DNA from: an uncultured Clostridia bacterium
Lineage (GTDB): Bacteria > Bacillota > Clostridia > Christensenellales > UBA1242
DNA length: 64,000 nt
Assembly (NCBI GenBank): GCA_944350115.1
Contig: CALVNZ010000005.1
Coordinates: 1-64,000, forward strand
Reading direction: 5' to 3'
Positions 1 through 64,000 of this stretch are shown here, one piece after another. Positions within the stretch are counted from its first letter, which is position 1. Every line of letters begins with the position of its first letter. The position numbers were made by a program, and so were the translations under genes. The notes below the pieces were generated by a model. That model saw only the letters and a list, made by a program, of their open reading frames with translations. It was not told the origin of the DNA and searched no databases.

Positions 1-26
1 AGGCATTTGACAAAAAGTCGGGTGTC

Positions 27-58
27 ACCAAAGTATTAAAACCCTTTGGTTTTTATTT
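27..58 (+). terminator. Intrinsic terminator of an off-window gene
   Basis: Stem ACCAAAG (27-33) pairs with CTTTGGT (44-50) and is followed by a T-rich run. It probably ends a rightward transcript that enters from before the window. Confidence 0.6.
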
Positions 59-100
59 TATTTCCTTATTTGATAACGAAACCTTTTTATTAATTGCAAA

Positions 101-133
101 AAAAAGAAGACTGATTTCGGTCTTCTTTTTTTT
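101..133. terminator. Bidirectional terminator
   Basis: AAGAAGAC (104-111) pairs with GTCTTCTT (120-127). The stem has an A-run on the left and a T-run on the right, so it can stop transcripts in both directions. It lies directly after the stop codon of the leftward gene at 136-765. Confidence 0.8.
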
Positions 134-135
134 AT

Positions 136-765
136 TTATTTAATTCTTACAAATGGTTCAATAGTAGCAACTTCTTCGGAAAACAAATCATTTATTTGTT
201 TTTTATGATATAGTTCATTAGCAACGCTGTGGTTTTGATCAACGTATAATCCACTTAATAAAGAGCTTTCTTCTTCTATCAATTTATCAAAATTTTCTTT
301 TACTTGTTGATTATATGGATTTTTACCATACGCAAAATAGATGTATGCCGTTTTTAAAAATTTTAATTTTTCTTCTTGAATATCAAATAAATCAGCAAAA
401 TCTACAAATGTTTGACTGGTTATTATAGTGTCTATTTGATCTATATTTGAAATGTCATCTTTTGCATATTTAATATGTCTGTCGACATAATTTAAAAGCC
501 AAAGACTTTTTTCATAATAGTTTTGCGCTTCAAGCAAGCAAATGGACATGTATTTTAAAATTTTACTCATGTCTTGCTCAAAGCAATATTCAAATTCATC
601 GTCCTTTTGCAAATCATCCATTTGTTTTTCATAAAAAGATTTAAGATCGCCTAAAATTCTTCCAAATTTAGAATATTTGTAACTTGCCAAAGAGTGACAA
701 TCTTGCAATTTTTTTAATTTTTTTTGTTTGCTAAATTGAGGGAATATGTTTTTTGGTTGTTTCAT
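136..765 (-). CDS. Hypothetical helical protein, 209 aa
   Basis: I do not recognise this protein. It is charged, rich in Lys, Asp and Glu, and apparently all-helical, with no signal peptide or membrane segment, so it should be cytoplasmic. The ATG is preceded by an AAAGGAT ribosome binding site. A leftward promoter lies upstream (TTGACA read on the minus strand at 815-810, 16-nt spacer, TAAAAT at 793-788). The gene is a single transcription unit ending in the terminator at 101-133. It is divergent from recJ, and the two promoters lie side by side in the 766-867 gap. No function can be inferred. Confidence 0.75.
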   Translation of the reverse strand: MKQPKNIFPQFSKQKKLKKLQDCHSLASYKYSKFGRILGDLKSFYEKQMDDLQKDDEFEYCFEQDMSKILKYMSICLLEAQNYYEKSLWLLNYVDRHIKYAKDDISNIDQIDTIITSQTFVDFADLFDIQEEKLKFLKTAYIYFAYGKNPYNQQVKENFDKLIEEESSLLSGLYVDQNHSVANELYHKKQINDLFSEEVATIEPFVRIK

Positions 766-827
766 TTTTTTATCCTTTATGAATTATATTTTATCATATT
801 AAAAATTATTGTCAATATCAAATTTGT

Positions 828-856
828 TTGGAAAAGAAAATTTTGTTTGTTATAAT
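828..856 (+). promoter_or_regulatory. recJ promoter, near-leaderless
   Basis: TTGGAA (828-833), 17-nt spacer, TATAAT (851-856). The predicted transcription start is about 863, only about 5 nt before the ATG at 868. A TTG at 856 lies inside the -10 hexamer and so cannot be the start codon. Confidence 0.75.
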
Positions 857-867
857 TGAATCAGAAG

Positions 868-3228
868 ATGATTTTTAAAAAATATTTTAATAAAGACGCA
901 GACAGCGCAAATCTTTTTGCTGAGGAATTTCATATTTCTCCATTTGTTATGGAGATAATTTTGTCGCGTGGGATTAACACGCGTGAAAAAATTGAAGAGT
1001 TTTTAAATCCTAAAGTTTTTATTGATCCATTTTTGCTGGACGGAGTTAAAGAATTTTGTGAAAGAATTGAGTTGGCATCTCAGTTAGGGGATAAAGTTGT
1101 AATTTTTGGCGACTATGATGTTGATGGAGTTTGTGCCACCGCGATTATGATTAAAGCTTTAATGAGAAAAGGAATTAAAGCCAATTATTACATGCCTAAT
1201 AGATATGTTGACGGATATGGTTTGACAAAAGAGACTATTGACAAAGTTATAGACAAGTTTAATCCAAACTTAATCATTACTGTGGATTGTGGTATTTCAT
1301 GCCATGATGAAGTCGAGTATGCGGCATCACGGGGCGTTGAAATCATCGTGACAGATCATCATGAGCTTCCTGAAATTTTGCCAGAGGGTTTAGTTATAAA
1401 TGCCAAAAAAGAAGGGCAAAAGTTCGGTTTTAAGGAATTGTGTGGAGCGGGGCTTGCTTATAAATTAAGCGAAGCGCTTTTGGGGCAAAAAGGTGTGGAA
1501 GATTTGCTTCCTATTGCAGCCATTGCGACTATTGCAGACATAGTCCCTCTTTTAAGCGAGAACAGAACTATTGTCACAAAAGGCCTCAAACTTTTTGAAA
1601 GACATTTGCCAATAGGGCTAAAGGCATTGATGAAAGAAAATAAAGTTTCACTTTCAAAACCTTCTTCATCTGCGATATCTTTTAAAATTTCACCAAAACT
1701 TAATGCTTCTGGAAGAATGGGTGATGCTTCTGATTCATTAAATTTGATTTTAGAGTCTGACCCTGTGAAAGTTAAAAAATACATCGAAAAAATAAATGGG
1801 CATAATTTAAAACGGCAGGCTTTGTGCAACAAGATTTATGATGAGGCAATTAAAGCGCTTGAAAGAATTGACATGAAAAAGATTCGCGTGATCACGCTTG
1901 CTTCAAAGAAATGGGATCAAGGTGTGCTTGGAATAGTTTGTTCAAGGCTTGTTGAAAAATTTCATCGACCTGTGTTTTTGTTTGCGCAAGAGGGAGATGT
2001 TTTAAAGGGGTCGGGTAGAAGCATTGATGACATTAACATTCATTCCGTTTTATCTTCTTTAAGTGATATTTTAGTGACTTATGGTGGACATTCTATGGCG
2101 GCTGGTGTGACAATTAAACTTTCAGATTACAAGGATTTTACAAACAGAATAAATGCTGTTATGTTTGAAAATGTAAATGAACAAGCGTTTATGCCGATCA
2201 CTTATTATGATTCTGACATTTCACTTGATCAAATTGATGATGTATTGTTAAAGGAGCTTGCTTTGTTGGAGCCTTGTGGTTGTGCTAATCCTACGCCAAG
2301 ATTTAAAATTACTTCGCAAGAATTGTCTTTGCAACCAATGAAAAGATTTCCAGAACACGCAGAAATCAAAATTGGAGATTTCCCATTAATTTATTTTAAT
2401 TACACACAAATGGCAAAAATTTTGCGTTTTTCAAGGCAAAAAAGTTTTATTTTTGAATTTCAAGAAGGAGAAAGAAAAGGGATTATAAATTATTTTGATG
2501 GCGGGTCATTTATCGCGCAAGACGCAAATAACTATGTTTTTCCTGTTGAAGTTGAACAATTAAAATACGAAAAATCTTCGCCCGCTAAATATAATTTTTA
2601 TCAAAAGGAAAACCTTTTGGAATTTGTTTCTTCAACATTTTCCACGGTTTTTGGCACAGCTTTTGTTGCGTTTAATGCTTATGATTATGTGGATTTTGCC
2701 AAAAATTATTCTGGACAAAGTTTGTTTTACTATGGGATTTGTGATAATTTTTGTGCAGGGTATAATAGTTTGTTATTATCGCCAGAAGGAGTGGATTGGG
2801 TCAAAAACTTTTCAAAAATTGTCTTTTTAAATCCAATTTTAGAAGAAGGCTATATTAGTGAAATTAACAAAATCACATCAGCTGAAATTTTTGTCCCTAT
2901 GGACAAAACTCCGAACATGAATAGATATAAACTCTTAAATTTATCGCGTGAAAATTTTGGTAAAATTTATTCTATTCTTGCTTCAAAAACAGGCGTGTGT
3001 TTTTCAGATGTTTTTGATTGCTTTGAAAAACTTTTCGCTTTGAAAAAGTACAAATTTATAGATGTTTATGTTGCAATTCAAGTGTTTAAAGAATTAAATT
3101 TACTTATTATGGAAGAAGGTTTGTTTTTTAAGTTTAAAACCGTTAAGAATATTAAGAGAAATTTGACAGATTCAAAAATTTATAATAAACTGAGTTTGAT
3201 AAAAAATATTTATAAGGATGAGAAATGA
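868..3228 (+). CDS. recJ: Single-stranded-DNA-specific exonuclease RecJ
   Basis: RecJ is a 5'-3' exonuclease on single-stranded DNA that works in recombination and mismatch repair. The DHH-family metal motifs are visible: GDYDVDG (about residue 80), TVDCGIS, and TDHHELPE (about 160). The DHHA1 motif GGHSMAAG is near residue 415. At 786 aa it is longer than the roughly 570-aa core, and the C-terminal extension is poorly conserved. I chose ATG 868 because an upstream in-frame TTG (856) sits in the -10 box. The stop overlaps the rel start (ATGA), so the two are translationally coupled. The recJ-rel order is common in Clostridia and Bacilli. Confidence 0.95.
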   Translation: MIFKKYFNKDADSANLFAEEFHISPFVMEIILSRGINTREKIEEFLNPKVFIDPFLLDGVKEFCERIELASQLGDKVVIFGDYDVDGVCATAIMIKALMRKGIKANYYMPNRYVDGYGLTKETIDKVIDKFNPNLIITVDCGISCHDEVEYAASRGVEIIVTDHHELPEILPEGLVINAKKEGQKFGFKELCGAGLAYKLSEALLGQKGVEDLLPIAAIATIADIVPLLSENRTIVTKGLKLFERHLPIGLKALMKENKVSLSKPSSSAISFKISPKLNASGRMGDASDSLNLILESDPVKVKKYIEKINGHNLKRQALCNKIYDEAIKALERIDMKKIRVITLASKKWDQGVLGIVCSRLVEKFHRPVFLFAQEGDVLKGSGRSIDDINIHSVLSSLSDILVTYGGHSMAAGVTIKLSDYKDFTNRINAVMFENVNEQAFMPITYYDSDISLDQIDDVLLKELALLEPCGCANPTPRFKITSQELSLQPMKRFPEHAEIKIGDFPLIYFNYTQMAKILRFSRQKSFIFEFQEGERKGIINYFDGGSFIAQDANNYVFPVEVEQLKYEKSSPAKYNFYQKENLLEFVSSTFSTVFGTAFVAFNAYDYVDFAKNYSGQSLFYYGICDNFCAGYNSLLLSPEGVDWVKNFSKIVFLNPILEEGYISEINKITSAEIFVPMDKTPNMNRYKLLNLSRENFGKIYSILASKTGVCFSDVFDCFEKLFALKKYKFIDVYVAIQVFKELNLLIMEEGLFFKFKTVKNIKRNLTDSKIYNKLSLIKNIYKDEK

Positions 3229-5315
3229 AAAAAACTTTGGTGTTTAAGGAAATTTTATCCTCATATAAACTTCAAGAAAAAGATAAAATTTTAATTTTAA
3301 AACTTTTAGATGATAAAATAGATTTTGATAGAATTGATGAGATTCTTGATTTTATGACGGAACTTAAACTTGATAAAAGCTCACTGATAGGTTTTTTGGC
3401 ATACCAACTTTATAAAGTTGATCAAGAACGCGCTGAAAGTTTGCTTAAAGAATTGACTAAAGATGAACTTAAAATTTTTGAAGGTTTCAAAAGTTTGAAA
3501 GAAATGAGATATCTTACAAGAACTGAAGAAGTTGATGATATTAGGCGATTGTTTTTGGGGCTTGGCAAAGACTTGCGAGTGGTTATTATTAAACTTGCAG
3601 GCATATTGTATGATGTCAAACATTTGAAAGAACCATTAAGCGAAAAAGACAAGGACTTTGTTTCTAATGTCAAAGAAATTTTTGCTCCTTTGGCAGAAAG
3701 ACTTGGGCTTTCTACTATGAAATCTATAATGGAAGATTATTGTTTTAGATATCAAGATCCTAAAATGTACAATATGCTTGTTAATTCAATCGAACTTAAA
3801 AAAGATGAAAATGACATGCAAATTGAAATAACTAAATTTCGGTTGCAAAAAATATTAGATGAACTTGGTATAAAAGGAGAAATTCAAGCAAGACAAAAAC
3901 ATGTTTCTTCAATTTTTAGAAAAATAAAAACTCAAAATGTGACGCTTGCACAAATTTATGATTTAGTAGCGATGCGAGTTTTAGTCAATACTGTTGAAGA
4001 ATGTTATGCTGTTTTTGGCAAAATTCACTCAATATATAAACCTATGCAGGGAAGAGTTAAAGATTATATTTCAAATCCAAAACCAAACGGCTATCAAACT
4101 TTGCATACAACTGTCATTGTTGAAAATCAAAGACCACTTGAAATTCAAATTCGCACTTTTGATATGCACAAAAATTGCGAGTATGGTGTTGCTGCGCATT
4201 GGATGTACAAAGAAAAACGCGACAAAATGGCAAAGCTTGATCGAAAGATAAGTTGGTTTAGAGAGATTATGGAGAAAGCACAAAATTATTCATCAGAAGA
4301 TTTTGTGGAATCTTTAAAAACAGATCTTTACACTGGCGAAATTTTTGTTCAAACGCCAAAAGGGAAGGTTTTGGAATTTCCAGTTGGAGCAACTGTGATT
4401 GATTTTGCTTATTCAATCCATTCAGACATTGGAAATCATTGTGTTGGTGGAAAAATAAACAACATCATGAAGCCACTTTTCACAGAACTTAAAAATGGCG
4501 ATGTTGTTGAAATCATCACAAATCCAAATTCAAAAGGACCGTCAAGAGATTGGTTAAACCATGTTAAAACTTCCTCTGCGCGTGGCAAAATTAAATCTTT
4601 CTTCAAAACCGAAATGAAAGAAGAAAACATTGCCAATGGTAAAACAATGTTTGAAGAAGCGGTTAGAAACAGACAATTCCTGTCATCTCAACTTCTTGAA
4701 GAAAAATATATCGAAGAACTTTTGTTCAAATATTCAATGGATTCAATGGATGAGCTTTATGCTGCAATAGGCTCGGGCTCTTTGGTGGCTGCGCAAGTTG
4801 CAGGAAGATTTATTGCTTTATATTTAAAAGATCATAACTTACTAAAAAAACGAAATGAATCTATTAAGATAAAAGAAAATAATGATGGAGTCATTGTGGA
4901 TGGCACAACGGGGCTTCTAGTTAGATATGCGGGCTGTTGTCACCCTGTGGCTGGCGATGATATTGTTGGCTACATTTCACAAGGCAAGGGTGTTACTATT
5001 CACAGAAAGGATTGTTTAAATTTAAAATACTTGGATCCTATGCGAATAGTAAACGTCGAATGGGAAGAAAAAGCACAAAGAGATTTTATAATCGAAATCA
5101 AACTTATCGCTGAAAAAACGCCAACAATTTTAAATAAAATTACTTCAAACATAACCGCTTCTAAAATTTCGTTGCGTGCTTTTGAAGCAAAAGAAACTTC
5201 TGACCAAATAGAGTGCAATATCATTGTTTTTGTGAAAAGTCGTGATGAAGTTGAAAATATTGTCAACATGCTTTCACAAATCAATGGTGTGAAAAAAGTG
5301 ACAAGGATAAATTGA
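3225..5315 (+). CDS. Rel-type (p)ppGpp synthetase with degenerate hydrolase domain
   Basis: This is the long RelA/SpoT homologue, 696 aa, for the stringent-response alarmone. The synthetase domain is intact, with the RVKD motif at about 277 followed by the PKPNGYQTLH motif and EIQIRT. It is followed by TGS (about 370-435), a Cys/His-containing region and a C-terminal ACT domain. The N-terminal hydrolase domain is shortened and has lost its signature. The HDVVED position reads AYQLYK (59-64), and the ADRLHN motif reads AGILYD (125-130), so the Mn-binding His and Asp residues are gone. By inference it makes but cannot degrade (p)ppGpp. It overlaps recJ (ATGA) and hemZ (TGATG), so it lies in one operon with them. 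Confidence 0.93.
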   Translation: MKKTLVFKEILSSYKLQEKDKILILKLLDDKIDFDRIDEILDFMTELKLDKSSLIGFLAYQLYKVDQERAESLLKELTKDELKIFEGFKSLKEMRYLTRTEEVDDIRRLFLGLGKDLRVVIIKLAGILYDVKHLKEPLSEKDKDFVSNVKEIFAPLAERLGLSTMKSIMEDYCFRYQDPKMYNMLVNSIELKKDENDMQIEITKFRLQKILDELGIKGEIQARQKHVSSIFRKIKTQNVTLAQIYDLVAMRVLVNTVEECYAVFGKIHSIYKPMQGRVKDYISNPKPNGYQTLHTTVIVENQRPLEIQIRTFDMHKNCEYGVAAHWMYKEKRDKMAKLDRKISWFREIMEKAQNYSSEDFVESLKTDLYTGEIFVQTPKGKVLEFPVGATVIDFAYSIHSDIGNHCVGGKINNIMKPLFTELKNGDVVEIITNPNSKGPSRDWLNHVKTSSARGKIKSFFKTEMKEENIANGKTMFEEAVRNRQFLSSQLLEEKYIEELLFKYSMDSMDELYAAIGSGSLVAAQVAGRFIALYLKDHNLLKKRNESIKIKENNDGVIVDGTTGLLVRYAGCCHPVAGDDIVGYISQGKGVTIHRKDCLNLKYLDPMRIVNVEWEEKAQRDFIIEIKLIAEKTPTILNKITSNITASKISLRAFEAKETSDQIECNIIVFVKSRDEVENIVNMLSQINGVKKVTRIN

Positions 5316-6703
5316 TGATTAAAACCAATTCAGAATTCAAAAAAGAGCTTGATGATTTATTGATCATGTTTTATGATCAAGATTCTGTCATGGACATTGT
5401 TCATGAAGAAATGAGAGCTGGCAAACTTTTTGAAATTTTTAAATGCCATGGGAAAACTTTTGAATATGAATATAATGACCCAACGGGAAGCGAATTAAGA
5501 CAAAAAAGTTTAAGAAAAAGATATGCGCTTTTGTCATTATATAAAATGCTTGTGAAAATGGAAGGCAGGACTTTACCGTGGGGAAGTTTCACTGGCATTA
5601 GACCAACAGCACTTGCTCGCACAGGAATTGAAAGCGGAGAAACAAAAGAACACACTGTCACTGAATTTTTAGAAAAAGAATTTATGATAAGCAATGAAAA
5701 AGCCGTGCTTGTTTCAAAAATTTTGAAAAATCAAAAGGGAATTATTAGGAACGACCACTTAATTGATTTTTATGTAAATATTCCAATTTGTCCATCGCGA
5801 TGTTTGTATTGTAGTTTTATTTCTAATGAAGTAAAACAAGTGAAAAATCTTGTTGAGCCTTATATAGATTGTGTTATTAAAGAAATTAGAGCCATGAAAA
5901 AGCTTATTTATGACAAAGCTTTGATTGTGCGAACAATTTATGTTGGCGGAGGAACTCCGTCTGTTTTGGAACCGTCGCAACTTGATAGATTGCTTGACGA
6001 ACTGACTTTTCCAGTCAATGAATTCACTGTCGAATGTGGAAGACCTGAAACCATCACAAAAGAAAAACTTGATGTTCTTGAAAAACACGGCGTAACAAGA
6101 ATTTGCATCAACCCGCAAACATTTTCTGATGCAACGCTTAAAAGAATTGGAAGATTACATAAAAAAGCTGATGTTTTTAACGCATATGCTTTGGCGATTG
6201 AAAAAGGCTTTAAAGTAAACATGGATTTTATTGTTGGTTTGCCAGGAGAAAAAGCGGGGACGATCACAAAAACTTTGTCAACTTTATTAGATTTGGCTCC
6301 AAATAACATCACACTGCACACCCTTTCGCTTAAAAGGGGAAGCGCACTTTTTGAAAATCATGAGCAACTTGGATTTAAAAATTTAAACAAAGTTATTTCA
6401 AAATGTGAAAGTGATTTGATGAACGCAGGTTACAAACCTTATTATCTATATCGTCAAAAATATCAACTTGGTGGACTCGAAAATGTCGGTTTTTTTAGAG
6501 ATGAAGATTTGTGTCAATTTAATATCGATTCTATGGAAGAGACGGCTTCAATCATCGCAGTGGGCGCAAATGCCATCACGAAAAGAGTTTTTAGCATTGA
6601 AAATCGTATAGAAAGAGAGCCAAATGTCAAGTTTATAAAAGATTACATTGAAAGAGTTGATGAAATGATTGAAAGAAAAATCAAACTTTTTGAAAATGTT
6701 TAA
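5315..6703 (+). CDS. hemZ: HemZ-family radical SAM coproporphyrinogen dehydrogenase
   Basis: The protein has 462 aa. The radical SAM cluster motif CxxxCxxC is present as CPSRCLYC at about residue 160, followed by the glycine-rich YVGGGTPS. The GSFTGIRPTALA segment upstream is typical of HemZ-type proteins, which are relatives of anaerobic coproporphyrinogen oxidase HemN. Placement after rel matches Clostridia. The start ATG at 5315 overlaps the rel stop (TGATG), with AAGGA upstream; a TTG one codon earlier is less likely. Whether this organism makes haem is unknown. Other haem-family radical SAM roles, such as haem chaperone, are possible. Confidence 0.88.
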   Translation: MIKTNSEFKKELDDLLIMFYDQDSVMDIVHEEMRAGKLFEIFKCHGKTFEYEYNDPTGSELRQKSLRKRYALLSLYKMLVKMEGRTLPWGSFTGIRPTALARTGIESGETKEHTVTEFLEKEFMISNEKAVLVSKILKNQKGIIRNDHLIDFYVNIPICPSRCLYCSFISNEVKQVKNLVEPYIDCVIKEIRAMKKLIYDKALIVRTIYVGGGTPSVLEPSQLDRLLDELTFPVNEFTVECGRPETITKEKLDVLEKHGVTRICINPQTFSDATLKRIGRLHKKADVFNAYALAIEKGFKVNMDFIVGLPGEKAGTITKTLSTLLDLAPNNITLHTLSLKRGSALFENHEQLGFKNLNKVISKCESDLMNAGYKPYYLYRQKYQLGGLENVGFFRDEDLCQFNIDSMEETASIIAVGANAITKRVFSIENRIEREPNVKFIKDYIERVDEMIERKIKLFENV

Positions 6704-6711
6704 TTAATCAC

Positions 6712-6740
6712 TTTACAAAAATTTGTTTTTGTGCTATATT
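6712..6740 (+). promoter_or_regulatory. rpsO promoter
   Basis: TTTACA (6712-6717), 17-nt spacer, TATATT (6735-6740). The predicted start is near 6747, which leaves a leader of about 84 nt before rpsO. Confidence 0.7.
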
Positions 6741-6746
6741 ATCAAA

Positions 6747-6830
6747 GTCGATAAGACCTAAACGCAGTAAAACGACAGCCTCTGACGTTTAACTTCGTTT
6801 CAAGGTGTCAAGTATTAATGGAGGTTGAAA
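6747..6830 (+). promoter_or_regulatory. Structured rpsO leader, candidate S15 autoregulatory RNA
   Basis: The leader contains an imperfect hairpin closed by TAAACG (6759-6764) and CGTTTA (6786-6791), with further self-complementary segments up to the GGAGG ribosome binding site (about 6820). S15 represses its own mRNA in many bacteria through unrelated leader folds. That makes this a reasonable candidate, but no known S15-leader class is assigned here. Confidence 0.45.
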
Positions 6831-7100
6831 ATGGATTCAGAAAAGAAACAAGCAATCATTAATCAATTCAAACAATCAGAAAATGACACTGGTTCAGTTC
6901 AAGTGCAAGTCGCACTTTTGACAGAAAGAATCAATCATTTGACTGAACATTTGAAAACTAACCACAAAGACAATCATTCAAGAAGAGGATTGCTTCAAAT
7001 GGTTGGTAAAAGAAAAGGTTTCTTGCTTTATCTTAAAGAAAAAGATATTGAAGCTTACAGAGCTCTTATCAAATCACTTAACATTAGAGATGTTAAATAA
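6831..7100 (+). CDS. rpsO: 30S ribosomal protein S15
   Basis: At 89 aa it has the usual length for S15, which binds 16S rRNA early in assembly of the small-subunit platform. The family core is clear, with [15 protein letters not shown] near the start and [15 protein letters not shown] in the middle. The ATG at 6831 follows GGAGG at good spacing; an in-frame TTG two codons earlier overlaps the ribosome binding site and was not used. The gene sits directly upstream of pnp, as in most bacteria. A structured leader precedes it. Confidence 0.97.
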
Positions 7101-7110
7101 TCATTAAAAG

Positions 7111-7146
7111 AAAAGGGGGTGCGAATGTTTTTTTGCCCTCTTTTTT
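7111..7146 (+). terminator. Terminator or attenuator between rpsO and pnp
   Basis: AAAGGGGG (7112-7119) pairs with the CCCTCTTT segment (about 7136-7143) with one G-U pair, followed by T residues. The pnp ribosome binding site follows within 15 nt, so partial read-through is likely. Confidence 0.55.
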
Positions 7147-7166
7147 AAAAATTAAAGGAGATAGTT

Positions 7167-9254
7167 ATGATTCACGGAAAAAAATTTGAAATTCAAATAG
7201 GAAGAGATTTAGTCACATTTGAAACTGGTGCATTAGCTGAACAAGCGAATGGTCATTGTTTGGTTCGTTGTGGCGAAACTGTGGTTATGGTCAATGTCAC
7301 TATGTCAAAAGAACCAAGACCAGGCATTGATTTTTTCCCATTAGGTGTTGATTTTGAAGAAAAAATGTATTCAGTAGGGAAAATCCCAGGGGGGTTCAAA
7401 AAGAGAGAAGGAAGGCCTTCTGACAAAGCTATTTTGACTTCTCGTTTGATTGACAGACCTTTGAGACCATTGTTCCCAAAAGGTTTTTACAATGATGTTT
7501 CAGTTGTCGCAACAGCACTTTCTGTTGAGCCTGACCATGCACCTGAAGTTCTTGCTATGCTTGGTTCAAGCTTTGCTTTGTCAATCAGTGACATTCCATT
7601 TGAAGGGCCAACAGGTTCAGTGCAAGTTGGAATGATTGACGGCAAGTTTATTTTAAACCCAAATCAAGAAGAAAGAGAAAAATCACGCATGGCTTTGACT
7701 GTAAGTGGAACAGAAGAAGCTGTTTTAATGGTTGAAGCGGGTGCAAAAGAAGTTCCAGAAGAAGTTATGCTTGATGCCATTATGTTTGGTCATGAAGAAA
7801 TCAAAAAGATTGTTAGATTCATAAAGAAAGTAAAAGCAGAAATTGGCAAACCATTAAATCCTAACATTAAGTATGAAGTTGTGCCAGAAGAGTTAAATAA
7901 AGCGGTTCGTGAATATGCTGACAAGCTTTTGGATCACGCCCTTGACACATTTGACAGAGAAGAAAGACAAAATCGTCAAGAACAAGTAGATATTGATGTC
8001 AAAGCTCATTTCGCTGAAATTTTCCCAGAACAAGAAAAGTTTATTGGTGATGTTTTATACAAAATGACCAAAGAAAAAGTTAGAGCAAAAATATTAAACA
8101 AAGGAATCAGACCAGATGGCAGAAAACTCACTGAAATTCGTCCAATTTGGAGTGAAGTTGGTGTTCTTCCACGTGTTCATGGATCTGCTGTTTTCACAAG
8201 AGGTCAAACACAAGTTTTAACATCTTTAACGCTTGGAACTGTTTCTGACATGCAAAAATTGGAAGGTCTTGATGATGAAGAAGTGAACAGATATGTTCAT
8301 CATTACAATATGCCTCCTTATGCAACAGGGGAAGCTAGAAGTTTGAAAAGCCCAGGAAGAAGAGAAATTGGCCATGGCGCACTTGCTGAAAGAGCACTTG
8401 AACCAGTTATTCCATCAGAGGAAGAATTCCCTTATGCTTTGAGGCTTGTTAGTGAAGTTACATCATCAAATGGTTCATCTTCAATGGCAAGTGTTTGTGG
8501 TTCAACTTTGGCATTAATGGATGGTGGCGTTCCTATTTCATCTCCAGTTGCAGGAATTGCTATGGGGCTCATCAAAGATGACAGCTCGAAAAAAGTTGCT
8601 GTTTTGTCGGATATTCAAGGGCTTGAAGATTTCCTTGGAGACATGGACTTTAAAGTTACAGGAACTGAAAAAGGTGTCACTGCAATTCAAATGGACATAA
8701 AAATTCACGGGCTTGACAAAAACATTTTGCACACTGCACTTTTACAAGCGAGAGAAGGGCGTTTGTTTATCATGAAAAAGCTTCTTGAAACAATCAGTGA
8801 ACCAAGAAAAGAACTTTCAAAATACGCTCCAAAGATAATTTCATTTATGATTGACCCAGACAAGATTAAAGATGTGATTGGCTCTGGCGGAAAAACAATC
8901 AACAAAATTATTGATAAAACAGGTGTTAAGATTGACATTGAAGATGATGGACAAGTGTTCATTTCTTGTGAAGATATTGAAAGGGCAGAAAAGGCGAAAT
9001 CAATCATACTTGCAATTGTTGAAGATTTGATTGTCGGAAATAAATACACAGGCACAGTAGCACGCATTATGCCATTTGGTGCATTTGTTGAATTGGCAGG
9101 TGGCAAGGAAGGAATGATTCACATTTCAAAACTTTCTTCAAAACGCGTTGAAAAAGTTGAAGATGTTGTTAAGATTGGAGATGAAGTTGAAGTTGAAGTC
9201 ATAAAAATTGACGACAAAGGACGAGTTGACATGAAACTCGTTGAAAAGAAATAA
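7167..9254 (+). CDS. pnp: Polyribonucleotide nucleotidyltransferase (PNPase)
   Basis: PNPase is the phosphorolytic 3'-5' exoribonuclease of mRNA turnover and acts as a cytoplasmic trimer. All expected parts are present in 695 aa: two RNase PH-like domains (about 1-230 and 310-540), a helical linker, a KH domain with [12 protein letters not shown] near residue 570, and an S1 domain with [15 protein letters not shown] near 635. The ATG follows AAAGGAG. It lies between rpsO and ylxY, the same order as in Bacillus subtilis, and is followed by a strong terminator. Confidence 0.97.
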
Positions 9255-9266
9255 TTTTAAAGCATT

Positions 9267-9303
9267 AAAAAGAGCAGAGGGTTAAAACTTTTGCTCTTTT
9301 TTT
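9267..9303 (+). terminator. pnp terminator
   Basis: AAAAAGAGCA (9267-9276) pairs with TGCTCTTTTT (from 9292) and is followed by a T-run. Confidence 0.85.
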
Positions 9304-9378
9304 GTGTCGAAAAAAAACTTATTTTATAAAATCGGCAAAAACTGTTCTTTTAATAAAAAGTCTCGCATAAGTTATGGC

Positions 9379-10113
9379 ATGAAAAAGTTAAATGTGTTCA
9401 TTTTTAGAAAATATGTTGTAAACATCTGTATTGGATGTTTGTTAGTTCTTATAGGACTAGCAGTTTATTTTGGTGTCACTTTTGGTGGCACAAACAAAGA
9501 AACAAGTGCAGGCCAAGGAGCAATCTATCAAGGAGACACAAGCTCAAACAAAATCAGCCTTATGATCAATGTTTGTTGGGGAACTGAATATCTCAATGAT
9601 ATGCTTGAAATTTTAAATGAAAAAAATGCAAAAGTGACCTTCTTTGTTGGTGGAACATGGGTGGCTGACAATGAACAAATGCTTGTTCAAATGGCTGAAA
9701 ATGGTCATGAAATAGGCAATCACGCTTATTCTCATAAAGACCACGACAAATTGACAGCAGAAAGTTCAAAAAAGGAAATTTCAACAACTCACGCGCTTGT
9801 TAAAAGTATGATAGGGAAAGATATGACTTTGTTTGCTCCTCCAAGTGGCGCTTACAATTCTCAAACAGTCGAAGTGGCGGAGGAATTAGGCTATAAAACC
9901 ATTATGTGGACGCGTGATACAATAGATTGGCGCGACCAAGATGCTGAACTTATTTATAATCGAGCTATCGAAGGCGCAAAAGGTGGAGATTTGATTTTGA
10001 TGCATCCAACAGAATGCACATTGGAAGCTCTTCCAAGAATTATTGACACACTTCAATCACAAGGATTTGAGCTTGTAACGGTGTCGAATAATTTGTCAGG
10101 GCTTGAAAATTGA
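9379..10113 (+). CDS. ylxY: YlxY-type sporulation polysaccharide deacetylase family protein
   Basis: The protein has 244 aa, with one N-terminal membrane segment (about residues 8-32) and an extracytoplasmic NodB-fold domain. The zinc-ligand region HEIGNHAYSH and the later APPSGAY and LILMHP motifs are kept. The first catalytic motif reads INVCWG instead of the FDVAWG or TFDDG types, so the catalytic-base Asp is Asn. This matches my recollection of B. subtilis YlxY, which also follows pnp. Deacetylase activity is therefore doubtful and a structural sporulation role is plausible. I chose ATG 9379 because a GTG 25 codons upstream (9304) lies in the pnp terminator. No Shine-Dalgarno is visible. 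Confidence 0.8.
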   Translation: MKKLNVFIFRKYVVNICIGCLLVLIGLAVYFGVTFGGTNKETSAGQGAIYQGDTSSNKISLMINVCWGTEYLNDMLEILNEKNAKVTFFVGGTWVADNEQMLVQMAENGHEIGNHAYSHKDHDKLTAESSKKEISTTHALVKSMIGKDMTLFAPPSGAYNSQTVEVAEELGYKTIMWTRDTIDWRDQDAELIYNRAIEGAKGGDLILMHPTECTLEALPRIIDTLQSQGFELVTVSNNLSGLEN

Positions 10114-10153
10114 CATTTTGTGAAAAAAATAATGCTTTTTCTTAAAAACATAT

Positions 10154-10182
10154 TTGTCAATTATTTTTTACTATGATATAAT
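10154..10182 (+). promoter_or_regulatory. ftsK promoter giving a leaderless mRNA
   Basis: TTGTCA (10154-10159), 17-nt spacer, TATAAT (10177-10182), which is near-perfect consensus. Only 8 nt separate the -10 box from the ATG at 10191. Transcription should begin at 10188-10191, leaving no room for a ribosome binding site. Confidence 0.85.
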
Positions 10183-10190
10183 AAAGTATC

Positions 10191-12935
10191 ATGGCAAAGT
10201 ATAAAGTTCAAAAAAATAAAAGAACCATATCAGTTCGTGCAAAAAAAATTATAGGCATTTCATTATTAGCATTTTCATGCTTAATGTTTTTCTTCTTGCT
10301 TACAAACCTAGTTGGTTTTATGCAAGATTTTTTATTGGGAACTTTTGGTTATTTTGCTTATCCACTATTTATTATGCTTTTTTTAGGTGGGGCGGCTTTA
10401 TTAAATAACAAAAAATACAAACTTTCAAAAAAATATGCGATATTTTTATATCTTACTATTTTCATGCTTTTGTGCATAATTCAACTTGCAATCGTCGGCG
10501 ATAAGTCGGGCTCTTTTGGCGAATATCTTGCGTTAAATTATTCCAAAAAACACACCGCTGGTGGCATAATTATTGGTCTGTTTAGCACCAGTATTCTTTA
10601 CATGACAAACTATGTTTGGGCGTTTGTTATTTTCTCCGTTTGTTTTGTAATTTGTCTTGCTTTATATATTGATTCAATCATTTATATGCGAAAAAACAGA
10701 GTCAAAGAAAAACCTGTTAAACTTGCAATTAAAGAGGTTAAAGAAGAAAAGCCAGAACAGGAAGAAATCAATGTTGTCATGAGTGGAAACATAGAGAAAA
10801 AACTTTCAAGACAAGAAGCGATTAAACAAAAATTGGGGCTTTCTCGCAGAACAATTGCAGAGCCTATTCAGGTTGAAACTCCAAAACAGCAAACTGATCC
10901 AAGAAAACTTGAAGGCGAAGAATTGAAAAAATATTTATTGACACCACCAGAATTAGATGTCAACAATTTCTTTAATGAAAGTGCAAGAGCTTATGTAAGA
11001 AATGGTGTGACAAATGATGTCACCAGACGCGAAATAGACAGAAATTTAAATTCTTTAAAGCAAGAAAACAATTCTCCAATTATTTCAGATTCTTCTCCAT
11101 TAAAAGTGTCTACGGCGCAACCAGAACAGCTGGTTTCTGAGGCTGATGATATAATAAGAGAAGTTATTGAGGAAAGCAACTTTACTCGTGCAAGTCAGCT
11201 TTCAGTTGAGGACATCCAAAACGAAGAAAGAGTTTCTTCAAACGAAACTCGCTCATTTGAAAGAGAAAACAGAGATTTTGGAAGAGATTTGAGAAGGGAT
11301 CGTAGTTTTGATTCAACTGACAGAAAACCTATGAGTGAACGAGAACTTGCTGATAGAATAACAGCAGGGGCGGAAGGTCGTGCGGATTTTGATAGAAACA
11401 GACGTTTTGTAAATTTAAATAATAACGAAGAAGAAAAAACAGAAACAAAAGAAGAAGATGTTAAGCCTTATCGTTATGTCCGACCTTCAATTGATTTGGT
11501 GACAACACGCTCAACAGATATGAGTGACCTTGATGACGACATTGCAACCAAAACAATAATTTTGGAAAACACATTGCAAGAGTTTGGCGTTCCGGCGAAA
11601 GTTCAAAATGTTGTTATAGGACCAGCCGTGACAAGATATGAACTGGAAATGCCAATGGGAATCACTGTTAAAAAGATTCTCAATCTTTCAAGTGATATTG
11701 CTTTGGCTTTGGAAGCAAACGGGGGAGATGTCCGTATTGAAGCACCTGTGCCAGGAAGAAATGTTGTGGGCATAGAAGTCCCAAACGATAAAGTTGCAAC
11801 CGTTTCACTGCGAGATGTTTTAATTTCAAACGAATTTAATTCTGCAAAATCACCTCTTACCTTTGCAGTGGGAAAGGATATTTCCGGGAACATTAAAGTT
11901 GGCGCATTAAACAAAATGCCACACCTTTTGATTGCGGGAACAACAGGTTCTGGTAAGAGTGTTATGCTTAACAACATCATCATTTCTTTGCTTTACAAGT
12001 CTTCGCCAGAAGATTGCAGACTTTTGCTTATAGATCCAAAACAAGTGGAGTTTACGCCTTATGAAGGGATTCCGCATTTAGTTGTTCCAAAGGTCATCAC
12101 TGATGTGACAAAAGCGGCAAATGCTTTGCAATGGGCGTTGGATGAAATGGAAAGACGTTTTAGATTAATTCGTGAAGCCAGAGTAAAAGACATTGATGAA
12201 TATAATTTCACGCCAGAAGTCTTGAATGGCAAAAAGAAAAAGATGCCTTACATTGTTATAATAATTGATGAGTTTGCTGATTTTATAATGCAAGGCAAAA
12301 AAGAAATTGAAGATAGAATCATCAGGCTTGGACAAAAAGCAAGAGCGTCAGGCATACATTTAATTTTAGCTACACAAAGGCCAACCGCCGAATTTGTAAC
12401 TGGTGGAATAAAAGCAAACTTCCCTTCGAGGATTGCGTTTAAAGTTGCAAGCAGAGTGAATTCCGATGTTATTTTGGGAATGACAGGAGCAGAGAAATTG
12501 TTGGGGCATGGTGACATGCTTTATGCTCCGCAAGAATATTCCGCAGCTCCAAAGCGTGTGCAAGGTTGTTTTATCACCACAAAAGAGATTGCAGATATTG
12601 TTAATTATGTTTCAGTTAATAACGAACCTATCTTTGACCCAGCTGTTCAAGAAGCCATAAACAACGCACCAAAGAATCAAGGTGGGGAACAAGGTGAAAG
12701 AGGAGGCGGAATGGATCCTCTTCTTCCAGAAGCATTAAAAATGGTTATTGACAGCGGTCAAGCTTCGACGTCAATGATTCAACGCCGACTTTCAATAGGT
12801 TATCCTCGTGCAGGCAAAATCATTGACCAAATGACTGAAATGGGCTACATCTCCGCAGCTGATGGGGCAAAACCAAGAAATGTTTATATAACGCTTGAAG
12901 AATACTATCAAATCTTTGGCGACAATTATGACTAA
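10191..12935 (+). CDS. ftsK: DNA translocase FtsK/SpoIIIE
   Basis: This membrane-anchored, ATP-driven double-strand DNA pump clears chromosomes from the division septum and, in sporulation, packs DNA into the forespore. The protein has 914 aa. Four to five membrane segments lie in residues 20-165, followed by a charged linker (about 180-430) and a RecA-like motor with Walker A GTTGSGKSV near residue 585 and Walker B IVIIIDEFAD. A C-terminal winged-helix gamma domain (about 845-912) reads ASTSMIQRRLSIGYPRAGK. The mRNA appears leaderless. It precedes rimO, as in other Firmicutes. Confidence 0.95.
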   Translation: MAKYKVQKNKRTISVRAKKIIGISLLAFSCLMFFFLLTNLVGFMQDFLLGTFGYFAYPLFIMLFLGGAALLNNKKYKLSKKYAIFLYLTIFMLLCIIQLAIVGDKSGSFGEYLALNYSKKHTAGGIIIGLFSTSILYMTNYVWAFVIFSVCFVICLALYIDSIIYMRKNRVKEKPVKLAIKEVKEEKPEQEEINVVMSGNIEKKLSRQEAIKQKLGLSRRTIAEPIQVETPKQQTDPRKLEGEELKKYLLTPPELDVNNFFNESARAYVRNGVTNDVTRREIDRNLNSLKQENNSPIISDSSPLKVSTAQPEQLVSEADDIIREVIEESNFTRASQLSVEDIQNEERVSSNETRSFERENRDFGRDLRRDRSFDSTDRKPMSERELADRITAGAEGRADFDRNRRFVNLNNNEEEKTETKEEDVKPYRYVRPSIDLVTTRSTDMSDLDDDIATKTIILENTLQEFGVPAKVQNVVIGPAVTRYELEMPMGITVKKILNLSSDIALALEANGGDVRIEAPVPGRNVVGIEVPNDKVATVSLRDVLISNEFNSAKSPLTFAVGKDISGNIKVGALNKMPHLLIAGTTGSGKSVMLNNIIISLLYKSSPEDCRLLLIDPKQVEFTPYEGIPHLVVPKVITDVTKAANALQWALDEMERRFRLIREARVKDIDEYNFTPEVLNGKKKKMPYIVIIIDEFADFIMQGKKEIEDRIIRLGQKARASGIHLILATQRPTAEFVTGGIKANFPSRIAFKVASRVNSDVILGMTGAEKLLGHGDMLYAPQEYSAAPKRVQGCFITTKEIADIVNYVSVNNEPIFDPAVQEAINNAPKNQGGEQGERGGGMDPLLPEALKMVIDSGQASTSMIQRRLSIGYPRAGKIIDQMTEMGYISAADGAKPRNVYITLEEYYQIFGDNYD

Positions 12936-12949
12936 CAGGTGAGACGGCG

Positions 12950-14272
12950 ATGACAAAAGATGAATTAATTAAAAAGAAAGTTTCTGCGATAAGTTTAGGT
13001 TGCGATAAAAACAGAGTAGATTTGGAAAAAATGCTTTTTAGTTTGGCTGACTATGGCTTTAAACTAGTGGGAGATGTTGAAGAAGCAGATATAGTTTTGG
13101 TCAACACCTGTGCATTTATTTTGCCAGCTAGAGAAGAAGCGATTGAAAATATTTTGGAAATGGAGCAACTGAAAAAACAAGCGAAAATTGAAAAATTGAT
13201 TGTTACAGGTTGTCTTCCAAACAAACATTTTAATGAAATTAAAGAGTCTTTTTCAAATGTTGATGCTTTTGTACAAACAAAAGATAACGACAAGATTGTC
13301 AATATTATTGAAGACCTTTATAATGTTAAAAAATCAAAGTGTTCTGACTCTTATGAAAGAATACTTACTACATCTTGTGGTTATGCTTATTTAAAAATCG
13401 CAGATGGTTGCAATAATGTTTGTGCTTATTGCACAATTCCACGTATTAGAGGTCCATATAAAAGTGAAAAAATGGACAAGATCATCGATGAAGCAAAATT
13501 TTTGGCAAAACAAGGTGTAAAAGAACTTATCATCGTTGCACAAGACACCACTCGCTATGGCATTGATTTATATGGCGAGCCAAAACTTTTGGAACTTTTA
13601 AAGAAACTTGTAAAAGTCAAGGGGATTGAATGGATAAGATTGCATTATGCTTATCCTGAAATGATTGACAGCGAACTTTTAAATTTTATTGAATTAGAAC
13701 CAAAAATGTGCAAATATTTGGACATTCCAATGCAACACATTGATGACGATGTTTTGGCAAAGATGAGAAGAAAACACAATGAGCTTTCAACCAGAGCACT
13801 TGTAAACGAAATAAAATCTTTGCATCCAGACATAAAAATCAGGTCAACTTTTATTGTTGGACATCCAGGTGAAACAAGAAAAGCGTTTGGAAAACTTTTG
13901 AAATTTTTAAAGCAAACAAAACTTGATTTTGTAGGATTTTTCCCTTATTGGAAAGAAGAGGGAACTGTTAGCTATTACATGAAAGGGCAAAAGTCAGCTC
14001 TGACAAAAAAATTAAGGTTGAAAAAAGCACTGAAAGTCCAAATGAAGATTGCTTTTGAAAATGCAAAAAAACAATTAGGGCAGGAGGCTACTGTTTTAAT
14101 TGATGAATTTGACGAAAGTGATGGAACTTTTGTAGGACACACTAATTTTCTCTCTCCATCAGTTGACTTTGGTGTCAAAATTGTAGATAATAATAGTATC
14201 GAAATCGGACAATTCGTCAAAGTTTGTTTAGTTGATTTTGATGGAAATTTTTATAAAGGAGAATTAAAGTGA
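12950..14272 (+). CDS. rimO: Ribosomal protein S12 methylthiotransferase RimO
   Basis: RimO is a radical SAM enzyme that methylthiolates an aspartate of ribosomal protein S12. The protein has 440 aa. The N-terminal MTTase domain begins with SLGCDKNRVDLEKM, the radical SAM cysteines are in CNNVCAYC (about residue 155), and a C-terminal TRAM domain is present (about 380-440). DKNRVD and the pgsA/ftsK neighbourhood separate it from MiaB. The start has an AGGTGAG ribosome binding site. Its stop overlaps the GTG start of pgsA, so the two are coupled. Confidence 0.93.
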   Translation: MTKDELIKKKVSAISLGCDKNRVDLEKMLFSLADYGFKLVGDVEEADIVLVNTCAFILPAREEAIENILEMEQLKKQAKIEKLIVTGCLPNKHFNEIKESFSNVDAFVQTKDNDKIVNIIEDLYNVKKSKCSDSYERILTTSCGYAYLKIADGCNNVCAYCTIPRIRGPYKSEKMDKIIDEAKFLAKQGVKELIIVAQDTTRYGIDLYGEPKLLELLKKLVKVKGIEWIRLHYAYPEMIDSELLNFIELEPKMCKYLDIPMQHIDDDVLAKMRRKHNELSTRALVNEIKSLHPDIKIRSTFIVGHPGETRKAFGKLLKFLKQTKLDFVGFFPYWKEEGTVSYYMKGQKSALTKKLRLKKALKVQMKIAFENAKKQLGQEATVLIDEFDESDGTFVGHTNFLSPSVDFGVKIVDNNSIEIGQFVKVCLVDFDGNFYKGELK

Positions 14273-15132
14273 ATTTACCAAACAAAATCACAATTTCAAG
14301 AATCTGTTTAATTCCACTTGTTTTGTTTTTCTTTTTAGCTGATTTTATTCCTTATGGTAAACTTGTTGCAGCACTTATTTTTGGTATTGCAGCAATCACT
14401 GACAACATTGATGGAAGAATAGCAAGAAAAAGAAACATGGTGACAGATTTAGGAAAATTTTTAGATCCTATTGCTGACAAAGTGCTTGTCACATCAGGGC
14501 TTTTGCTCATCATTGCATATCCAATAGTTGGAGAAGGCATTTTGCAACCACTTCCAATCGTATTGCCAGTTTGGGCGGGCGTTTTGTGTGCATCTCTTAT
14601 GCTTGCAAGAGAGCTTATTATCAGCGCATTTAGACAAATCGCAGCCACCAAAAATCTTGTGTTGGCAGCAGATAAATCAGGGAAAATTAAAGCCTTTTTC
14701 CAAGATATTACAATATTTTTATATATGATTTTTGCGTTCATGGTTCAAGAGTTCTATCCAACAATTCAAGGTGTGCCATACACGGTGATAAACATCGTAT
14801 TGCTTGTTTTGCTTGCAGTGTCAACTATTCTTACAATTACATCAGGAATCAATTATGTTGTTAAAAACAAATCTGTTCTTAAAAATGGGGATTCTAAATC
14901 AGAAGAAATTATGCGTTATGACATGATTATTCCTGCTGTTTTGAGAGAGTTTATTGAAGAAGGAATTGTTAGTGAGGCAAAAATTTCTGAAAGATTTAAT
15001 GTAAATCGTAAACGCGCGAACAAAATTATTAAAGACATGATTGATCTTGGTTATATTTCAAACGAAAAAGAAAGCAATGAACATGAAATTTTGATGACGG
15101 AAGAAGATTTTAAGGAAACTTTTGAAGATTAA
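14269..15132 (+). CDS. pgsA: CDP-diacylglycerol-glycerol-3-phosphate phosphatidyltransferase fused to a winged-helix domain
   Basis: PgsA makes phosphatidylglycerol phosphate in the membrane. The CDP-alcohol phosphotransferase motif is intact: D45, D48, G49, A52, R53, G62, D66 and D70. Multi-span helices reach about residue 197. Normal PgsA is about 180-200 aa, but this one is 287 aa. Residues about 215-280 form an extra soluble module (IPAVLREFIEEGIVSEAKIS, then NRKRANKIIKDMIDLGYIS). It resembles the FtsK gamma winged helix encoded 1.5 kb upstream (ASTSMIQRRL, AGKIIDQMTEMGYIS). It starts with GTG after AAAGGAG, overlapping rimO by 4 nt. The fusion is unusual. Confidence 0.92.
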   Translation: MNLPNKITISRICLIPLVLFFFLADFIPYGKLVAALIFGIAAITDNIDGRIARKRNMVTDLGKFLDPIADKVLVTSGLLLIIAYPIVGEGILQPLPIVLPVWAGVLCASLMLARELIISAFRQIAATKNLVLAADKSGKIKAFFQDITIFLYMIFAFMVQEFYPTIQGVPYTVINIVLLVLLAVSTILTITSGINYVVKNKSVLKNGDSKSEEIMRYDMIIPAVLREFIEEGIVSEAKISERFNVNRKRANKIIKDMIDLGYISNEKESNEHEILMTEEDFKETFED

Positions 15133-15142
15133 GAGGTGAAAG

Positions 15143-16168
15143 ATGGATAAAAAATTAAGCAAGGCAGATGCACTTACGGAAGCATTAATTCAAATCGAAA
15201 AACAATATGGCAAAGGTGCAATCATGAAACTTGGTGACAGCACAAATCAAAAAGTTGATGTCATTCCAACAGGTTGTTTGACGCTTGATCTTGCTTTGGG
15301 AATTGGTGGAGTGCCAAGAGGAAGAGTTGTTGAAATTTATGGGCCAGAATCTTCTGGTAAAACTACAGTTTCTTTGCATATTATTGCAGAAGCACAAAAA
15401 CTTGGAGGAACTGCGGCTTTTATTGACGCAGAACATGCTTTGGATCCAAGTTATGCAGAAAAGCTTGGTGTAGTTTTAAAAGATTTGTACATCTCTCAAC
15501 CAGACAATGGGGAACAAGCTTTGAACATTTGTGATATGCTTGTTAGATCTGGTGGGGTTGATGTCGTTGTTGTTGACTCTGTTGCTGCATTGACTCCAAA
15601 AGCTGAAATTGATGGAGAGATGGGCGACAATCATGTTGGTTTGCAAGCAAGAATGATGTCACAAGCGCTTAGAAAACTTACTGGTGCAATAAACAAATCA
15701 AACACGACAGTCATTTTCATCAATCAATTGCGAGATAAAATTGGCGTGATCTATGGATCTCCAGAAACAACAGCAGGCGGAAAGGCGTTGAAATTCTATG
15801 CAAGCGTAAGGCTTGATGTTAGAAAAGGCGAAGCAATTAAAGATGGAGCTAATGTAATTGGAAACAAAACAAAAGTGAAAGTTGTTAAAAACAAATTAGC
15901 ACCTCCATTTAAAGTTGCAGATTTTGAAATTATTTATGGAAAAGGCATTTCAAAAACAGGTTGTATTGTAGATCTAGCTTTGCAATTTGGAATCATTAAA
16001 AAATCTGGTTCATGGTTTGCTTACAACGATGAAAAAATTGGACAAGGAAAAGAAAACACAAAAGCATATCTTGAATCAAATCCAGAAATTTACAAAGAGA
16101 TTGAAGATCAAATAAAACAGGCTGTTTCAAATGCAGGTTTGCCAACTGAAATAGGTGATGAGGAATAA
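15143..16168 (+). CDS. recA: Recombinase RecA
   Basis: RecA forms filaments on single-stranded DNA for strand exchange and SOS induction. The protein has 341 aa. Walker A is GPESSGKTT (about residue 69), Walker B is [12 protein letters not shown], and the L2 region has [10 protein letters not shown]. The ribosome binding site AGAGGTG precedes the ATG, 10 nt after pgsA. I see no clear SOS operator upstream, so transcription may come from the ftsK-rimO-pgsA side or a weaker promoter. Its terminator lies inside the end of the convergent pbp gene. Confidence 0.98.
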
Positions 16169-16169
16169 T

Positions 16170-18401
16170 TTAAACAAACCATTTTCGTTTGGTTGAGGAG
16201 CGTTGCTCCTCTTTTTTTTGACTTTGAGTTGATTGCAGATCGGCAAAATTAAAAGTTTGTTCTTTTGTGTTTTTTTCATCAAAACCATAGAGTATTTTTA
16301 AATTATTTTTAACATGAAGTGTCAAAGTTTTTTCGCCCGAAAATCCAGAAGCTTTTTGTAAAAACTCTTTGCCGTCATAGAAATTGTAATCAATGTGACT
16401 TTGAGAATTAAATGTTACAGTAATTAGCCCATTTTTTTCAGACACTTTAAACTGCGTTTCTGGAAGTGTTGAAAAAGTTGTCGCATATTCTTTTGGCTCA
16501 TTAAATCTTGAAAAAAGTGCCGTGGTTTTAAAACGTTCAGGAGTGTTTGGAAGAGCAAGTTTTGCCAAATGTTCGTTTTCCAAACTCACTAGATCAATTT
16601 CTTTTTCTGTGATGCACTCCGGCATAGTGAACACTTCGTTTTCGGCTGATTTAAAGTACTCTTTTACACATCTTGTTGGTTGATTTCCGCCAGCGACATA
16701 GATTGGAGAGTTGTCTAAATTTCCAACCCAAATTCCACAAACTTCGCATGGTGAATAAGTGATGTTGTATGCGTCAATATTGTCTTTTCCTCTGCCGACA
16801 GTGCCTGTTTTTGAAGCCAAAGGCATTTCTAAATCTGCAAGTGCTTTTGCTGTTCCTGTTTTAGCAGATTCTGTGAGCATTGTGGTCATAAGATAAGCTG
16901 TGTCTTCTCTTAAAACTTGCTTTTCTTCTGGTTTGTGATGATATAAAATTTTGCCATTTTCATCAGTTATGTATTCGACAAATTTTGCAGGTGCAAATTT
17001 TCCTAAATTAGGAAAAGTTGAGTATGCACTTGCAAGTGTTAATAAATTTTCACCATAAGTCATTCCGCCAAGTGCCAACGCGTAAGAATCATCTTTTTCG
17101 TCAAAAGTTAAGCCAAGGTCTGAAGCATAATTTTTTGCTTTCTCAATGCCAACATAAGACAAAACTTTGATTGCTGGGATGTTTATTGATTTTGACAAAG
17201 CTTCTGTTGCACTGACATAACCGCGGTATTTTCCGTCAACATTTTTTGGCGCATATCCATTTAAAACCAAAGGTTCGTCGACAAGTTGTGTGATAGGGGT
17301 GATCAAATCTTCGTTTAATGCTGGAGCATAAACAAGCAAAGGTTTCATGATAGAGCCCGGTTGTCTTTTTGCATCTAAAATTTTGTAAGCACTGCTTCCA
17401 ATGTAAGCTGAAACTGCATGTTTTTTGACATCGATCACAATTCCAGCGTGATCGGCAGTCATAAAATTTTCACTATTCAATGCTTTTTCAAGACGACTTT
17501 GCTTTTCTTTGTCTTGATAAGTGTGAATTTTATATCCAGCAATTGCAATAGATTTTGCTGGCATATTCAAAATTTGGCACGCTTCACTTAATGCCGCTTC
17601 TGAATAGGAATTCAGAGTGTTTTTATTTTCAGTTTGCAAGTTTAATTTTATCGGTTGGCATTTTGATTGCACTAATTCTTCTTCAGTTATATAGCCATCT
17701 TTGTTCATTTCATCAAGCACTAAATTTCTTCTTTTTAAAGCCATGTCTTCTTTAAGAATAGGCGAATATTTGCTTGGAGATTTGATCATGCCTGCAAGTA
17801 AAGCACTTTCTTCAAGAGTAAGTTTGCTTGCTGGTTTTGAAAAGTAATAATTTGCAGCATTTTCGATCCCGTAACAGTTGTTACCATAATAAATGACGTT
17901 CAAATATTTTTCTAAAATCTGGTCTTTTGAATAACTTGCTTCAAGTTTTTTTGTTAATGCGATTTCTTTAAGTTTTCTGTCAAATGTTTTTTCAGAAGAA
18001 AGATGTGTGTTTTTGATCAGTTGTTGACTAATGGTGGATGCGCCTTCCTTTAAACTTTTTGACAACAAATTCGAAAGCGCAGCTTTTGCGATGCGCTTAT
18101 AGTTTAATCCGTTGTGATTGTAAAAATTTTTGTCTTCAATTGATATAAAAGCATTTTTAGTGTAGGCAGGCAGAGTAAGAAGTTCAGCGTAAGATTGAGA
18201 AGAAGTGTTGTCCTCATTTAAGAGTCGGTTTTCAAAGTCGTAAATTTGAACATTAGCACTTGGTGAAGACAAAAGCTCTTCATTTAACTTTAAAGCGCTA
18301 AATTTGACAAGTTTTATTCCAACAAAAAGAGAAAGAGAAAGGCCAAGCGTAAAGACGCAAATAAACAAGGTTATAAGCGATATTTTGACAAATTTCTTCA
18401 T
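16170..18401 (-). CDS. Class A penicillin-binding protein (PBP1A-like)
   Basis: This bifunctional peptidoglycan glycosyltransferase/transpeptidase has 743 aa. There is one N-terminal membrane anchor (about residues 8-32). The GT51 domain has the catalytic Glu in EDKNFYNHNG and the STISQQLIKN motif. The transpeptidase domain has SxxK in GSIMKP, SxN in SINIPA, and KTG in SKTGTVG. The C-terminus is short, hydrophilic and Lys/Ser-rich, and it is encoded across the recA terminator. The gene converges with recA and diverges from miaB. No clear Shine-Dalgarno is seen before the ATG. Confidence 0.93.
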   Translation of the reverse strand: MKKFVKISLITLFICVFTLGLSLSLFVGIKLVKFSALKLNEELLSSPSANVQIYDFENRLLNEDNTSSQSYAELLTLPAYTKNAFISIEDKNFYNHNGLNYKRIAKAALSNLLSKSLKEGASTISQQLIKNTHLSSEKTFDRKLKEIALTKKLEASYSKDQILEKYLNVIYYGNNCYGIENAANYYFSKPASKLTLEESALLAGMIKSPSKYSPILKEDMALKRRNLVLDEMNKDGYITEEELVQSKCQPIKLNLQTENKNTLNSYSEAALSEACQILNMPAKSIAIAGYKIHTYQDKEKQSRLEKALNSENFMTADHAGIVIDVKKHAVSAYIGSSAYKILDAKRQPGSIMKPLLVYAPALNEDLITPITQLVDEPLVLNGYAPKNVDGKYRGYVSATEALSKSINIPAIKVLSYVGIEKAKNYASDLGLTFDEKDDSYALALGGMTYGENLLTLASAYSTFPNLGKFAPAKFVEYITDENGKILYHHKPEEKQVLREDTAYLMTTMLTESAKTGTAKALADLEMPLASKTGTVGRGKDNIDAYNITYSPCEVCGIWVGNLDNSPIYVAGGNQPTRCVKEYFKSAENEVFTMPECITEKEIDLVSLENEHLAKLALPNTPERFKTTALFSRFNEPKEYATTFSTLPETQFKVSEKNGLITVTFNSQSHIDYNFYDGKEFLQKASGFSGEKTLTLHVKNNLKILYGFDEKNTKEQTFNFADLQSTQSQKKEEQRSSTKRKWFV
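16195..16219 (+). terminator. recA terminator embedded in the convergent pbp gene
   Basis: GAGGAGC (16195-16201), loop GTT, GCTCCTC (16205-16211), then eight T. The hairpin lies within the last 17 codons of the leftward penicillin-binding protein gene. Confidence 0.85.
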
Positions 18402-18434
18402 ATTTCTTAATATGCCACTTTAAAAGCAAAATAT

Positions 18435-18463
18435 TTGCAAAAATTTTTCTTTTTTTGTATACT
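18435..18463 (+). promoter_or_regulatory. miaB promoter giving a leaderless mRNA
   Basis: TTGCAA (18435-18440), 17-nt spacer, TATACT (18458-18463). The ATG at 18470 is exactly 7 nt downstream of the -10 end, which is the expected +1 position. Confidence 0.85.
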
Positions 18464-18469
18464 AGAACT

Positions 18470-19603
18470 ATGTTATATCATATAGTCACATTTGGCTGTC
18501 AAATGAATGTGCATGAGTCAGAAAAAATATCTCAAATTTTAGAAGATATGGGTTACAAGCCAACAGAAAAACGAGAAAATGCTGATGTTATTGTTTTCAA
18601 CACATGTGCCATTCGTGAAGGGGCAGAAGATAGAGTGTTTGGCAATGTGGGCGCTTTAAAAAAACTTAAAAAAGCTCGTCCAAATCTTATTATTGCTGTT
18701 TGCGGTTGTATGACTCAAAAAGAAGCGACAGCAAAACTTTTTAAACAAAAATTTCCATTTGTTGATGTCATTTTAGGAACATTTAATTTGCACGAAATTG
18801 GCGATTACATCAAAAAAGCGCAAAACAAAAAGGTTTTTGAGCTTTGGCAAGAAGGTGAAATAGACGAAACCAAAGGATACAACAGAACAAGCGGAGAAAA
18901 TGCTTGGGTCAATATAATGCAAGGATGCAATAATTTTTGCACTTACTGCATTGTTCCATATGTGCGAGGGCGTGAAAAATCGCGTTTGCCTGAAAATATT
19001 TTAAAAGAAATTCAAGAAATTGTTGACTCTGGCAAATACAAAAAAATAACTTTGCTTGGACAAAATGTCAATTCGTATGGGAAAGACTTGTCTCCGCAAA
19101 TTTCTTTTACTGAATTATTGAGAAAAATAACCGCAATTCCGGGAGATTTTTGTGTTGGATTTATGACTTCGCATCCAAAAGACCTAACAGATGAACTTAT
19201 ATTTGAAATCGCAAAAAATCCTAAATTAGTAAAAGAAATTCATTTGCCTGCGCAAAGTGGAAACAACAGAATTTTAAAGCTTATGAACAGAAAATACACG
19301 CGTGAACACTATCTTGAAATAATTAAAAAAATAAAAGAAAACATCGCTAATGTTAAAATCACATCTGATTTTATTGTTGGTTTTCCGACTGAAACAGAAG
19401 AAGAATTTAATGACACTTTGTCACTTATTGAAGAAGTGAAATATGATGGACTGTTTGCATTTATGTATTCTCCAAGGGAAGGAACAGTGGCGGCAAAAAT
19501 GGATGGACAAGTATCGCAAGAGATAAAAAATGCAAGGGTTAACAAACTATTAGCTCTTGAAAAGAAAATACAAAAAGAGGCAAAACAATGTCAGAAGAAA
19601 TAG
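18470..19603 (+). CDS. miaB: tRNA-2-methylthio-N6-dimethylallyladenosine synthase MiaB, without TRAM domain
   Basis: MiaB is a radical SAM enzyme that adds the 2-methylthio group to isopentenyl-A37 of tRNA. It begins with the standard MTTase motif TFGCQMNVHES at residue 7, and CNNFCTYC is the radical SAM cluster. The family is usually 430-480 aa, but this one ends at 377. It stops just after the radical SAM barrel, at the point where the RNA-binding TRAM domain normally starts, and overlaps mutS by 16 nt. I chose ATG 18470; a TTG at 18455 lies upstream of the inferred transcription start. miaA, the partner enzyme, is downstream. Confidence 0.92.
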   Translation: MLYHIVTFGCQMNVHESEKISQILEDMGYKPTEKRENADVIVFNTCAIREGAEDRVFGNVGALKKLKKARPNLIIAVCGCMTQKEATAKLFKQKFPFVDVILGTFNLHEIGDYIKKAQNKKVFELWQEGEIDETKGYNRTSGENAWVNIMQGCNNFCTYCIVPYVRGREKSRLPENILKEIQEIVDSGKYKKITLLGQNVNSYGKDLSPQISFTELLRKITAIPGDFCVGFMTSHPKDLTDELIFEIAKNPKLVKEIHLPAQSGNNRILKLMNRKYTREHYLEIIKKIKENIANVKITSDFIVGFPTETEEEFNDTLSLIEEVKYDGLFAFMYSPREGTVAAKMDGQVSQEIKNARVNKLLALEKKIQKEAKQCQKK

Positions 19604-22185
19604 CAAAAATAATTGAACCAAAAGGAATGATGGCGCAATATCATCAGATCAAAACATCTTATCCTGATTGCGTGCTTTTTTTCCGTTTAGGTGATTTTTA
19701 TGAAATGTTTGATCAAGATGCGGTTGAAGTAAGTCGGCTTCTTGATTTGACATTAACTCAAAGGGCAGGGCAACCGATGTGTGGTGTTCCTGCACATGCT
19801 GCGGATTCGTATTTGGCAAAATTGATTTCAATGGGGAAAAAGGTTGCAATTTGCGAACAATTTGAGCAAAAGCCTGGTGCTAAAGGCATGATGCAAAGAT
19901 ATGTCACCAAAGTTGTAACGCCAGGCACCGTGACAGATGACGCTATGCTTGAAAGTGCTAAAAACAATTTTATCATGTGCGTTTATTTGAATGCGGACAA
20001 AATGGGGGTTGCTTATTCTGATATAACAACAGGACTGTTTGAAGTTGAATATCTTTCTGGTAAATTGGAAGACGCACTTACTGACATTTTGACTAGGGTT
20101 TCGCCAAGTGAAGTGTTAGCAAACGAAGAAGCTAAAATTCTTTACCAAAACTTGCCTATGCAAAATTTAGGCATTTTGCCACAAGCACAAAGTTATTATG
20201 ATTGGGCGTTTAGATTTGACCGTGCTGACACAAATTTGAAAAAGCAGTTCGGCGAAAATTATGCAAAAATTTATGAAATAGAAGATAAAAAAGAAACAGC
20301 GATTTCTGCTGGGGCGCTATTAGAATATTTGGCAGAAACTCAAAAACGACAAATTGGCAGTATCAAAAAAATGTTGCTCGTAAAAAATGCTGATTACATG
20401 CATTTGGATGCAACGGCAAGAAGAAACTTGGAACTTGTTGAAACCATACGCGAAAGAAAGCGTTATGGCTCTTTGATTTGGCTGTTAGATAAAACTAAAA
20501 CCAGCATGGGTGCAAGAAAATTTAGATATATTTTTGACCATCCATTACAATCTGCAAAATTGATTAACGCAAGGCTCGACAAAGTTGAAGAGCTTTACAA
20601 AAAACCGGTTTTGAGAGATCAGTTGACAGAAGCCCTTGCAAAAATAGGCGATATAGAGCGTCTTGCAGGGAAGATATCTTATGGTAATGTTTCTCCAAAA
20701 GAGCTTATTTCGTTAAAAAATTCTTTACGACATCTTCCACAATTAAAACAAATTTTAAAATCTGCTGAAAATTTGCAAGATCAGGCTGAAAAGGTTGAAG
20801 GTTTTGAAAATCTTTATGCCTTGCTTTCTAACGCAATATATGAAGATGCGCCTTACCTGACAAAAGATGGCGGATACATCAAAGATGGATTTAACGCAGA
20901 ACTTGACAAACTGCGAAACATAAAATCGGAAGCAAAAGCTTGGGTTGAAAAATTGGAAGAAGAAGAAAGAACGCGAACAGGCATAAAAAGTCTTCGAATA
21001 ATTTACACGCGAGTTTATGGATATTGCATTGAAGTCAACAAAAAGGACACGGATCGAGTGCCTTTGATTTACAAGAGAAAACAAACCGTTGCAAACAACG
21101 AACGTTATATCACTGAAGATCTCAAACTTTTAGAAAATCAAATTGTGGGTGCTGAAGAAAAAGCCATTAAATTGGAAGCTGTGATTTTTGAGCAATTAAA
21201 AGAGCATTTGCAAACGCTTGTCCCAGAACTTCTTTCAACAGCAGAAGCAATCAGCGATATTGACGCGGTAAATTCTTTCGCTGTGAGTGCCGCAATTTAT
21301 AATTACACAAGACCGAAAATTGTTGAGAAAAGCAAAAAGATTTTGATTGAAGGTGGAAGACATCCCGTTGTTGAAGCTTTTCTTAAAAATGGCGGGTTTA
21401 TTGCAAACGACACGCTTTTAAATTCTGGTGATGATCAAATTATGATTATCACAGGCCCAAACATGGCTGGTAAAAGCACATATATGAGGCAAGTTGCGCT
21501 CATAACATTTATGGCGCATATTGGAAGTTTTGTGCCAGCAAGCAAAGCAGAAATCGCGATAACAGACAGAATTTTCACAAGAGTCGGTGCAAGTGATGAT
21601 TTGGCTTTTGGGCAAAGCACTTTTATGGTTGAAATGAGCGAGGTCGCTACAATTCTAGCTAATGCAACGGAAAACAGCTTAATTATTTTAGATGAAATAG
21701 GAAGGGGAACATCAACTTTTGATGGGCTTGCTATTGCTTGGAGTGTGGTTGAACACTTATCAAAAGTTTTGCCAGCGAAGACGCTTTTTGCCACACATTA
21801 TCACGAATTAACAGAACTTGAAGGTAACTTGCAAGGAGTTAAAAATTATAAAATTCTTGTAAAAGAAACCGATGACGATGTCGTATTTTTGCGTAAAATA
21901 GTTCGCGGTGGTGCAAACAAGAGTTTTGGTATTGAAGTTGCAAGAATGGCAGGAGTTCCAAAAGATGTTTTGCAAAGGGCAAAGCAAATAAGCAAAGGGC
22001 TTGAAAAATTAAACACAAAACTTGACATAGATGTTTTGGAAAATTCTGTGAAAGAAAAAGATCAAAGCAAAATTAAAGATGAAGTGTTTAGAATTGTAAA
22101 AGACATAGATCCAAATCGTCTTTCGCCTATGCACGCTTTTGAAATTTTGGTTGAGCTTTCTGAAAAGGTTAAGGAGGAGTCATGA
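19588..22185 (+). CDS. mutS: DNA mismatch repair protein MutS
   Basis: MutS recognises mismatches and recruits MutL. The protein has 865 aa. The N-terminal mismatch-binding motif LGDFYEMF, with the intercalating Phe in FRLGDFYE, is near residue 33. The ATPase has Walker A GPNMAGKST (about residue 619), Walker B IILDEIGRGTS and the ATHYHELT segment. The C-terminal dimerisation helix-turn-helix region is present. The start overlaps the miaB 3' end, and the stop overlaps the mutL ATG, so miaB-mutS-mutL-miaA reads as one operon. Confidence 0.98.
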   Translation: MSEEIAKIIEPKGMMAQYHQIKTSYPDCVLFFRLGDFYEMFDQDAVEVSRLLDLTLTQRAGQPMCGVPAHAADSYLAKLISMGKKVAICEQFEQKPGAKGMMQRYVTKVVTPGTVTDDAMLESAKNNFIMCVYLNADKMGVAYSDITTGLFEVEYLSGKLEDALTDILTRVSPSEVLANEEAKILYQNLPMQNLGILPQAQSYYDWAFRFDRADTNLKKQFGENYAKIYEIEDKKETAISAGALLEYLAETQKRQIGSIKKMLLVKNADYMHLDATARRNLELVETIRERKRYGSLIWLLDKTKTSMGARKFRYIFDHPLQSAKLINARLDKVEELYKKPVLRDQLTEALAKIGDIERLAGKISYGNVSPKELISLKNSLRHLPQLKQILKSAENLQDQAEKVEGFENLYALLSNAIYEDAPYLTKDGGYIKDGFNAELDKLRNIKSEAKAWVEKLEEEERTRTGIKSLRIIYTRVYGYCIEVNKKDTDRVPLIYKRKQTVANNERYITEDLKLLENQIVGAEEKAIKLEAVIFEQLKEHLQTLVPELLSTAEAISDIDAVNSFAVSAAIYNYTRPKIVEKSKKILIEGGRHPVVEAFLKNGGFIANDTLLNSGDDQIMIITGPNMAGKSTYMRQVALITFMAHIGSFVPASKAEIAITDRIFTRVGASDDLAFGQSTFMVEMSEVATILANATENSLIILDEIGRGTSTFDGLAIAWSVVEHLSKVLPAKTLFATHYHELTELEGNLQGVKNYKILVKETDDDVVFLRKIVRGGANKSFGIEVARMAGVPKDVLQRAKQISKGLEKLNTKLDIDVLENSVKEKDQSKIKDEVFRIVKDIDPNRLSPMHAFEILVELSEKVKEES

Positions 22186-24116
22186 AAATTCAATTGCTAG
22201 ACAGCACAATTTTCAATAGAATTGCAGCAGGAGAGGTGGTTGAACGCCCTGCTTCAATCGTTAAAGAACTTGTTGAAAACAGCATAGATGCTGGCGCAAG
22301 CGTCATTAGCATTGAAATTGAAGATGGTGGCAAGAAAAAAATCACTGTTTCAGACAATGGCCATGGCATTGAAAAAGACGATCTTGAAAAAGCATTTTTA
22401 CCACATGCGACAAGTAAAATTAAATGTATAAAAGATTTAGACAGAATTCAAACTTTGGGGTTTAGGGGTGAGGCGCTTGCTTCAATTGCTTCTGTCTGTC
22501 ACATCTACGCTTCATCAAAAACCGCTGATGCAGAAGTAGGGTCAAGCATAAGAATTGATGGCGGTCTTTTCAGTGAAATAAAAGATGTGATGAGAAATCA
22601 AGGCACAACAATAGAAGCCAGCGATTTATTCTATAATGCCCCAGTTCGTGAAAAGTTTTTGAAAAATGGCAAGCGTGAAGGTGCGGAAATAACACACCTT
22701 GTTGAAAAATTTATGCTTGCACATCCTGAAATATCATTTTTGTATGTATCGGATGGGAAACAAGTTTATAACACAATATCAACAGAGTTGTCTGACATAA
22801 TATACACAATATATGGAAAAGAGATATATGAAAAATTGATAAAAGTTGAAGCAGAAACTGACGGGATTTCACTTTCTGGATTTGTAGTTAGCCCAAAATA
22901 TTCAAAAGTCAATCGCACTTTTCAAACGCTTTTTGTCAACGGAAGATATGTCGAAAACTATTTGGTTTCGTCAGCTGTGCAAGGGGCGTTTGAACCATTT
23001 TTGATGAAAGGGCGTTTTCCAATTTATGTTTTAGGGTTGAAAATAGATCCTGAAATTGTTGATGTCAACATTCATCCAACAAAAAAAGAAGTCAAATTTC
23101 AAAATCCAAATGCTGTTTTTGCTTTTGTTTTAAGCGCGGTTAAAAACGCATTGCAGGGGCAAAACATGATTGCATCTTATGAAAATTCAGTTATTGAAGA
23201 AAATCATTTTTCTCAAATTGAACTTAGAGATGAAAACAACCAGCAAGGTTTTTCGCATATTCCTGTCGCTGATTTAGACCCTTTGCCTAAAAGAGAAGGG
23301 AAAAGTTTTGGAGAAGTTCTTTCTAATGCTACAAGCAAAACTGAACCTCAAACCAAAGAGGTTGTGATTGAAAAAGAATCAAAGAAATCCAAACTACCAG
23401 ATTTTTTAAATATCAAACTTGATGATGAAGTTGAAATAAATAAAAAAGGCGGACCTATTTTCTTTGACCAAACTCAAACTCGCCATGCAGGTGATTTTGC
23501 GAGAATCGGCAAAGAAGCTTCACAAGACAAATTTCTGGAAGCGCAGATTGACGAAGAAATGAAAATTGTGGGAACGATTTTCAAAACTTACATTATTGTT
23601 GAATTAGATGACAAAGTCTATTTTATCGATCAACATGCTGCACATGAAAGAACACTTTTTGATAAACTTTGCTCTCAAGCAGAAAACCAGCAGGTTTTAA
23701 AACAACCTCTTTTGATTGATTATGAAGTCAAAGCGACCCATAAAGAAATGGAAAGGCTTGAAAATGCTTTAAAATCATTGTCGCTTCTTGGTTTTGAAAT
23801 CGAACAAAATGACTGTGTTTTTAAAGTCAAAGCAGTTCCGCTTGTGTTAAGCTCGATTTCGCTTGGCAAATTTTTTGAAGATGTGCTTGCAGATGAGAGC
23901 ATTTGGGTGAAATCAACAAGTGAAGTTTTAAAAAACAGGCTCGCTCAATATGCATGTAAACACGCTATAAAAGCGGGAGATGTTGTAAACAAAGAAACCA
24001 TTACTTACATTTTAGAGCAAATGCGGAAAGGCGTTTTACTATGCCCACATGGTAGGCCAATCGTTGTTGAAATGACGAAGCGTGATTTTGAAAAGATGTT
24101 TAAAAGAATTGTGTGA
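22182..24116 (+). CDS. mutL: DNA mismatch repair protein MutL
   Basis: MutL is a GHKL ATPase and, in bacteria without MutH, the nicking endonuclease of mismatch repair. The protein has 644 aa. N-terminal motifs are RIAAGEVVERPASIVKELVENS, DNGHGI and TLGFRGEALASI. The C-terminal endonuclease metal-binding motif DQHAAHER (about residue 480) is present, with later CKHAIKAGD and CPHGRP motifs, so it should be catalytically competent. AAGGAGG precedes the ATG, which overlaps the mutS stop. Confidence 0.97.
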   Translation: MKIQLLDSTIFNRIAAGEVVERPASIVKELVENSIDAGASVISIEIEDGGKKKITVSDNGHGIEKDDLEKAFLPHATSKIKCIKDLDRIQTLGFRGEALASIASVCHIYASSKTADAEVGSSIRIDGGLFSEIKDVMRNQGTTIEASDLFYNAPVREKFLKNGKREGAEITHLVEKFMLAHPEISFLYVSDGKQVYNTISTELSDIIYTIYGKEIYEKLIKVEAETDGISLSGFVVSPKYSKVNRTFQTLFVNGRYVENYLVSSAVQGAFEPFLMKGRFPIYVLGLKIDPEIVDVNIHPTKKEVKFQNPNAVFAFVLSAVKNALQGQNMIASYENSVIEENHFSQIELRDENNQQGFSHIPVADLDPLPKREGKSFGEVLSNATSKTEPQTKEVVIEKESKKSKLPDFLNIKLDDEVEINKKGGPIFFDQTQTRHAGDFARIGKEASQDKFLEAQIDEEMKIVGTIFKTYIIVELDDKVYFIDQHAAHERTLFDKLCSQAENQQVLKQPLLIDYEVKATHKEMERLENALKSLSLLGFEIEQNDCVFKVKAVPLVLSSISLGKFFEDVLADESIWVKSTSEVLKNRLAQYACKHAIKAGDVVNKETITYILEQMRKGVLLCPHGRPIVVEMTKRDFEKMFKRIV

Positions 24117-25003
24117 TGAAAAAAGTTTTATTTATTTTAGGGCCAACAGGTGTTGGTAAAAGTGAAGTGGGAATAAAACTAGCGCAGATTTTTAACGGAG
24201 AAATAATCTCTGCGGACTCTGTGCAGGTTTTTCGTGAATTAAACATTGGTTCTGCCAAAGTTTCAAAAAAGGAAATGGGAAACATAAAACACCATGCGAT
24301 TGACATACTTCCACCGCAAGCAAAATTTTCGGTTTTTGAGTTTGTAAAACTCACCAAGGATTTAATTGAACAAATATCTGCAAAAGGCAAAAATCCAATT
24401 ATTGTAGGCGGGACGGGGTTGTATGTTAAGGCGTTGACAGAAGGGTATGACTTCGGTGGCGAAAGTGTGTCGCAACAAAGCCGCGAAGATCTTGACAAAA
24501 TGACTAATCAAGAATTAGTAAGTTTATTAAAAACACTGAATCCTGAAATTTTGGATAAAATTGATTTAAACAACAAACGCCGACTTGTTCGTGCAGTAGA
24601 AATCGCGAGAGAAGGTAAAAAAGTCAGCAAAAACAAATGCGAATATGACTTTTTAGTTCTTGCTCTTGTTCAGCCTCGTGAACAACTTTATAAAAAAATT
24701 AATGATCGCGTTGATTTAATGATTAAAAAAGGGCTTGTGGAAGAAGTAAAAGGATTGAAAGAAAAAGGCTTAACACTTGAAAATCAATCGATGTCTGCGA
24801 TAGGCTATAAGGAAATTTACAACTATCTTGAAGGTCAATGCACTTTGGAAGAAGCAATTAATTTAATCAAACAGCACACAAGAAATTACGCCAAGCGCCA
24901 AATAACTTTTATGAAAGGTTTGCAGTGCGAATTTATGCCAAGAGAAGATGAAAATGCAATTATAAAAAGAGCGGAGGAATTTTATGACAATTCAAGAACT
25001 TGA
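24116..25003 (+). CDS. miaA: tRNA dimethylallyltransferase MiaA
   Basis: MiaA transfers dimethylallyl to A37 of tRNAs reading UNN codons, making the substrate of MiaB. The protein has 295 aa. The P-loop GPTGVGKSE is at residue 9, with SADSVQVFRELNIGSAK after it. The later VGGTGLYVKAL and NNKRRLVRAVEI motifs are typical. The ATG at 24116 overlaps the mutL stop (TGATG); a GTG one codon earlier is an alternative. Its last 20 nt overlap the next gene. Confidence 0.96.
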   Translation: MKKVLFILGPTGVGKSEVGIKLAQIFNGEIISADSVQVFRELNIGSAKVSKKEMGNIKHHAIDILPPQAKFSVFEFVKLTKDLIEQISAKGKNPIIVGGTGLYVKALTEGYDFGGESVSQQSREDLDKMTNQELVSLLKTLNPEILDKIDLNNKRRLVRAVEIAREGKKVSKNKCEYDFLVLALVQPREQLYKKINDRVDLMIKKGLVEEVKGLKEKGLTLENQSMSAIGYKEIYNYLEGQCTLEEAINLIKQHTRNYAKRQITFMKGLQCEFMPREDENAIIKRAEEFYDNSRT

Positions 25004-26186
25004 AAATTCTTTAACAGATCAATTTAAAAGAGTTGAAGAGGTGGCTTTTAAAAATCAAAAAAAAGTTGTAGAAGCATTTAGAGAATGTCGTGTGTCAAAT
25101 TCTATGTTTGCTGGATCGACTGGATATGGATATGATGACTTTGGTCGAGATAATCTTGCAAAAGTTTTTGCAACCATTTTTGGTGCAGAAAAAGCGCTTA
25201 TCAGCCCAATTTTGACTTGTGGAACGCACGCAATTTCGACAGCTCTTTTTGGCATTCTTCGTCCAAACGATGTGATGCTGTCGATTTCAGGCAAGCCTTA
25301 TGACACACTCACTGACACGCTTTTTGGCAAAGGAAATGGAAGCTTGGAAGACTATAAAATTAAATTTGAAAAAATAGAACTTGTAAATGACGATTTTGAT
25401 TATAAAGCTATTGAAAAACATCTTAAAAAATTGAAACCAAAAGTGGTTTATATTCAAAGGTCAAGAGGTTACACAGAAAGAAAAGCACTTTGCATTGATC
25501 AAATTGAAAATGTTTGTAAATTTGTCAAGAAAATTTCTCCAAAGTCTTGGATTATGGTTGACAACTGTTATGGCGAATTTGTTGAAGAAAAAGAACCAAC
25601 AGAAGTTGGCGCTGATGTCGTTATGGGCTCATTAATTAAAAATGCAGGGGGTGGGCTCGCCCCAACAGGTGGTTATATCGCAGGGAAAAGCGAAGCAATT
25701 GATTTGATTGCAAAAAGATTTACTTGCCCATCTTTGGGAACAGAAGTTGGAAGCTATGAAATAGGTTATAGAATGTTTTTCCAAGGCTTGTTTATGGCTC
25801 CACACACAGTTTGTCAAGCTATGAAAGGAAGTTTGCTTATCAGTAAACTTGCAGAAATTAAAGGCTATAAAGCAATTCCTTCCACAGAAGAAAACAGCAG
25901 TGACATTGTTCGAAGCATCGTTTTTAATGATGAAGCAAAACTAGTTTCATTCGTTCAAACAATACAAAAATATTCACCGGTTGACTCTTTCGCTTTGCCT
26001 ATGCCTTGGGATATGCCTGGTTATAAAGATCAAGTCATTATGGCAGCTGGAACTTTTGTCGCAGGATCATCAATTGAGCTTAGTTGCGATTCTCCAATTC
26101 GTCCGCCTTATGTTGCTTATTTTCAAGGTGGACTTACTTATGAACATGTCAAAATGGTGGCAGAAAAACTTTTGTCAATATTATAA
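24984..26186 (+). CDS. Methionine gamma-lyase/aluminium-resistance family PLP enzyme
   Basis: This is a fold-type I PLP-dependent lyase of 400 aa, in the family annotated as methionine gamma-lyase family or aluminium resistance protein (B. subtilis YnbB-like). Motifs seen are SNSMFAGSTGYGYDDFGRD near the start, ILTCGTHAIS, and the Schiff-base lysine in MGSLIKNAGGG (about residue 215). Clostridial genomes commonly place it after miaA. Its ATG and GGAGG lie inside the miaA 3' end. The physiological substrate is not established, and sulfur amino-acid breakdown is the usual inference. Confidence 0.88.
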   Translation: MTIQELENSLTDQFKRVEEVAFKNQKKVVEAFRECRVSNSMFAGSTGYGYDDFGRDNLAKVFATIFGAEKALISPILTCGTHAISTALFGILRPNDVMLSISGKPYDTLTDTLFGKGNGSLEDYKIKFEKIELVNDDFDYKAIEKHLKKLKPKVVYIQRSRGYTERKALCIDQIENVCKFVKKISPKSWIMVDNCYGEFVEEKEPTEVGADVVMGSLIKNAGGGLAPTGGYIAGKSEAIDLIAKRFTCPSLGTEVGSYEIGYRMFFQGLFMAPHTVCQAMKGSLLISKLAEIKGYKAIPSTEENSSDIVRSIVFNDEAKLVSFVQTIQKYSPVDSFALPMPWDMPGYKDQVIMAAGTFVAGSSIELSCDSPIRPPYVAYFQGGLTYEHVKMVAEKLLSIL

Positions 26187-26192
26187 ATCCTA

Positions 26193-26222
26193 TTGACATA
26201 TATAGAATGTATAGTATATAAT
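26193..26222 (+). promoter_or_regulatory. Promoter of a small hypothetical gene
   Basis: TTGACA (26193-26198), 18-nt spacer, TATAAT (26217-26222): both hexamers are perfect. The spacer is unusually AT-rich, with repeated TATAG and TATA words that could host a regulator. Confidence 0.75.
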
Positions 26223-26254
26223 AAACCCATATTCAATTTAAAAGGATAATAAAA

Positions 26255-26488
26255 ATGAAGAAAAACGAAGGGGATTTTAAAAAAGTAAACGTATATGTTG
26301 GTGGGGAGAATGGTTGCTTCCCAAGAGGGCAATATAAAATTAAGGAAGACAGGCTTCCACCTGTTGAAAGACTTTCATGTGATGGCGAAGATTCGGCTAT
26401 TGCACTAACTCGAGGCGAATTTTGGGAAATGAGATCAAAGGGAACTCTTCGTAAATATAAGGAACCAGAACCAGGAATAGAAAGATAA
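26255..26488 (+). CDS. Hypothetical small protein, 77 aa
   Basis: I do not recognise this protein. It is hydrophilic, with many Lys, Arg, Glu and Gly residues and no membrane segment. A basic-acidic tail ends in PEPGIER. It has its own consensus promoter, an AAAGGAT ribosome binding site and its own terminator, so it is a real monocistronic gene despite its size. The strong promoter suggests high expression or tight regulation. Confidence 0.7.
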   Translation: MKKNEGDFKKVNVYVGGENGCFPRGQYKIKEDRLPPVERLSCDGEDSAIALTRGEFWEMRSKGTLRKYKEPEPGIER

Positions 26489-26520
26489 AAGAACAATCTG
26501 AAAAAGATTGTTCTTTTTTG
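26487..26520 (+). terminator. Terminator of the 77-aa gene
   Basis: AAAAGAACAATC pairs with GATTGTTCTTTT around a TGAAAAA loop, followed by T residues. It is a long, strong hairpin. Confidence 0.88.
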
Positions 26521-26544
26521 TCATTTAAAATCGTAAATTAAACT

Positions 26545-27144
26545 ATGGTCAAATATAAAGCTAATTCTTTAATAGGGCGTTTTAAAACTAATTTTGTTTC
26601 AAAGTGTACAGAAGCGAAATTAAGAATCATTTTAATTTCAGCCATTGTTTTGGCTTGTTTTGTCGCAGGAATAATCATTTATGCTTCATCACCATATTTT
26701 TTCCCTGGGGACGAATATCTTTTGTCTTTTGAAGGGGTTGGAAATGGTGTGGGCGCGTTTTTTTCCAGAATTTTTTCGTTGACTGTTGTGACAGGTCTTG
26801 TTTTTGTTTTTTCGTTAAGTAAATGGTCTTCATTTCTTGGAATTGTTGTTATAGGTTTTAGAGGCTACTTGTTAGGATTTAATGTCAGCATTTTGTGCGC
26901 CACTTTTGGAATGTCTGGCCTTTTAGATGCTATTTTTATTGTCGTTCCTTGTCAACTTTGTATGCTGTTGTGTTTTGTTTTAATGTTTGCCTTTTTGACA
27001 AAAGCAAGGTGTCTGTGTTTTAATTATGGCAAAGGTGGACGGGGAAGAATTGTCCTAGGGTTTTGGATTGCACTTGTTTTATTAAATATTGTTGAAACAA
27101 TTTTGCTTTTTATTTTTTCTTCAAAAGTTATACTTGTCATTTAG
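26545..27144 (+). CDS. SpoIIM-like integral membrane protein
   Basis: The protein has 199 aa with five predicted membrane segments (about 24-48, 70-90, 93-115, 122-150 and 170-196). The central GIVVIGFRGYLLGFNVSIL segment followed by GLLDAIFIVVPCQL resembles the SpoIIM/DUF95 core. SpoIIM is the mother-cell membrane part of the engulfment peptidoglycan machine with SpoIID and SpoIIP. A dacF-scpA-scpB neighbourhood, as here, is common for clostridial spoIIM. No Shine-Dalgarno is visible, and a TAAATT (26534-26539) ends 5 nt before the ATG, so this mRNA may also be leaderless. Assignment rests on weak similarity plus context. Confidence 0.65.
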   Translation: MVKYKANSLIGRFKTNFVSKCTEAKLRIILISAIVLACFVAGIIIYASSPYFFPGDEYLLSFEGVGNGVGAFFSRIFSLTVVTGLVFVFSLSKWSSFLGIVVIGFRGYLLGFNVSILCATFGMSGLLDAIFIVVPCQLCMLLCFVLMFAFLTKARCLCFNYGKGGRGRIVLGFWIALVLLNIVETILLFIFSSKVILVI

Positions 27145-27194
27145 AATAAAAATCTCTTTTTAGAAAAAACTACTTTTGAAAAGGAGTTTAGTCT

Positions 27195-28346
27195 ATGAAG
27201 AGATTTTTTCTATTTAGTATTATTTCTGTTTTAATACTCTCAATATGTTGTGGTGTCGCTCCAATTACTGCATTTGCGGGGAGCGAAGAGATAGTAAGCT
27301 CAAAATCGGCATGCTTACTTGATTATGCGACAAAAGAAGTCATGTATGAAAAAAACGCACACGAAAAAATGCCTGTTGCGAGCATGGTTAAAATGATGAC
27401 AATTTTGCTTACTGTTGAAGAAATTGAAAATGGAAATCTTTCACTTGACGAAATGGTCACAACAACAGAAAACGCTTCTGGCATGGGTGGATCGCAAGTT
27501 TTTATTGATCCGTTTGTTGAATATTCAGTTGAAGATTTATTAAAAAGTGTGATTGTGGCTTCAGCAAACGATGCAAGTGTTGCTTTGGCTGAACATATAG
27601 CTGGCTCTGAAAGTGGATTTGTAAAAAGCATGAACAAACGCGCTGGTGAACTTGGCATGAAAGACACCAATTATGTCAACTGCACGGGGCTTCCTGCACC
27701 AGAAGGTTATTCTTCTGCTTATGATTCTGCTATTTTACTTGCAGAACTTTCAAAACACGAAATTTATCATAATTACAGCACTATTTGGATGGATGAAATC
27801 ACGCATCCTTCTGGTAGGAAAACTGGATTGACAAACACGAACAGGTTAATTCGTTATTATAATGGCTGTGATGGTGGCAAAACAGGATCAACAAACGAAG
27901 CAGGATGTTGTCTTTCAGCGACTGCTAAAAAAGACGATATGCGCTTGATTTCTGTTATAGTCGGCGCAAAAGACAGCCAAACTAGATTCAATGAATGTTC
28001 AAAGCTTTTTAACTATGGCTTTGCAAATTTTGAAAATGTTTTGTTGGTTAATTCAGAGACAATTTTAACAAATTGTGCTGTTTCAAAGGGAAGAGTTGAT
28101 AATGTAGAACTTTTTGCTAATGAAAACTTTTCTGCTCTTCTAAAAAAAGGTGAAGAAAATCCTTACAAGGTTGAACAGCAATTGCCTTCAACGGTCAAAG
28201 CGCCTTTAAAAGCAGGCGAGTCAACTGGGAAAATTACTATTTCAAAAGACGGAGTGATCGTCAAAGAAATTGATGTCGTTTCACATCAAGATGTTCTAAA
28301 AATCACCTATCTTGGCACGCTTGAAAAAATATATCAAAATTGGTAA
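27195..28346 (+). CDS. dacF: D-alanyl-D-alanine carboxypeptidase (DacF-like)
   Basis: This low-molecular-weight penicillin-binding protein trims the terminal D-Ala of peptidoglycan stem peptides. The protein has 383 aa. The signal peptide covers about residues 1-28, ending near TAFAG. The catalytic triad motifs are SMVKM (SxxK, about residue 64), SAND (SxN, about 121) and KTGST (about 231). A C-terminal beta-rich PBP5-type domain starts near residue 290. AAAGGAG precedes the ATG. In sporulating bacteria DacF works with DacB on spore cortex crosslinking, and the SpoIIM-like and scpAB neighbours fit that. Confidence 0.9.
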   Translation: MKRFFLFSIISVLILSICCGVAPITAFAGSEEIVSSKSACLLDYATKEVMYEKNAHEKMPVASMVKMMTILLTVEEIENGNLSLDEMVTTTENASGMGGSQVFIDPFVEYSVEDLLKSVIVASANDASVALAEHIAGSESGFVKSMNKRAGELGMKDTNYVNCTGLPAPEGYSSAYDSAILLAELSKHEIYHNYSTIWMDEITHPSGRKTGLTNTNRLIRYYNGCDGGKTGSTNEAGCCLSATAKKDDMRLISVIVGAKDSQTRFNECSKLFNYGFANFENVLLVNSETILTNCAVSKGRVDNVELFANENFSALLKKGEENPYKVEQQLPSTVKAPLKAGESTGKITISKDGVIVKEIDVVSHQDVLKITYLGTLEKIYQNW

Positions 28347-28352
28347 AATTTT

Positions 28353-28382
28353 AAAAAGCCCGTAAAAGATGCGGGTTTTTTC
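28353..28382 (+). terminator. dacF terminator
   Basis: AAAAAGCCCG pairs with CGGGTTTTTT around a loop of about 9 nt, immediately upstream of the scpA promoter. Confidence 0.85.
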
Positions 28383-28411
28383 TTGGAAAAATGGTTTTGT
28401 TTTGTTATACT
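28383..28411 (+). promoter_or_regulatory. scpA promoter
   Basis: TTGGAA (28383-28388), 17-nt spacer, TATACT (28406-28411). The leader to scpA is about 22 nt. Confidence 0.75.
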
Positions 28412-28439
28412 AATCATTGTTAATTAAGAAAATCAGGAC

Positions 28440-29189
28440 ATGGAAAACGAACAATTAAACTTTCTTGACGACAAAGTTCGCTTTAAACTTGAAAATTTCG
28501 AGGGGCCACTCGATCTTTTGTTGCACCTTATAAAGTCTTCAAAACTTGACATCATGGAAGTTAAACTCGCTGATATTACAGAACAATATTTGGAATATAT
28601 GCAAGACCTTTCTTCCATCGACATGGAAAGAGCAAGTGAGTTTATCACTGTCGCGGCAACGCTTCTTGAAATTAAGTCAAAATATTTGTTGCCTGTGATG
28701 AGTGAAGGTGAAGAGGAAGAGGAAGAAGACAGCGAAGCATTGCTTCTTCGCAGACTTAAAGAATATGAGCTTTTCAAAGAAATCGGTGTCGGTCTTAAAG
28801 AAAGAGAAGACATCAACAAGTTTTATCGTTTGCCTGGCGAGGAAACTGAAAAAGTTAAAATCATTGTCAAAGATATGGTTTTAGACAAGCTTTTGGATGC
28901 TTTTGCAAACTTGCTTGCAAAACAAAGTTTGAGACAAAAAGAAGCACCTGCACCTAAAAAAATTATGAAGGATCGTTTCACCGTTGCAGACAAAATCGTT
29001 TCAATTCGTGATTATGCAAAAGAACATAAACGATTTGAATTTGAAGATTTGTTTATGAACGATATGACAAAAAGTGAAATGATTAATATTTTCCTTGCTT
29101 TGCTTGATTTGTTAAAATTGCAAACTATTAGGGTGGAGCAATCAGGTATTTTTGAGCAGATACACATTATTTCAAATGAGGTGAATTGA
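28440..29189 (+). CDS. scpA: Segregation and condensation protein ScpA
   Basis: ScpA is the kleisin that bridges the two Smc heads. smc is also encoded in this window (45.8 kb). The protein has 249 aa. The N-terminal kleisin motif FEGPLDLLLHLIKSSKLDI starts at residue 19, with a Glu-rich linker (about 85-100) and a C-terminal winged helix. The ATG follows a weak AGGA. Two bases separate it from scpB. Confidence 0.96.
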   Translation: MENEQLNFLDDKVRFKLENFEGPLDLLLHLIKSSKLDIMEVKLADITEQYLEYMQDLSSIDMERASEFITVAATLLEIKSKYLLPVMSEGEEEEEEDSEALLLRRLKEYELFKEIGVGLKEREDINKFYRLPGEETEKVKIIVKDMVLDKLLDAFANLLAKQSLRQKEAPAPKKIMKDRFTVADKIVSIRDYAKEHKRFEFEDLFMNDMTKSEMINIFLALLDLLKLQTIRVEQSGIFEQIHIISNEVN

Positions 29190-29190
29190 T

Positions 29191-29832
29191 ATGGGAACTT
29201 TTGACACAACTTACAATTTAAAAGAAGTTTTGCGCTCGATTTTGTTTGTTGCAGGAGAAGGTGTTGAAAAAGAATATCTTGCAGAAAAACTTGGCGTTAC
29301 TTTAAAAGAACTTGAAAAAGCAGTTTGTGAACTTGAAGATGAGTGTTGCAAAGACAACGGCATTCATTTGATTCGTTATAAAAACAAAATTCAATTTGCT
29401 TCAAATCCAAATTTTGCAAACTATGTTTCTGATGTTTTAAGCCCTGTTCGAGAGAAATCTTTGACTCGTGCGGCTCTTGAAACTTTGGCAATTATTGCTT
29501 ACAAACAACCAGTTACAAAACTTGAAATTGAAGATATAAGAAGGGTTAATTGCGACTATGCCACACAAGCACTTTTAGACCAAAACATGATTGAAATTGT
29601 TGGAAGAAAAGATGCCGTTGGTCGTCCGCTTATGTTCGGAACGACGGAGGCGTTTTTAAAAAGATTTAATATTCCTTCTGTTGAAGCGTTGCCAGATTAT
29701 GATGAACTCATGGAAAGAATTAAAGTGTTGCATGATGAAGATGAGCCAACAAGTGACACACTGTTTAAAAATGTTGATGATTTCCAATTTGAAGATGAAG
29801 TTTTGCCACAAGGAAATGAAGAGGTAGAGTAA
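29191..29832 (+). CDS. scpB: Segregation and condensation protein ScpB
   Basis: ScpB is a dimeric winged-helix kleisin-interacting subunit that completes the Smc-ScpA-ScpB condensin. The protein has 213 aa. The RAALETLAIIAYKQPVTKLEIE motif (about residue 90) and GRPLMFGTTEAFL are diagnostic. The acidic C-terminal tail is variable in the family. The ribosome binding site GAGGTG overlaps the scpA 3' end, so the pair is translationally coupled. Confidence 0.96.
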   Translation: MGTFDTTYNLKEVLRSILFVAGEGVEKEYLAEKLGVTLKELEKAVCELEDECCKDNGIHLIRYKNKIQFASNPNFANYVSDVLSPVREKSLTRAALETLAIIAYKQPVTKLEIEDIRRVNCDYATQALLDQNMIEIVGRKDAVGRPLMFGTTEAFLKRFNIPSVEALPDYDELMERIKVLHDEDEPTSDTLFKNVDDFQFEDEVLPQGNEEVE

Positions 29833-29882
29833 ATTTTCGTCAAAAAATTTCTATAATCGCCGTTTATCTCATATATTAAACT

Positions 29883-29996
29883 ATGCAATTTGATTATAAG
29901 CGTAAGTTTACAGTGAGAAAAGCGGTGCTTTTTTTAATTCTTGCTTTTTCAACAGCACTTGTTGTTCTGGTGGTGATGTGTTTATGCGGTTATTAA
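29883..29996 (+). CDS. Small single-span membrane protein upstream of SpoIVFB, 37 aa
   Basis: ATG 29883 opens a 37-codon frame: a short basic N-terminus (MQFDYKRKFTVRK), then one hydrophobic helix (about residues 14-35). Its stop codon overlaps the start of the SpoIVFB-type protease gene by 13 nt, which suggests translational coupling. The position matches that of spoIVFA, the SpoIVFB partner in B. subtilis, which is far larger. It could be a remnant or functional substitute, or a leader peptide. A TATAAT at 29852-29857 may drive it. No Shine-Dalgarno is visible. Confidence 0.5.
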   Translation: MQFDYKRKFTVRKAVLFLILAFSTALVVLVVMCLCGY

Positions 29997-30826
29997 AAAA
30001 AGTGCCTATTCATCCCACTTTTTATTTAATTTTTCTTTGGTTTTTGATTTCAGGACAAGGCCTAGTTTTTTGCGTGCTTTTGTTGTCACTGCTTTTTCAT
30101 GAACTAGGTCATTATTTGGTGGCAAAAAAATTAAAATATAAGCTTTCTAGTTTTTATTTGGCTCCTTATGGTGTCGCTTTAAATTATAAAGAAGGGAGGT
30201 TTCTATCTAGTGATGAAGTAAAAATCGCTTTGGCAGGCCCTTGTGCAAATTTTATCTCTTCAATTTTTGTTATCGCGTTATGGTGGATTTTTCCTGCTGT
30301 TTTCAGTTTAACTCATAGCTTTGTTGAAGTCAGTTTAACTTTGGGACTTTTTAACCTTCTTCCTGCTTATCCGCTTGATGGGGGAAGAGTTGTGGTTGGA
30401 CTTTTGGGCGAAAGGATTTCAAGAAAAAAAGCGCTTAATTTAACGATTTGGCTTAATGTGTGTTTTTGCTTTATGTTTGCTGTTGCATTTGTCATCAGTT
30501 GTTTTGTAAACTATAATCCATTTCTTGCACTTATGGTTGTGTTTTTATTGGGTGGCATTTTAGAAACAAAAATGGAAGGCAAGTATCAAACCATAAACTT
30601 GTTTGACAAAAAAATAAAAAACTTTTCAAATGTTAAAATGCTGGCAATTATGGAAGATGTAACGCTTGCTGAAATGATAAAGGCAATTGACTGTGCAAAA
30701 CTGACGATTTTTTTTGTTGTAAGCAAAAATGGAAAAACTAAAATGTTGACTGAAAAAAAGGTGCTGTCACTTTGTATGACACACCCAATTACAACGAAAA
30801 TAAAAGATATCGATTTTTTTCACTAA
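29984..30826 (+). CDS. spoIVFB: SpoIVFB-type site-2 intramembrane metalloprotease
   Basis: This M50 family protease has 280 aa. Zinc site HELGH is at about residue 39, and the third ligand is in LLPAYPLDGGR (about 120). Six membrane segments fill the first 190 residues, and a CBS-like soluble half follows. The opening VPIHPTFYLIFLW matches B. subtilis SpoIVFB, which cleaves pro-sigma K in the mother cell. A SigK homologue with a candidate pro-sequence is encoded at 50.4 kb. I chose ATG 29984; a GTG two codons upstream is possible. It follows scpB and the 37-aa membrane gene. Confidence 0.85.
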   Translation: MRLLKKVPIHPTFYLIFLWFLISGQGLVFCVLLLSLLFHELGHYLVAKKLKYKLSSFYLAPYGVALNYKEGRFLSSDEVKIALAGPCANFISSIFVIALWWIFPAVFSLTHSFVEVSLTLGLFNLLPAYPLDGGRVVVGLLGERISRKKALNLTIWLNVCFCFMFAVAFVISCFVNYNPFLALMVVFLLGGILETKMEGKYQTINLFDKKIKNFSNVKMLAIMEDVTLAEMIKAIDCAKLTIFFVVSKNGKTKMLTEKKVLSLCMTHPITTKIKDIDFFH

Positions 30827-31266
30827 CTTAAATAAGGAATCAATGTTTCAATGTTTGATTTTTGAAAGGCTTTCAAATTTTCTAAAATTTCATCGAGTTC
30901 GCTGGAAATGTTTTTGTGATCTGCCTGATCCTTGATGCATGTCAAATAGCCCATAAAACTTCCAAGCAAAAGCATTTCTGCTATTTTACGATTTGATTTG
31001 TCTGTCAATGTTGACATGTTCACGCCCATCCACATACGCACTTTTTCAAACCAAGAATTGTCTTTTATTCCTTTTATGTCTTCACTTTTTGCAAAGATTT
31101 CACATTCTTTTGATAAAGAATAATATTTGTCTTGCATTTTTGCAACAACGTTTTTAAAACCATCATCTTGAATTTTTGGCATGATGTCTTCAATCGCTTG
31201 AAGACCTGCATTGATGTTTTGATAAATGGCGTTTACATAATCCATTAAAAGTTCGTCTTTTTCCAT
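30823..31266 (-). CDS. Hypothetical helical-bundle protein, 147 aa
   Basis: I do not recognise this protein. Its sequence is consistent with a long four-helix bundle, and it is soluble and acidic, loosely like ferritin-like bundles but without an obvious metal-binding ExxH pattern. AAAGGAG precedes the ATG on the minus strand. It converges with the SpoIVFB gene (4-nt overlap of the ends) and diverges from the nucleotidyl cyclase gene. No function is inferred. Confidence 0.7.
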   Translation of the reverse strand: MEKDELLMDYVNAIYQNINAGLQAIEDIMPKIQDDGFKNVVAKMQDKYYSLSKECEIFAKSEDIKGIKDNSWFEKVRMWMGVNMSTLTDKSNRKIAEMLLLGSFMGYLTCIKDQADHKNISSELDEILENLKAFQKSNIETLIPYLS

Positions 31267-31369
31267 AATTTTGCTCCTTTTGACAATTGATAGTGTGGCT
31301 TGAAAAAAGTTTTATATACAATCAACGCATACATTTTTTTTATTTTCTCAAAATATTTTTGAGGGTAAA

Positions 31370-32779
31370 ATGAAATCGTCAACAAAAGTTTTATTGGTTT
31401 TGTTTTTTCTAACATTTATTCCAGCTTTGGTTTTGATTAAGTATGTTTTTGAAGGCATCAATTTTTCAAACAACAACTTTTATTATGTGTTCAATGGATA
31501 TAATATTGCTGGGCTTGTTTTGTTGGGTGTTAATATTTTTTTAGGCGCGTGGCTTTATATAAGGTTTTTGAAATCATTAAAACTTTCAAAAGCAATTTTT
31601 TTTGCTTCATTTCCAATAACAATTATATACAGCGCTGGGCTTTTTTTAATTGCCACAGCATTGAATTTGCAAAACGAACTTGCAATTTTTTTACAAACGA
31701 TTTTAAAAATAAATGGCTTTTATAATGCCTTGCTATGGGCTGTTTTATGGACGCTTGTTTATTTGCTTGTTATGTTTGTGCTTTACGCATATTTATGTCG
31801 TCCTGTTCAAAGAGTGGAGAAACTGGCGTTAAGATTAAGTGATGGCAGAGTCAGAGAAGAAAATTTTAACATCGGCACATCAAAACAATTTAAAGACATT
31901 GAAGCATCTTTTGAAAAAATAAATTACAATTACAAAGAAAAAGAAAACATGGTCAAGCAAACTGATTTAGAAGCACAAAAATTTATTCCTAAACAATTTT
32001 TAAAATTTCTTGGTAAAAGTTCAATCACAGATTTAGAGCTTGGCAATCAAGTTCAAAAACACGCGACAACATTTTTTTGTGATATAGTAAGTTCAACCAA
32101 AGTCAGTTCATCACTTTCGCTAGAAGAAAATTTTAACTTTATCAATTCATATTTAAACATTGTTTCGCCGATTATAAGAAAGCATGATGGGTTTGTTGAC
32201 AAATACTTAGGCGATGGAATTTTGGCTGTTTTTCCGCGCCCAGAAAACGCAATAGAGTGTGCTACTGCTGTTTGCCGAGCCATAGAAATTAAAAATCGTT
32301 CGCAAAAAAGTTTGCCAGATGTTGACGCGAGAATTTCTATTCACACGGGAGAGATAATTTTTGGTGTTGTGGGGGAAGAAGAGCGCAAAAGTCCTACAAT
32401 CATTTCAGATGTTGTAAATCTTGCTTCAAAAATGGAAGAAATTAATGTTTTAATGGGGACAAAAATTATTTTTAGCAAAGAAACACTCAATGAGCTTCCT
32501 GCCAAATATGAGTTTGCTTACAGATATATTGGATTAATTACAACTTCTGGTGAAACCACTGCTTTGTTTGAATGTTTGGAAAATTATCCTAGAAAAAAAC
32601 GAGAAAGGCTTTTGCATTTGAAAAGGGTTTTTGAAGAAGGTGTAAGGCAATTTCATGATGGAAAATTTTTGCAAGCCAGATCAAGTTTTAAAGAAGTTTT
32701 AAGATATGTTTCTGATGATAAGGCGTCGTATGTTTATTTTAACAAAGCTTGTGATAAGATTGAGGAAGATATTTCTTGA
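31370..32779 (+). CDS. Membrane class III adenylate/guanylate cyclase
   Basis: The protein has 469 aa with four membrane segments (about 7-25, 44-63, 75-97 and 117-141), a HAMP-like linker (about 141-200) and a class III cyclase domain (about 228-410). Metal-binding Asp are D238 (FFCDIVSST) and D282 (KYLGDG). K278 and D347 occupy the base-recognising positions and fit adenine, so adenylate cyclase is favoured. The transition-state Asn is N350, but the partner Arg four residues on is Lys (K354). The C-terminal 60 residues look TPR-like. A small hairpin (31347-31363) overlaps the GAGGG ribosome binding site. Confidence 0.88.
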   Translation: MKSSTKVLLVLFFLTFIPALVLIKYVFEGINFSNNNFYYVFNGYNIAGLVLLGVNIFLGAWLYIRFLKSLKLSKAIFFASFPITIIYSAGLFLIATALNLQNELAIFLQTILKINGFYNALLWAVLWTLVYLLVMFVLYAYLCRPVQRVEKLALRLSDGRVREENFNIGTSKQFKDIEASFEKINYNYKEKENMVKQTDLEAQKFIPKQFLKFLGKSSITDLELGNQVQKHATTFFCDIVSSTKVSSSLSLEENFNFINSYLNIVSPIIRKHDGFVDKYLGDGILAVFPRPENAIECATAVCRAIEIKNRSQKSLPDVDARISIHTGEIIFGVVGEEERKSPTIISDVVNLASKMEEINVLMGTKIIFSKETLNELPAKYEFAYRYIGLITTSGETTALFECLENYPRKKRERLLHLKRVFEEGVRQFHDGKFLQARSSFKEVLRYVSDDKASYVYFNKACDKIEEDIS

Positions 32780-32804
32780 CAAATCTTATTTATTTGCGTA
32801 AACT
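32776..32804 (+). promoter_or_regulatory. Leaderless promoter overlapping the cyclase stop codon
   Basis: TTGACA (32776-32781) contains the TGA stop of the upstream cyclase gene. A 17-nt spacer and TAAACT (32799-32804) follow. The ATG at 32811 is at the predicted +1. Confidence 0.85.
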
Positions 32805-32810
32805 TTTAGC

Positions 32811-34385
<1,575 letters not shown>

Positions 34386-34404
34386 CATAGAAGAGGTGGT
34401 TGAC

Positions 34405-34947
34405 ATGAATATGAAAACAATGGATTCACGAATCGAAAAAATAGCACCAATTTTGGAGAAATTATATAGAGATTCACAAGTTGCATATTTTGAAAATATG
34501 GCGAAATTATATAGAAAATATGGCGAAAATTATTTTCCTAAAATAAATTTAAGAAGGGCTGCTGTGCATGCAAAATCTTATGCTGAAAAAGATATAATAC
34601 ATTACTTTGAAACAGAAAAACTTGACAGTGATTTTAGAATTTTTATGGGTTTGGTCTCACAAATTGAAAGCGATTTTGATAAAGCTAAAGATGCTTTTAA
34701 TAAAAGAAAAATTTCTTATTTAGGTGATTTTGATTATGTTGTTGTGGAAACACCAAAGTCTCAAAAAGAAGATGAAAATTTTAACAAGATCACTTTTTCA
34801 ATTTCAGATGCTATATTATCAGTTTGTTCTTGTAAAAATCAACTAGAAGATTTGCAAGCATGGACTCAAGATAGTTTCGAGCCAGATTGGTTAAGACGAT
34901 TGGAAAAAGAAATTAGAGAAAACGGAATTCCAAATTTTACAAGATAA
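34405..34947 (+). CDS. Hypothetical helical protein, 180 aa
   Basis: I do not recognise this protein. It is soluble, helical and charged, with no signal peptide or membrane segment. The ATG at 34405 is supported by GAGGTGG 8 nt upstream and by the promoter; a TTG at 34357 in the same frame is inside the -35 box and cannot be used. It is a single-gene unit ending in a clear terminator before tRNA-Ser. Confidence 0.65.
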   Translation: MNMKTMDSRIEKIAPILEKLYRDSQVAYFENMAKLYRKYGENYFPKINLRRAAVHAKSYAEKDIIHYFETEKLDSDFRIFMGLVSQIESDFDKAKDAFNKRKISYLGDFDYVVVETPKSQKEDENFNKITFSISDAILSVCSCKNQLEDLQAWTQDSFEPDWLRRLEKEIRENGIPNFTR

Positions 34948-34975
34948 AAACAATTGTTTTCAATTGTTTTTTTTG
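34946..34975 (+). terminator. Terminator before tRNA-Ser
   Basis: AAAACAATTG pairs with CAATTGTTTT around a TTTT loop and is followed by a T-run. It is also part of the sequence leading to the tRNA promoter. Confidence 0.85.
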
Positions 34976-35004
34976 TTGCAAAAATAAAAGAATTGTGCTA
35001 AACT
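34976..35004 (+). promoter_or_regulatory. tRNA-Ser promoter
   Basis: TTGCAA (34976-34981), 17-nt spacer, TAAACT (34999-35004). The predicted start is about 10 nt before the tRNA 5' end. Confidence 0.75.
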
Positions 35005-35020
35005 TTAAAAGTTCTAATTT

Positions 35021-35108
35021 GCAGAGGTGTCAGAGCGGTCTAATGTGCACGCTTGGAAAGCGTGTGTGGTGAGAGCCACCTCGGGTTCGAATCCCGACCT
35101 CTGCGCCA
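35021..35108 (+). tRNA. tRNA-Ser (anticodon GGA)
   Basis: The tRNA is 88 nt including an encoded CCA. Acceptor arms GCAGAGG and CCTCTGC pair, with G as discriminator. The anticodon stem CACGC/GCGTG encloses GGA at 35055-35057, reading UCC and UCU. The long variable arm GTGG-GAGA-CCAC type and the TTCGAAT T-loop are typical of serine tRNA. It is single, with its own promoter, and the DNA downstream repeats pieces of its 3' half. Confidence 0.97.
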
Positions 35109-35158
35109 AAATTATATTTAAGAAATAAAAGTCGTCGGGATTCGAACCCGTTTTTTTT
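35082..35158 (+). terminator. Terminator-like fold that uses the tRNA T-arm as its left stem
   Basis: Bases 35134-35150 are the exact 17-nt reverse complement of the tRNA T-arm region 35082-35098, and eight T follow (35151-35158). In RNA the downstream copy could invade the T-arm and form a 17-bp hairpin followed by a U-tract. Sequence alone cannot tell whether it terminates transcription or is a by-product of duplication. Confidence 0.5.
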
Positions 35159-35265
35159 ATGGAAGGGGCCCCCGCAAAAAGAATTTTTGTGGGGCAAAAT
35201 CCCGACCTCTGCGCCAAATTTAAGTTATAGGAAAACAAAAGTCGGGATTCGAACCTGTTTTTTTT
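35090..35265. repeat. Two-copy repeat derived from the tRNA-Ser 3' half
   Basis: A 21-nt block ending in the tRNA CCA (35090-35110) recurs exactly at 35198-35218. Each copy is followed, after a variable AT-rich spacer, by an inverted T-arm copy (35134-35150 exact, 35241-35257 with one change) and then eight T. Between the units lies a GC-rich hairpin (35168-35195; GCCCC and GGGGC ends, AAAAA/TTTTT inner stem) that looks unlike the surrounding DNA. There is no gene here. It resembles a mini-repeat or decayed tRNA-targeted insertion. From 35266 to the next promoter I see only AT-rich DNA. Confidence 0.75.
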
Positions 35266-35316
35266 ATTATAAAAATTTAATAGATTAAATTAAATATAAA
35301 TCGGGTATATATAAAG

Positions 35317-35345
35317 TTGACACGAATTTATGCCTATGATAGAAT
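35317..35345 (+). promoter_or_regulatory. Near-leaderless promoter
   Basis: TTGACA (35317-35322), 17-nt spacer, TAGAAT (35340-35345). The ATG at 35356 is 10 nt from the -10 box, giving a predicted leader of about 4 nt. Confidence 0.75.
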
Positions 35346-35355
35346 TTAGGGTAAG

Positions 35356-36114
35356 ATGAAAATGGCAAAACAGAATTTGGCTTTGGCGATGTTAACTTCT
35401 TTTTTGGCAGCAATGGCGGGAGCTATTGTTTGGGGTTTGTTATATTATCAAGGCTGGTTTGTAGGTTATATTTCACTTTTGTCTATGTTAGGGGCTGGGG
35501 CTTGTTATTTAAAATTTTATTATAAAATTGATTGGAAATTTTATGTTTGGAATATTTTGATTATTGTTGTTTTAAATGTTGTTGCAAGCATTTTGTCAGA
35601 TTTGATTATGATTATGTTGTTCAATAATGTTAGTTTTGGCGATGCTTTTGGTTTGTACAAAACATTATTTACGGATGATGCTTATAAAACAATGTATATT
35701 TTAAATATGGTTTCAAATCTTTTGTTTTGTGGGTTTGGAATTGCGTTTGCTGTTTTTATTTTTTACAGAAAAAATTACGCAAGAATTCAAATTGAAAAAT
35801 CTACTAAACGACAAGATAATTCTCAACAATTTGAAAAAAAGCAAACTCAAGTTTTTCCTATTGAACAAATAAACGCATCAGCAATAAAAACGGGAGAATT
35901 GATTTTATCTAAATATGTGGAAATTTTAAAAGAATTAAACCAAACTAATAATAAAGAAGATTTTATTAAAAAAAGACAAGAAATTGAAAATAATTATGTA
36001 AATAATTTGCCAGATGAGATAAAAAAAGATATTATTAGTTATATATCGACAATATCTCCAACTTCGAAAGAAGAAGAAAATGCAATAAAGCTTTTGAAGA
36101 TTAAATTGTCTTAA
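35356..36114 (+). CDS. Hypothetical four-span membrane protein, 252 aa
   Basis: I do not recognise this protein. Four hydrophobic segments occupy about residues 8-30, 35-53, 62-90 and 113-136. They are followed by a soluble, Lys/Glu-rich helical C-terminal half (about 140-252) that should face the cytoplasm. The start is ATG 35356, or ATG 35362 two codons later, and there is no clear ribosome binding site. It ends 13 nt before degV and probably shares its transcript. Confidence 0.7.
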   Translation: MKMAKQNLALAMLTSFLAAMAGAIVWGLLYYQGWFVGYISLLSMLGAGACYLKFYYKIDWKFYVWNILIIVVLNVVASILSDLIMIMLFNNVSFGDAFGLYKTLFTDDAYKTMYILNMVSNLLFCGFGIAFAVFIFYRKNYARIQIEKSTKRQDNSQQFEKKQTQVFPIEQINASAIKTGELILSKYVEILKELNQTNNKEDFIKKRQEIENNYVNNLPDEIKKDIISYISTISPTSKEEENAIKLLKIKLS

Positions 36115-36127
36115 AAGAGGTGAATAA

Positions 36128-36982
36128 ATGATAAAGTTTTCCACTGATTCAACATGTGACTTACCAAAACATTATATTGAACAATATAATATTTCCGTTT
36201 TACCACTCGTTGTAAATTTAGGAGAAGATGAATTTTTAGATGGCGAGAACATTGTTCCAGATGACATTTATTCTTTTGTTGAAAAAACAGGAGAATTGCC
36301 AAAAACTGCTGGAAGGGGAATTGAAGATTTTAAAGAATATTTTTTAAATCTTTTAAAAACTTGCGATGTTGTTGTGCACTGCGGAATTGGTTCAGAACTT
36401 TCTGTTTGTTATCAAAATGCTTGCTTGGCAGCAAAAGAAATAGGAGAGGATAAAGTTAAAATTGTTGACAGCAAAGCACTTTCTGTAGGTTCAGGTCTTA
36501 TTGTTTTAAGTGGTGCTGTTGCTTATAAAAACGGTGCTAAATTAGAAGAAGTTTTGCAAAATATGAATGAAGCAGCAAACAATATTCAAGCATCTTTCAT
36601 GGTTGAAAAACTTGATTATTTGCACAAAGGTGGGAGATGCTCACGTTTCACTTTTTCAATGGCAACTTTTTTAAGAATTAAGCCAAGGTTGGAGGTTGTA
36701 AATGGCAAACTTATCAACACTGGAAAAGAAGTGGGTCCAATGAAGGTGGTATTAAAAAAATATGTTGACGCTATATTAAAAAAATATAACAATCCTAGAA
36801 AAGATTTATGTTTTATTATTCACACAAGAATGGATGAAGAATTGTTGAAAGAAGTAGAAGAATATTTAAAAAGCAAAGATATCTTTGAACATATTGAGTG
36901 CAATTTTGCTGGAAGTGTTATTACTAGTCATTGTGGTGAAGGCACACTTGGAATTTTGTATATTAATGATGGAAAAATTTAA
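36128..36982 (+). CDS. DegV family fatty-acid-binding protein
   Basis: DegV/FakB proteins bind a fatty acid and present it to the kinase FakA for acyl-phosphate formation. The protein has 284 aa. The opening KFSTDSTCDLP and later GRGIEDFKEYF are family features, with the conserved Thr/Ser lipid-head contact in the first motif and KLDYLHKGGRCS near residue 160. AGAGGTG precedes the ATG. No FakA is visible in the window. It follows a hypothetical membrane gene and ends at a hairpin whose loop holds the next promoter's -35. Confidence 0.9.
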   Translation: MIKFSTDSTCDLPKHYIEQYNISVLPLVVNLGEDEFLDGENIVPDDIYSFVEKTGELPKTAGRGIEDFKEYFLNLLKTCDVVVHCGIGSELSVCYQNACLAAKEIGEDKVKIVDSKALSVGSGLIVLSGAVAYKNGAKLEEVLQNMNEAANNIQASFMVEKLDYLHKGGRCSRFTFSMATFLRIKPRLEVVNGKLINTGKEVGPMKVVLKKYVDAILKKYNNPRKDLCFIIHTRMDEELLKEVEEYLKSKDIFEHIECNFAGSVITSHCGEGTLGILYINDGKI

Positions 36983-37007
36983 AAAAATCTAACAAAAATA
37001 ATAAATT

Positions 37008-37031
37008 GGGTCTTGACATAGACCCTTTTTT
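37008..37031 (+). terminator. degV terminator with a promoter element in its loop
   Basis: GGGTCT (37008-37013) and AGACCC (37020-37025) form the stem, with T residues from 37026. The loop sequence supplies most of the next gene's TTGACA. Confidence 0.8.
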
Positions 37032-37041
37032 GATATAAAAT
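37013..37041 (+). promoter_or_regulatory. Promoter overlapping the degV terminator
   Basis: TTGACA (37013-37018), 17-nt spacer, TAAAAT (37036-37041). The -35 box is in the terminator loop, and the spacer holds the right stem and T-tract. Confidence 0.75.
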
Positions 37042-37067
37042 TTTTTCATTGATTTTAAGGAGAAAAA

Positions 37068-38114
37068 ATGAAAAAATTTAAAGTAAACACTGGCATTCCA
37101 GAAGAAATTTTTGTCAAAATGCAAGAAGAAGATTTTGAAAGACTTTATGGTTGTATAGTGGCGGGTCAAGAAGCTTATATAGCAATTGTGAAAGGTTTAG
37201 ATTTGATTAGAAGCCAGTTAAAAGATGTCGTTTTTGATCAAACCCATATGATTAATGTCACAACAAAAGCATCGTTTGTGAATAAAGATGGGAAATATGT
37301 TATAGGAGTTTTGGCAGAAGATACTTATAAAAAAATTTTGGATTTGACAAAAATGATTCAGAGTCTTATAGATGCCAAAAAAAGAATAAAGCCATATTCA
37401 AAACAAGATGTTTTGAAAGCCTTAAAAGCAAATGCTTTTTTGGGCTTACTTAATGATGACGCAATTTTAACAATAAAATCAGTTGGGGGGATTTTAACGT
37501 ATTTTTTTGATAAAAAACAAGTTCATTTTACTGAAAAGCAAAGCTTTTCATTGCAAAATTGTGAAGGAGTATATGATATTATAAAAAAATTGATGCCAGC
37601 ACTCAATCCAATAGAATTGTTTGTTAAAGATTATGTAAAACGTGAAAAATTGAAATTGAAAGTAACAAAACATCAAGAATTACAAGCGCAAAATTCACAA
37701 AATAATGAAGAGAAAGATAGTAAACAATCTGAAACAAAAAACCTGAGCACAGTTTTAACTAGAGAAGAAAGAATAGCTCAAATGGGTAGAACATTAACTT
37801 TATGCGAAATCATGATGAGTGATTGTAAAATTGCAATCGAAAAAGGTTTGGATTTTGGCCCGGCACAAAAAGCGTTGCAAAGAATCGAAGATAGATTGTT
37901 TTTAAATCCAAAATTAAATCCGTATAACTATCTAGAAATAGAAAGCGGTTTATACAAAACAGACGACAATGGATTTTATGTTATTAACCCAAATATAAGT
38001 GATAAAGATCTTAAAACATTTGAAGAAAACATCAAAAAAGCTAGACATGACGCTGACATTGTTCAAGAAAGTTTTTATGACAAAAATGTTCCTGAATTTT
38101 TATTTGAAAAATAG
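37068..38114 (+). CDS. Hypothetical protein, 348 aa
   Basis: I do not recognise this protein. It has no signal peptide or membrane segment. The first 200 residues look mixed helical. A Gln/Asn/Lys/Glu-rich low-complexity linker sits near 200-225, and a second helical region follows. AAGGAG precedes the ATG. It is monocistronic, between its own promoter and a terminator that begins at its stop codon. Confidence 0.7.
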   Translation: MKKFKVNTGIPEEIFVKMQEEDFERLYGCIVAGQEAYIAIVKGLDLIRSQLKDVVFDQTHMINVTTKASFVNKDGKYVIGVLAEDTYKKILDLTKMIQSLIDAKKRIKPYSKQDVLKALKANAFLGLLNDDAILTIKSVGGILTYFFDKKQVHFTEKQSFSLQNCEGVYDIIKKLMPALNPIELFVKDYVKREKLKLKVTKHQELQAQNSQNNEEKDSKQSETKNLSTVLTREERIAQMGRTLTLCEIMMSDCKIAIEKGLDFGPAQKALQRIEDRLFLNPKLNPYNYLEIESGLYKTDDNGFYVINPNISDKDLKTFEENIKKARHDADIVQESFYDKNVPEFLFEK

Positions 38115-38132
38115 GCTAATGCCTATTTTTTC
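38107..38132 (+). terminator. Terminator containing the upstream stop codon
   Basis: AAAAATAGGC pairs with GCCTATTTTT around a TAAT loop. The TAG stop of the 348-aa gene is inside the left stem. Confidence 0.85.
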
Positions 38133-38133
38133 T

Positions 38134-38161
38134 TTGCGTTTTTAATTAATTATGCTAAACT
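38134..38161 (+). promoter_or_regulatory. Promoter of the HIT-rnhA operon
   Basis: TTGCGT (38134-38139), 16-nt spacer, TAAACT (38156-38161). Confidence 0.55.
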
Positions 38162-38180
38162 CATAAAAAGGAGAGATTTT

Positions 38181-38585
38181 ATGAAAGATTGTATTTTTTG
38201 TAAAATTGTAAAAGGTGATGTGCCTTGCTATAAAATTTATGAAGACAAAGACATCATTGCTTTTTTAGATATAGCAAATGATGTGCCAGGGCACACCTTG
38301 GTTTTGCCAAAAAAACATGTTTTAGATTTAGATGATTGTGACGAAATTTTGTATAAAAAAGTTATGCTAACATGCAAGAAAATTTCAAGACATTATTTAG
38401 GAAAAGGATTTGAAGGTGTTAATTTGGTGTCAAATTGTAAACCTTGTTCTGGTCAAGAAGTTTCACATTTTCATGTGCATATTATTCCAAGAAAGGAAAA
38501 TGATGGGGCTAAACTTACATTGACTCCTGCCAATAAAAAAGAAAATCTAGAAGAGCTTGTTAAAAAGTTGAGGATTGGCAATTGA
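38181..38585 (+). CDS. HIT family nucleotide-binding protein
   Basis: The protein has 134 aa. The N-terminal CIFCKIVKGDVPC and the histidine triad HFHVHIIPR (about residue 96) define the HIT/HINT family of purine nucleotide phosphoramidases. AAAGGAG precedes the ATG. The stop codon overlaps the TTG start of rnhA, so the two are co-translated. The cellular substrate is not known for this branch. Confidence 0.94.
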   Translation: MKDCIFCKIVKGDVPCYKIYEDKDIIAFLDIANDVPGHTLVLPKKHVLDLDDCDEILYKKVMLTCKKISRHYLGKGFEGVNLVSNCKPCSGQEVSHFHVHIIPRKENDGAKLTLTPANKKENLEELVKKLRIGN

Positions 38586-39037
38586 AAAAGGTTGTGTTAT
38601 ATTCAGATGGCGCATGTTCTGGAAACCCTGGGATTGGCGGTTGGGCAACTATTTTGCAAAGTGGAAAGCATGAAAAAGTGCTTTCTGGTGGAGAAAAATT
38701 GACGACAAATAATCGTATGGAATTGTTGGGAGTCATAAGTGGATTTGAAGCTTTAAAAGAACCATGCCAAGTCGATGTTTACAGTGACTCCGCTTATGTT
38801 GTCAATGCTTTTTTAGAGGATTGGATAAGTTTTTGGCTTCTTAACAATTGGACAACAAAAGGTAAAAAGCCCGTGCAAAATATTGAACTGTGGCAAAGGC
38901 TTTTAAATGCAAAACAAAATCATATTGTCACATGGCACAAAGTCAAAGGCCACGCTGACAATGAATTAAACAATAGATGCGATGCTATTGCAAGAAGTGA
39001 AATCGCGAAACTAAAAAATGAAGAAAATAAAAGCTAA
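38582..39037 (+). CDS. rnhA: Ribonuclease HI
   Basis: RNase HI degrades the RNA strand of RNA-DNA hybrids. The protein has 151 aa. The catalytic DEDD residues are visible: Asp in YSDGACSGNPG, Glu in NNRMELLG, Asp in YSDSAYV, and Asp in NNRCDAIA, with the His of KGHADN. It starts with TTG at 38582, overlapping the HIT stop. The TAA is inside a bidirectional terminator shared with the convergent DUF4364 gene. Confidence 0.96.
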   Translation: MKKVVLYSDGACSGNPGIGGWATILQSGKHEKVLSGGEKLTTNNRMELLGVISGFEALKEPCQVDVYSDSAYVVNAFLEDWISFWLLNNWTTKGKKPVQNIELWQRLLNAKQNHIVTWHKVKGHADNELNNRCDAIARSEIAKLKNEENKS

Positions 39038-39056
39038 GTTAAACTTAGCTTTTTTA
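39029..39056. terminator. Bidirectional terminator
   Basis: AAAGCTAAGTTTAACTTAGCTTT-type palindrome (split by a short loop) flanked by A and T runs. It serves rnhA on the plus strand and the DUF4364 gene on the minus strand, and includes the rnhA stop. Confidence 0.85.
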
Positions 39057-39614
39057 ATCTGTGTTGACAAGATTTTCATATACATATTCATAAACATTAG
39101 GTGCTTGTCTTTTCCATTTTTGATCGGCTTCAATTGCGCTTTGTCGTGATGGAGCTTTTATTTTTATTTCAAACATTGGTGTTGAAATCATTGGTTCATA
39201 AATTCGCAAAGTAACGGTATAAGAACCATCTTCATTTTTAACATATGTTGATGTGTATTCTTGAGATGTTTTAACTGATAGTTTGTTTTGTTTGACATAT
39301 TCCGTCATTCTTTCGCGAAGTTCATAAGGCACTCTTAAATATAATTGTGCAAGGCACTCTCTTCCAGCGTAGGTGATAGAATAAAGTTCATCATTTTCAG
39401 CATTTTCTGTTTTATATAAAAATCCAGAATCACATAAATCAACAATTATTGCGACACAATCCATGTAACTTATCCAGTCATTTTCTATTGAGCAAATGTC
39501 TAAAATTGAGTTTTTAGTTAAGGGTATTTCCATTTTTTCCATGAAAAAAAGCAAGGTGAGCTTAGTGCGAACCTTTTCTTCATTGTTAATTTCTTCTGAA
39601 ATAAAATTTTCCAT
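39054..39614 (-). CDS. DUF4364 family protein
   Basis: The protein has 186 aa. The N-terminal half is a winged-helix-like module (KLTLLFFMEKMEIPLTKNSI and the following helices) that matches the DUF4364 family of Firmicutes, often called a putative regulator. The C-terminal half is beta-rich. There is no membrane segment. The function is not established. It converges with rnhA and diverges from the hypothetical gene at 39703. Confidence 0.82.
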   Translation of the reverse strand: MENFISEEINNEEKVRTKLTLLFFMEKMEIPLTKNSILDICSIENDWISYMDCVAIIVDLCDSGFLYKTENAENDELYSITYAGRECLAQLYLRVPYELRERMTEYVKQNKLSVKTSQEYTSTYVKNEDGSYTVTLRIYEPMISTPMFEIKIKAPSRQSAIEADQKWKRQAPNVYEYVYENLVNTD

Positions 39615-39702
39615 GGATTTATAATAGCAGTTTTTTTATAATAATGCAAATTTTTTGTTGTTTTTTATTTGAATTATGCTAAAATATATAAGAGGCAAAG
39701 TT

Positions 39703-40515
39703 ATGGAAGTAAAAAATTTTATTAATTTATGTGATGAATTAATATCTACGAAATTGCTTTTTGCAGATAAAAAAATTAATGACTTGTTGGAAGCTGTTGC
39801 TAGCACGCCAGAAGTTTATGAACTTTTGTCGGACTGCATGAACAGTTTTAATAAAGAGCGTGAGTTTGAAAAGGCTTTTACAAAAGATGCACAAGGCAAT
39901 AAGGCGTTTGTTATGCCAAAAGAAGAATACAAAGTTTTGGCCTTGGTTTTTTGCCTGCTTGCTGACATTGGAAAAGGGAAGTTGCAATTTAACCAACTTA
40001 TTTTAGATTATTTTAGTGAAGATGGAAGACTGGATGGGACAAAATTTATGCAAACAGTGATTGTTCCTTTTAAAAATTTAATAAGCGAGGCATTTGGAAT
40101 CAAGGAAGACCAAGCTGACATTGAACAGCCTGAAAAAGAAATTTTAATGAGTGAGGTTGAAGAGGAAGAACTTTCACCACAGCAAAGACTTAAAGTTGTT
40201 CCGTTTCCAATAGAACGAGCTTCAAATTATTTAAAAGATCCAAGTGGAGTTTGCCAAACTTTTATTATGGCAAAAGATGTTGCCGTTGAAATCGTCGAGA
40301 GATTGGAGCAAGAGCGTTTGGATGAACAAAAAAGAGATTGTATGCTCATATGTCATTGTATAATTATAGCTTGCATTGAACAAGATTTTGATTTGTTAAA
40401 TGGGCTTGTTTGTGGCATCAAATATGCGGGGAAAGGCGTTAAAGCAATAAGACAAAATCTGCGCGAACTAGATGACATTATCAATCGTCAAATAAACCAC
40501 GAATCAAAATTTTAA
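39703..40515 (+). CDS. Hypothetical protein, 270 aa
   Basis: I do not recognise this protein. It is soluble and helical, with an acidic Glu-rich patch near residues 140-155. I chose ATG 39703 because AGAGG lies 8 nt upstream. An in-frame ATG at 39676 overlaps the probable -10 region (TATGCTAAAAT) and lacks a ribosome binding site. It converges with ylbJ, with a 4-nt overlap of the ends. Confidence 0.65.
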   Translation: MEVKNFINLCDELISTKLLFADKKINDLLEAVASTPEVYELLSDCMNSFNKEREFEKAFTKDAQGNKAFVMPKEEYKVLALVFCLLADIGKGKLQFNQLILDYFSEDGRLDGTKFMQTVIVPFKNLISEAFGIKEDQADIEQPEKEILMSEVEEEELSPQQRLKVVPFPIERASNYLKDPSGVCQTFIMAKDVAVEIVERLEQERLDEQKRDCMLICHCIIIACIEQDFDLLNGLVCGIKYAGKGVKAIRQNLRELDDIINRQINHESKF

Positions 40516-41429
40516 ATGCTAATTAAAACAAATGTTAAAAAGGCTGATATTAAACCTTGTGAAAATTTTTGAACTGAAAATAGCCAGGTTGGCATTTTCA
40601 GTTTTTTTAACATCGCTTTTGATTGCATAATTGTTGAAAAGCCTCCAAAACTTATCAAAAAACTGCAAATTATGCAAGCTAAATTAGGGGGGAGATTTGC
40701 ACTGTCAATGCAACCCCTTGTCAGTTCAATCATGCCTTCAAAAAGGGGTTTGATGTTGGCTGGCAACAAACTAAGAATTGGGTTTAAAGCGTCAATAATT
40801 ATAAAAAACAGGCAGATGATGGCGCCAACATTTAATGCAGCGATAACTGAAGACGAAACAATTTCTCCAAAACTAGAACTGGTTTTTTTAGAAGCTGATT
40901 GTTTGTTTAAATTTTCTATTTCTTTAACTTTGATGTTTTTATATATAAGCCCATTGATTAAAGCAGATAAAATATGTGAAAAAAATAAAACAGCGCCAAT
41001 CGTTGCATTGCCAAGTAATATTGTTCCCACTGTTCCAATAATAAACATTGGCCCCGAGTTAGAACAAAACGCAGACATTTTAAAAGCTTGTGAGCGCGAT
41101 ATCTCTCCTTTTTCATATAAGTCAGCAGTCATTTTAGAACCAACGGGATAGCCTGCCATTATGCTCATTAAAAAAACATAGCTACTAGACGAGCTTGTCC
41201 CATAAAATTTTTGAAAGACCTTTCCCAAAGGTTTGCAAATTTTTTCCAAAGCGCCTAAATCAATGATAAGACTTGTTATGATCATGAAAGGCAAAGTGCA
41301 CGGCAAAACATTGATTGCAAAAGCAGACAAGCCGTTTAAGGCGGAATTAATAAAGCGTTCGGGAGATGTTGCAATCAAGATTGCCAAGCAAACTAAAAGA
41401 AATGTCAGCAAAAATTTAAAATTTTTCAA
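40512..41429 (-). CDS. ylbJ: Sporulation integral membrane protein YlbJ
   Basis: The protein has 305 aa with about eight membrane segments. It belongs to the nucleoside-recognition (Gate) domain family. The conserved SIMAGYPVGSKMTADLYEKGEIS and SAFCSNSGPMFIIGTVG segments match YlbJ, which is needed for spore cortex formation in B. subtilis. I chose a TTG at 41429 because GAGG lies 5 nt upstream; an in-frame ATG (41447) and TTG (41465) lie further upstream, inside the divergent pta promoter. It is divergent from pta-ackA. Confidence 0.82.
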   Translation of the reverse strand: MKNFKFLLTFLLVCLAILIATSPERFINSALNGLSAFAINVLPCTLPFMIITSLIIDLGALEKICKPLGKVFQKFYGTSSSSSYVFLMSIMAGYPVGSKMTADLYEKGEISRSQAFKMSAFCSNSGPMFIIGTVGTILLGNATIGAVLFFSHILSALINGLIYKNIKVKEIENLNKQSASKKTSSSFGEIVSSSVIAALNVGAIICLFFIIIDALNPILSLLPANIKPLFEGMIELTRGCIDSANLPPNLACIICSFLISFGGFSTIMQSKAMLKKLKMPTWLFSVQKFSQGLISAFLTFVLISI

Positions 41430-41447
41430 AATAACCTCGCAAAGCAT

Positions 41448-41477
41448 TTGACAGTTTGCAAACAAATTTTTTATACT
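41448..41477 (+). promoter_or_regulatory. pta-ackA promoter
   Basis: TTGACA (41448-41453), 18-nt spacer, TATACT (41472-41477). It is followed by an AT-rich leader of about 45 nt. Confidence 0.75.
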
Positions 41478-41530
41478 AATTATGTTTACTAAAAAGTAAT
41501 ATAAAATATTAATAATTAAGGAAAATAACT

Positions 41531-42514
41531 ATGTTCAATATTAAGAAGTTATACGCTAAAGCTCGCGCAAAAGGCAAGACCATCGTCTTTCCAGAAGCAG
41601 GGTTTAGCGATAGAATTATAAGTGCTGTTAAAATTTTAGCGAAAAAGAAAATTTGCACGCCAATTTTAATTGGCGATGAATCAAGTTTAGTTATTAGAGA
41701 TAAAAGTCTTGTCAATTTTACAATTATGAATCCAAAAACTAGCCCGCTTAAAAACAAAGTTGCAAAGCATATTTTGTCAAAAAGAAAAGATGCAGGCTTG
41801 ACTTTAGCAGAAGCAGAAAATTTGGCTTTAGATCCATATTATTTTGCGACTGCAATTGTCGATATGGACATTGCAGACGGAATGGTTTGTGGGGCAGAAA
41901 CATCAACAGCAAATTCAATTCGTCCTGCTTTGCAAATTATTAAAGCGAACAAAAAAGGCGGTTTGGTTTCGTCATCAGTTTTGCTTTTTGGCAGAAACAA
42001 TTTCTTAAAAGGAAAAGAACTTTTGCTTTCAGATTGTGGTTTGGTTATTAATCCAACTAGTGAACAACTTGCGGTGATAGCAGATCAAACAGTTGAAACA
42101 GCCAAAATGCTGGATTTGGATGCACCAAAAGTGGCGTTCTTGTCCTTTTCTACAAAGGGAAGCGCAAAGGGAGAGCTTGTAGAAAAAGTTCAAAAAGCGG
42201 CAAAATTATTTTCAAAACCAGGGGTTATCAGTGATGGTGAACTGCAAATTGATGCTGCTTTAAAACCAGAAGTCGCAAGTTTAAAAACGCCAAATAGTCA
42301 AATCAAAGGCGATGCGAACATTTTGATTTTCCCAGATTTAAATTCTGGAAACATCACATACAAATCTATGCAATCACTTGGTGGATTGAATGCGGTTGGA
42401 CCTATTATGCAAGGTCTTAAAAAGCCGGTTAATGACGTTTCAAGAGGTTGTACGGTTGAAGATATCGTGACAACAACAGCCATCACAGTTTTACAAGTAA
42501 AGGAGAAAAAATAA
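41531..42514 (+). CDS. pta: Phosphate acetyltransferase
   Basis: Pta converts acetyl-CoA and phosphate to acetyl phosphate. The protein has 327 aa, the short single-domain form usual in Firmicutes. Motifs include FPEAGFSDRI near the start, ADGMVCGAETSTANSIRPALQII (about 115), and NILIFPDLNSGNITYKSMQ (about 256). Its stop overlaps ackA by 1 nt, so the acetate/ATP fermentation pair is coupled. This implies substrate-level ATP production from acetyl-CoA, as expected for an anaerobe. Confidence 0.95.
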   Translation: MFNIKKLYAKARAKGKTIVFPEAGFSDRIISAVKILAKKKICTPILIGDESSLVIRDKSLVNFTIMNPKTSPLKNKVAKHILSKRKDAGLTLAEAENLALDPYYFATAIVDMDIADGMVCGAETSTANSIRPALQIIKANKKGGLVSSSVLLFGRNNFLKGKELLLSDCGLVINPTSEQLAVIADQTVETAKMLDLDAPKVAFLSFSTKGSAKGELVEKVQKAAKLFSKPGVISDGELQIDAALKPEVASLKTPNSQIKGDANILIFPDLNSGNITYKSMQSLGGLNAVGPIMQGLKKPVNDVSRGCTVEDIVTTTAITVLQVKEKK

Positions 42515-43719
42515 TGAAAGTTTTAATAATCAATGCAGGATCAAGTTCCATCAAATTTCAACTTTTTGAAATGGATGATGAAAGCATTATAGCAAAAGGG
42601 AATTGTCAAAAAATAGGGCTTTCTGATCCATTTATTGAGTATAAAGCCAAAGGGAAGGAACTAGTTGAAAAGGCAAATATGCCAAACCATACGGAAGCAT
42701 TAAAAGTTATTCTTGAAAAATTGACAAAAGGTGACCTTGCCGTAATTAAATCGTTTGATGAGATTTCAGCTGTTGGACATCGTTGCGTGCATGGTGGTTG
42801 GATGTATTTTGAATCAGAACCTTTGACAAAACAACTTATTCAAAATTTGGAAGAAATGAAAGAAGTTTCTCCGCTTCATGCAAGTGCAAATATTGCAGGA
42901 ATGGTGGGCTGTTTAAATGTCATGCCAAACACGCCACAAGTCGTTGTTTTTGACACAGCATTTCATTCAACAATGCCACCACAAGCTTATATGTATGGCA
43001 TTAAATATGAAGATTATAAAAAATATCATGTGAGAAAATATGGATTCCATGGGACAAGTCATAGATTTATTTCACAAGAAGTTGCAAAAGTTATGGGTAA
43101 GAAACCAGAAGAACTAAAAATTATTTCTTGTCATATTGGAAACGGCTCATCGATCACTGCAATTAAAAATGGAAAATGCGTTGACACAACAATGGGCTTT
43201 ACGCCTTTGGAAGGGGTGATGATGGGAACTCGTTCTGGGGATATTGATCCAACGGTTGTTTCTTTCCTTGGCAAAAAGAAAGGATTAAACGCAGAACAAA
43301 TGGTTGACTATCTTAACAAAGAATGCGGTGTTCTTGGCATTTCAGGCAAAAGCAGTGATATGCGTGACATCAACAAACTTGTTGAAGAAAAAGATGAACG
43401 AGCAATTTTAGCAAGAGATATGCTGTTTTATAGAATTGCAAAACATGTTGGTGCAATGCTCACTGTTTTAAATGGCGCTGACGCAATCGTATTTACAGCA
43501 GGGCTTGGCGAAAATCAAGAAGATTTGCGTGAATATGTTATGGACAAGCTTGCCTATGTTGGTGTTAAGTTTGACCGTAAAAAGAATTTGACATTGCCAC
43601 GAGGAACTATTGAAGAACTTTCAACTTCGGATTCAGCAATCAGAGTGTTTAGAATTCCAACGAACGAAGAATTGTTGATTGCTCGTGACACATTAAAAGT
43701 TTCAGGACTTAAAAAATAA
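42514..43719 (+). CDS. ackA: Acetate kinase
   Basis: Acetate kinase makes ATP and acetate from acetyl phosphate. The protein has 401 aa. The N-terminal INAGSSSIKFQLFEM, GHRCVHGG, the catalytic region RKYGFHGTSHRF, and GNGSSITAI with MGFTPLEGVMMGTRSGDIDP are all present. The ribosome binding site AAAGGAG lies in the end of pta. The two genes form the operon. Confidence 0.97.
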   Translation: MKVLIINAGSSSIKFQLFEMDDESIIAKGNCQKIGLSDPFIEYKAKGKELVEKANMPNHTEALKVILEKLTKGDLAVIKSFDEISAVGHRCVHGGWMYFESEPLTKQLIQNLEEMKEVSPLHASANIAGMVGCLNVMPNTPQVVVFDTAFHSTMPPQAYMYGIKYEDYKKYHVRKYGFHGTSHRFISQEVAKVMGKKPEELKIISCHIGNGSSITAIKNGKCVDTTMGFTPLEGVMMGTRSGDIDPTVVSFLGKKKGLNAEQMVDYLNKECGVLGISGKSSDMRDINKLVEEKDERAILARDMLFYRIAKHVGAMLTVLNGADAIVFTAGLGENQEDLREYVMDKLAYVGVKFDRKKNLTLPRGTIEELSTSDSAIRVFRIPTNEELLIARDTLKVSGLKK

Positions 43720-43732
43720 AGTTAAAATTTGC

Positions 43733-43761
43733 TTGACAAATTAATCACAAATCAATATAAT
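43733..43761 (+). promoter_or_regulatory. rpmF promoter, full consensus
   Basis: TTGACA (43733-43738), 17-nt spacer, TATAAT (43756-43761). This is one of the strongest sigma-A promoters in the window, and a good AAGGAGG leader follows. Confidence 0.9.
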
Positions 43762-43793
43762 TATGAAGAATATAAAACTATAAGGAGGAAATC

Positions 43794-43988
43794 ATGGCTG
43801 TTCCAAAGGGTAAGGTATCCAAAGCGAGAAGAAATGCAAGAAACTCAGCTAACTTTAAGGCAACCGCTCCAACACTCGTTGAGTGCCCACAATGCCACGA
43901 AATGAAAGCACCTCATGCTGCTTGCAAAAAATGCGGAACTTATAAAAACGAAACCGTAATTGAAGTGGATAAGAAGAAAAAGAAATAA
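43794..43988 (+). CDS. rpmF: 50S ribosomal protein L32
   Basis: The protein has 64 aa. It begins MAVPKGKVSKARRNAR and has a zinc ribbon with CPQC and CKKC, the zinc-containing (C+) form. The Lys-rich C-terminus is longer than usual. AGGAGG precedes the ATG. In many Firmicutes rpmF follows a DUF177 (YceD) gene and precedes plsX; here DUF177 is absent but plsX is still next. Confidence 0.97.
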   Translation: MAVPKGKVSKARRNARNSANFKATAPTLVECPQCHEMKAPHAACKKCGTYKNETVIEVDKKKKK

Positions 43989-44000
43989 ATTTGAAATTGA

Positions 44001-44036
44001 AAGTTTTTAAATGCTTTTAAAAACTAGGTTTTTTGC
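44001..44036 (+). terminator. rpmF terminator
   Basis: AGTTTTTAAA pairs with TTTTAAAAACT around a TGC loop, followed after AGG by six T. The stem is AT-only and probably weak. Confidence 0.5.
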
Positions 44037-44095
44037 AATAAAACACAATTTGTAGTGGGTTGTATGACATAATTCAAACTATATATTGTTAAATT

Positions 44096-44129
44096 AAAAA
44101 TAAGTAAAATCGCTTTACTTATTTTTTTT
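44096..44129 (+). terminator. Strong terminator upstream of plsX
   Basis: AAATAAGTAAA pairs with TTTACTTATTT around an ATCGC loop, followed by more T. With the previous hairpin it separates rpmF from plsX. I see no gene between 43989 and 44175. Confidence 0.85.
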
Positions 44130-44175
44130 ATTTAATTATACTTTAATTATTAAATAAGCGAACTGAGAGGTCAAG

Positions 44176-45186
44176 ATGAAAATTGTTGTTGATGCTTTTG
44201 GTGGAGATAATGCTCCAAAGGAAATAATCGAGGGAGTTTTGCTTGGAATTCAAAGACATCCTGAGGTCGATTTTATTTTAACAGGCGACAAGGAAAAAAT
44301 TGAAGCTGAACTTGCGGGCAGAAATTTGGACAAAATTGAAATTGTTCATGCTCCAAAAGTTATCACAAATGATGATGTGCCAACAGAAGCGATTAGAAAA
44401 ATGGAAGATTCTTCGCTTGTGAAAGCTTTTGACATTTTAAAAACCAGAGATGATGTTGATGCAATGATTTCTGCTGGTTCGACAGGCGCTATTTTGACCG
44501 GTGCTATCATGAAAATTGGAAGAATAAAGGGTATAACAAGGCCGGCACTTGCTCCTGTTTTGCCAACAAAAGTTTCAAACAAAGATGTCTTGCTTTGTGA
44601 CAGTGGAGCGAACATTGATTGCAAACCTATCAATCTTTATCATTTTGCACTTATGGCGTCCGCTTATTACTCAATTTTGTATGGCGTGTCAAAACCAAAA
44701 GTTGGACTTTTGAATGTCGGTGTAGAAGAACACAAAGGCAACGATTTGACAAGAGAAGCTTATGCTTTGATGAAAAACAGCGATTTAAATTTTGTTGGAA
44801 ATGTTGAAGCAAGAGAATATATGTCAGGAAATATTGATGTCATGATTGCAGAAGGGTTTGCTGGGAATGTTTTGCTTAAAGCATCAGAAGGCGCTGTTAT
44901 GGCTGTGTTATCATTACTTAAAAAATCAATAAAAAGCCATTTATCATCAAAAATTGGCGCACTGTTTATGAGCAAAACTTTTAAAGAGTTAAAAGGCAGA
45001 ATGGATGTGCTGGGCAAACATGGTGGATCGCCATTTTTAGGCGTTAAAAAACTAGTGATGAAAAACCATGGCTCTTGTGGGAGAGAAAACATCGCTTCTT
45101 CAATTGAGCAAGCAATTTTACTACACAACAACAAACTTATTGAAAAAATTGAAAATGCTTTATCTAAAACAGGTGATGAGTCATGA
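44176..45186 (+). CDS. plsX: Phosphate acyltransferase PlsX
   Basis: PlsX makes acyl-phosphate from acyl-ACP for phospholipid synthesis at the membrane surface. The protein has 336 aa. The start KIVVDAFGGDNAPKEIIEG and the later AMISAGSTGAILTGA and AEGFAGNVLLKASEG are diagnostic. AGAGGT precedes the ATG. The stop overlaps the rnc ATG (ATGA). The usual fabD/fabG/acpP genes between plsX and rnc are missing here, so fatty acid synthesis genes must be elsewhere. Confidence 0.96.
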   Translation: MKIVVDAFGGDNAPKEIIEGVLLGIQRHPEVDFILTGDKEKIEAELAGRNLDKIEIVHAPKVITNDDVPTEAIRKMEDSSLVKAFDILKTRDDVDAMISAGSTGAILTGAIMKIGRIKGITRPALAPVLPTKVSNKDVLLCDSGANIDCKPINLYHFALMASAYYSILYGVSKPKVGLLNVGVEEHKGNDLTREAYALMKNSDLNFVGNVEAREYMSGNIDVMIAEGFAGNVLLKASEGAVMAVLSLLKKSIKSHLSSKIGALFMSKTFKELKGRMDVLGKHGGSPFLGVKKLVMKNHGSCGRENIASSIEQAILLHNNKLIEKIENALSKTGDES

Positions 45187-45803
45187 TTGAAAAAAAGCTA
45201 GGTTATAAATTCAAAGATAAATCACTTTTGGACAGAGCGTTGACGCATGCTTCAAAATCTTCAATTAATTATGAGCGTTTGGAGTTTTTAGGAGACAGCA
45301 TACTTGACTTTTTAGTTGGCGAATACTTGTTCAAAGCGACAAACGAAAAAGAAGGCTATTTGACGGTTAGACGAAGTCATTTTGTTTCAGAAAACTATTT
45401 AGCAACAATTTTTGACAAACTTGAACTGCAACAAGACATTCAAATGGGAAAAAGTATGAAAAATTCTGTGCCAAAAGCAGTGAAAGCGGATGTCGTTGAG
45501 TCAATTATTGCTGCGATTTATTTAGATGGCGGATTAAATTTTGCCCGTAAATTTATTGAAAAGAATTTCGAACTTGGCACATTCCAACAAGTCGAAAATG
45601 ACAATTATAAAAGTCAACTTCAAGAGCTTGTCCAAGCAGGTTTCAAGTGTGCGATTAAATACGAAACTGAAAAAGTTGAAAACGGCTATGAGGCAACATT
45701 TTGCATGGACGAAGACAAAATTTGCACTGGTTTTGGGAAAGACAAGCAATCAGCCGAACAAGACTGTGCAAAAAAAGCAATAAAAATTTTGTTTAAGGTT
45801 TAA
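45183..45803 (+). CDS. rnc: Ribonuclease III
   Basis: RNase III cleaves double-stranded RNA in rRNA and mRNA processing. The protein has 206 aa, slightly short for the family. The signature RLEFLGDSILDFLVGEYLF (about residue 38) holds the catalytic Glu/Asp, with VKADVVESIIAAIYLDGG near residue 103. The C-terminal double-stranded RNA-binding domain (about 140-206) is present. It overlaps plsX and precedes smc by 30 nt. Confidence 0.96.
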   Translation: MIEKKLGYKFKDKSLLDRALTHASKSSINYERLEFLGDSILDFLVGEYLFKATNEKEGYLTVRRSHFVSENYLATIFDKLELQQDIQMGKSMKNSVPKAVKADVVESIIAAIYLDGGLNFARKFIEKNFELGTFQQVENDNYKSQLQELVQAGFKCAIKYETEKVENGYEATFCMDEDKICTGFGKDKQSAEQDCAKKAIKILFKV

Positions 45804-45833
45804 CAAAAGAAAATAATTAAAAGGCAGGCAAGC

Positions 45834-48800
45834 ATGATTTTAAAAAAGATTGAAATGGCAGGGTTTAAATCTTTCGCTGACAAAACAGTGATTGAGTTTA
45901 ACGATGGATTTACGGCAATTGTTGGCCCTAATGGTTGCGGAAAAAGTAATGTTGCTGACGCTATTCGTTGGGTTTTAGGTGAGCAAAAAGTTAAAGATTT
46001 GCGTGCGGACAGCATGCAAGATGTCATTTTTAACGGAACTGAAAAAAGAAAGAGTCTTTCTTATTGTGAAGTATCTTTGCATTTTGATAATTCAACGCGT
46101 TATTTTGATTTTGATTATGATGAACTCATCATCACAAGAAAGCTTTATCGTTCTGGTGAAAGCGAATATTTAATCAACAGAAACACTTGTTTGCTTAGAG
46201 ATATCACAAACCTTCTTTATAATTCTGGGTTGGGGAAAAGTGGCTATTCAATTATTGGACAAGGCAAGGTGACTGAAATTGTCGAATCTAAACCAGAAAA
46301 TAGAAGAAGCATGTTTGAAGACGCCGCAGGAATTGCAAAATACAAAAAAGAAAAGACCGATGCTGAAAGAAAGTTGGAAGTTGCACGACAAAATCTCGAT
46401 CGCGTGGGCGATATTTTGCTTGAAATTGATCGACAAATGGGACCTTTAAGAAAACAAGCGGAAAATGCTAAAAAATATTTGGAATTTAAGGCACAATTAA
46501 AAGATTTGGAAGTTAATGCTTACATTTATCAATACGAAAACGCAAGCGATTTTAAAGATAAAATCCGTGTAAAATTAGATGCAATCATGCAAGAACTTGC
46601 TTTAAGGGACAGCGAAATGAGTCAAGCTACGGCGCAATATAATGAAGCAATGGAAAGACTTGACAATTTTGATGCTACACTTTCAAAAATTAACAGCAGA
46701 ATTTTGGAATTGACTGTTAATTTGGAAAAACAAGAGGGAGAAACGAAAGTTGCCCGTGAGAGAATTTTGTTTACTCAAAAAGAAAATGACCGACTTAATC
46801 TTGATTTGACAAACGCTGAAAAAGCTTTGGAAATGGCACAGCAGTTGCAAGCACAAAAAGAAAAAGAAGGGCAAGAGCTTGATGACAAACTTGCAATACT
46901 TGAAAAAGAGTTTGATGCTTTATCAGAAAAATATCAACAAGCTGCTCATGAAATTGAGGTGAACGAAGCACAAGTTGGGCAATCACAACAAAAATTTATT
47001 GAAACCTTGGGCTCACTTTCTGATGCAAAGAGTTCGGTTTCAAAATTCGGAACAGAAAAAGAATTGTTGAGTTCTAATTTAGAAAATGTTGAAAAAGAAA
47101 TCAAAGAAACTAAAACAAAACTTGATGAACAACAATCGACAAAAACTGATTTGATGGCAAGTTTAAGTCAAAAAGAAGGGGCTTATGCCATAAGTGAAAA
47201 AGAATATGGAGAAAGTTTAGCAAAATCAACTTTGCTTGCTTCGAGATTGCAAGATTTTGAAAATGATCGTCAAAATAAAGCAACAGAACTTAAAGTTTAT
47301 GAAAACAGGCTTAAACTTTTGACTGAAATGCAGGCTGAATTTGAAGGTTATAATTTTGCAGTTAAAAAACTTCTCAAACTTGCTTCGGCGTCAAATTCGC
47401 TTTCTAAAAATATTGTTGGCGTTGTAGCGTCATTAATTAAAGTCCCTGAAAAATATGAAACAGCAATCGAAGTCGCTTTGGGGTCAAGTGTTCAAAACAT
47501 TGTCACTTTTGACGAAAAAGGTGCAAAAGAACTTGTTGAATATTTAAAAGAAAATCATTTTGGTCGTGCTACATTCCTTCCAATTTCTTCTATGAAACGC
47601 AGAAGCGTTAATGTTTCGTCAATAAAGAACATGAATGGTTTTGTTGGCGTTGCTGATGAACTTATCTCTTTTGATAAAAAAATCGAAAACGTTGTTTCAG
47701 GACTTTTAGGTGGAACCATCATTGTTGAAAGACTTATCGATGCAATTGAAATGTCCAAGGCAAGCGGATATGCTTTTAAAATTGTTTCACTCGATGGTGA
47801 TGTTATCAATCCACAAGGTTCAATCACGGGTGGAAGCAAAAAGAGCGAAGCTGTTGGAATCATGAGCAGAGAACGTGAAATTGAAACTTTGAAAAAAGAA
47901 ATTGAAAAATTGACAGCTTTCTTGAAAAATGCCGAAAACGAAAAATCAGCGCTAGTTAGTGAGTATAACACTGCAAAGGAGAGAACACAAAAAGCCATTG
48001 ACCGCAAAAACGAACTTTCCGTTGAAATCACTTCAATAAAAGCAAAACTTGAAGCACTTGAAAATGTTCTCAAAGAAGCCAAGGAAGATTTGAATGTTCT
48101 TGAAATGGAACGACAAACAATTGAAAATAAACTTAAACTCGTAAGTGAGCAATATGAAAAATCTGCTTTGCTTCAATCAGCGTTGTCTGGAAACGAAAGT
48201 GACGCAAACGCTCTTGTTGAAAACAAAAAAGCACACACAGAAAAACTTCGAAAGGAAAGGGAAGATTTAAGTGCGAAACTTACTGCTGTTAAAGTTGATA
48301 TTGCGTCAGTAAAAACACAAATTGAAAACTTAAAGGCTGAACTTATTCGTCTGGCAAATGAAATTGGAACGCAAAATGAAAACATAAGACTTTTAAATGC
48401 ACACATTGAAGATAATTTAAGTTTTATTGAATCAGCTGAAGAACTCATCAAAACAAGACTTGCAAGTGCTCCAAGAAGTCAAGCTAAAGAAGAGCTTGAC
48501 GATCTAACGCAAAAACAAAAGAAAACCGAAGAAGAAAAAATTCAACTTTCTGCATTAATTCGCTCGCTTGATACACAAAAAACAGGTTTAATGGAAGAAT
48601 TAAACAGAATTAATGACAGAAAATATCGCGAAGAAATGAATCTTGCAAAGGTTGATTCAGACATTGAAGTGATGCAAGAGAGAATTTATGAAGAATATTC
48701 ACTTGCATACAACGACTGTTTGGATTTAAAGCGTCCTGACTTTGATATTAAAGTGGCTATGCCAGAGATCGCAAAAATTAAAAGAGCAATTTCAGCTCTT

Positions 48801-49418
48801 GGCCCAATCAACGTCAACGCCATTGAAGATTGCTCGGCTTTACTTGAAAGATACAACACGCTTTCAGAACAATCAAATGATTTGAAGAAAGCAGAAGAAG
48901 ATTTGACAAAAATCATAAAAGACCTTTCTGAAATCATGATTGAAAAGTTTACAAGTGAACTTGAAAAAATTAATGAAAGTTTCAAAATCACTTTTAGAGA
49001 GCTTTTTGGTGGTGGAAACGCTAAACTTGAACTCGTTGATCCTGAAAATCCACTTGAATCTGGTGTTGAAGTTTTTGTTCAGCCACCTGGAAAGAAAATT
49101 CAAAACATGTCACTTTATTCTGGCGGAGAAAAGTCTTTGACTGCAATGGCAATCATTTTTGCGATTTTAAGAATCAAACCTTTGCCTTTCTGCTTGTTTG
49201 ACGAAGTTGAAGCGGCACTTGATGATTCTAACGTGGAAATTGTTGATAAATATTTGAAAAAACTTTCAGATGAAACACAATTCATTCTTATCACTCACAA
49301 AAAACCAACTATGGAATATGCCGATTCATTGTTTGGGGTGACAATGGAAGAAAAGGGTGTTTCAAAAATTGTGTCTGTTAAACTTTCAGACGCCATAAAA
49401 CTTGATGAATCAGCTTAA
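45834..49418 (+). CDS. smc: Chromosome segregation protein SMC
   Basis: SMC is the condensin ATPase. The protein has 1194 aa. The N-terminal Walker A is GPNGCGKSNVADAI (about residue 32). Long coiled coils (about 170-500 and 680-1020) flank a hinge with GGxxIV-type loops (about 510-650). The C-terminal ABC signature LYSGGEKSLTAMA and Walker B PFCLFDEVEAALDD complete the head. A weak AGG ribosome binding site precedes the ATG. Its partners ScpA and ScpB are encoded 17 kb upstream. It sits in the rnc-smc-ftsY order. Confidence 0.98.
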   Translation: MILKKIEMAGFKSFADKTVIEFNDGFTAIVGPNGCGKSNVADAIRWVLGEQKVKDLRADSMQDVIFNGTEKRKSLSYCEVSLHFDNSTRYFDFDYDELIITRKLYRSGESEYLINRNTCLLRDITNLLYNSGLGKSGYSIIGQGKVTEIVESKPENRRSMFEDAAGIAKYKKEKTDAERKLEVARQNLDRVGDILLEIDRQMGPLRKQAENAKKYLEFKAQLKDLEVNAYIYQYENASDFKDKIRVKLDAIMQELALRDSEMSQATAQYNEAMERLDNFDATLSKINSRILELTVNLEKQEGETKVARERILFTQKENDRLNLDLTNAEKALEMAQQLQAQKEKEGQELDDKLAILEKEFDALSEKYQQAAHEIEVNEAQVGQSQQKFIETLGSLSDAKSSVSKFGTEKELLSSNLENVEKEIKETKTKLDEQQSTKTDLMASLSQKEGAYAISEKEYGESLAKSTLLASRLQDFENDRQNKATELKVYENRLKLLTEMQAEFEGYNFAVKKLLKLASASNSLSKNIVGVVASLIKVPEKYETAIEVALGSSVQNIVTFDEKGAKELVEYLKENHFGRATFLPISSMKRRSVNVSSIKNMNGFVGVADELISFDKKIENVVSGLLGGTIIVERLIDAIEMSKASGYAFKIVSLDGDVINPQGSITGGSKKSEAVGIMSREREIETLKKEIEKLTAFLKNAENEKSALVSEYNTAKERTQKAIDRKNELSVEITSIKAKLEALENVLKEAKEDLNVLEMERQTIENKLKLVSEQYEKSALLQSALSGNESDANALVENKKAHTEKLRKEREDLSAKLTAVKVDIASVKTQIENLKAELIRLANEIGTQNENIRLLNAHIEDNLSFIESAEELIKTRLASAPRSQAKEELDDLTQKQKKTEEEKIQLSALIRSLDTQKTGLMEELNRINDRKYREEMNLAKVDSDIEVMQERIYEEYSLAYNDCLDLKRPDFDIKVAMPEIAKIKRAISALGPINVNAIEDCSALLERYNTLSEQSNDLKKAEEDLTKIIKDLSEIMIEKFTSELEKINESFKITFRELFGGGNAKLELVDPENPLESGVEVFVQPPGKKIQNMSLYSGGEKSLTAMAIIFAILRIKPLPFCLFDEVEAALDDSNVEIVDKYLKKLSDETQFILITHKKPTMEYADSLFGVTMEEKGVSKIVSVKLSDAIKLDESA

Positions 49419-49429
49419 AGGGGAATTAA

Positions 49430-50326
49430 ATGGGCTTTTTTAAAAAACTCGCAAATGCGCTTAAAAAAACCAAAGAGGCATTTTCAAGAAAGATTGATGC
49501 CTTGCTTTCTCATGGCGAACTTGATGACGATTTTTATGATGATTTAACTGATCTGTTAATTTCATGTGATCTTGGCGTTCGTCCAGCCATGGAAGTTGTT
49601 GATGAGCTTCGTCTTTATGCTAGGAAAAACAAAATTCGCTCAGCAAATGAAGTGAAAGATGCTTTAAAACTTATTTTAACAGAGCAACTTGAATCTTCTC
49701 CAAAAATTGAGTTTGAGTTTCCTGTTGTTATAACAATTATAGGTGTCAATGGAGTTGGCAAGACAACAACGATAGGAAAACTTGCAAAATACTTTTCCGA
49801 CCAAAAAAAATCTGTCACGCTTGTTGCGGGAGATACTTTTAGAGCCGCTGCAAGTGAGCAACTCACTATGTGGGCGGAAAGGTCAAAAACCAGGATAATT
49901 AAACACGCAGAAGGTGCCGATGCAGCAGCCGTCGTTTTTGACGGAATTGCAAGTGCAAAAGCCAAGAAGACAGATGTGCTTATTGTTGACACTGCTGGAA
50001 GATTACACACAAAAACAAACCTTATGGAAGAACTGAAAAAGATTAACAAAGTGACTGCTCGTGAATATCCCGAAGCACAAAAATTGACTTTTATTGTTCT
50101 TGATGCAACAACAGGTCAAAATGCTGTCAATCAAATTTCTGCTTTCAATGAATATGTGCAGATTGACGGAATCGTTTTGACAAAACTTGATGGAACGGCA
50201 AAAGGCGGTGTGGTTGTCGCTATTGAAAGAGACCTAAAAAAACCAGTTGTCTTTGTTGGAACGGGTGAAGGCATAGACGACATTGAATTGTTTGATGCTA
50301 AAACTTTTATAAATGAAATGTTTTAG
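49430..50326 (+). CDS. ftsY: Signal recognition particle receptor FtsY
   Basis: FtsY is the GTPase receptor that docks SRP-ribosome complexes at the membrane. The protein has 298 aa, the short form lacking a long acidic A domain. The P-loop GVNGVGKTTTIGKL is near residue 105, DTAGRLHTKTNLMEEL near 185, and TKLDGTAKGG near 245. A GGGG ribosome binding site lies before the ATG, 11 nt after smc. Ffh is not in the window. Confidence 0.96.
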   Translation: MGFFKKLANALKKTKEAFSRKIDALLSHGELDDDFYDDLTDLLISCDLGVRPAMEVVDELRLYARKNKIRSANEVKDALKLILTEQLESSPKIEFEFPVVITIIGVNGVGKTTTIGKLAKYFSDQKKSVTLVAGDTFRAAASEQLTMWAERSKTRIIKHAEGADAAAVVFDGIASAKAKKTDVLIVDTAGRLHTKTNLMEELKKINKVTAREYPEAQKLTFIVLDATTGQNAVNQISAFNEYVQIDGIVLTKLDGTAKGGVVVAIERDLKKPVVFVGTGEGIDDIELFDAKTFINEMF

Positions 50327-50401
50327 AATTTAAAAAAAATATGTGTCCAAGCAAAATTCGGTAATTTTCGACATATACATTTCTCTAAAAGGAGAAAGCT
50401 T

Positions 50402-51118
50402 GTGTTTGAAAGTTTGCCGTTTTTTTTGTCTAAACTCAGGTGTTTTACTGCGTTTGTAAACAACACGGAGTGTTTCCCAAAACCACTTACGAAAGAGCGT
50501 GAGCATGAACTTATGGTTCGATTTCGTGAGTTTAATGATATGAAAGCTCGAAGCCAACTCATAAACCACAATTTGCGTTTGGTTTCGCATATTGTAAAAA
50601 AATATGCGGGCTCAGTTTCAATTGAAGTTGATGATTTGATTTCTGTTGGTGCAATAGGACTAATAAAAGCAATCGATAGTTTTGATTATGAAAAAGGGGT
50701 TGGGCTTGCGACCTATGCCTCAAAGTGCATTGACAACGAAATTTTGATGCTTATTAGAGTCAACAAAAAGCATAAGGACACCATTTCACTGTCAAGCAAG
50801 TTTGCTTCGGACAAAGATGGAAACGAAGTTTTGTTTATGGATGTTTTGGAATCCGATGAAGAAGAGGTTGAAGATGCTGTTTCGTCAAGCTTTTTGATGG
50901 AAAAAATAAATAGTTCAATAGCCGTGCGTTTGTCACCAAGAGAAAAAGAAATTATTACAAAAAGATATGGTTTAAATGGCGAAAAAGTTTACACGCAAAA
51001 AGAACTCGCAGATGAACTTGGCATTTCTAGAAGTTATGTTTCAAGAATTGAAGCCAAAGCTCTCGACTTAATAAAAGGAGATTTGGCAAAAAATTATTAT
51101 GATTCTCATGAAAATTAA
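50402..51118 (+). CDS. sigK: Sporulation sigma factor SigK with a candidate pro-sequence
   Basis: This is a sigma-70 family factor of 238 aa. Region 2 (NHNLRLVSHIVKKY, DDLISVGAIGLIKAIDSF, GLATYASKCIDNEIL) and region 4 (LSPREKEIITKRYGL, ELADELGISRSYVSRIE) match SigK, the late mother-cell factor. The N-terminus, about 25 residues before FPKPL, is hydrophobic (SLPFFLSKLRCFTAFV) and aligns with the membrane-tethering pro-sequence of B. subtilis pro-sigma K. The GTG start follows AAAGGAG. There is no sign of a skin-type interruption. SigE is the closest alternative, but FPKPL and the context favour SigK. Confidence 0.85.
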   Translation: MFESLPFFLSKLRCFTAFVNNTECFPKPLTKEREHELMVRFREFNDMKARSQLINHNLRLVSHIVKKYAGSVSIEVDDLISVGAIGLIKAIDSFDYEKGVGLATYASKCIDNEILMLIRVNKKHKDTISLSSKFASDKDGNEVLFMDVLESDEEEVEDAVSSSFLMEKINSSIAVRLSPREKEIITKRYGLNGEKVYTQKELADELGISRSYVSRIEAKALDLIKGDLAKNYYDSHEN

Positions 51119-51147
51119 TTGATTTTTTGTAAATTATGTTGTAAAAT
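51119..51147 (+). promoter_or_regulatory. Promoter of the diadenylate cyclase gene
   Basis: TTGATT (51119-51124), 17-nt spacer, TAAAAT (51142-51147). The -35 overlaps the end of the sigK stop region. Confidence 0.75.
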
Positions 51148-51168
51148 GCACCTAGAAGGGGCGGAGCG

Positions 51169-52530
51169 TTGCAAAAAGAAAAATTTTATGTTGTTTTAAC
51201 TAAATTGATTTTACCTCTCTTTACTGGCTCAATTTTGGTCGGTGAAGAGGAGTCTAGCACGCGTGAATCAGAAGTCGCTCTTGGCAAACAAAATTCTCTT
51301 TTGATCAAACCAAACAAATCGGCAGATTATAGATTTGTGATAAAAAGGGGAAGAGCATATCAAACTTTTGAATTATCACTTTTAAAAAACATAATTAAAG
51401 AATTAAGTGAAATTGATGAAACTGCAATTTTAGATCCAACTTATGAACTCACTTTGCAAGAAAAAGCCATTGAAAAAGCCGTTTGCGACAGTGTTGCTTC
51501 TTCTGCGTCTTCAGTTATGCTTGGCCTTGTGACAGCACTAACTAGATGGAGTAACCGCACATATGAAGGCAAACATGTAAACTTTGGAATTATTTTAAAT
51601 TTAAGCGAAAATGTTGAAGATAGAAATCTTCATTATTCAAATATTATTTCAACTGACTTTTTTGTTTTGCTTTCTGACGGGAAAGATTCTTTTGTTGAGT
51701 TTAACCGTGAAGGTTATTTGATGGGCTATGTTTCACTTGCAAAAGTCAGAAATTATTCAACAACCGCGCCAAACGAATTTAATTTTGTCGCTAGATATTG
51801 TGGCGACCGAAAAATTGGTATTGTTTTAACTGAAAGTGGAGATTTGCTTATTTTTAAAAATCGTGCACTTATGTTTGCAAAAAGAAGAGGCAAGTGGAAC
51901 ATTTACAGCCATGATGAAGTTATTCAGCTTTTAGGATACAGAGAGCCACATTCATTAAAAGAAGTGAGAAGAGCTGTTTATTTGACAGCCCTTGATTGTT
52001 CATTTAAATATTTGGGTGGAATTATTATTTACTTAAAAAAAGACACCGCTATGCAAGCTTTGGCACATGTTAATGCCGGCGACATTTTAAATGAAAAATA
52101 TTACAACATGAAAAAACAAATGGAACTTGAAGAAGCTGACAAGCTTTACAATTTAACAAGGTCAGAAGATATTAAAAGAATTTTTAGTGATGATTATGAA
52201 GACTTTTTGGCAAAAAACTGTTGCTTTAAAGCCATGTGTTTAAAACAAATCATCGAAGGAAAAAAATTCTATGAATTAGGCCGTCAAATTAGAGAAGAAA
52301 TCACAGCCATGGACGGAGCAACTATAATCGACCATGACGGAACTGTTATTACGGCAGGCGCTATTTTAAAAATTGAAGCAGGGTCAATAAGTGGCGGTGG
52401 AAGAAAAGCCGCAGCAATGGCACTTGCTAAATATGGCATATCGTTGAAAATTTCACAAGACGGTGAAATTCAAGGTTTTGTCAGTGATAAAAAGCTGGGA
52501 CATCCAAAACTACTGTTTACCGTAAACTAA
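51169..52530 (+). CDS. DisA_N-type diadenylate cyclase with N-terminal sensor-like domain
   Basis: The protein has 453 aa and is not DisA itself. The C-terminal region (about 265-453) matches the DAC domain: SFKYLGGIIIYLKKDT corresponds to the GALIVI strand, MDGATII is the DGA motif (382-384), and GDL/GEI strands follow. The ATP-phosphate RHR motif is altered, reading GGGRKAA at about 409-415. The N-terminal region (about 1-250), with LLSDGKDSFVEFNREG and GDLLIF, resembles the sensor domain seen on a separate DAC class (DACNV-like, from memory). A TTG start is supported by AAGGGG. It probably makes or binds c-di-AMP, but activity is uncertain. Confidence 0.75.
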   Translation: MQKEKFYVVLTKLILPLFTGSILVGEEESSTRESEVALGKQNSLLIKPNKSADYRFVIKRGRAYQTFELSLLKNIIKELSEIDETAILDPTYELTLQEKAIEKAVCDSVASSASSVMLGLVTALTRWSNRTYEGKHVNFGIILNLSENVEDRNLHYSNIISTDFFVLLSDGKDSFVEFNREGYLMGYVSLAKVRNYSTTAPNEFNFVARYCGDRKIGIVLTESGDLLIFKNRALMFAKRRGKWNIYSHDEVIQLLGYREPHSLKEVRRAVYLTALDCSFKYLGGIIIYLKKDTAMQALAHVNAGDILNEKYYNMKKQMELEEADKLYNLTRSEDIKRIFSDDYEDFLAKNCCFKAMCLKQIIEGKKFYELGRQIREEITAMDGATIIDHDGTVITAGAILKIEAGSISGGGRKAAAMALAKYGISLKISQDGEIQGFVSDKKLGHPKLLFTVN

Positions 52531-52532
52531 AT

Positions 52533-52561
52533 TTGACTTTTGTTTATGTTTGTGCTATAAT
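52533..52561 (+). promoter_or_regulatory. RNase P RNA promoter
   Basis: TTGACT (52533-52538), 17-nt spacer, TATAAT (52556-52561). The predicted +1 falls at the first paired base of the P1 helix. Confidence 0.88.
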
Positions 52562-52568
52562 TAAAAAG

Positions 52569-52905
52569 TCAGTTAAACTTGTGGTCGCGGTTTGCTTGTA
52601 ATGAGCAAAGTGAGGAAAGTCCGGGCATCAAAAGACAGGGTGCCGGTTAACGACCGGTGGAGGCGACTCTAAGGAAAGTGCAACAGAAATAAACCGCCCG
52701 CAAGGGTAAGGATGGAAAGGTGAGGTAAGAGCTTACCGGAGAAATGGTGACATTTCTCGTCACTGTAAACCCCACTCGATGCAAGTTTAAGCGAAGACAA
52801 TGTGCCGTCTTTCACGTCTTCCAAAAACAACGCTTGAGCCTATTGGCAACAATAGGCCTAGATAGATGACCACATAACACAGAACTCGGCTTATGTTTAA
52901 CTGAT
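52569..52905 (+). ncRNA. rnpB: RNase P RNA (type A)
   Basis: This is the catalytic RNA of tRNA 5' maturation. P1 is closed by CAGTTAAAC at the 5' end and GTTTAACTG at the 3' end. The universal core GAGGAAAGTCCGGGC (about 52611), AGTGCAACAGAAA (about 52677) and CAGAACTCGGCTTA (about 52881) are present. P-helix layout with a long GAAATGGTGAC arm suits the ancestral type A rather than the Bacillus type B. It has its own promoter and terminator, and this explains the gene-free stretch. Confidence 0.96.
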
Positions 52906-52907
52906 TG

Positions 52908-52933
52908 AAGCAAACTTTTAGGTTTGCTTTTTT
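52908..52933 (+). terminator. rnpB terminator
   Basis: AAGCAAAC pairs with GTTTGCTT around a TTTTAG loop, followed by a T-run. Confidence 0.88.
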
Positions 52934-52955
52934 ATTTTATGTCAAAAATTAAGGC

Positions 52956-54149
52956 ATGAAAAAACGCGATTATTTTTTTAATATGACAAATTTAATTTTA
53001 AATAGGCTTCGTTTTCATGCACCAAATCTCTATGGTTGTGATGTTGATTTTCAAAGTTTAATAGATTTGGGAGTTGATCCATCTTTGCCAATTTTTAAGT
53101 TTGATAAAGTCATGTCAAAACCGCTTTTTAAATGCTTTGAAAAGGTCAAAAGTGTTTGTGATTTTAACTTGATATTGTCAGATCATAACAAGAAGGCAGA
53201 AAAAAAATTAGGCGCCATAATTTTAAACAATAACACGGAAATTAATAAATTAAACATAAATTACAAATCAAATTCTCTCTATCACTTAAAAAGCGAAGAA
53301 ACCTTTGTTGAAATAGATGGTGTTCAACAAAATCTTTGCTTTCATGATTTTTACTTGCAATCCGGTGGAATAAGCAATGATGTAAGATTTTATATAAAAG
53401 AATTTGCTCTTTGTGGCAGGAATTTTTATTTTGAATTTTTAAATTTGTCTGACAAACCTAAAACTATCAATGTGGTTTTAAATCTTCCGCTTGAACAAGG
53501 CTATTATTTTTTTCAAAAAAGGTCTTCCTGCATTGAAGTGACGGATTTATTTTCCTGCGAAAAAAGATTTTTTAATTTCACTCCGCATAAAGCAAATTTT
53601 ATTTTTTCATGTGTTGATGGCGTTGAAAATTGCACTCACGCTTGCATCAACGTGATGTGCGAAATTAATTTGAAACCTAAACAAAAAAAGGTTCATTTTT
53701 TTAATTTTGGGAAAGAGAAGTTTAAATTATGCGGGCAAGGTGAAATGGAAATGTTTATGGCAGAAGCTGATAGACAAGCCTATTTAAGATTTAATTTGAG
53801 AATCAAAAGTGAAGACAAACAAGAGCAACGCCTTGTTAATCAAATTTTGCCAGAAAGAATTTATTTAGGCTGGCTTAATGGTAAGCAAGATGAAAAAAGT
53901 GAAATTGAATATGGCAAATTAAAAGAAAAATTTTTAATAAAAACTGATAAAGGATTTTTGTTCGCGGGACTTTCTAAAATTAAGTCTTTTCAGATTTTTA
54001 ATGGCAAGGAATGGAAAAATATCAATGTCGAGCAAACAAATGGACAAAGTTATATGCAAATTGGAAAGACAAAATTTTATGGCAAAAATTATTTAAGTTT
54101 TAAAGAAATTAAAAATCTTGCTGATTGCCTTGTTTTTAAAGGTGAATAA
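52956..54149 (+). CDS. Hypothetical beta-rich protein, 397 aa
   Basis: I do not recognise this protein. It is soluble, aromatic-rich and appears mainly beta, with patterns such as NFYFEFLNLSDKPKTINVVLNLP that resemble beta-sandwich domains of carbohydrate-active proteins. No catalytic motif is visible and no signal peptide is present. AAGG lies only 2 nt before the ATG, and no usable Shine-Dalgarno is seen, so the start mechanism is unclear. It is monocistronic between the rnpB terminator and its own terminator. Confidence 0.7.
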   Translation: MKKRDYFFNMTNLILNRLRFHAPNLYGCDVDFQSLIDLGVDPSLPIFKFDKVMSKPLFKCFEKVKSVCDFNLILSDHNKKAEKKLGAIILNNNTEINKLNINYKSNSLYHLKSEETFVEIDGVQQNLCFHDFYLQSGGISNDVRFYIKEFALCGRNFYFEFLNLSDKPKTINVVLNLPLEQGYYFFQKRSSCIEVTDLFSCEKRFFNFTPHKANFIFSCVDGVENCTHACINVMCEINLKPKQKKVHFFNFGKEKFKLCGQGEMEMFMAEADRQAYLRFNLRIKSEDKQEQRLVNQILPERIYLGWLNGKQDEKSEIEYGKLKEKFLIKTDKGFLFAGLSKIKSFQIFNGKEWKNINVEQTNGQSYMQIGKTKFYGKNYLSFKEIKNLADCLVFKGE

Positions 54150-54180
54150 GCGTTTTTTAAATAATTTAAAAAAACAATTA

Positions 54181-54207
54181 AAAATCAGGCGTTTTGCTTG
54201 ATTTTTT
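54181..54207 (+). terminator. Terminator after the 397-aa gene
   Basis: AAAATCAGGC pairs with GCTTGATTTT with one G-U pair around a GTTTT loop, followed by T residues. Confidence 0.82.
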
Positions 54208-54257
54208 CTAATGAAAAGCTAGTTTTAATATTCGCAAAAATTTTTTTCTATAAATTG

Positions 54258-54286
54258 TTGTAATATTTGAATAATTATGCTATACT
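54258..54286 (+). promoter_or_regulatory. rarA promoter giving a leaderless mRNA
   Basis: TTGTAA (54258-54263), 17-nt spacer, TATACT (54281-54286). The ATG at 54295 is 8 nt from the -10 box, so the leader is 0-2 nt. Confidence 0.8.
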
Positions 54287-54294
54287 CATAAAGT

Positions 54295-55569
54295 ATGAGC
54301 GAACTAAGAATTCCTCTTGCACAAAGGATGCGTCCAAAATCACTAGAAGACTTTGTAGGGCAAGAGCACATAATTGGAAAAGGAAAGATTTTGCGTCGTG
54401 CTATTGAATACGGAAATGTTGGTAGCATAATTTTTTACGGCCCGCCAGGAACAGGAAAGACGACGCTTGCTTATATTATTGCAGATGCGTTAAAAGCAAA
54501 CATTCAAAAGTTAAATGCTGTTGCTTCGGGTGTGGCCGATGCAAAAGCTGTTATTGAAAAAGCAAAAAAAGACAAATTGCTTTTAGGCAAAGACACATAT
54601 TTGCTTTTAGACGAATGTCACAGATGGAGCAAAAGTCAAAGTGATTGTGTTTTGGAAGCTATTGAAAAAGGATATATTTTCTTTATAGGTTCAACAACAG
54701 AAAATCCATATACTTCAATGACAAGAGCAATCGTTTCTCGATGTAGAGTTTTTGAATTAAAACCTTTGTCAAGAGATGATATTAAAAAAACTATTCATCG
54801 TGCTTTAACAAACAAGGGAGATGGTCTTGGCAATTTGCCAATCAATATGACAGATTCTGCAATTGATTATTTAAGCGAAGTTTGTGGTGGAGATGCGAGA
54901 GTAGCATTAGGGGCGCTTGAACTAGCAGCGAACACGACGCCTATTGGAAAGGATAAAAAAATTAAAATAGACATTGATGTCGTCAGTGAATGTTTGGATC
55001 GAAAACCTCTTTCAGTTGACACTGAAATGCACTACGATTTGCTTTCTGCTTTTTGCAAAAGTATTCGCGGATCAGACACAGATGCGGCACTATTTTATGC
55101 TCAAAGGCTTATTCAAGCTGGTTGCGATCCACTTATCATTGCGAGAAGACTTATTGCACATGCTTCGGAAGATATTGGAATGGCTGATTCAAACGCTTTG
55201 CTTTTAGCTCTTGCTGCATATAATGCTGTTGAAAAAATAGGGCTTCCAGAAGCTATGTTAAATTTATCGCACGCAATAATTTATTTGTGTGAAACTGAAA
55301 AATCAAATTCCGTTTTGATTGCAATGAATGCCGCGCAAAAAGATGCCGTAACTTTGCGAGATGACAAAGTTCCAAATCATCTTAAAAACCATCCATCCAC
55401 CAACAAAGATGGGCATGGAAAATATTTATACCCGCACGACTATGGTGGTTATTGCAAACAACAATATTTGCCAGATTCGATAAAAGACCATGTCTATTAC
55501 AAACCAAAAAATAATGGTCGTGAAAAAAATATGATAAGAAAAAAGTTTAGAGAGGAAAAAGATGTTTAG
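54295..55569 (+). CDS. rarA: Replication-associated recombination protein RarA (AAA+)
   Basis: RarA/MgsA is an AAA+ clamp-loader-like ATPase acting at stalled replication forks. The protein has 424 aa. The opening PLAQRMRPKSLEDFVGQEHIIG is diagnostic. Walker A is GPPGTGKTT (about residue 49) and Walker B is YLLLDECHRW. The C-terminal tetramerisation domain contains YLYPHDYGGYCKQQYLPD. No Shine-Dalgarno is visible, and the mRNA appears leaderless. The stop overlaps the next gene by 8 nt. Confidence 0.95.
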   Translation: MSELRIPLAQRMRPKSLEDFVGQEHIIGKGKILRRAIEYGNVGSIIFYGPPGTGKTTLAYIIADALKANIQKLNAVASGVADAKAVIEKAKKDKLLLGKDTYLLLDECHRWSKSQSDCVLEAIEKGYIFFIGSTTENPYTSMTRAIVSRCRVFELKPLSRDDIKKTIHRALTNKGDGLGNLPINMTDSAIDYLSEVCGGDARVALGALELAANTTPIGKDKKIKIDIDVVSECLDRKPLSVDTEMHYDLLSAFCKSIRGSDTDAALFYAQRLIQAGCDPLIIARRLIAHASEDIGMADSNALLLALAAYNAVEKIGLPEAMLNLSHAIIYLCETEKSNSVLIAMNAAQKDAVTLRDDKVPNHLKNHPSTNKDGHGKYLYPHDYGGYCKQQYLPDSIKDHVYYKPKNNGREKNMIRKKFREEKDV

Positions 55570-56635
55570 TAAAAGAAGTGATGGAGTTAAAGTTAAAGGT
55601 CTTGATGCTGTAACAAAAGCAGCACCATTTTTCATGCCAACAAGAATTGGTGCAACAAATTATTGCACTGAACAAATTAGATGCGAACCTATCGATGAAT
55701 TTATTGCAAGACAAAGGCGCCTTGGCAACAATTATACTTACACGCACATTATGATGGCGTCACTTGTCAGACTATTATATTTGCGCCCAAAATTAAATTA
55801 TTTTATCAATCATAATGTGACGTATGAGCATAAAGACATTTCAATTTGCATGGTTATTAAGAAAAAACTTGCTGACGATGGGGAAGATGTTGATTTAAAA
55901 TTTCATTTTTCCGGCAGAGAAAGTTTGCCAGAAGTTAAAGCTTATGTTGATGATTTAATTGAAAAACATGTTTCGCCAGATTCAACTTATGGGACTACTG
56001 AGAGTGCCGATGCACTTGGAAAAATGCCTAACTGGTTGTTTAGACTTGCAATGAAAATTGTTAGGTTTTTAGACAGACACAATATGCTTCCAAAATCGTT
56101 GATTGAGGCAAGCTGTTTTCATTCTAGTGTGTTTTTAACAAACTTAAAATCCATTAAAATTGATGCAATTCATCATCATTTATATGATTTTGGAACTTGC
56201 AGTTTGTTTGTTGCCATGGGGAAAGAAAAAATAGCTCCTGTTGTCGATAAAAACAAAGAATTAAAACTTGGTAAAGTTATGAATTTAGGCATTAGCATGG
56301 ACGAAAGAGTTGCTGACGGATTTTATTTTGCAAAAACTTTGAGACTTTGGAAAGATATGTTTGAAAATCTTGATTGTTTGCTTGAATCAATGCCAGAAGA
56401 TGGGTCAAAGAAGATGAGCATTAAAAAGAGAAAAACAAAAGTTAAAAAGAGTAAAGTCAAGAAAAGCAAAGTTAAAAAAGATAAAACTGTGATTACACTC
56501 AAAAAACAACAACTTAAAGAAGAAAAAGAAAAACTTAAACTTGAAAAAGAAAAAGAAAAAGAAGAAAGAAAACTTTTAAAATTTGAGAAAAAACTTGAGA
56601 GAGCTGAAAAAAAATCTAAAAAGGTGGCTGAATGA
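55562..56635 (+). CDS. 2-oxoacid dehydrogenase E2-like acyltransferase-fold protein with Lys-rich tail
   Basis: The protein has 357 aa. Residues about 1-275 have the chloramphenicol-acetyltransferase/E2 catalytic fold (YTHIMMASLVRLLYLRPKLN near 60). The active-site motif, usually DHRVxDG, reads DERVADG (247-253), so the catalytic His is Glu. There is no lipoyl domain. Residues about 282-357 form an extremely Lys/Glu-rich tail with repeated KVKKSK units. It overlaps rarA and the following membrane gene, so it belongs to a three-gene unit. It is probably not a canonical acyltransferase; the function is unknown. Confidence 0.78.
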   Translation: MFSKRSDGVKVKGLDAVTKAAPFFMPTRIGATNYCTEQIRCEPIDEFIARQRRLGNNYTYTHIMMASLVRLLYLRPKLNYFINHNVTYEHKDISICMVIKKKLADDGEDVDLKFHFSGRESLPEVKAYVDDLIEKHVSPDSTYGTTESADALGKMPNWLFRLAMKIVRFLDRHNMLPKSLIEASCFHSSVFLTNLKSIKIDAIHHHLYDFGTCSLFVAMGKEKIAPVVDKNKELKLGKVMNLGISMDERVADGFYFAKTLRLWKDMFENLDCLLESMPEDGSKKMSIKKRKTKVKKSKVKKSKVKKDKTVITLKKQQLKEEKEKLKLEKEKEKEERKLLKFEKKLERAEKKSKKVAE

Positions 56636-56922
56636 AAAATTTAATTTATTTCATTTTATCCATAGCTGTTATTGCTTATATTGGTTTTATGATTTATGTC
56701 GCAGCTGTTCCTGACTTTGCTGAATTAGGAAGTTGGGGAGAAGCTTTAAGATACATCAGCATGTATGGTGGCGTGGTTTTGCTGTTTGCTTTTGCAGTTA
56801 CAAATTTTACAGGAAATATTTTTAAAATCATTTTGCTTATTTTGTTAATTTTAGTTTCAATTTTTTACGTATTCGTTGTCGCTTTCCCAGATTATTTTGC
56901 AGGTGTTTTTGGACTTAACTAG
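56632..56922 (+). CDS. Small three-span membrane protein, 96 aa
   Basis: I do not recognise this protein. Three hydrophobic segments cover about residues 4-24, 44-60 and 66-90. It starts at the ATGA overlap with the E2-like gene stop and ends inside a terminator, so it is the last gene of the rarA transcript. No motif suggests a function. Confidence 0.65.
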   Translation: MKNLIYFILSIAVIAYIGFMIYVAAVPDFAELGSWGEALRYISMYGGVVLLFAFAVTNFTGNIFKIILLILLILVSIFYVFVVAFPDYFAGVFGLN

Positions 56923-56939
56923 TTTAAGTCCTTTTTTTT
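56911..56939 (+). terminator. Terminator containing the stop codon
   Basis: GGACTTAA and TTAAGTCC form the stem, and the TAG stop lies in the loop region. Eight T follow. Confidence 0.88.
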
Positions 56940-56949
56940 ATAAAATCAT

Positions 56950-56978
56950 TTTTTAATTTTTTTAATATGTGGTAAAAT
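56950..56978 (+). promoter_or_regulatory. polA promoter giving a leaderless mRNA
   Basis: A weak -35 (TTTTTA, 56950-56955), 17-nt spacer, TAAAAT (56973-56978). The ATG at 56985 is exactly at the expected +1. Confidence rests on the -10 box and the absence of a ribosome binding site. Confidence 0.65.
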
Positions 56979-56984
56979 TAAAGC

Positions 56985-59486
56985 ATGGAAAAAAGAACTT
57001 TATTAATTGATGGAAATAGTTTGGCAAACCGCGCTTTTTATGCTTTGCCTTTTTTAACAACGCCAAAAGGTAAGCCTTCAGGCGCAGTTTTTGGCTTTAT
57101 GAATATTCTTGTTAAAATTATTTCAGAGGAACAACCAGATGGCATTTTAGTGGCGTTTGACCATGCTAGAAAAACATTTAGAAATGAAATTTTTAAAGAT
57201 TATAAAGCAACTAGAAAAGAAACTCCAAGCGAGCTTATTTCTCAATTTCCAGAAATAAAAAAACTTTTAGAGCAAATGAACATCACAATTGTTGAGCAAG
57301 AAGGCATTGAGGCGGACGACATTTTAGGCACTGCCGTCAAAAATATATCTGGCAAAAAAATTATTCTCTCAGGCGATCGCGATCTTTTGCAATTAATAAG
57401 TGATGACACAGAGGTTTGGCTGACCATGAAAGGCGTTTCTGTTGTAAACAAAATAGACACACAGAATTTAAAAACACAATTTAATCTATCGCCAAGTCAA
57501 GTTGTTGATTTAAAAGCTTTAATGGGGGACTCTTCTGACAATATTCCAGGTGTTAGCGGAGTTGGAGAAAAGACTGCTCAAAAACTTATAGATGAATTCG
57601 GTTCGCTTGATGGAGTTTATCAAAATATTGATAAAATATCGGGAAAACTTAAAGAAAAACTTGTCGAAGGCAAAGGCTCGGCATATCTTTCTTACGAGCT
57701 TGCCACTATCAAAACGGACTGTTCATTAAATGTTGATTTTAATAATTTAAGTTATGATTTTCCTTTTTCTTCTTCGGTTCAAAAATCATTTAAAGACTTT
57801 GCTTTTGGAAGCTTGTTAAAAAGAAATGATTTGTTTGGCGACAGCATTATTGTTGAAGATAAAACAAGAATTTTGCTTGATTCAACTGAAAAAATTGACG
57901 AATTTATTGCTACTATAAAAGATAAGTTGGCTTTTAATTTTGAAAAAATGGAATTTGCGGTTAGTCCTGGTAAAATCTATTATTTAAGTCCAACATTTGA
58001 TATGTTTATGGCAAACATCTCTCTTGGCGATTTAATTTTAAAAATGCAACCAATTTTTCAAAATGAAAAGATTTTAAAATTTACTATTTCAACAAAAAAA
58101 GATTTGCATAAGCTTGGGGAAATGGGCGTTGGATTCGCAAATTATTTTGACTTAAAACTTGCGTCTTATCTTATTCATACAGGTCAAAGTGGTGAATTTG
58201 TTTCAGATTCGTGTGATGAATGGTTTGCTTTAAAAGATGTTTTATTGCAAGACTTGAAAAAAATGGATTTAACTGATCTTTATTTCAATTTAGAGCTTCC
58301 TTTAACAGAAGTTTTGTATAGAATGGAACGAGATGGTTTTAAAATCGATGAATCGCAACTAGAACAGCTTGACCAAGAATTTACTTCAAAACTAGAAACT
58401 TTGACGAAAGAAATTTATAATGAAGCTGGTGAAGAGTTCAACATCAATTCTCCAAAACAAGTGGCAGAAATATTATTTGATAAGTTGCAACTTTTTGCTT
58501 ATTCAAACAAAAAACGTTCGACAGGCATTGAAGTTTTGGAAGAATTAAAATATGCTCATCCAATAGTTGAACTAATTATCAATTATAGAAAATATCAAAA
58601 ATTAAAATCAACTTATATTGATGTTTACAAGCATATTTGCCAAGAAAAAGGAAGCATCATTCACACAAGTTTCCATCAATCGCTCACAAACACTGGCAGG
58701 CTTTCTAGCTCTGACCCAAATTTGCAAAACATTCCTACAAATGATGAAGAGGGGCGTTCATTAAGAAAAATTTTTGTTTCAAAATTTGATGGGGGTTGTC
58801 TTGTAAGTGCAGACTACAACCAAATTGAATTGCGACTTCTTGCAGACATGTCAAACGAAACCAAACTGATTGAAATTTACAAACAGGGAGAAGACATACA
58901 CACAGCAACTGCTTGCCAAATTTTTGGTGTTAAACCGCAAGACGTAACACAAAAAATGAGACGTGAGGCAAAAGCTGTAAATTTTGGCATAATTTATGGC
59001 ATAAGTGACTATGGTTTGTCTCAAAACATAAAAGTATCAAGAAAAAGTGCAAAAGAATACATTGATTCATATTTTGAAAAATATCCAAAAGTTAAAGAAT
59101 TTTCTGAAAACAATATTAAATTTGCAAAAGAAAATGGCTTTATAAAAACAAAATATGGACGAATTAGACACATACCTGAACTTCAATCATCAAATTATAA
59201 TGTTAGAACTTTTGGTGAAAGGGTGGCAATGAATATGCCTCTTCAAGGCACGGCGTCAGACATAATCAAAATGAGCATGTTGAAAGTTGAAAATCTTTTA
59301 AAGAAACAAAATTTAAAATCTGAATTAATTTTGCAAATTCATGACGAACTTGTTTTAGATGTTTATCCGGGAGAAGAAGAAAAAGTGTTAAAACTTCTTC
59401 ATGAAGCTATGGAAAATTGGATAAATCTTAAGGTTCCTCTTCCAATTTCAATAAATTTCGGTAAAAATCTTTTGGAATGTAAGTAA
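56985..59486 (+). CDS. polA: DNA polymerase I
   Basis: Pol I fills gaps and removes primers in replication and repair. The protein has 833 aa. The 5'-3' exonuclease domain (about 1-290) has IDGNSLANRAFYA, EADDILGT and DSSDNIPG. The middle region (about 290-460) lacks the Asp/Glu of a 3'-5' exonuclease, so it should not proofread. The polymerase domain has SADYNQIELR (about 605), RREAKAVNFGIIYGIS and QIHDELVLDV. There is no Shine-Dalgarno. It is transcribed alone, then yqgF restarts with its own promoter. Confidence 0.97.
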   Translation: MEKRTLLIDGNSLANRAFYALPFLTTPKGKPSGAVFGFMNILVKIISEEQPDGILVAFDHARKTFRNEIFKDYKATRKETPSELISQFPEIKKLLEQMNITIVEQEGIEADDILGTAVKNISGKKIILSGDRDLLQLISDDTEVWLTMKGVSVVNKIDTQNLKTQFNLSPSQVVDLKALMGDSSDNIPGVSGVGEKTAQKLIDEFGSLDGVYQNIDKISGKLKEKLVEGKGSAYLSYELATIKTDCSLNVDFNNLSYDFPFSSSVQKSFKDFAFGSLLKRNDLFGDSIIVEDKTRILLDSTEKIDEFIATIKDKLAFNFEKMEFAVSPGKIYYLSPTFDMFMANISLGDLILKMQPIFQNEKILKFTISTKKDLHKLGEMGVGFANYFDLKLASYLIHTGQSGEFVSDSCDEWFALKDVLLQDLKKMDLTDLYFNLELPLTEVLYRMERDGFKIDESQLEQLDQEFTSKLETLTKEIYNEAGEEFNINSPKQVAEILFDKLQLFAYSNKKRSTGIEVLEELKYAHPIVELIINYRKYQKLKSTYIDVYKHICQEKGSIIHTSFHQSLTNTGRLSSSDPNLQNIPTNDEEGRSLRKIFVSKFDGGCLVSADYNQIELRLLADMSNETKLIEIYKQGEDIHTATACQIFGVKPQDVTQKMRREAKAVNFGIIYGISDYGLSQNIKVSRKSAKEYIDSYFEKYPKVKEFSENNIKFAKENGFIKTKYGRIRHIPELQSSNYNVRTFGERVAMNMPLQGTASDIIKMSMLKVENLLKKQNLKSELILQIHDELVLDVYPGEEEKVLKLLHEAMENWINLKVPLPISINFGKNLLECK

Positions 59487-59491
59487 TTTAT

Positions 59492-59521
59492 TTGACTTGA
59501 AAAGAAATCTTGGTTTATAAT
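59492..59521 (+). promoter_or_regulatory. yqgF promoter, leaderless
   Basis: TTGACT (59492-59497), 18-nt spacer, TATAAT (59516-59521). Three ATG codons in a row begin at 59526, 59529 and 59532, and the predicted +1 falls at the second. The real start may therefore be ATG 2 or 3. Confidence 0.8.
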
Positions 59522-59525
59522 TATC

Positions 59526-59954
59526 ATGATGATGAAGTCGAATAGCAAAAGATTTATGGGGCTTGATTATGGCGATAAACGAATAGGGATTGCTTTTTCC
59601 GATTTGACTGGAACAATTGCCACAGCATTTGAAGTTTACACCAGAAAAAACGAAGAAGATGATTTAAACTATTTGTTTGATTTAGCTAAAAATCAAGAAG
59701 CGACTAAAATTATTTTGGGGCTTCCTCTCAATGCTGACGGAACGGAAGGCGAGCGAACAAGATTGACTTACGATTTTGGTGAAAAATTAAAAAATAAAAC
59801 TGGAATTGAAGTCGACTATTATGATGAAAGATTTTCTTCTTTAGAAGCAGAAGAAATCTTAAAAGAAGCTCGTTTACCTTGGCAAGAGAGAAAAAAGCTC
59901 TTAGACAAAGTTGCTGCACAAATCATTTTGCAAGACTATCTCAACTCTAACTAA
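59526..59954 (+). CDS. yqgF: YqgF/RuvX family RNase H-fold nuclease
   Basis: The protein has 142 aa. It is a putative Holliday-junction resolvase-like protein, also linked to 16S rRNA 5' processing. The first catalytic Asp is in MGLDYGDKRIGIAFSD, Glu/Asp positions are in ILGLPLNADGTEGERT, and DERFSSLEAE carries the last motif. Three successive ATG codons precede the fold, and no Shine-Dalgarno is visible. In Clostridia this gene typically precedes a DUF1292 gene, as here. Confidence 0.92.
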   Translation: MMMKSNSKRFMGLDYGDKRIGIAFSDLTGTIATAFEVYTRKNEEDDLNYLFDLAKNQEATKIILGLPLNADGTEGERTRLTYDFGEKLKNKTGIEVDYYDERFSSLEAEEILKEARLPWQERKKLLDKVAAQIILQDYLNSN

Positions 59955-59970
59955 TAAAAGGGGAATTATT

Positions 59971-60387
59971 ATGGCACAAAAAACAAATAAAACAGAAAAA
60001 GAAGAAATTGTAAAAGTTGACTTATTAGATGTCCTTCTTGACGAAAAAAACACTGCTCCGATTTATATGACTGACGAAAATGGTCGTCAACTTAAATTTG
60101 ATCAAGTTGCAGTTATTCCTTATGGTGACGAAGATCTTTATTGCATTTTAAAACCTTTGACAAAACTTGAAGGCATTGCAGATGATGAAGCTATTGTGTT
60201 TAAAGTTGAAGAAGACAAAGAAGGCAACGCTATTTTAAGAGTTGAAGAAAATGAACAAATAGCAATTGCAATTTTTGATCAATATTACAACCTTATTGAA
60301 GAAGCAGAAAAATCAAAGAAAAAACCTGCTACAACAAAGAAAACAACAAAAACGACAACAAAGAAAACAACAGGTTCTAAAAATTAA
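59971..60387 (+). CDS. DUF1292 family protein with Lys/Thr-rich tail
   Basis: The protein has 138 aa. The core, about residues 20-105 (DENGRQLKFDQVAVIPYGDEDLY and EEDKEGNAILRVEENEQI), matches DUF1292/YrzB, a small conserved Firmicutes family of unknown function. The last 30 residues are a Lys/Thr repeat tail not usual for the family. ATG 59971 is preceded by AAGGGG; an in-frame TTG at 59911 inside yqgF is rejected. Order yqgF-DUF1292 is conserved in Firmicutes. Confidence 0.85.
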   Translation: MAQKTNKTEKEEIVKVDLLDVLLDEKNTAPIYMTDENGRQLKFDQVAVIPYGDEDLYCILKPLTKLEGIADDEAIVFKVEEDKEGNAILRVEENEQIAIAIFDQYYNLIEEAEKSKKKPATTKKTTKTTTKKTTGSKN

Positions 60388-60395
60388 TAATATCG

Positions 60396-60425
60396 GTATA
60401 AAAAGCCTTCTAATTGCTCACAATA
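60396..60425 (+). promoter_or_regulatory. Candidate forespore-type (sigma F/G) promoter
   Basis: GTATA (60396-60400), 18-nt spacer, CACAATA (60419-60425) resembles the sigma G pattern GnATR - CATnnTA with one mismatch. It stands upstream of the small basic gene at 60465. With AT-rich DNA a chance match is quite possible. Confidence 0.3.
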
Positions 60426-60464
60426 AGGGCACAGGGAAACCTGAAAAATAGGGAGGTGAAAATT

Positions 60465-60605
60465 ATGTTCGGCAAAAATAAATCTGCTAAACAAAGCAAG
60501 AAGTCTGCAAAAAACAACGCTCAAAACAAGAACGTTGAGGCTTCAAGCGAAAGAGCTTGCTCGAATTCTGCAAAGTCAGAAAACAAGTCAGCTTCTAGAA
60601 AGTAG
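60465..60605 (+). CDS. Small Lys/Ser/Asn-rich protein, 46 aa
   Basis: I do not recognise this protein. It is highly basic and low complexity, composed mostly of Lys, Ser, Asn and Ala with a single Cys, and has no hydrophobic segment. GGAGGTG at 8 nt before ATG 60465 and a downstream terminator indicate a real gene. Small basic proteins of this kind occur among minor spore proteins and nucleic-acid binders. The sigma F/G-like promoter upstream would fit a spore role, but this is inference. Confidence 0.6.
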   Translation: MFGKNKSAKQSKKSAKNNAQNKNVEASSERACSNSAKSENKSASRK

Positions 60606-60616
60606 CCTTACGAAAA

Positions 60617-60646
60617 AGGGCGACCAATTAGGTCGTCTTTTTTTTT
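60617..60646 (+). terminator. Terminator of the DUF1292 / small basic gene unit
   Basis: CGACC pairs with GGTCG around an AATTA loop, extended by G-U and A-T pairs, followed by nine T. Confidence 0.85.
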
Positions 60647-60695
60647 GATTTGTTTGCTTGACAAAATAATATTTTTATAATAAGTTTATATTGTA

Positions 60696-62486
60696 ATGAA
60701 AAACAAAAACGATAAAAGACCAAATATTATTTCCCGTTGGTATAAACTTGCAGAGCCAAGCAAATCTTTATGGTTTTGGCAAATAATTACATATTGTTTA
60801 TATGTTATTTTTTATACAATCATCACAATTTTTGCAGCAAGAACTATAAATTGTATGTATGAAGGAAATTGGAAGTGGGCATTTATTTATTTGGGAATAG
60901 AATTACTAACATTAGTTTTGAGAAATATCTTTTTACATTTTGAATATATAGCCTATGGTAAACAGCACATACATATTAGGAAAGTTGTTGCCAAAAAAAT
61001 ATATAATAAAATTCTTTCTTGTGAAAGTAATAAAATTAAAAATTTTACAAAAGAAAAACTTATTAATATTTCGTTAAGCAACATTTCATATATCGCTGAA
61101 TTTCCTGATCCTGTAGCAAAATTTATTGCCATTTTAATTCAAGTGATAATAACTCTTGTGATTATTTTTGTAGCTAATATCTGGGCAGGTTTGATAGTCA
61201 TTGTTGTTGGCGTGATAAACTTTTTTGTTTACTATTTTTATAATAAAAAAATGGGCAAAATCATGCTAGAACAGCATGAAAAGAATGACGAAGTTTTTCA
61301 ATCCTATAATAAAATAATAGATGGAAGAGCCGTTATCAACGAATTCGCAAGCAAAGAAAAATATGAAGGGGAAATTCTAGATAATGTTGATAAATATTCC
61401 AAAGCCTACGCTAAATATTATAATGTCTATTCTTTGAAGACAAATATTAATTTCGCGGTTTGGAATGTTATTATTTATGGCGTAACAGCGCTTATGTTAT
61501 ATTTTGTAAGTCAAGGCACGCTTGCAATAGAAGTTTATCTTATAATAGTTCCATATCTTTCTTCTGGCACAACAAAACTCACGGAATTATTTGACAAATC
61601 CTCATTTTTGGAAAATATGCGTGTGGATGTCGACAGGGTGAATTTGATTTTAGGCTTGTCAGACAAAGAACTTATTCAATATGGCGAAATAAATGCAGAA
61701 ACTATCGGTTATAATCTCGGTTTGATTTCTGTGAATTATCAAAACACTGATAAATCTTCTGAAAATTACGGCGTTTTGAAAGATGTTGATATTTCTTTTA
61801 AAATGAATGCTATTAATTTAATTAAAGGCAGTAAAGGAAGCGGGAAAAGGCTTATATTCAACTTATTAAGGAGATATATTAAGCCACAATCTGGAACCGT
61901 TTTGTTGGATAATTTGGACTTGTATAGTTATAACGAAGCAACTTTTAAATCGCATATTTATTATTGCTCATCTCATCCAACCTTTATTAAAGGTTCAATA
62001 AAAGAGAATTTGCTTTTGGCGAACAAGGATTTTAAAAAGATCGTTGATGTGTGCAAAAATGTTGAAGTTTATGATGTGATCATGGCAATGCCAAATAGTT
62101 TTGAAACTCAAATTTCTGATATTAAAGCGTCCAGTACTTTGTTTTTAATTGGTCTTGCTAGGGCAGTTCTTTCAAATTGTAAAATATTAATGGTTTATGA
62201 ACTTCCAGAAGATTGCCCTCCTATTTTTAGAAAGAAAGTAAAAAATTTGTTAAAAAATTATTATATCGATAAAACTATACTTATTTTCTCACATAGCGAT
62301 GTTTATGATGACATAAGCGAATTAATTTATGAAATTTCTAACGGCAAAGTAAAAAAAGTTTTAACGGGTCAAAAAGAAGCACTGAGAAAAAAAGAAAAAG
62401 TAATAGATAGTGACGAATCATTAAAAATTGATAATTTAAAAAGTGCAAAGAAAAAAACGAGAAAGGGAAATCAACAAAAAAAATAA
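60696..62486 (+). CDS. ABC exporter-like protein with degenerate ATPase domain
   Basis: The protein has 596 aa. It has a six-helix exporter membrane domain (about 25-300) and a nucleotide-binding domain (about 335-555) with eroded motifs. Walker A is GSKGSGKR, with Arg in place of Ser/Thr at 385. The Q-loop Gln is missing (YYCSSHPTF). The LSGGQ signature is ASSTL (about 479). Walker B is ILMVYE, with Tyr for Asp at 501. Only the H-loop His (533) and the GSIKENLL motif remain. It has its own TTGACA promoter region (60658) and no partner subunit nearby. It probably cannot hydrolyse ATP normally. Confidence 0.88.
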   Translation: MKNKNDKRPNIISRWYKLAEPSKSLWFWQIITYCLYVIFYTIITIFAARTINCMYEGNWKWAFIYLGIELLTLVLRNIFLHFEYIAYGKQHIHIRKVVAKKIYNKILSCESNKIKNFTKEKLINISLSNISYIAEFPDPVAKFIAILIQVIITLVIIFVANIWAGLIVIVVGVINFFVYYFYNKKMGKIMLEQHEKNDEVFQSYNKIIDGRAVINEFASKEKYEGEILDNVDKYSKAYAKYYNVYSLKTNINFAVWNVIIYGVTALMLYFVSQGTLAIEVYLIIVPYLSSGTTKLTELFDKSSFLENMRVDVDRVNLILGLSDKELIQYGEINAETIGYNLGLISVNYQNTDKSSENYGVLKDVDISFKMNAINLIKGSKGSGKRLIFNLLRRYIKPQSGTVLLDNLDLYSYNEATFKSHIYYCSSHPTFIKGSIKENLLLANKDFKKIVDVCKNVEVYDVIMAMPNSFETQISDIKASSTLFLIGLARAVLSNCKILMVYELPEDCPPIFRKKVKNLLKNYYIDKTILIFSHSDVYDDISELIYEISNGKVKKVLTGQKEALRKKEKVIDSDESLKIDNLKSAKKKTRKGNQQKK

Positions 62487-62508
62487 AGCACAATCAAGTG
62501 CTTTTTTT
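62485..62508 (+). terminator. Terminator after the ABC gene
   Basis: AAGCAC pairs with GTGCTT around an AATCAA loop, followed by a T-run. Confidence 0.85.
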
Positions 62509-62603
62509 CATATACAAAATTTCACAAAAAACTCACATGTTTTAGAGAGTATTTTTTTAATCATTGCATACAAATAAGAGTAGTGATTAAAAAAGGAGCT
62601 TCT

Positions 62604-63374
62604 ATGTGGGAATTTGCAATCAATGTCAATTTTGAAAAAATAGAACTTGCCAATTCATTATTTAAAATTTTGAAAAAAGATTTGTCGAAATTTGATGCGT
62701 TGGTTGTTTTAACAAAAGAGCCTCCATTTAACAAAATTGTTCTTGCGGTAAAAAAAGAATTTCGTCCTGAAACGGAAATTGTTTTGCTTAAAACAATCAG
62801 TCTTGTCATTTGTTGCTATTTTAAAGCTGAATTTTTAAATCGCCATTTGTTTTTGCCTTCACATGATGAAATAGGTGTTACTGCTTTTAAAAAAGCATTG
62901 ATTAATTTTGATAAAGAAACAGATTATTTTTTAATATCTAAAAATTTAAGATTTGAAGGAAATTTATATCTTGAATCTTTTTACGAATTCAAATTAAGAA
63001 AATTGAGAGAGAAATGGGAAGAACTTATAAAACTTGCAAATGAAAATCGTGATTATTTGGTTTCAGTTGATGCGTTTAATGATTTACTTAAATTTTTAAT
63101 TGATAATCTAGATATTTGCAAAGATGAAATAGATGTTATTGAAGAAGAAGATGAGCATTATTATGTTTGTGATGAAGGGAAAAAAGGGGAAATGATGGGA
63201 AGTTCTGCTTTGGTTTCACTTCTTATTGACCTTTCGCCGCAAAAAATAAATTTTTACTATAAAAATGAAAATCATGCCACTGACTTATTAAAAACAATAT
63301 TCGACAGACGCATAAATTTAAAAGCTTGTTCATCTTTGCAAAATTTTTCAAACATAACGCCTATTTTGAGATAA
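62604..63374 (+). CDS. ytxC: YtxC-like sporulation-associated protein
   Basis: The protein has 256 aa and is soluble. The central segment with NLYLESFYEFKLRKLREKWEELI resembles the conserved NLEGFxxFRL core of YtxC, a sporulation-associated family of unknown activity. In B. subtilis ytxC is directly upstream of thrS, and the same is true here. Identification is by this weak motif plus synteny. ATG 62604 follows AAAGGAG; an in-frame GTG at 62583 is rejected. Confidence 0.75.
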   Translation: MWEFAINVNFEKIELANSLFKILKKDLSKFDALVVLTKEPPFNKIVLAVKKEFRPETEIVLLKTISLVICCYFKAEFLNRHLFLPSHDEIGVTAFKKALINFDKETDYFLISKNLRFEGNLYLESFYEFKLRKLREKWEELIKLANENRDYLVSVDAFNDLLKFLIDNLDICKDEIDVIEEEDEHYYVCDEGKKGEMMGSSALVSLLIDLSPQKINFYYKNENHATDLLKTIFDRRINLKACSSLQNFSNITPILR

Positions 63375-63387
63375 TGCTCAAAAATGA

Positions 63388-63416
63388 TTGACTTATAAAA
63401 ACAAATGTCATATAAT
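63388..63416 (+). promoter_or_regulatory. thrS T-box promoter
   Basis: TTGACT (63388-63393), 17-nt spacer, TATAAT (63411-63416). The predicted start is about 63423, at the beginning of the T-box leader. Confidence 0.85.
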
Positions 63417-63422
63417 GTTCTA

Positions 63423-63625
63423 GTAACGCTGAGTTAAAAGACAAGTAGCATCCTTAAAAGCATTCAGAGAAAAGTTGGTTGGTGAAAAACTTTTGGTGGA
63501 GAGGATCAGTGAAACCACTTTTGACGATGAAGCCGACAATTTAACATAAAGTGGCACAAATTTGTGCAATTAAGGTGGAACCGCGGTTTATTTAATCGTC
63601 CTTAAAATTTAAGGGCGATTTTTAT
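63423..63625 (+). promoter_or_regulatory. T-box riboswitch (threonine)
   Basis: This leader senses uncharged tRNA. The conserved T-box AAGGTGGAACCGCGG lies at 63572-63586, followed by a terminator (stem ATCGTCCTT / AAGGGCGAT, 63595-63619, then T). The long Stem I occupies about 63425-63540. An ACC codon at 63514-63516, in GTGAAACCAC context, is the likely Thr specifier. Uncharged tRNA-Thr should favour the antiterminator and permit thrS transcription. Confidence 0.92.
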
Positions 63626-63654
63626 TTTGCCCTATGAAAAAAAAGGAGTCAAAT

Positions 63655-64000
63655 ATGGAAAAAATTGAAAAAAAAGATGAAAAACTCATGATGATGCGTC
63701 ACTCACTTGCTCACGTTCTTGCAAAAGCTTTAATGCAACTTTATCCAAAAACAAAATTGACAATTGGGCCTGCAATTGATGATGGTTTTTATTATGACAT
63801 TGATTTGCAAAGACCTATAACGCCTGATGATTATGCTTCAATTGAAAAGAAAATGAAAGAAATAATCAACAAAGGTGAAGAATTTAAAAGGGAAGTCGTT
63901 TCTAGAGAGCAGGCTTTAAAAATTTTTAAAGGAAATGAATATAAAGAAGAACTTGTTCGTGACCTTCCTGAAAATGAAGAAATTTCTTTGTATTACCTAG
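63655..64000 (+). CDS. thrS: Threonyl-tRNA synthetase, 5' part
   Basis: The gene runs off the right edge with 115 codons visible. MMMRHSLAHVLAKALMQL and the following IGPAIDDGFYYDID belong to the N2 editing domain, whose HxxxH zinc-like site is HSLAH. Standard ThrRS has a TGS domain of about 60 residues before this point, but here only about 10 residues precede it. AAAGGAG precedes ATG 63655, and the T-box leaves no room for an upstream extension. The charging function itself is not in doubt from the visible part and the T-box. Confidence 0.95.
   Translation, partial: MEKIEKKDEKLMMMRHSLAHVLAKALMQLYPKTKLTIGPAIDDGFYYDIDLQRPITPDDYASIEKKMKEIINKGEEFKREVVSREQALKIFKGNEYKEELVRDLPENEEISLYYL

Follow-up and report, generated by a model that had tools for sequence, protein, structure and literature searches.

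The window analyzed here is a stretch of 64,000 nucleotides from an uncultured Clostridia bacterium, and it carries a rel gene on the forward strand at positions 3225 to 5315. Open reading frame analysis and profile searches indicate that rel encodes a 696-residue long RSH protein comprising a pseudo-hydrolase (pseudo-HD) domain, a (p)ppGpp synthetase domain, a TGS domain, a helical and zinc-finger region, and an ACT domain. The product scores 539 bits against the long RSH profile TIGR00691 (cut-off 499.2), and the Pfam domains HD_4 (PF13328), RelA_SpoT (PF04607), TGS (PF02824) and ACT (PF13291) are matched in that order, all above cut-off. The pseudo-hydrolase domain spans residues 1–160 (3225 to 3704; PF13328 profile match 22–155, 55.6 bits) and is followed by the synthetase (3717 to 4274; 130.9 bits) and the TGS domain with its conserved histidine (4341 to 4520; 73.8 bits). 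Residues C571, C572, H593 and C597 mark the zinc-finger region (4911 to 5024), and the ACT domain lies at 5076 to 5306 (45 bits). The ATG at 3225 overlaps the stop codon of recJ (ATGA) and has a AAGGATGAG-like ribosome site, which rules out a miscalled start as the reason for the short N-terminus; the open frame permits no upstream extension. The source genome (865,569 bases, 99% complete) belongs to UBA1242 (Christensenellales), for which reduced genomes have been described (PMC12306168). The gene provides the only PF04607 match in that genome, and its product is thus the sole long Rel and the sole predicted alarmone synthetase there.

The N-terminal domain lacks the residue set of bifunctional Rel hydrolases (R44, H53, H77, D78, E81, D82, D144 and N148). 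Residues were mapped by alignment to B. subtilis Rel (6yxa, the solved structure nearest in sequence, E 5e-127), to intact Rels of the same family, and to E. coli RelA and SpoT. The R44 motif is absent. The Mn ligand H53 is replaced by R36 (3330 to 3332), the H77-D78 pair of the HD motif by Y60-Q61 (3402 to 3407), and E81-D82 by K64-V65 (3414 to 3419). AGILYD (residues 125–130; 3597 to 3614) stands in place of ADRLHN, with D144 replaced by G126 and N148 by D130. A preliminary description of this DNA had proposed a dismantled and shortened hydrolase domain and had read the AGILYD substitution in the same way, and these points are borne out by the alignments. Its placement of the HD pair at AY (59–60) was one residue off, and the shortening is modest, at 13–17 residues fewer ahead of the motif. 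None of the three alignments, including that to B. subtilis Rel, places catalytic HD residues elsewhere in the N-terminus. The HD triad cannot be hidden elsewhere within residues 1–160 because H133 is the sole histidine there.

The AlphaFold model of the window Rel keeps the HD and synthetase folds with a mean pLDDT of 84. Within the pseudo-HD domain, pLDDT is about 90–96 over most of the chain and lower near residues 90–120. Foldseek returned solved Rel and SpoT structures as the best matches for this model, the top ones being of the bifunctional Rel type. By alignment and model, the domain has kept its fold and lost every catalytic residue, which confirms the original observation. Each of the 83 dead-type Rels that we aligned from the genus shows the same loss, and as a pattern of sequence it lies far beyond chance. 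In a subset of these proteins covering 40 species, the new residues R36, Q61, K64 and D130 do not vary. Such a conserved set in the former pocket, together with the many genomes that have no other hydrolase, could be taken to mean that the domain still hydrolyzes alarmone through an unusual site, either metal-independent or rewired. We consider this very improbable, since the metal ligands are all gone, a single histidine remains in 160 residues, and the replaced positions are the Mn- and water-binding ones of Rel. Rels of two other genera, g33 and g40, moreover have different replacements.

The synthetase half of the window Rel is intact at R223, K225, D246, R277-V-K-D280, E306 and Q308. The RVKD motif (residues 277–280; 4053 to 4064) is invariant in the clade and is of the RXKD type found in bifunctional enzymes, and the preliminary description was right on this point as on the integrity of the synthetase, TGS and ACT domains. 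Synthetase motifs are near-invariant across the 83 dead-type Rels, whose synthetase domains share a mean pairwise identity of 63%, and TGS motifs are also conserved across the genus. The work of Sajish et al., as summarized where PMC4708007 cites it, links RXKD to bifunctional enzymes and EXDD to synthetases of the RelA type. The dead-hydrolase Rel clade separates the RXKD motif from bifunctionality.

We asked whether rel is a pseudogene decaying under genome reduction, with the stringent response on its way out. The source genome is only 866 kb, and the HD domain is evolving faster than the synthetase. In a survey of the family, 53 of 147 genomes from many genera (30 of the 107 near-complete ones) had no RelA_SpoT domain match, and the whole (p)ppGpp system therefore seems to have been lost repeatedly. 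However, the open frame is full-length in nearly all members of the genus, the synthetase is well conserved, and the new residues of the pseudo-HD domain are themselves invariant. Values of pN/pS are 0.04–0.34 for the pseudo-HD domain and 0–0.11 for the synthetase, well below 1 in both, so both domains are under purifying selection and neither is decaying. On these values we rejected the pseudogene reading, which we regard as scarcely credible.

A dead HD domain combined with an intact synthetase, TGS, zinc-finger and ACT/RRM region is also the arrangement of RelA of the beta- and gamma-proteobacteria (E. coli RelA, RelA[hS]). By its residues the window Rel would share this combination, and the conserved TGS histidine and zinc-finger residues suggest that it may also share the ribosome-dependent activation of RelA. 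The details differ. E. coli RelA carries FP and ER where the window Rel carries YQ and GI, and the EXDD motif of RelA-type enzymes is RVKD in the window protein. The window Rel scores 420.3 bits against the RelA equivalog, for which the cut-off is 728. In the tree, the partner of E. coli RelA is E. coli SpoT (91/91; recovered in 94% of bootstrap trees) and the dead clade stands apart, though the E. coli branches are long. We therefore rejected orthology to proteobacterial RelA on the equivalog score and the tree, and the grouping of E. coli RelA with E. coli SpoT implies, subject to those long branches, that the loss of the hydrolase is convergent. The window Rel has the same domain order and recJ-linked locus as the bifunctional Rel of Bacillota, but it has lost the hydrolase active site entirely.

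Rel is present in 100 of 101 sampled genomes of the genus and is nearly always of the dead type; G182 and G232 carry an intact-type Rel. The dead-hydrolase Rel is common to this genus and several related genera. A tree of synthetase and TGS sequences requires two origins of the dead state in the family, one in a large clade of many genera and the other in genus g40. In g40 (L062, L069, L034) the separate loss of hydrolase residues leaves partial motifs, LLHDAVSR or LICRVPDK. We found no earlier report of a hydrolase-dead Rel from this lineage in the open-access literature. The division of synthesis and hydrolysis between separate proteins, familiar from proteobacterial RelA and SpoT, has evolved independently in these Clostridia.

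A whole-genome HD_4 search of the source genome identified exactly one protein besides Rel, a predicted 177-residue Mesh1-type small alarmone hydrolase (SAH) encoded on the reverse strand of contig C9 (G000:C9:3416-3946, equivalent to L002:1438-1968). A second HD hydrolase elsewhere in the genome was what the preliminary description had suggested looking for. The gene is on a different contig from rel and is not linked to it. The protein consists of a single HD_4 domain (73 bits) with fly Mesh1 as its best solved relative (3nqw, E 1.6e-20). All of its catalytic residues are present (R29, H38, H62-D63, E66-D67, D125 and N129) and are invariant in 19 aligned HD hydrolases, as expected for Mesh1 and the bacterial SAHs, which share the same R, H, HD, ED, D and N residues. 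A glycosyltransferase gene lies on one side and a DUF2953-ytfJ-dacF block on the other. This differs from the toxSAS antitoxin arrangement, as the gene is chromosomal, syntenic in one clade and has no adjacent synthetase; the only synthetase domain of the source genome is on another contig.

We consider it very probable, on the sequence evidence, that the window Rel is a synthetase-only, ribosome-associated long RSH with a dead scaffold HD domain, and that its product is removed in trans by the SAH encoded on contig C9. The intact synthetase would make (p)ppGpp, probably triggered by the TGS and C-terminal regions sensing deacylated tRNA on the ribosome. Selection would maintain the pseudo-HD domain, most likely because it serves the synthetase as an allosteric scaffold. 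The SAH would be the physiological partner that removes (p)ppGpp. As with proteobacterial RelA, hydrolysis would come from another protein, in this case an SAH rather than SpoT.

Within the genus, the SAH gene has a patchy distribution. The syntenic slot is occupied in four relatives (G175, G205, G100 and G223), with a contig end removing the upstream neighbor in G175 and the downstream neighbor in G223. Six species of the sister group (G059, G235, G034, G080, G151 and G167) have nothing in this slot; their flanking genes are contiguous, and a gap in the assembly is therefore rejected as the reason why these six lack the SAH. The Rel tree places the SAH carriers, including the window species, in one clade (100/98) that also holds G215, whose SAH slot was not assembled. 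The five empty-slot species in the tree (G235 was left out) form the sister of this clade (99/97). SAH was therefore gained or lost once, and the dead Rel is older. Since the same Rel persists in the sister species, which have no SAH, the two need not occur as a pair.

We extended the search to 55 near-complete genomes of the genus (completeness of at least 95%, contamination of no more than 5%). An SAH-like protein was found in 18 and a protein with HD and TGS domains in six; the remaining 31 have a dead Rel and no detectable RSH-type hydrolase, in genomes that are mostly metagenome-assembled and in searches that began with a loose first pass. A profile built from the 19 HD hydrolases recovered the source-genome SAH at E 4e-66 and returned nothing credible from 30 of the 31. 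In some relatives within the genus (L095, L096, L089) a different SAH-like HD_4 protein is encoded between prfB and tsaD. These proteins may not act on alarmones, in which case the hydrolase-less set would only grow. The preliminary description had argued that another hydrolase must remove the alarmone. The source genome fits this, as it encodes a separate predicted SAH, but the 31 congeners do not support it as a general rule.

The sister species that carry the same Rel without SAH raise the alternative that most alarmone removal falls to an enzyme outside the RSH family (a Nudix pyrophosphatase, a different HD phosphohydrolase or a member of an unknown family) and that the SAH serves another substrate. 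Enzymes of the Mesh1 type are also able to use NADPH or other nucleotides as substrates. A ppGpp-degrading Nudix enzyme is known in Thermus, according to the work that PMC3153485 cites. The source genome has no Nudix protein at all yet encodes a textbook SAH, and none was found in the SAH-less genomes G034 (100% complete), G080, G151, G235 and G224. We therefore rejected Nudix proteins as a general substitute. The other PF01966 HD proteins are, in most genomes, RNase Y and one weak HD protein of about 200 residues, with others sporadic. The weak HD protein, on contig C7 in the source genome, recurs in nearly all genus genomes searched and might be offered as the eraser, but its similarity to HD domains is slight, it has no HDxxED pattern, and it is not identifiable as an alarmone hydrolase. 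Overall, we judge removal by a non-RSH enzyme unlikely for the source genome and favor the SAH. The gene for the weak HD protein adjoins rsmA (L007; G000:C7:10324-13641), and its neighbor in the source genome encodes a protein whose sequence includes a long acidic proline repeat (PEDPEAPEDPEAP).

Atkinson et al. (2011) did not find a synthetase (RelA) without a hydrolase (SpoT or SAH) in bacteria and inferred that this state is prohibited (PMC3153485). On sequence evidence, the 31 genomes without a detectable RSH-type hydrolase conflict with this rule. Loss of spoT can be survived in E. coli when the relA allele is a non-inactivating one (PMC4154780). A synthetase that is weak or tightly gated is therefore one possible explanation, and an unrecognized hydrolase is another. 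We see an evenly balanced case for the proposal that most species of the genus run a constrained, synthesis-only stringent response without an RSH-type hydrolase, in which either the eraser belongs to an unrecognized family or no dedicated hydrolase is needed to clear (p)ppGpp. If true, either option breaks the rule that bacteria have no RelA without SpoT or SAH. The genus thus provides about 30 near-complete genomes in which a functional synthetase appears to be retained and no RSH hydrolase is present. Looking for a missing eraser is feasible in them because they encode few genes, and some have neither an SAH nor a Nudix protein.

Hydrolase-only RSH proteins occur among the relatives. Genus g33 (L011, L016, L017, L023, L025, L030, L031) carries a second long Rel with an intact HD domain and a dead synthetase, in which R223 is replaced by W, K225 by E, D246 by G and E306 by K. 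From their residues, this protein and the dead-HD Rel of the same genus appear to constitute an independent RelA/SpoT-like pair in Clostridia. Other relatives encode the 480-residue HD-TGS protein (L035:1420-2859; L037:604-2043, reverse strand; L094, L102, L103, L104), which is not present in the source genome. It has an intact HD domain, a TGS domain with the histidine, and a fold resembling the synthetase without a RelA_SpoT match. Its model is only moderate (mean pLDDT 69), and the best Foldseek match is full-length SpoT 7qpr, which we take to be the hydrolase-only SpoT of Acinetobacter baumannii. Like the second Rel of g33 and the HD-TGS protein, 7qpr combines an intact HD domain with a dead pseudo-synthetase; the HD-TGS protein differs from it in having no C-terminal domains and in its gene adjoining a regulator gene. 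Several genera (for example G002, G016 and G042) have the HD-TGS protein without a RelA_SpoT synthetase in the same genome. At all readable loci (L035, L037, L094, L102 and L103), the HD-TGS gene follows a cognate XRE-type regulator gene.

Follow-up and report, generated by a model that had tools for sequence, protein, structure and literature searches.

A PgsA phospholipid synthase carrying a diverged FtsK-gamma winged helix at the ftsK–rimO–pgsA–recA locus of gut Clostridia

The window (the whole stretch of DNA analysed, 64 000 nucleotides) comes from an uncultured Clostridia bacterium of the order Christensenellales with a genome of 866 kb (99 % complete). It contains the gene order ftsK–rimO–pgsA–recA, in which the pgsA reading frame is extended well beyond the end of the enzyme domain. 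The features of the locus are as follows.

10191..12935, + strand: ftsK, with PF17854, PF01580 and PF09397 all over their cut-offs
12711–12893, + strand: the gamma domain of ftsK itself (Pfam), in which QRRLSIGYPRA is intact
12950..14272, + strand: rimO-type methylthiotransferase gene, between ftsK and pgsA (ORF list and sequence)
14269–15132, + strand: pgsA fusion ORF, GTG start, 287 aa
14269..14883, + strand: PgsA (phosphatidylglycerophosphate synthase) membrane domain, residues 1–205 (TIGR00560, PF01066, AlphaFold)
14401..14478, + strand: CDP-alcohol phosphotransferase catalytic motif, residues 45–70, intact
14884..14919, + strand: flexible linker, residues 206–217 (AlphaFold pLDDT, non-synonymous rate)
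14920..15129, + strand: FtsK-gamma-derived winged helix, residues about 218–287 (Pfam, hhalign, PDB profile, AlphaFold with Foldseek)
14989..15015, + strand: residues 241–249, ERFNVNRKR, corresponding to E. coli FtsK 1289–1297, RQFRIGYNR (the KOPS/XerD face); diverged
15143..16168, + strand: recA (ORF list and sequence; the RecA reference for the locus survey)

The pgsA ORF has AAGGAG ahead of it as a ribosome-binding site, runs without an internal stop, overlaps the rimO stop by 4 nt and ends 10 nt before the recA start. A preliminary description of this DNA had put ftsK just upstream of pgsA; it is indeed upstream, but two genes away, with rimO in between. In Firmicutes cinA is usually found between pgsA and recA; in the window (15132–15143) cinA is absent and pgsA leads straight into recA.

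Residues 1–205 score 117.6 bits against the TIGR00560 pgsA equivalog model, over its curated cut-off of 109.1, match PF01066 (CDP-alcohol phosphatidyltransferase) with E=1.8e-33 and form six long helices in the AlphaFold model. The catalytic motif reads D45-x2-D48-G49-x2-A52-R53-x8-G62-x3-D66-x3-D70, and in an alignment of 35 PgsA sequences D45, D48, G49, A52, R53, G62 and D70 are invariant and D66 is conserved in more than 90 %. The protein thus resembles PgsA elsewhere in having the whole enzyme domain, an intact catalytic motif and a conserved recA neighbourhood. It is the only PF01066 member in the 99 %-complete genome, and the predicted PGP synthase is therefore presumably active and the fused protein should carry an essential step; it is the sole enzyme for the cell's main anionic membrane lipids. 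The difference from ordinary PgsA lies at the C terminus. As the preliminary description had stated, PgsA of other bacteria ends near residue 200 (near 180–210 in ordinary PgsA, and frames in our phylum-wide sample are mostly about 170–220 aa), whereas the window protein has about 80 further, separately folded residues; residues 206–287 lie outside the TIGR00560 model. In the phylum-wide sample of 199 genomes, the window's genome was the only one with a PgsA aligning past residue 229, a search that a strongly diverged tail could escape. Within the genus, a second class of PgsA tail is acidic or Lys-rich, 20–90 residues long and apparently without a fold; such tails might be gamma domains in decay.

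Searched alone against Pfam, the tail finds FtsK_gamma as its best match (E=2.8e-6, 27.4 bits). The window protein falls below the PF09397 gathering cut-off of 30.6 bits, with 23.9–27.7 bits, and on these scores the tail is homologous to the PF09397 family without being a strict member of it. FtsK_gamma is matched by 13 of the 14 orthologous tails introduced below (best E 8.5e-10); one orthologue, G093, passes the 30.6 cut-off with 34.8 bits, and another clade member, G119, has a tail that gives no FtsK_gamma match on its own. The profile of the tails aligned to that of the FtsK-gamma domains of the genus by hhalign with a probability of 99 % (E=8.7e-18, 71 columns, 31 % identity), and this alignment extends past the Pfam domain into an N-terminal D-x-LLP-x-AL helix and a C-terminal T-x-EE-F/Y-x-x-x-F extension; in more general form, D-x-[LI]-[LI]-P-x-[AV]-[LM] and S/T-x-E-E-F/Y-x-x-x-F are common to the gamma domains and the tails of the genus. 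In the AlphaFold model, whose input alignment contained FtsK-gamma rows, the tail is a separate winged helix at about residues 220–286 (mean pLDDT 85) behind a linker with pLDDT below 50 at 207–216. Non-synonymous change is fastest in the linker, and the tail in turn evolves faster than the PgsA core. E. coli FtsK-gamma (2j5p) ranked first both in a sequence-profile search of the PDB and in a Foldseek search with the modelled tail (TM 0.68, rmsd 1.3, a modest E of 5e-3), while a single-sequence phmmer search of the PDB gave weak, unspecific matches only. A generic transcription-factor helix–turn–helix was considered and rejected: for the window protein its Pfam matches were weaker than FtsK_gamma, and the PDB profile and Foldseek searches placed FtsK-gamma first. 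The soluble, helix–turn–helix-type extension and its likeness to FtsK-gamma, both claimed at the outset, are thus borne out by sequence and modelled structure alike. The RecA-type motor to which gamma is fused in FtsK is absent from the window protein. That this is a genuine fusion of PgsA and FtsK-gamma we regard as very nearly certain, and the gamma domain of the window's own ftsK represents the probable source family.

The survey of related pgsA genes that had been suggested found the same fusion in 19 of 112 congeneric genomes (profile search), the remaining 93 showing no gamma tail on PgsA, and uncovered wider PgsA–FtsK links in another family of the order, described below. Fourteen of the 19, the window included, form one clade of species-level genomes, all small-genome gut Clostridia: the 13 complete members that were tested grouped in the PgsA-core tree (support 86/51), and all 14 tails were monophyletic in the gamma-domain tree (99/100). 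The other five are scattered outside the clade. Three of these exceed the PF09397 cut-off (G014, 49.3; G125, 61.9; G062, 66.6 bits), and their scores leave no doubt that the domain is FtsK_gamma. The PgsA-core tree requires six gains or losses, with the outgroup G038 counted, and a single origin of the PgsA–gamma fusion was not rejected by the AU test (p=0.229). Pairwise omega for the tail was 0.04 for G025/G005 (dN 0.085, dS 2.18), 0.10 for G005/G088 and 0.12 for G000/G032, rough values in that for most of the pairs dS approaches saturation; on these ratios the tail is under purifying selection and the fusion is retained by selection. The genome, like those of its named relatives, is apparently a metagenome assembly, and a frame error, an assembly chimera or a non-functional read-through of two genes might on that account be suspected. 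Several studies nevertheless contributed to the 14 genomes that share the fusion, each of them a separate species; this conservation, a dN/dS well below 1 and the lack of an in-frame stop exclude such an artefact, to which we assign a negligible probability.

In E. coli FtsK-gamma, KOPS DNA and XerD are both contacted by a single surface that lies between helices 2 and 3, residues 1289–1297 suffice for XerD activation, and R1289E is strongly defective (PMC5052618). We compared this face column by column between the 14 tails of the clade and 14 FtsK-gamma domains of the genus. The KOPS-contact positions, which we take to be N1296, R1300 and E1303 in E. coli FtsK, were considered together with R1289 and G1294-Y1295. 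None of the 14 tails retains R1289, which has given way to E, D, S, T or A, and positions 1294, 1295, 1296 and 1303 are hypervariable in the tails and invariant in the FtsK-gamma domains. Among these contact residues the conserved basic residue is kept in the window's clade (clade A) only at R1300 (K252, invariant); R249, at the position of R1297, is nearly invariant. The exposed start of the recognition helix is among the most variable parts of the domain in clade A, with about 2–2.9 bits of variability compared with 0 in FtsK-gamma. What the clade conserves lies elsewhere: F228, G232, R242, F243, K252, M257, G261-Y262-I263 and F285 form an invariant scaffold, and the conserved set comprises YD-IIP, EF, RFN, K252, GYIS, EIL and the C-terminal F. 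The tails are also acidic (pI 4.1–5.1), their net charge lying between −2 and −12, compared with −2 to −4 in FtsK-gamma. The tail is therefore like FtsK/SpoIIIE gamma (PF09397) in its winged-helix fold and unlike it in being carried by a lipid synthase and not a DNA motor, in having lost the KOPS/XerD residues and in being more acidic.

A sequence reader would be expected to keep the KOPS/XerD positions, and the clade keeps others; in the window's clade the tail is therefore more likely to dock onto protein than to read DNA. The original proposal of a DNA-sequence-reading module is not supported for the window protein: in all 14 members of the clade the face is lost or hypervariable, the domain acidic and the scaffold conserved. 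Its alternative, a copy from ftsK that now binds protein, fits better; the capture route, the partner and the septal targeting are our own inference. In a different version of DNA binding, the winged helix would still contact DNA with altered or relaxed specificity, tethering PgsA and the surrounding membrane to the nucleoid. The fold, the FtsK-gamma ancestry and the conservation of R249 and K252, which leave some basic surface that could touch DNA, all speak for this, as do G125, G062 and G014, which retain the GYPRA motif and pass the Pfam cut-off. Such a tether sits poorly with the variable start of the recognition helix, the strong acidity and the replacement of R1289 by acidic or small residues, and we think it improbable for the clade. 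A GYPRA-type face is kept not only in those three congeners but also in the gamma domain of the PgsA–FtsK fusions described below, and binding of DNA or XerD by these proteins is possible from their sequences. The DNA-reading interpretation is thus partly supported.

FtsK-gamma domains occur in the genus also as free small proteins and in fusions to unrelated domains. A 206-aa tandem FtsK-gamma ORF lies immediately 3′ of ftsK in one congener (G124, locus L109, contig C12, about 786–1400); several congeners have a stand-alone FtsK-gamma-like protein of 86–87 aa (L110–L114); and proteins of 233–329 aa combine an N-terminal FtsK-gamma with an uncharacterized C-terminal domain (L103, L106, L107 and L108). 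In f3, the other family of the same order, G038 has a PgsA with a gamma-like tail, and in genus g68 a gene that abuts pgsA downstream encodes a protein of roughly 186 aa with two gamma-like winged helices (loci of this type are L240, at 3926–4483, L251, L209, L212, L213, L218, L239 and others). Additional gamma or motor ORFs lie between ftsK and rimO in G333, G281, G258 and G353, the one in G353 (L243, 709–1846) being a second FtsK-like motor of 379 aa without gamma. Two genomes, G372 (L232, C56; 821 aa) and G376 (L262, C43; 756 aa), encode, at the ftsK–rimO–pgsA–recA locus, a PgsA that is followed in the same frame by an acidic linker, an FtsK motor and gamma; in G372 a single contig carries an ordinary FtsK C terminus and rimO just upstream of the fusion, and recA downstream. 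The motors of both fusions have an intact Walker A motif and a replaced Walker B glutamate (IDNF, ADGF), and are thus probably not normal ATPases. Judged from these gene arrangements, the ftsK–rimO–pgsA–recA locus is a hotspot for duplication and capture of FtsK C-terminal pieces, and such repeated local duplications make a copy of the ftsK 3′ end a plausible source of the tail.

Our working hypothesis is that a copy of the FtsK gamma domain was captured onto pgsA at this locus, probably after the 3′ end of ftsK had been duplicated in place. PgsA proteins have six membrane helices, with the active site and the C terminus in the cytoplasm, so the winged helix would hang in the cytoplasm on its linker of about 12 residues behind the membrane domain. 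There the tail, mainly as a protein-docking module, would hold the sole PG synthase at the division/FtsK machinery, so that anionic lipid would be produced at the site of septum closure and chromosome pumping. FtsK itself or another divisome protein may be the partner. A septal FtsK or divisome partner is the most economical candidate, since FtsK parts of three sizes are linked to PgsA and since the septal localization of PgsA in B. subtilis is still unexplained (PMC4464175; PMC5073135). Against this, 93 of 112 congeners show no gamma tail, which is therefore not generally needed, and FtsK-gamma pieces on unrelated proteins indicate that capture could be partly opportunistic. We give the explanation as a whole, a working PgsA with a diverged, captured gamma domain kept by selection and docking at the division/FtsK site, a probability of about one half.

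The tail might instead be an internal regulatory or stabilizing domain of PgsA, acting in dimerization or in control of the substrate channel, its FtsK origin an accident of neighbourhood and its function unrelated to FtsK or DNA. A locus prone to duplication, the attachment of FtsK-gamma to several unrelated proteins and the acidic, apparently unstructured PgsA tails of many other congeners would fit this, but it leaves unexplained why FtsK parts of differing size arrived at the same enzyme in separate lineages, and we consider it rather unlikely, if somewhat less so than the tether to the nucleoid. The docking hypothesis can also be extended across the order: tails of FtsK origin (single or tandem gamma, or a pseudo-motor with gamma) would put the sole anionic-phospholipid synthase into or onto the septal FtsK assembly, coupling PG synthesis to pumping and septum closure. 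This extension is speculative; were it true, the PgsA–motor–gamma proteins would be membrane-anchored partner subunits of FtsK.

No earlier report of a PgsA–FtsK fusion was found in the literature searched, which covered a minority of subscription papers. A precedent for gamma on a non-FtsK protein is the phage small terminase Sam46/Sam112, with an N-terminal FtsK_gamma (PMC8190038); there the domain belongs to a protein of DNA packaging and its DNA-binding face is conserved, whereas the window protein is a membrane lipid enzyme in which the face is lost. Bacillus RodZ resembles the fusion in being a membrane protein with a cytoplasmic HTH that is genetically tied to pgsA (PMC5073135), and differs in being a separate protein with an Xre-type HTH not derived from FtsK. 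In B. subtilis rodZ, encoding this HTH membrane protein, adjoins pgsA, and its overexpression left pgsA expression unchanged (PMC5073135). B. subtilis PgsA, without the C-terminal amphipathic helices credited with septal targeting of ClsA (reviewed in PMC4464175), reaches the septum nonetheless.

How phospholipid synthases arrive at the septum is a question for which these natural fusions point to FtsK as a candidate link, and they supply a ready-made domain with which septal targeting may be tested. They present FtsK-gamma as a mobile module whose DNA-reading face can go while the fold stays, and, judging by the PgsA–FtsK motor fusions, FtsK-like motors may be anchored in the membrane in a second way. 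The repeated capture of FtsK parts by PgsA suggests that, during division, the synthesis of membrane lipids is physically coupled to chromosome segregation in a manner not recognized before.
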